Positions 1 through 8,591 of a stretch of 8,591 bases of DNA are shown piece by piece. Made by a program: the position numbers and the translations under genes. The stretch is from JALXCG01 sp026991065 [NCBI: Gemmatimonadota bacterium] (lineage in GTDB: Bacteria; GCA-2686955), in assembly GCA_026991065.1 (NCBI GenBank), contig JALXCG010000075.1:1-8591 (forward strand), written 5' to 3'. Under the pieces are notes generated by a model. It saw nothing but the letters and a program-made list of their open reading frames with translations, was not told the DNA's origin and searched no databases. How positions within the stretch are numbered: the first letter of the stretch is position 1; each line of letters starts with the position of its first letter.

Positions 1-1
1 C

Positions 2-1150
2 ACCGACCGCGGCGGAGTTTCGGTCAGCGTGGAGTGTCAGCCCCTGGAGCACGATCCGCGCCGCGCGCAGCTCAAGATCGCGGTTCGGGACACCGGCGAA
101 GGGATCGCCGAAGAGCAGCTCAGTCGCCTCTTCCATCGCTTCTCCCAGGCCGACAGCAGCGCCACCCGCAAGCATGGCGGCACCGGTCTCGGGCTCGCCA
201 TCAGTCGTGAGCTGGCGCGCTTGATGGACGGCGAGGTGACGGCGGAGAGCGTGGTCGGCGAAGGTTCCACCTTCCACCTGACGCTGACTCTGCCGCTCAG
301 TGCCCGCCAGCCACCGCCGCCGCGGGTGCCGGCGGCGGTGGCTGGTGCCCGGGTACTGGTGGCCGAGGAGAACCCGCAGTGGCGCCGCGCCTGGCGGCTG
401 GATCTGCAAGCACTGGGCCTGGAGATGGTCGAGGCGCCGGCCGCCACGCCGGTTGCCGCCCTGCCGGAACTGGCGGCGCGGGAGTCCCCGCCATGCAGCT
501 ATCTGGCGACCGCCGTGGAAGCGACCGAAGAGAGCAGCGGCCGGCGCCAACTGCGCGCCCTCACCGGACCGGCGCCAACCGCGGTGGAGGTACTGCTACC
601 GCTGAAGGAGCGTCAGTTGGCGCGTTCTCTTTGCCAGGCCGCCGGAATCCACTACCGGCAGGGCAGCGAACCTCCGCCGGCTCCGGACACCGACCCCGAC
701 GCGCTGCGCGGCATCCGCATCCTGCTGGCCGAGGACAATCCGGTCAACCAGAAGGTGGCCAAGATCATTCTGCGCAAACTGGGCTGCCTGGTGCAGGTGG
801 CGAACAACGGCGAAGAGGCGGTGGCCGAAGTGCAGCGGCAGCGTTACGACCTGGTGCTGATGGACTGCCAGATGCCGGTCATGGATGGCTACGAGGCAAC
901 CCGCATGATCCGCCTGCTGCCCAACGCGGAGGCGGAGATCCCGGTCATCGCCATGACCGCCAATGCGATGGAGGGCGACCGCGAGCGCTGTCTGCAGGCC
1001 GGGATGGATGACTACCTGACCAAGCCGATCCAGCCTCAGGCGCTGGTCGTCGCGCTGCGGCGCTGGGGCGGGGTGGGCGCCGAGAGCTTCGACTCGCCGC
1101 TGGAGCAGGTGAGCGACCGGGCGGTCGATTCCCAACTGGTGGACGCCTGA
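2..1150 (+). CDS. Hybrid sensor histidine kinase, 3' part (5' end outside window)
   Basis: This is the C-terminal part of a membrane or cytosolic hybrid kinase that autophosphorylates and passes phosphate to its own receiver. The frame is open from base 2, and the residues before the first possible start (GTG at 29) already fit an ATPase-domain strand, so the gene enters from the left. Visible domains are: HATPase_c, with G1 box DTGEGI (nt 89-106), an F box (LFHRFSQAD) and G2 box GGTGLGLAI (about nt 176-202); a degenerate receiver at about nt 340-650; and an intact receiver at about nt 710-1070, with acidic pair ED (AEDNPVN), phospho-acceptor Asp in LVLMDCQMP (codon 863-865), the Thr of AMTAN and Lys in LTKP. 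A 25-residue tail follows and no HPt domain is seen. The gene converges on the HD-GYP gene, with 24 nt between the stops and no clear terminator there. The sensor and HisKA parts cannot be judged. Confidence 0.93.
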
Positions 1151-1174
1151 GCGAAGTAGAACGAAGAGCCCGCG

Positions 1175-2405
1175 CTACTCCAGGTCCGCGCACTCGATCT
1201 GGATCTGCACGATCTCCTCGTGGCGGGAGAAAAACGCGTCCAGCACTCGTGGGTCAAAATGCTTGCCGCGCTCGCTGCGCATGATGGCGAAGCACTTCTC
1301 GCGGGGGAAGGCCGGCTTGTAGGGGCGCTTGCTGCTGAGTGCGTCGTAGACATCGGCGACGGCGGTGATGCGTCCCTCGATCGGGATCTCTTCGCCGGCC
1401 AGCGCCAGGGGGTAGCCGCTGCCGTCCCACTTTTCGTGGTGGGTGAGGGCGATCGTGGCGACCATCCGCAGCAGCGGGGATTGGGTCTCGCCGATGATTT
1501 TGGCACCGAGGTCGGCGTGGCGCAGATAGAGCCCCTTCTCGGTTCCGGAGATCGCCTCGAACACCTTGCTGCCCAACTGGCTGTGCTTCTGCATGATCTC
1601 CATCTCTTCCGGCGTCAGGCGTCCCGGCTTCAGGAGAATCGCGTCCGGGATGCCGATCTTGCCCACGTCATGCAGGGGACTGGCGTGCTCCAGCATCTCC
1701 GCCATCTCTTCATCCAGGCCCAGGGCGCGGGCGATGACGCCTGCATAGCGCCCGACCCGGATCACGTGGCGCCCGGTTTCGTTGTCGCGGTATTCGGCCG
1801 CCCGCCCGAGGCAGTGGATCAGTTCCAGGCGCGAGGCGGTCAACTCCGCGGTGCGCTCGCGCACCCGCCGCTCCAGGGTGTCGGCGTAGGCCAGGGTCTG
1901 GTCCTGGTAGAACTTGATGGTCAGCGCGTTGGCGATGCGCGGGAGGAGGTCGCTGGGGTCGATCGGTTTCGGCAGGAAGTCGGTTGCGCCGAGCAGCAGC
2001 GCCCGCTGCTTGATCTCCCGGTCGCGCGCCGCGGTGAGGATCAGGACCGGCAGATACTGCCAGCGATGGTCGGCGCGGAGCCGGGAGAGGATCTCCAGGC
2101 CGTCGACCTCCGGCATCATGACGTCGAGAAGGAGCACGTCGGGATCGACGCGGGCGATCGCCTCCATGGCCGAGGGCGAATCGCTGGTGGAGGAGATCCG
2201 CTCGTAGCCCGCCATCTTGAGGTATTTCGCCGCCACTTTGATGTTCAATGGCTCATCATCGATGATCATGATGGTGGCGTTTCTCTTCTGGGCTTCGCCG
2301 GCGGCGTCATCCGGCGGCAGCGGCACCGGGAGCGGCTGGCGGCTGCTCGTCGCGTGGCCGTCGGACCGACCGCCGGGGTGACTCCGATTCTCCATCTGCA
2401 TTCTC

Positions 2406-2413
<8 letters not shown>
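1175..2413 (-). CDS. REC + HD-GYP response regulator, cyclic-di-GMP phosphodiesterase (RpfG-like)
   Basis: Predicted 412-residue cytosolic response regulator whose output domain hydrolyses cyclic-di-GMP. Residues 1-45 are a Pro/Ser-rich leader. A receiver covers about 46-165: acidic pair Asp52-Asp53, phospho-acceptor Asp97 in [12 protein letters not shown], Thr127 and Lys149. A charged helical linker leads to HD-GYP at about 195-405. The family's metal and catalytic residues all appear present: Glu212, His216, His248-Asp249 ([10 protein letters not shown]), Lys252, His277, His325-His326 ([11 protein letters not shown]), the GYP triplet at 333-335 and Asp354. Activity is therefore likely. I chose GTG 2413 because an AGGAG lies 7 nt upstream; ATG 2401 (408 aa) and ATG 2395 are alternatives with poorer sites. 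The start overlaps the stop of the kinase gene by 8 nt, so translation is probably coupled, and the kinase's HPt is the natural phosphate donor to Asp97. Confidence 0.95.
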
Positions 2414-4331
<1,918 letters not shown>

Positions 4332-4578
4332 CTCACCCACGGCACCGCGGCGGAATGCCGCCATACCTGTTGATCGGTTGGGCGGGGGGCGCGACTTGAG
4401 GGGGCCCGGACCGGCATCTTGTGGCCCGGTTACCATGATCCGCGGCGCGGCATCTTCCCCGCGCAGTGATACCATGGCGGCGCGCAGCCCGGTCGCACCC
4501 GCGGCCGGCGGTGCCGAACCACCAACGGCAACCACCGCGGCCCCCGCCCGGCGCCCCAGGCCACCCCCGGAGACTCCC
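4332..4578. other. Divergent gap between kinase operon and methyltransferase
   Basis: This spacer should hold back-to-back promoters for the minus-strand signalling operon and the plus-strand methyltransferase. I see no convincing -35/-10 pair on either strand. Both neighbouring frames stay open through it, giving low-complexity Ala/Pro/Arg-rich translations that look non-coding. In-frame ATGs at 4435 and 4474 could extend the methyltransferase, but they lack ribosome sites. Confidence 0.5.
4569..4572 (+). promoter_or_regulatory. Shine-Dalgarno site deciding the methyltransferase start
   Basis: GGAG, 6 nt before GTG 4579. Upstream in-frame ATGs (4435, 4474) have no comparable site and would add a Pro/Ala-rich stretch, so the GTG start is preferred. 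Confidence 0.55.
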
Positions 4579-5430
4579 GTGCCCGGAACCATCCATCTCG
4601 CCGACAACCTGCCGATCCTGCGCCGACTCCCGGAAGCGAGCGTCGACCTGATCTACATCGACCCCCCCTTCAACACCGGCAAACGCCAGGAGCGGCGCCG
4701 CATCCAGGTGCGCCACGACCCCGTCGCCGGCGACCGCACCGGCTTCCAGGGCCGGCGCTACCGCACTGTCGACCTCGGCACCTCGGGCTGGGACGACAGC
4801 TTCGACGACTTCCTCGCCTTCCTCCACCCGCGCCTGGTCGAGGCCCACCGCATCCTCCAGCCCCACGGCAGCCTCTTCCTGCACATCGACTATCGCGAAG
4901 TCCACTACTGCAAGGTCGCCCTCGACCGCATCTTCGGCCGCGACTGCTTCCAGAACGAGATCATCTGGGCCTACGACTACGGCGCCCGCTCCCGCAAGCG
5001 CTGGCCGGCCAAGCACGACAACATTCTCTGGTATACCCGCGACCCCCGCCACTACACCTTTAACTACGACGCCATGGACCGCATCCCCTACATGGCTCCG
5101 GGCCTGGTCGGCAAAGAGAAGGCCGCTCGCGGCAAAACCCCGACCGACGTCTGGTGGCACACCATCGTCAGTCCGAACGGCAAGGAAAAAACCGGCTACG
5201 CCACCCAAAAGCCCCTCGCCATCCTCGACCGCATCATCAAAATCCACTCCAACCCCGGCGACCTGGTCCTCGACTTCTTCGCCGGCAGCGGCACCACCGG
5301 CGCATCCGCCGCCCGCCTCGGCCGCCGCTTCCTGCTCATCGACCACAACCCCGAGGCGCTCGCCGTAATGCGCCGCCGCCTCGCCCCCTACACCCCCGAA
5401 ATCATCTGTTCCACGCCCGAAACCTCATGA
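4579..5430 (+). CDS. Site-specific DNA methyltransferase (N4/N6, beta class)
   Basis: Predicted 283-residue enzyme that transfers a methyl group from S-adenosylmethionine to an exocyclic amino group in DNA, probably N6 of adenine judging by DPPF. Motif IV DPPF is at 28-31 ([11 protein letters not shown]). The SAM-binding motif I FAGSG is at 234-238 ([11 protein letters not shown]), preceded by the motif X-like [14 protein letters not shown]. The order IV, then X and I near the C-terminus, defines the beta class (N6_N4_Mtase, as in CcrM relatives). The [11 protein letters not shown] segment between them is also typical of the family. Length is normal for a compact member and no extra recognition domain is seen. 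No restriction endonuclease is in the window, so it may be an orphan or housekeeping methylase. Its stop overlaps the ATG of the next gene (ATGA). Codons end strongly in C, unlike rluD downstream. Confidence 0.93.
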
Positions 5431-5858
5431 AAAAGAGACTCTCCGCGCTTCTTCTTCTGCTCCTTGCCGCCCTCTACAGTTACCTGCAGAAACCCGCCAC
5501 CTCCGGCGACACCCCGGCCGCCGCCTCCGCCAGCGCCATCGCCCGCGCCTACCGGGACCACCAAAGCAACCTCCAGGTCAGTGGCAGCGGCGTGGTCCAG
5601 GCACTCCTTCCCGACGACCGGAGCGGCAGTCGCCACCAGAAGTTCCTGCTCCGCCTCCCCGATGGCCAAACCCTGCTGATCGCCCACAACATCGATCTCG
5701 CCCCCCGCATCCCCGCCCTGCGGAAAGGCGACACCGTCCAGTTCTGCGGCGAATATGAATGGAACGAAAAGGGCGGCGTGGTCCACTGGACCCACCACGA
5801 TCCCGCCGCTCGCCACACCCCCGGCTGGCTTCTCCACAAAGGGCAGAAATACCAGTAA
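5427..5858 (+). CDS. DUF3465-like exported protein
   Basis: Predicted 143-residue protein with an N-terminal signal or anchor: MKKR followed by a Leu/Ala-rich hydrophobic core to about residue 20. There is no lipobox Cys, so it is either cleaved or membrane-anchored facing the periplasm. The mature part (about 48-143) reads as I recall the DUF3465 family: LLPDDRSGSRHQKF (60-73), LLIAHNIDLAPRI (83-95), a GDTVQFCGEYEWN segment (101-113), GGVVHWTHHDP (116-126) and a C-terminal KGQKYQ. The repeated His and Asp residues (HQKF, AHNIDLA, HWTHHD, RH) suggest a metal or nucleic-acid site, but the function is unknown and an OB-like beta fold is only a guess. The start ATG overlaps the methyltransferase stop by 4 nt (ATGA), so the two are co-translated. 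Family assignment is from memory of its motifs, not from a search. Confidence 0.85.
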   Translation: MKKRLSALLLLLLAALYSYLQKPATSGDTPAAASASAIARAYRDHQSNLQVSGSGVVQALLPDDRSGSRHQKFLLRLPDGQTLLIAHNIDLAPRIPALRKGDTVQFCGEYEWNEKGGVVHWTHHDPAARHTPGWLLHKGQKYQ

Positions 5859-5871
5859 TTGTCCCTTTTTT
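5838..5871 (+). terminator. Candidate Rho-independent terminator after DUF3465 gene
   Basis: AAAGGGCA (5838-5845) can pair with TGTCCCTTT (5860-5868), giving six pairs, a one-base bulge (T5862) and two more pairs around a 14-nt loop. The T run continues to 5871. The stem overlaps the stop codon of the DUF3465 gene (TAA 5856-5858). The stem is modest in G+C and the loop is large, so strength is uncertain. It would separate the methyltransferase operon from the gene at 6258. Confidence 0.45.
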
Positions 5872-6145
5872 GAAGTGCACCGCCGGTGCCCTCCCCGCGC
5901 GCTGCTTTTCGCCCCGGTGCAACCCGCGCCGCGCACCGATCGGGTCCTGGCCGAAGCCGCCGCACCGGCCACCGCTTCCGCTCCCGGCTCATCTTGCGCC
6001 GTCGCCGTCCCGCCCCGTCGCGGCCCCGGTGGCGAAGTTCTCCCTTGCCCGCGCGCCGGTCGCGCCGCCCCGACCCCCGACAGCAGCGCCCCTTCCGCTG
6101 TGTTATCTTTTGCCCCACAGATCGCTTGCAACCACCCATCCGCCC

Positions 6146-6171
6146 CGATCCCCGGGGCGGTCCCGGGGTCG
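6146..6171 (+). repeat. Inverted repeat, hairpin upstream of gene at 6258
   Basis: CGATCCCCGGG (6146-6156) pairs with CCCGGGGTCG (6162-6171): ten base pairs with one bulged T (6149) and a 5-nt loop. It lies 87 nt before ATG 6258. No T run follows, so it is not an intrinsic terminator on the plus strand. Sequence this G+C-rich forms such stems by chance fairly often. Confidence 0.5.
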
Positions 6172-6249
6172 CGAGCGCCACCCGGGGCCCGCAGCCACGT
6201 CGCCGGAGTGCGCCCGGCTGGTGCGGCTCCTCATCTCAACCCTGGAACT

Positions 6250-6253
6250 GGAG
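6250..6253 (+). promoter_or_regulatory. Shine-Dalgarno site for gene at 6258
   Basis: GGAG, 4 nt before ATG 6258. It supports this start over any upstream extension of the same open frame, whose translation is Arg/Pro-rich and featureless. Confidence 0.5.
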
Positions 6254-6257
6254 ACCC

Positions 6258-6686
6258 ATGTTCGTCCCAATGCTCTTTGCCGCCGCCCTTGCCCTCACCC
6301 CGCAGCCCCAGAGCGCTCCCGCGAGCGTCGAAAGCCGGCTCGCCGCCCTCGAAGCCCGCGTCGCCGAGCTGGAAGCGCGCGCCACCCAGAAGGCCGGTCC
6401 GGTGCTCGCCTATGACAGCGGCTGGGTGAGCGTCAAGAAGGGGGAGGAGATCCAATTGACCCACGGTGTCGGCGGCGACCAGGATCACTACATCGTCCTC
6501 TTCGACACCCGCAGTCAGACTCACGGGCAGAATCACATCGGCTACGGCGGCCGCGCCCTGGACGGCATCACCGCCGGCTACACCGGAGCCTACTATTACG
6601 GTCTCGACACCGAGACGGTGACCCTCCGCCGCGCCACCGACGACACCTTCTGCCACGAACTGCGCCTGCGCATCGTCACCTACTGA
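6258..6686 (+). CDS. Small predicted secreted protein, short coiled coil plus unknown beta-rich domain
   Basis: I do not recognise this 142-residue protein. Residues 1-20 look like a short signal peptide (hydrophobic MFVPMLFAAALAL, then QSA as a possible cleavage site). Residues 24-42 form a clear heptad coiled coil: V24, L28, L31, V35 and L38 sit at alternating four- and three-residue spacing with Arg/Glu between them, the kind of segment that trimerises. The C-terminal 95 residues (from about GPVLAYDSGWVSV) are rich in Gly, Tyr, Thr and His, with alternating hydrophobic positions (HYIVLFDTR, TVTLRR, ELRLRIVTY) suggesting a beta sandwich. DSGW followed by LTHGVGG resembles domains at the ends of phage tail or collagen-like surface proteins, but that is only an impression. 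Codons end mostly in C, as in the methyltransferase block. The start is supported by GGAG at 6250. Confidence 0.72.
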   Translation: MFVPMLFAAALALTPQPQSAPASVESRLAALEARVAELEARATQKAGPVLAYDSGWVSVKKGEEIQLTHGVGGDQDHYIVLFDTRSQTHGQNHIGYGGRALDGITAGYTGAYYYGLDTETVTLRRATDDTFCHELRLRIVTY

Positions 6687-6691
6687 GGTGC

Positions 6692-6779
6692 CGCGCTGAA
6701 GGGTGGCCCCGGGTGTGGTGCGGGATCGGCTGCTCGAACCCGCGGCCGGTCCTGCGGGCCGACCTGGCGCGCTGAAGGG
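6692..6779 (+). repeat. 12-bp direct repeat pair
   Basis: CGCGCTGAAGGG occurs at 6692-6703 and at 6768-6779, offset by 76 nt, in non-coding DNA directly after the stop of the gene at 6258. Both copies are followed within about five bases by a GGCCC or GGCCCG string. It may be chance or the trace of a small duplication. Confidence 0.4.
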
Positions 6780-6816
6780 GGGCTGGCCCGGTTCCGGCCG
6801 CGTGGTGGGGAGAGTT

Positions 6817-6852
6817 CTGCCGGGCGGGTTGTGCGGCCGCGCTGCCCGGCAG
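6817..6852. repeat. Perfect 9-bp inverted repeat
   Basis: CTGCCGGGC (6817-6825) is exactly complementary to GCCCGGCAG (6844-6852), with an 18-nt loop that itself contains the 8-bp palindrome GCGGCCGC (6833-6840). There is no T run on either side. It lies 55 nt before the larger hairpin at 6908. Confidence 0.55.
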
Positions 6853-6907
6853 GCCGCCGGCGCGGGGCGATTATGGCGCAAGGCGGGGTGGAGCCAAGGG
6901 CCGGAGA

Positions 6908-6973
6908 TCTTCGCGGAAGCCGCCGGTTCGGCATGAAGAGTGCCCGGTGCGCAACCGGCGGTCGCCGCGAGGA
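6908..6973. repeat. Long two-stem imperfect inverted repeat (66 nt)
   Basis: The arms 6908-6928 and 6953-6973 match over 21 positions: 17 Watson-Crick pairs, two possible G-T wobbles and two mismatches. The outer stem (6908-6916 with 6965-6973) and the perfect inner stem CCGCCGGTT/AACCGGCGG (6920-6928 with 6953-6961) are separated by a symmetrical 3-by-3 internal loop. The 24-nt apical part can form a further GGCA/TGCC stem (6930-6933 with 6941-6944). It ends 86 nt before the -35 of the DksA-like gene. The function is unknown: small RNA, REP-like element or operator are all possible. Confidence 0.6.
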
Positions 6974-7059
6974 GCCGAAAATCGCGCAGCGGGCAAAGCT
7001 CATCCCCGCAAAATGACGAATCGAGGGGAGAGCCGCCGGCGGGGAGGCGCCGGGCGGAT

Positions 7060-7089
7060 TTGACGATTCCCACATGGTGTTGCTAAAAT
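7060..7089 (+). promoter_or_regulatory. Sigma70-type promoter for the DksA-like gene and rluD
   Basis: TTGACG (-35, 7060-7065) and TAAAAT (-10, 7084-7089) are separated by 18 nt, and TGC directly before the -10 makes it an extended -10. Each hexamer departs from consensus at one position. Transcription would start near 7096, leaving a leader of about 57 nt before ATG 7153. Confidence 0.7.
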
Positions 7090-7109
7090 CCAAGGTTACC
7101 ACTGTTGAC

Positions 7110-7128
7110 GACTCCAACTCCTGGAGTC
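7110..7128 (+). promoter_or_regulatory. Leader hairpin with an anti-Shine-Dalgarno segment
   Basis: GACTCCA (7110-7116) and TGGAGTC (7122-7128) form a perfect 7-bp stem with loop ACTCC, just downstream of the predicted transcription start. The overlapping segment CTCCTG (7118-7123) is exactly complementary to CAGGAG (7141-7146), the ribosome site of the gene at 7153. The leader could therefore switch between a free and a masked ribosome site. The dyad could instead be a DNA operator. Confidence 0.45.
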
Positions 7129-7141
7129 CCCTCCATCGAGC

Positions 7142-7146
7142 AGGAG
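7142..7146 (+). promoter_or_regulatory. Shine-Dalgarno site for the DksA-like gene
   Basis: AGGAG, 6 nt before ATG 7153. It fixes the start there rather than at the upstream in-frame TTG 7105. Confidence 0.7.
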
Positions 7147-7152
7147 ATCATC

Positions 7153-7542
7153 ATGGCGTTGACCTCTGAGGAACTCGCGCAGATTCGCGAGAAACTGGCC
7201 AAGCAGCGCCGCCAAGGGGAAAAGAAGCTGAAGTTCCTCGAAGAGTCGATTCTGCAGAAGCAGGATCCGGCGGCGCGCGACGGCGTTTACTATTCGCAGC
7301 ATCCGGCCGAGATCGGCACCGATGCCAATGAGCGGGAAAAGTTCTATCGCATCGCCACCAGTGAGCACCGTTTCCTCTACCGCGTCGATGAGGCGATGCG
7401 GCGGATCGAGGCGGGCGAATATGGCAAGTGCGAAAACTGCGGCGAGGATATTCCTTTCAGTCGGCTTTTGGTGGTGCCCACCGCGCGCACCTGCGTGGTG
7501 TGTCAGGAAGAGGCGGAGCGGATCCGCTTTCAGGGCTGGTAG
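7153..7542 (+). CDS. TraR/DksA-family zinc-finger transcription regulator
   Basis: Predicted 129-residue cytosolic protein of the family that reaches into the RNA polymerase secondary channel and alters promoter kinetics, in DksA together with ppGpp. The N-terminal half is helical and charged (residues 4-35 and 58-88), forming the coiled-coil arms. The C4 zinc finger has Cys93-x2-Cys96-x17-Cys114-x2-Cys117, the same spacing as E. coli DksA. Counting back from the first Cys, the position of the DksA tip motif DxxDxA is occupied by HPAEIG (50-55), so the tip residues essential in DksA are absent. HPAEIGTD resembles the Gram-positive YteA-type branch. It has its own promoter and a structured leader, and rluD starts 2 nt after its stop, so the two form an operon. 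It is securely a family member, but calling it functional DksA would be premature. Confidence 0.92.
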   Translation: MALTSEELAQIREKLAKQRRQGEKKLKFLEESILQKQDPAARDGVYYSQHPAEIGTDANEREKFYRIATSEHRFLYRVDEAMRRIEAGEYGKCENCGEDIPFSRLLVVPTARTCVVCQEEAERIRFQGW

Positions 7543-7544
7543 GG

Positions 7545-8576
7545 GTGCCCAACGAAGATGCGCCACGGGCGCTGCGGTCGAGTGATCTCCGCCGCTACAT
7601 CGAAGTTCGGGAAGAGGACGAGGGGCAGCGGCTGGACGCGTTCCTGGCGGAGCGGGTGGCGGGAGCGAGCCGGTCGAAGATTCAGCGGATGATTCGCGAT
7701 CGCTGGATCACGGTGGATGGGGTGCAACTGCGCAACAACACCATGCTGAAGGCGGGGGCGGTGATTCAGGTGGTGATGCCGCCGGCCGATCGGGGGGATC
7801 TGGTGGCCGAGGATCTGCCGCTGGATATTCTCTATGAAGATGAAGAGATGCTGGTGGTGAACAAGGCAGCGGCGATGGTGGTGCATCCGGCGCGCGGGAA
7901 CTACACCGGCACGCTGGTGAATGCGCTGCTGCATCATTGCGATTCGCTGCCGGTGATCAAGGGGGATACGCGGCCGGGAATCGTGCATCGGCTGGACAAG
8001 GGGACCAGTGGGCTGCTGCTGGTGGCGAAGACCGATCTGGCGCAGGCGGCGCTGTCGCTGCAACTGAAGATGCGCAAGGTACGCAAGTTCTACCGGGCGA
8101 TCACCTGGGGGCGGATGGAGCCGGCCGAGGGGGCGATCGATTTTCCGATCGGGCGGCATCCGAAGAATCCGAAGTTGATGTCGGTGCGCAAGGAGCCGGG
8201 ACGCGGGCGGCCCTCGCTGAGTGTTTACCGGACGCTCGAGGATCTGGGGCGTTTCAGCGATGTCGAGGTGGATCTGCGCACCGGGCGAACGCACCAGATC
8301 CGGGTCCATTTTCGCCACATCGGGCGGACGCTGCTGGGGGATCCGGCGTATGGGGGGCGCACCACCTATCTGGCTGATCTGCCGCGCGAGGCGCGGGCGG
8401 TGGTGGAGGCGGTGATCGCTGATCTCGGGCGGCAGGCGCTGCATGCCTGGCGGATCTCGTTTCGCCACCCGGGGAGCGGCGCGCCGATGAGTTTCGAGGC
8501 GCCGCTGCCGGAGGATATGAGGCTGGCGCTGGAGCGGCTGCGGGCGGCGCGCGACGCCGGGCTGTGGCGCTGGTGA
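7545..8576 (+). CDS. rluD: RluD-type 23S rRNA pseudouridine synthase
   Basis: Predicted 343-residue enzyme that isomerises uridine to pseudouridine in 23S rRNA. RluD modifies helix 69 (E. coli positions 1911, 1915, 1917) during assembly of the large subunit. An S4 RNA-binding domain is at about 26-76 (GQRLDAFLAE, RSKIQRMIRDRWITVDG). The RluA-family catalytic domain is at about 92-325, with the active-site Asp151 in GIVHRLDKGTSGLLLVAKT, the YEDEEMLVVNK strand (98-107), HPARGN (114-119) and RTGRTHQIRVH (245-255) followed by LLGDPAYGG. Length matches the family. GTG 7545 is the only sensible start: it lies 2 nt after the stop of the DksA-like gene, with AGGG 9 nt upstream inside that gene. RluC is the nearest alternative name, but the overall pattern favours RluD. 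Codons end strongly in G. Confidence 0.94.
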   Translation: MPNEDAPRALRSSDLRRYIEVREEDEGQRLDAFLAERVAGASRSKIQRMIRDRWITVDGVQLRNNTMLKAGAVIQVVMPPADRGDLVAEDLPLDILYEDEEMLVVNKAAAMVVHPARGNYTGTLVNALLHHCDSLPVIKGDTRPGIVHRLDKGTSGLLLVAKTDLAQAALSLQLKMRKVRKFYRAITWGRMEPAEGAIDFPIGRHPKNPKLMSVRKEPGRGRPSLSVYRTLEDLGRFSDVEVDLRTGRTHQIRVHFRHIGRTLLGDPAYGGRTTYLADLPREARAVVEAVIADLGRQALHAWRISFRHPGSGAPMSFEAPLPEDMRLALERLRAARDAGLWRW

Positions 8577-8591
8577 GTGGGGGGGGCGCGG

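Follow-up and report, generated by a model that had tools for sequence, protein, structure and literature searches.

A hairpin in a Gemmatimonadota contig belongs to one copy of a dispersed, intergenic, box-bearing repeat of about 130 bp

The stretch analyzed here (the window, 8,591 nucleotides at full length) carries, between an ORF at 6258-6686 and a zinc-finger gene of the DksA/TraR type, a hairpin that lies ~86 bases upstream of a promoter-like site. This hairpin falls within one copy of a repeated element; a second copy starts 7 bases past the stop codon of a DUF3465 gene (ORF 5427-5858, plus strand), pointing towards it (Table 1). No tRNA or tmRNA was found in the window, and a comparison of 6690-7160 with plasmid DNA gave no match. 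The sole terminator-like site in 6680-7600 is at 7572-7560 on the minus strand, away from the hairpin, and the promoter-like site is downstream of the hairpin; we thus rejected both the terminator and the leader readings, as the original prediction had done. Elsewhere in the window, a far stronger predicted hairpin (-55.6 kcal/mol per 66-mer) lies at 280-375 within a hybrid histidine kinase gene, and a further stable fold (-45.7 kcal/mol) lies at 6688-6800, just behind the ORF at 6258-6686, where GCGCTGAAGGG occurs twice as a near-direct repeat. A genome search with the upstream intergenic DNA (6684-6884) gave no second family (best other match, E 0.0025).

Table 1. Repeat copies, their boxes, and neighboring features in the window
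Feature	Position	Strand	Basis or remark
Copy 2 (B-type)	5866..5994	-	R2 57 bits, model positions 7-136
Copy 2 box 4, CGGTGCA	5876..5882	-	Sequence; A-tract at 5866-5871
Copy 2 box 3, TGCACCG	5915..5921	-	Sequence
Copy 2 box 2 core, TTCGGC	5950..5955	-	Sequence
Copy 2 box 1 core, GAGCC	5986..5990	-	Sequence
Copy 1 (A-type)	6882..7014	+	Holds the reported hairpin; R1 65.2 bits; R2 41.2-41.3 bits, model positions 2-134 of 137
Copy 1 box 1, GC-N4-TG-GAGCC-AAGGG-C	6883..6901	+	Logo and column counts, 60 and 96 copies
Reported hairpin	6908..6973	+	Spans 3' end of spacer 1, box 2 and part of the middle; copy-specific
Copy 1 box 2, GCCGG-TTCGGC-ATGAA	6922..6937	+	Logo and column counts, 60 and 96 copies
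Copy 1 A-type 3' end, GC ... GCTCATCCCC..AAAA	6993..7014	+	Motif search in 3' parts of copies; 19 A-type rows
Promoter-like site	7060..7089	+	TTGACG-18-TAAAAT, TG before -10; consensus match only; downstream of copy 1, outside the element
DksA/TraR-type zinc-finger gene	7153..7542	+	PF01258, E 1.6e-14; neighbor of copy 1, outside the element

The hairpin had been described as two long stems plus an apical stem, with 17 pairs and two wobbles, and this description is borne out by the arms themselves (6908-6928 and 6953-6973, with 17 Watson-Crick and two G-T pairs) and by RNAfold. The proposed geometry of two 9-bp stems around a 3-by-3 loop survives in part: RNAfold retains the internal loop and a 9-bp stem, and makes the loop 2 by 2, because a G-T pair is counted, and the second stem 10 bp, below a 4-bp apical stem (-42.3 kcal/mol in total). 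The suggested comparison with shuffled sequence favors the hairpin (z -4.40; mean of dinucleotide shuffles, -27.9 kcal/mol; 1 of 200 shuffles as good). A scan of 66-mers (sampled every 3 and every 6 bases, overlapping 66-mers being merged) found four other places in the window with values of -40 kcal/mol or lower (two fall below -42.3, including one at -55.6) and 14 places at or below -42.3 kcal/mol in 224.6 kb from other stretches of the same genome, i.e., ~1 per 16 kb. For a hand-picked site, the hairpin is only moderately beyond chance. The hairpin, though real, is particular to a single repeat copy and does not define the unit. As a fold it is unremarkable; what merits study is the repeat.

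The window's own genome is a short-read bin of 4.14 Mb in 902 contigs, 83.8% complete. A DNA search of it with 6880-7000 returned two partial matches elsewhere (83% and 72% identity), and patterns drawn from these gave further candidates, with weak controls (7 matches vs 2 for the reversed pattern, and 40 vs 28); the family rests on profile searches with two models, not on those patterns. The sequence-only model R1, made from 12 copies out of 14 candidates picked by eye, gave 52 matches at E < 0.01 in the genome, against a best match of E 0.0129 in one other genome of the same family; 53 matches, all known before, came from R1 in the first 158 kb of the genome stretches collected. With model R2, built from 56 of 60 anchored copies, at least 92 copies of at least 31 bits were found in the genome (31-65 bits across the profile searches), the next matches scoring 28.5 bits and below and the best in one other same-family genome, from a sister genus, 19.2 bits; R2 added one copy near a known one (L092:1713-1847). 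Scoring covered 150 of the genome's 5195 first-look candidates, so that 92 is a minimum. For alignment A4, a search of 95 genome stretches and the window with R2 yielded 96 matches (92 of at least 31 bits), while one match within a long gene (C671, L115) was judged false and left out of both R2 training and A4. Most matches (88 of 96) span at least 110 of the 137 model positions, and four of the remaining eight are at contig ends. Pairwise identity among copies averages 50% and reaches 71% at most, in a short-read bin that can lose near-identical copies. A dispersed family of a ~130-base element with nearly a hundred intergenic copies is near certain. The advice to seek further copies in the genome was thus well placed, the hairpin lying in one of ~95 dispersed intergenic copies.

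Outside this genome, an exact-pattern scan of genome contigs gave nine single matches in unrelated organisms, none of which exceeded 15.7 bits with R1; an Eisenbacteria genome, the single one pursued from that scan, reached 17.7 bits at best. Viral contigs held no match to either of two exact patterns, and BLAST against 60 genomes, including the window's own, gave one short match in each of three others (E 0.0015-0.0045). These searches beyond the family were by exact pattern or BLAST, by which diverged families elsewhere could be missed. A word-based search of the open-licence literature, using words and not sequences, returned no published description of the element.

Some copies are unusual in their assembly context. 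For at least seven of the 92 strong copies, the nearest contig end is no more than 30 bases away (C703, C696 at both ends, C803, C721, C131, and C828), as if some copies broke the assembly. Behind the copy at the end of contig C828 (L104, 1580-1685), the sequence upstream of that copy recurs in reverse complement as far as the contig end, apparently through an assembly artefact. In L213 (contig C740, 2113-2323, minus strand), the model finds the middle of one copy two times over, as though a portion of that copy had been duplicated or interrupted.

The copies, about 130 bp in length, are built from short boxes at nearly fixed spacing. Across 96 copies, the consensus of the 5' part reads gC-N4-tgGAGCC[GAT]R-nn-S-C, ~22 variable bases, GCnSnTTCGGC[GCA]aGaa, and again ~22 variable bases. 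The 3' part comes in two types: in the B-type (67 copies), a G-rich stretch follows GC-ngn-TGCnCCG-ntGcg and leads to GC-N6-GG[TA]GCA and then an A-tract. The A-type, with 19 members (copy 1 of the window among them), has ACTTCATCCC..AAA, or some variant of it, as its 3' end; the other 10 of the 96 are unclassed owing to gaps or contig ends. Both types thus share box 1 (GC-N4-TGGAGCC-R) and box 2 (GCNSNTTCGGC), with box 3 (TGCNCCG) and box 4 (GG[TA]GCA plus the A-tract) confined to the B-type; box 1 with box 2, and box 3 with box 4, make up rough inverted repeats. In 26 B-type copies, boxes 1 and 2 are 33-36 bases apart and boxes 2 and 3 31-35; boxes 3 and 4 are 39-42 bases apart in 23 of the 26, the other three values stemming from the automatic choice of box 4. 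Four alignment columns are invariant in all 96 copies, and most spacer columns hold almost no information; this conservation of the boxes is partly ascertained, because the copies were found by box-scoring models and decayed copies would be missed. A matrix for boxes 1-2, trained on 59 copies, was applied to the loci of 35 others; its 33 matches were all known copies, with no solo halves. Box 3 was present at 29 and box 4 at 30 of these 33 places (base rates, 4% and 14%). Because the model used to find those copies already contained boxes 3-4, this result checks consistency and is not an independent discovery.

The distance between boxes 1 and 2 varies by single bases, so that no reading frame is shared, and a coding reading was rejected. 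The element strand is G-rich irrespective of the orientation of the neighbors. Outside the A/B difference, the strongest long-range couplings join columns 8 and 54 (GG 39, TC 33, GA 10) and, likewise, columns 8 and 57 (GA 42, TG 31), in bases that do not pair; at short range, columns 2 and 8 are coupled and pairable in 87% of copies (CG 52, CT 9, GT 8). The couplings thus define subtypes: the identity of the base preceding GAGCC is tied to that of the bases following TTCGGC, as would be explained by one protein contacting both sites or by descent from few founders.

Placement is almost wholly intergenic, with 3 of 96 copies overlapping a gene in the codon-usage gene calls made for this analysis. 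Relative to the element, the upstream/downstream gene strands are same/same in 25 copies, same/opposite in 21, opposite/same in 14, and opposite/opposite in 12, with a contig edge in 24; the surplus of co-directional copies (25 vs 12) has p 0.047. The downstream neighbor is on the same strand in 44 of 96 copies and on the opposite strand in 38 (contig edge, 14), and copy 1 lies upstream of the promoter-like site; on these grounds, a cis-regulatory leader RNA was rejected. Median distances to gene ends (73 and 57.5) are shorter than those to gene starts (247 and 176). Downstream genes are diverse, e.g., for citrate synthase, the gamma/tau subunit of DNA polymerase III, an Nramp transporter, and a sigma factor; a regulon was rejected on this diversity, 21 of the 39 listed same-strand downstream genes having been scanned (two without a Pfam match at threshold). 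Four close pairs of copies (in L127, L092, L190, and L192), 34-77 bases apart, are all inverted, three head to head and one tail to tail.

The candidate of a small structured RNA did not hold up when carried over to the family. The reported arms do not covary (p 0.88 in 57 copies and p 0.97 in 96), and other copies, judged on rows offering 14 or more comparable pairs, keep the pairing at 32-68% of the comparable hairpin positions. As a class, the copies barely beat shuffled sequence: taken as 130-mers (59 of 63 matches), they have a mean fold z-score of -0.47 for the element strand (intergenic controls, -0.21) and of -0.31 for the opposite strand (controls, -0.09), making them slightly more stable than controls on the element strand (p 0.036) with no difference on the other (p 0.25). 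None of 94 copies outside the window has a 66-mer, sampled every 6 bases, at or below -42.3 kcal/mol; the sampling is coarse, the window's own hairpin having registered only -40.5 kcal/mol at every third base.

RNAalifold predicted no pairs on the 96-copy alignment. In an alignment-free test of pairing between a copy's own segments vs segments swapped between copies, boxes 1-2 gave p 0.96 in a wider window (96 copies) and boxes 3-4 gave p 0.75 within the B-type; a conserved helix was rejected. A first run of this test (57 copies and 13 tests, including a control) had given p 0.006 for the box 1-2 core, with an excess of only -0.14 kcal, p 0.007 for boxes 3-4, and p 0.039 for the 3' end, and a second run (18 tests) gave p 0.007 for one A-type test on 19 copies; we attribute the nominal first-run results to A- and B-type copies having been pooled, the narrow window of the box 1-2 core having been run once. 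The variable position of boxes 3/4 shows no covariation (T/T 22, A/T 22). One column pair of boxes 1/2 is helix-like: column 15 is A or G only, opposite an invariant T, giving A-T or G-T in 95 of 95. Rfam gave no match for the window at gathering thresholds, for 5800-7150 at E up to 5, or for 20 loci at E up to 1, and a known, Rfam-described RNA was rejected accordingly. No A+T-rich promoter signal was found upstream of the copies, nor any rRNA in the genome bin.

Signs of a mobile element were sought as well. Among 86 copies, neither target-site duplications (32 of 200 swaps as good for direct repeats) nor terminal inverted repeats (176 of 200 for inverted) were in excess. The Y1 (IS200-like) transposase family PF01797 had no match in the window's own genome, which at 83.8% completeness could be missing such a gene, and PF07282 had none there or in one other same-family genome; IS200/IS605 or TnpB-derived ends thus had neither a TnpA nor a TnpB gene to go with them in this 83.8%-complete genome.

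We propose, with a probability of roughly one half, that the family is a CIR/ERIC-class element whose boxes are read as double-stranded DNA by a putative protein, the copies having spread in the past and been kept. Some mobilizing activity would have carried the family through intergenic DNA; a candidate protein would read the boxes as double-stranded DNA; and the copies would since have been kept as binding platforms, which would leave the boxes constant and the spacers drifting. What the analysis shows is the family with its minimum copy number, the boxes, the position between genes, and that a search for RNA pairing common to the copies found none; the protein, the past mobility, and the selection on individual copies are what we infer. 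In favor of this proposal, we count the at least 92 copies against a best of 19 bits in the other same-family genome, the mostly near-complete matches, the invariant columns against diverged spacers, the recovery of copies by boxes 1-2 with boxes 3 and 4 alongside, the intergenic placement in no single orientation, the lack of conserved RNA pairing, the non-pairing couplings, and the diverse neighbors. Against it, we count (i) a set of observations leaning towards RNA, i.e., the A/G restriction of column 15, the G-richness of the strand, the p values of 0.036 for stability and 0.047 for co-direction, and the nominal pairing p values, and (ii) the partial ascertainment of box conservation, as well as the possibility that the coupled subtypes reflect descent rather than contact. 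Of the three candidates originally offered for the hairpin (a small structured RNA, a REP-like mobile palindrome, or a binding site), a putative binding site fits best.

A purely selfish, nonautonomous mobile element (MITE-like or REP-like), its boxes being sites for a lost or unassembled transposase or recombinase and its host function nil, is possible, if on the doubtful side. It would account for the dispersal between genes in any orientation, the uniformly inverted close pairs, and the absence from the sister-genus genome (best 19 bits), and the couplings 2/8 and 8/54 near the 5' end resemble the guide-cleavage site pairs of IS200/IS605 and REP elements as presented in an excerpt of PMC8266576. 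Such an element would sit less easily with the lack of a duplication or terminal-repeat signal in 86 copies, with near-invariant boxes beside diverged spacers (subject to ascertainment), with PF01797 and PF07282 not being found (though in a genome only 84% complete), and with a maximum identity of 71% (though a short-read bin can lose near-identical copies). Still less probable is a set of ~95 small RNAs or transcribed RNA elements acting as RNA through fixed boxes and variable, guide-like spacers: the box-and-spacer plan at nearly fixed spacing, the strand-specific G-richness, and the A or G opposite the invariant T of boxes 1/2 are what one might expect of it, whereas the missing promoter signal, the pairing tests as a whole without covariation, a class fold near that of shuffles, the occurrence on both strands relative to neighbors, and the lack of an Rfam match all speak against it. 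That the hairpin itself is the functional unit of the locus, e.g., as a regulatory site of the dksA-type gene, is very improbable; its fold z-score of -4.4 and its position ~86 bases upstream of the promoter-like site would suit that role, but its arms are neither conserved nor covarying in other copies, equally stable 66-mers turn up roughly every 16 kb, and Rfam holds no match.

Small interspersed intergenic repeats are usually regarded as decaying mobile DNA, with copies closely similar to one another. Here, instead, spacers are diverged and boxes near invariant, few members are truncated, and no near-identical pairs occur among the copies found, a pattern that, if robust to detection bias, would point to selection on individual copies and provide ~95 natural replicates in one genome of an isolated uncultured lineage for finding the ligand of the boxes and the role of the element. 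We hold it unlikely that the family consists either of ~95 intergenic platforms with four boxes under selection and an as yet undescribed dedicated reader protein, or of box-and-spacer RNAs with working variable spacers; to our knowledge, neither kind has been described in this form from a bacterium. Platforms of this sort, if real, might serve chromosome organization, segregation, or the marking of DNA.

Among known systems, REPs are characterized, in the excerpts drawn on here, as extragenic, many-copy elements with a real stem, a link to a Y1 transposase, and GTAG before the inverted repeat (PMC3733652, PMC8266576, PMC2817692); they measure 20-40 bp, and GYAG, GYRG, GTRG, GTMG, and GTGG are quoted as variants of GTAG (PMC3733652). 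As judged against these excerpts, our element resembles the REP/RAYT (TnpA-REP) system in being extragenic and many-copy and perhaps in its GGAG-like tetranucleotide ([GT]GAG before CC) preceding the inverted repeat; it differs in its ~130 bp, its four boxes, the lack of a shared stem, and the Y1 transposase not found. The REP-like candidate is thus right as to a repeated extragenic element and, on length and on the transposase not found, not borne out as to the REP family. CIR elements of Caulobacter, Brucella, and other alphaproteobacteria are, in the part of PMC2229807 consulted, ~110 bp long, abundant, and intergenic, not lying in genes, with two inverted-repeat arms joined by a linker, no terminal inverted repeat, a conserved GANTC, and high conservation between species. 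The element described here is likewise intergenic, many-copy, and without a terminal-repeat signal; unlike what that account gives for CIR, its arms find no support as shared helices, its copies were detected in a single genome, and GANTC (in 24 of 96 copies) is rarer than in the flanks (2.08 vs 4.30 per kb). ERIC/IRU elements of enterobacteria appear in the same source as a dispersed 127-bp intergenic repeat with terminal inverted repeats and target-site duplications; compared by that description and not by sequence, the present repeat is similar in size, intergenic, and dispersed, but with neither terminal repeats nor duplications detected. Set beside these partial accounts, the element is best read as a lineage-restricted small interspersed intergenic repeat, distinct from REPs and nearest in plan to CIR and ERIC.
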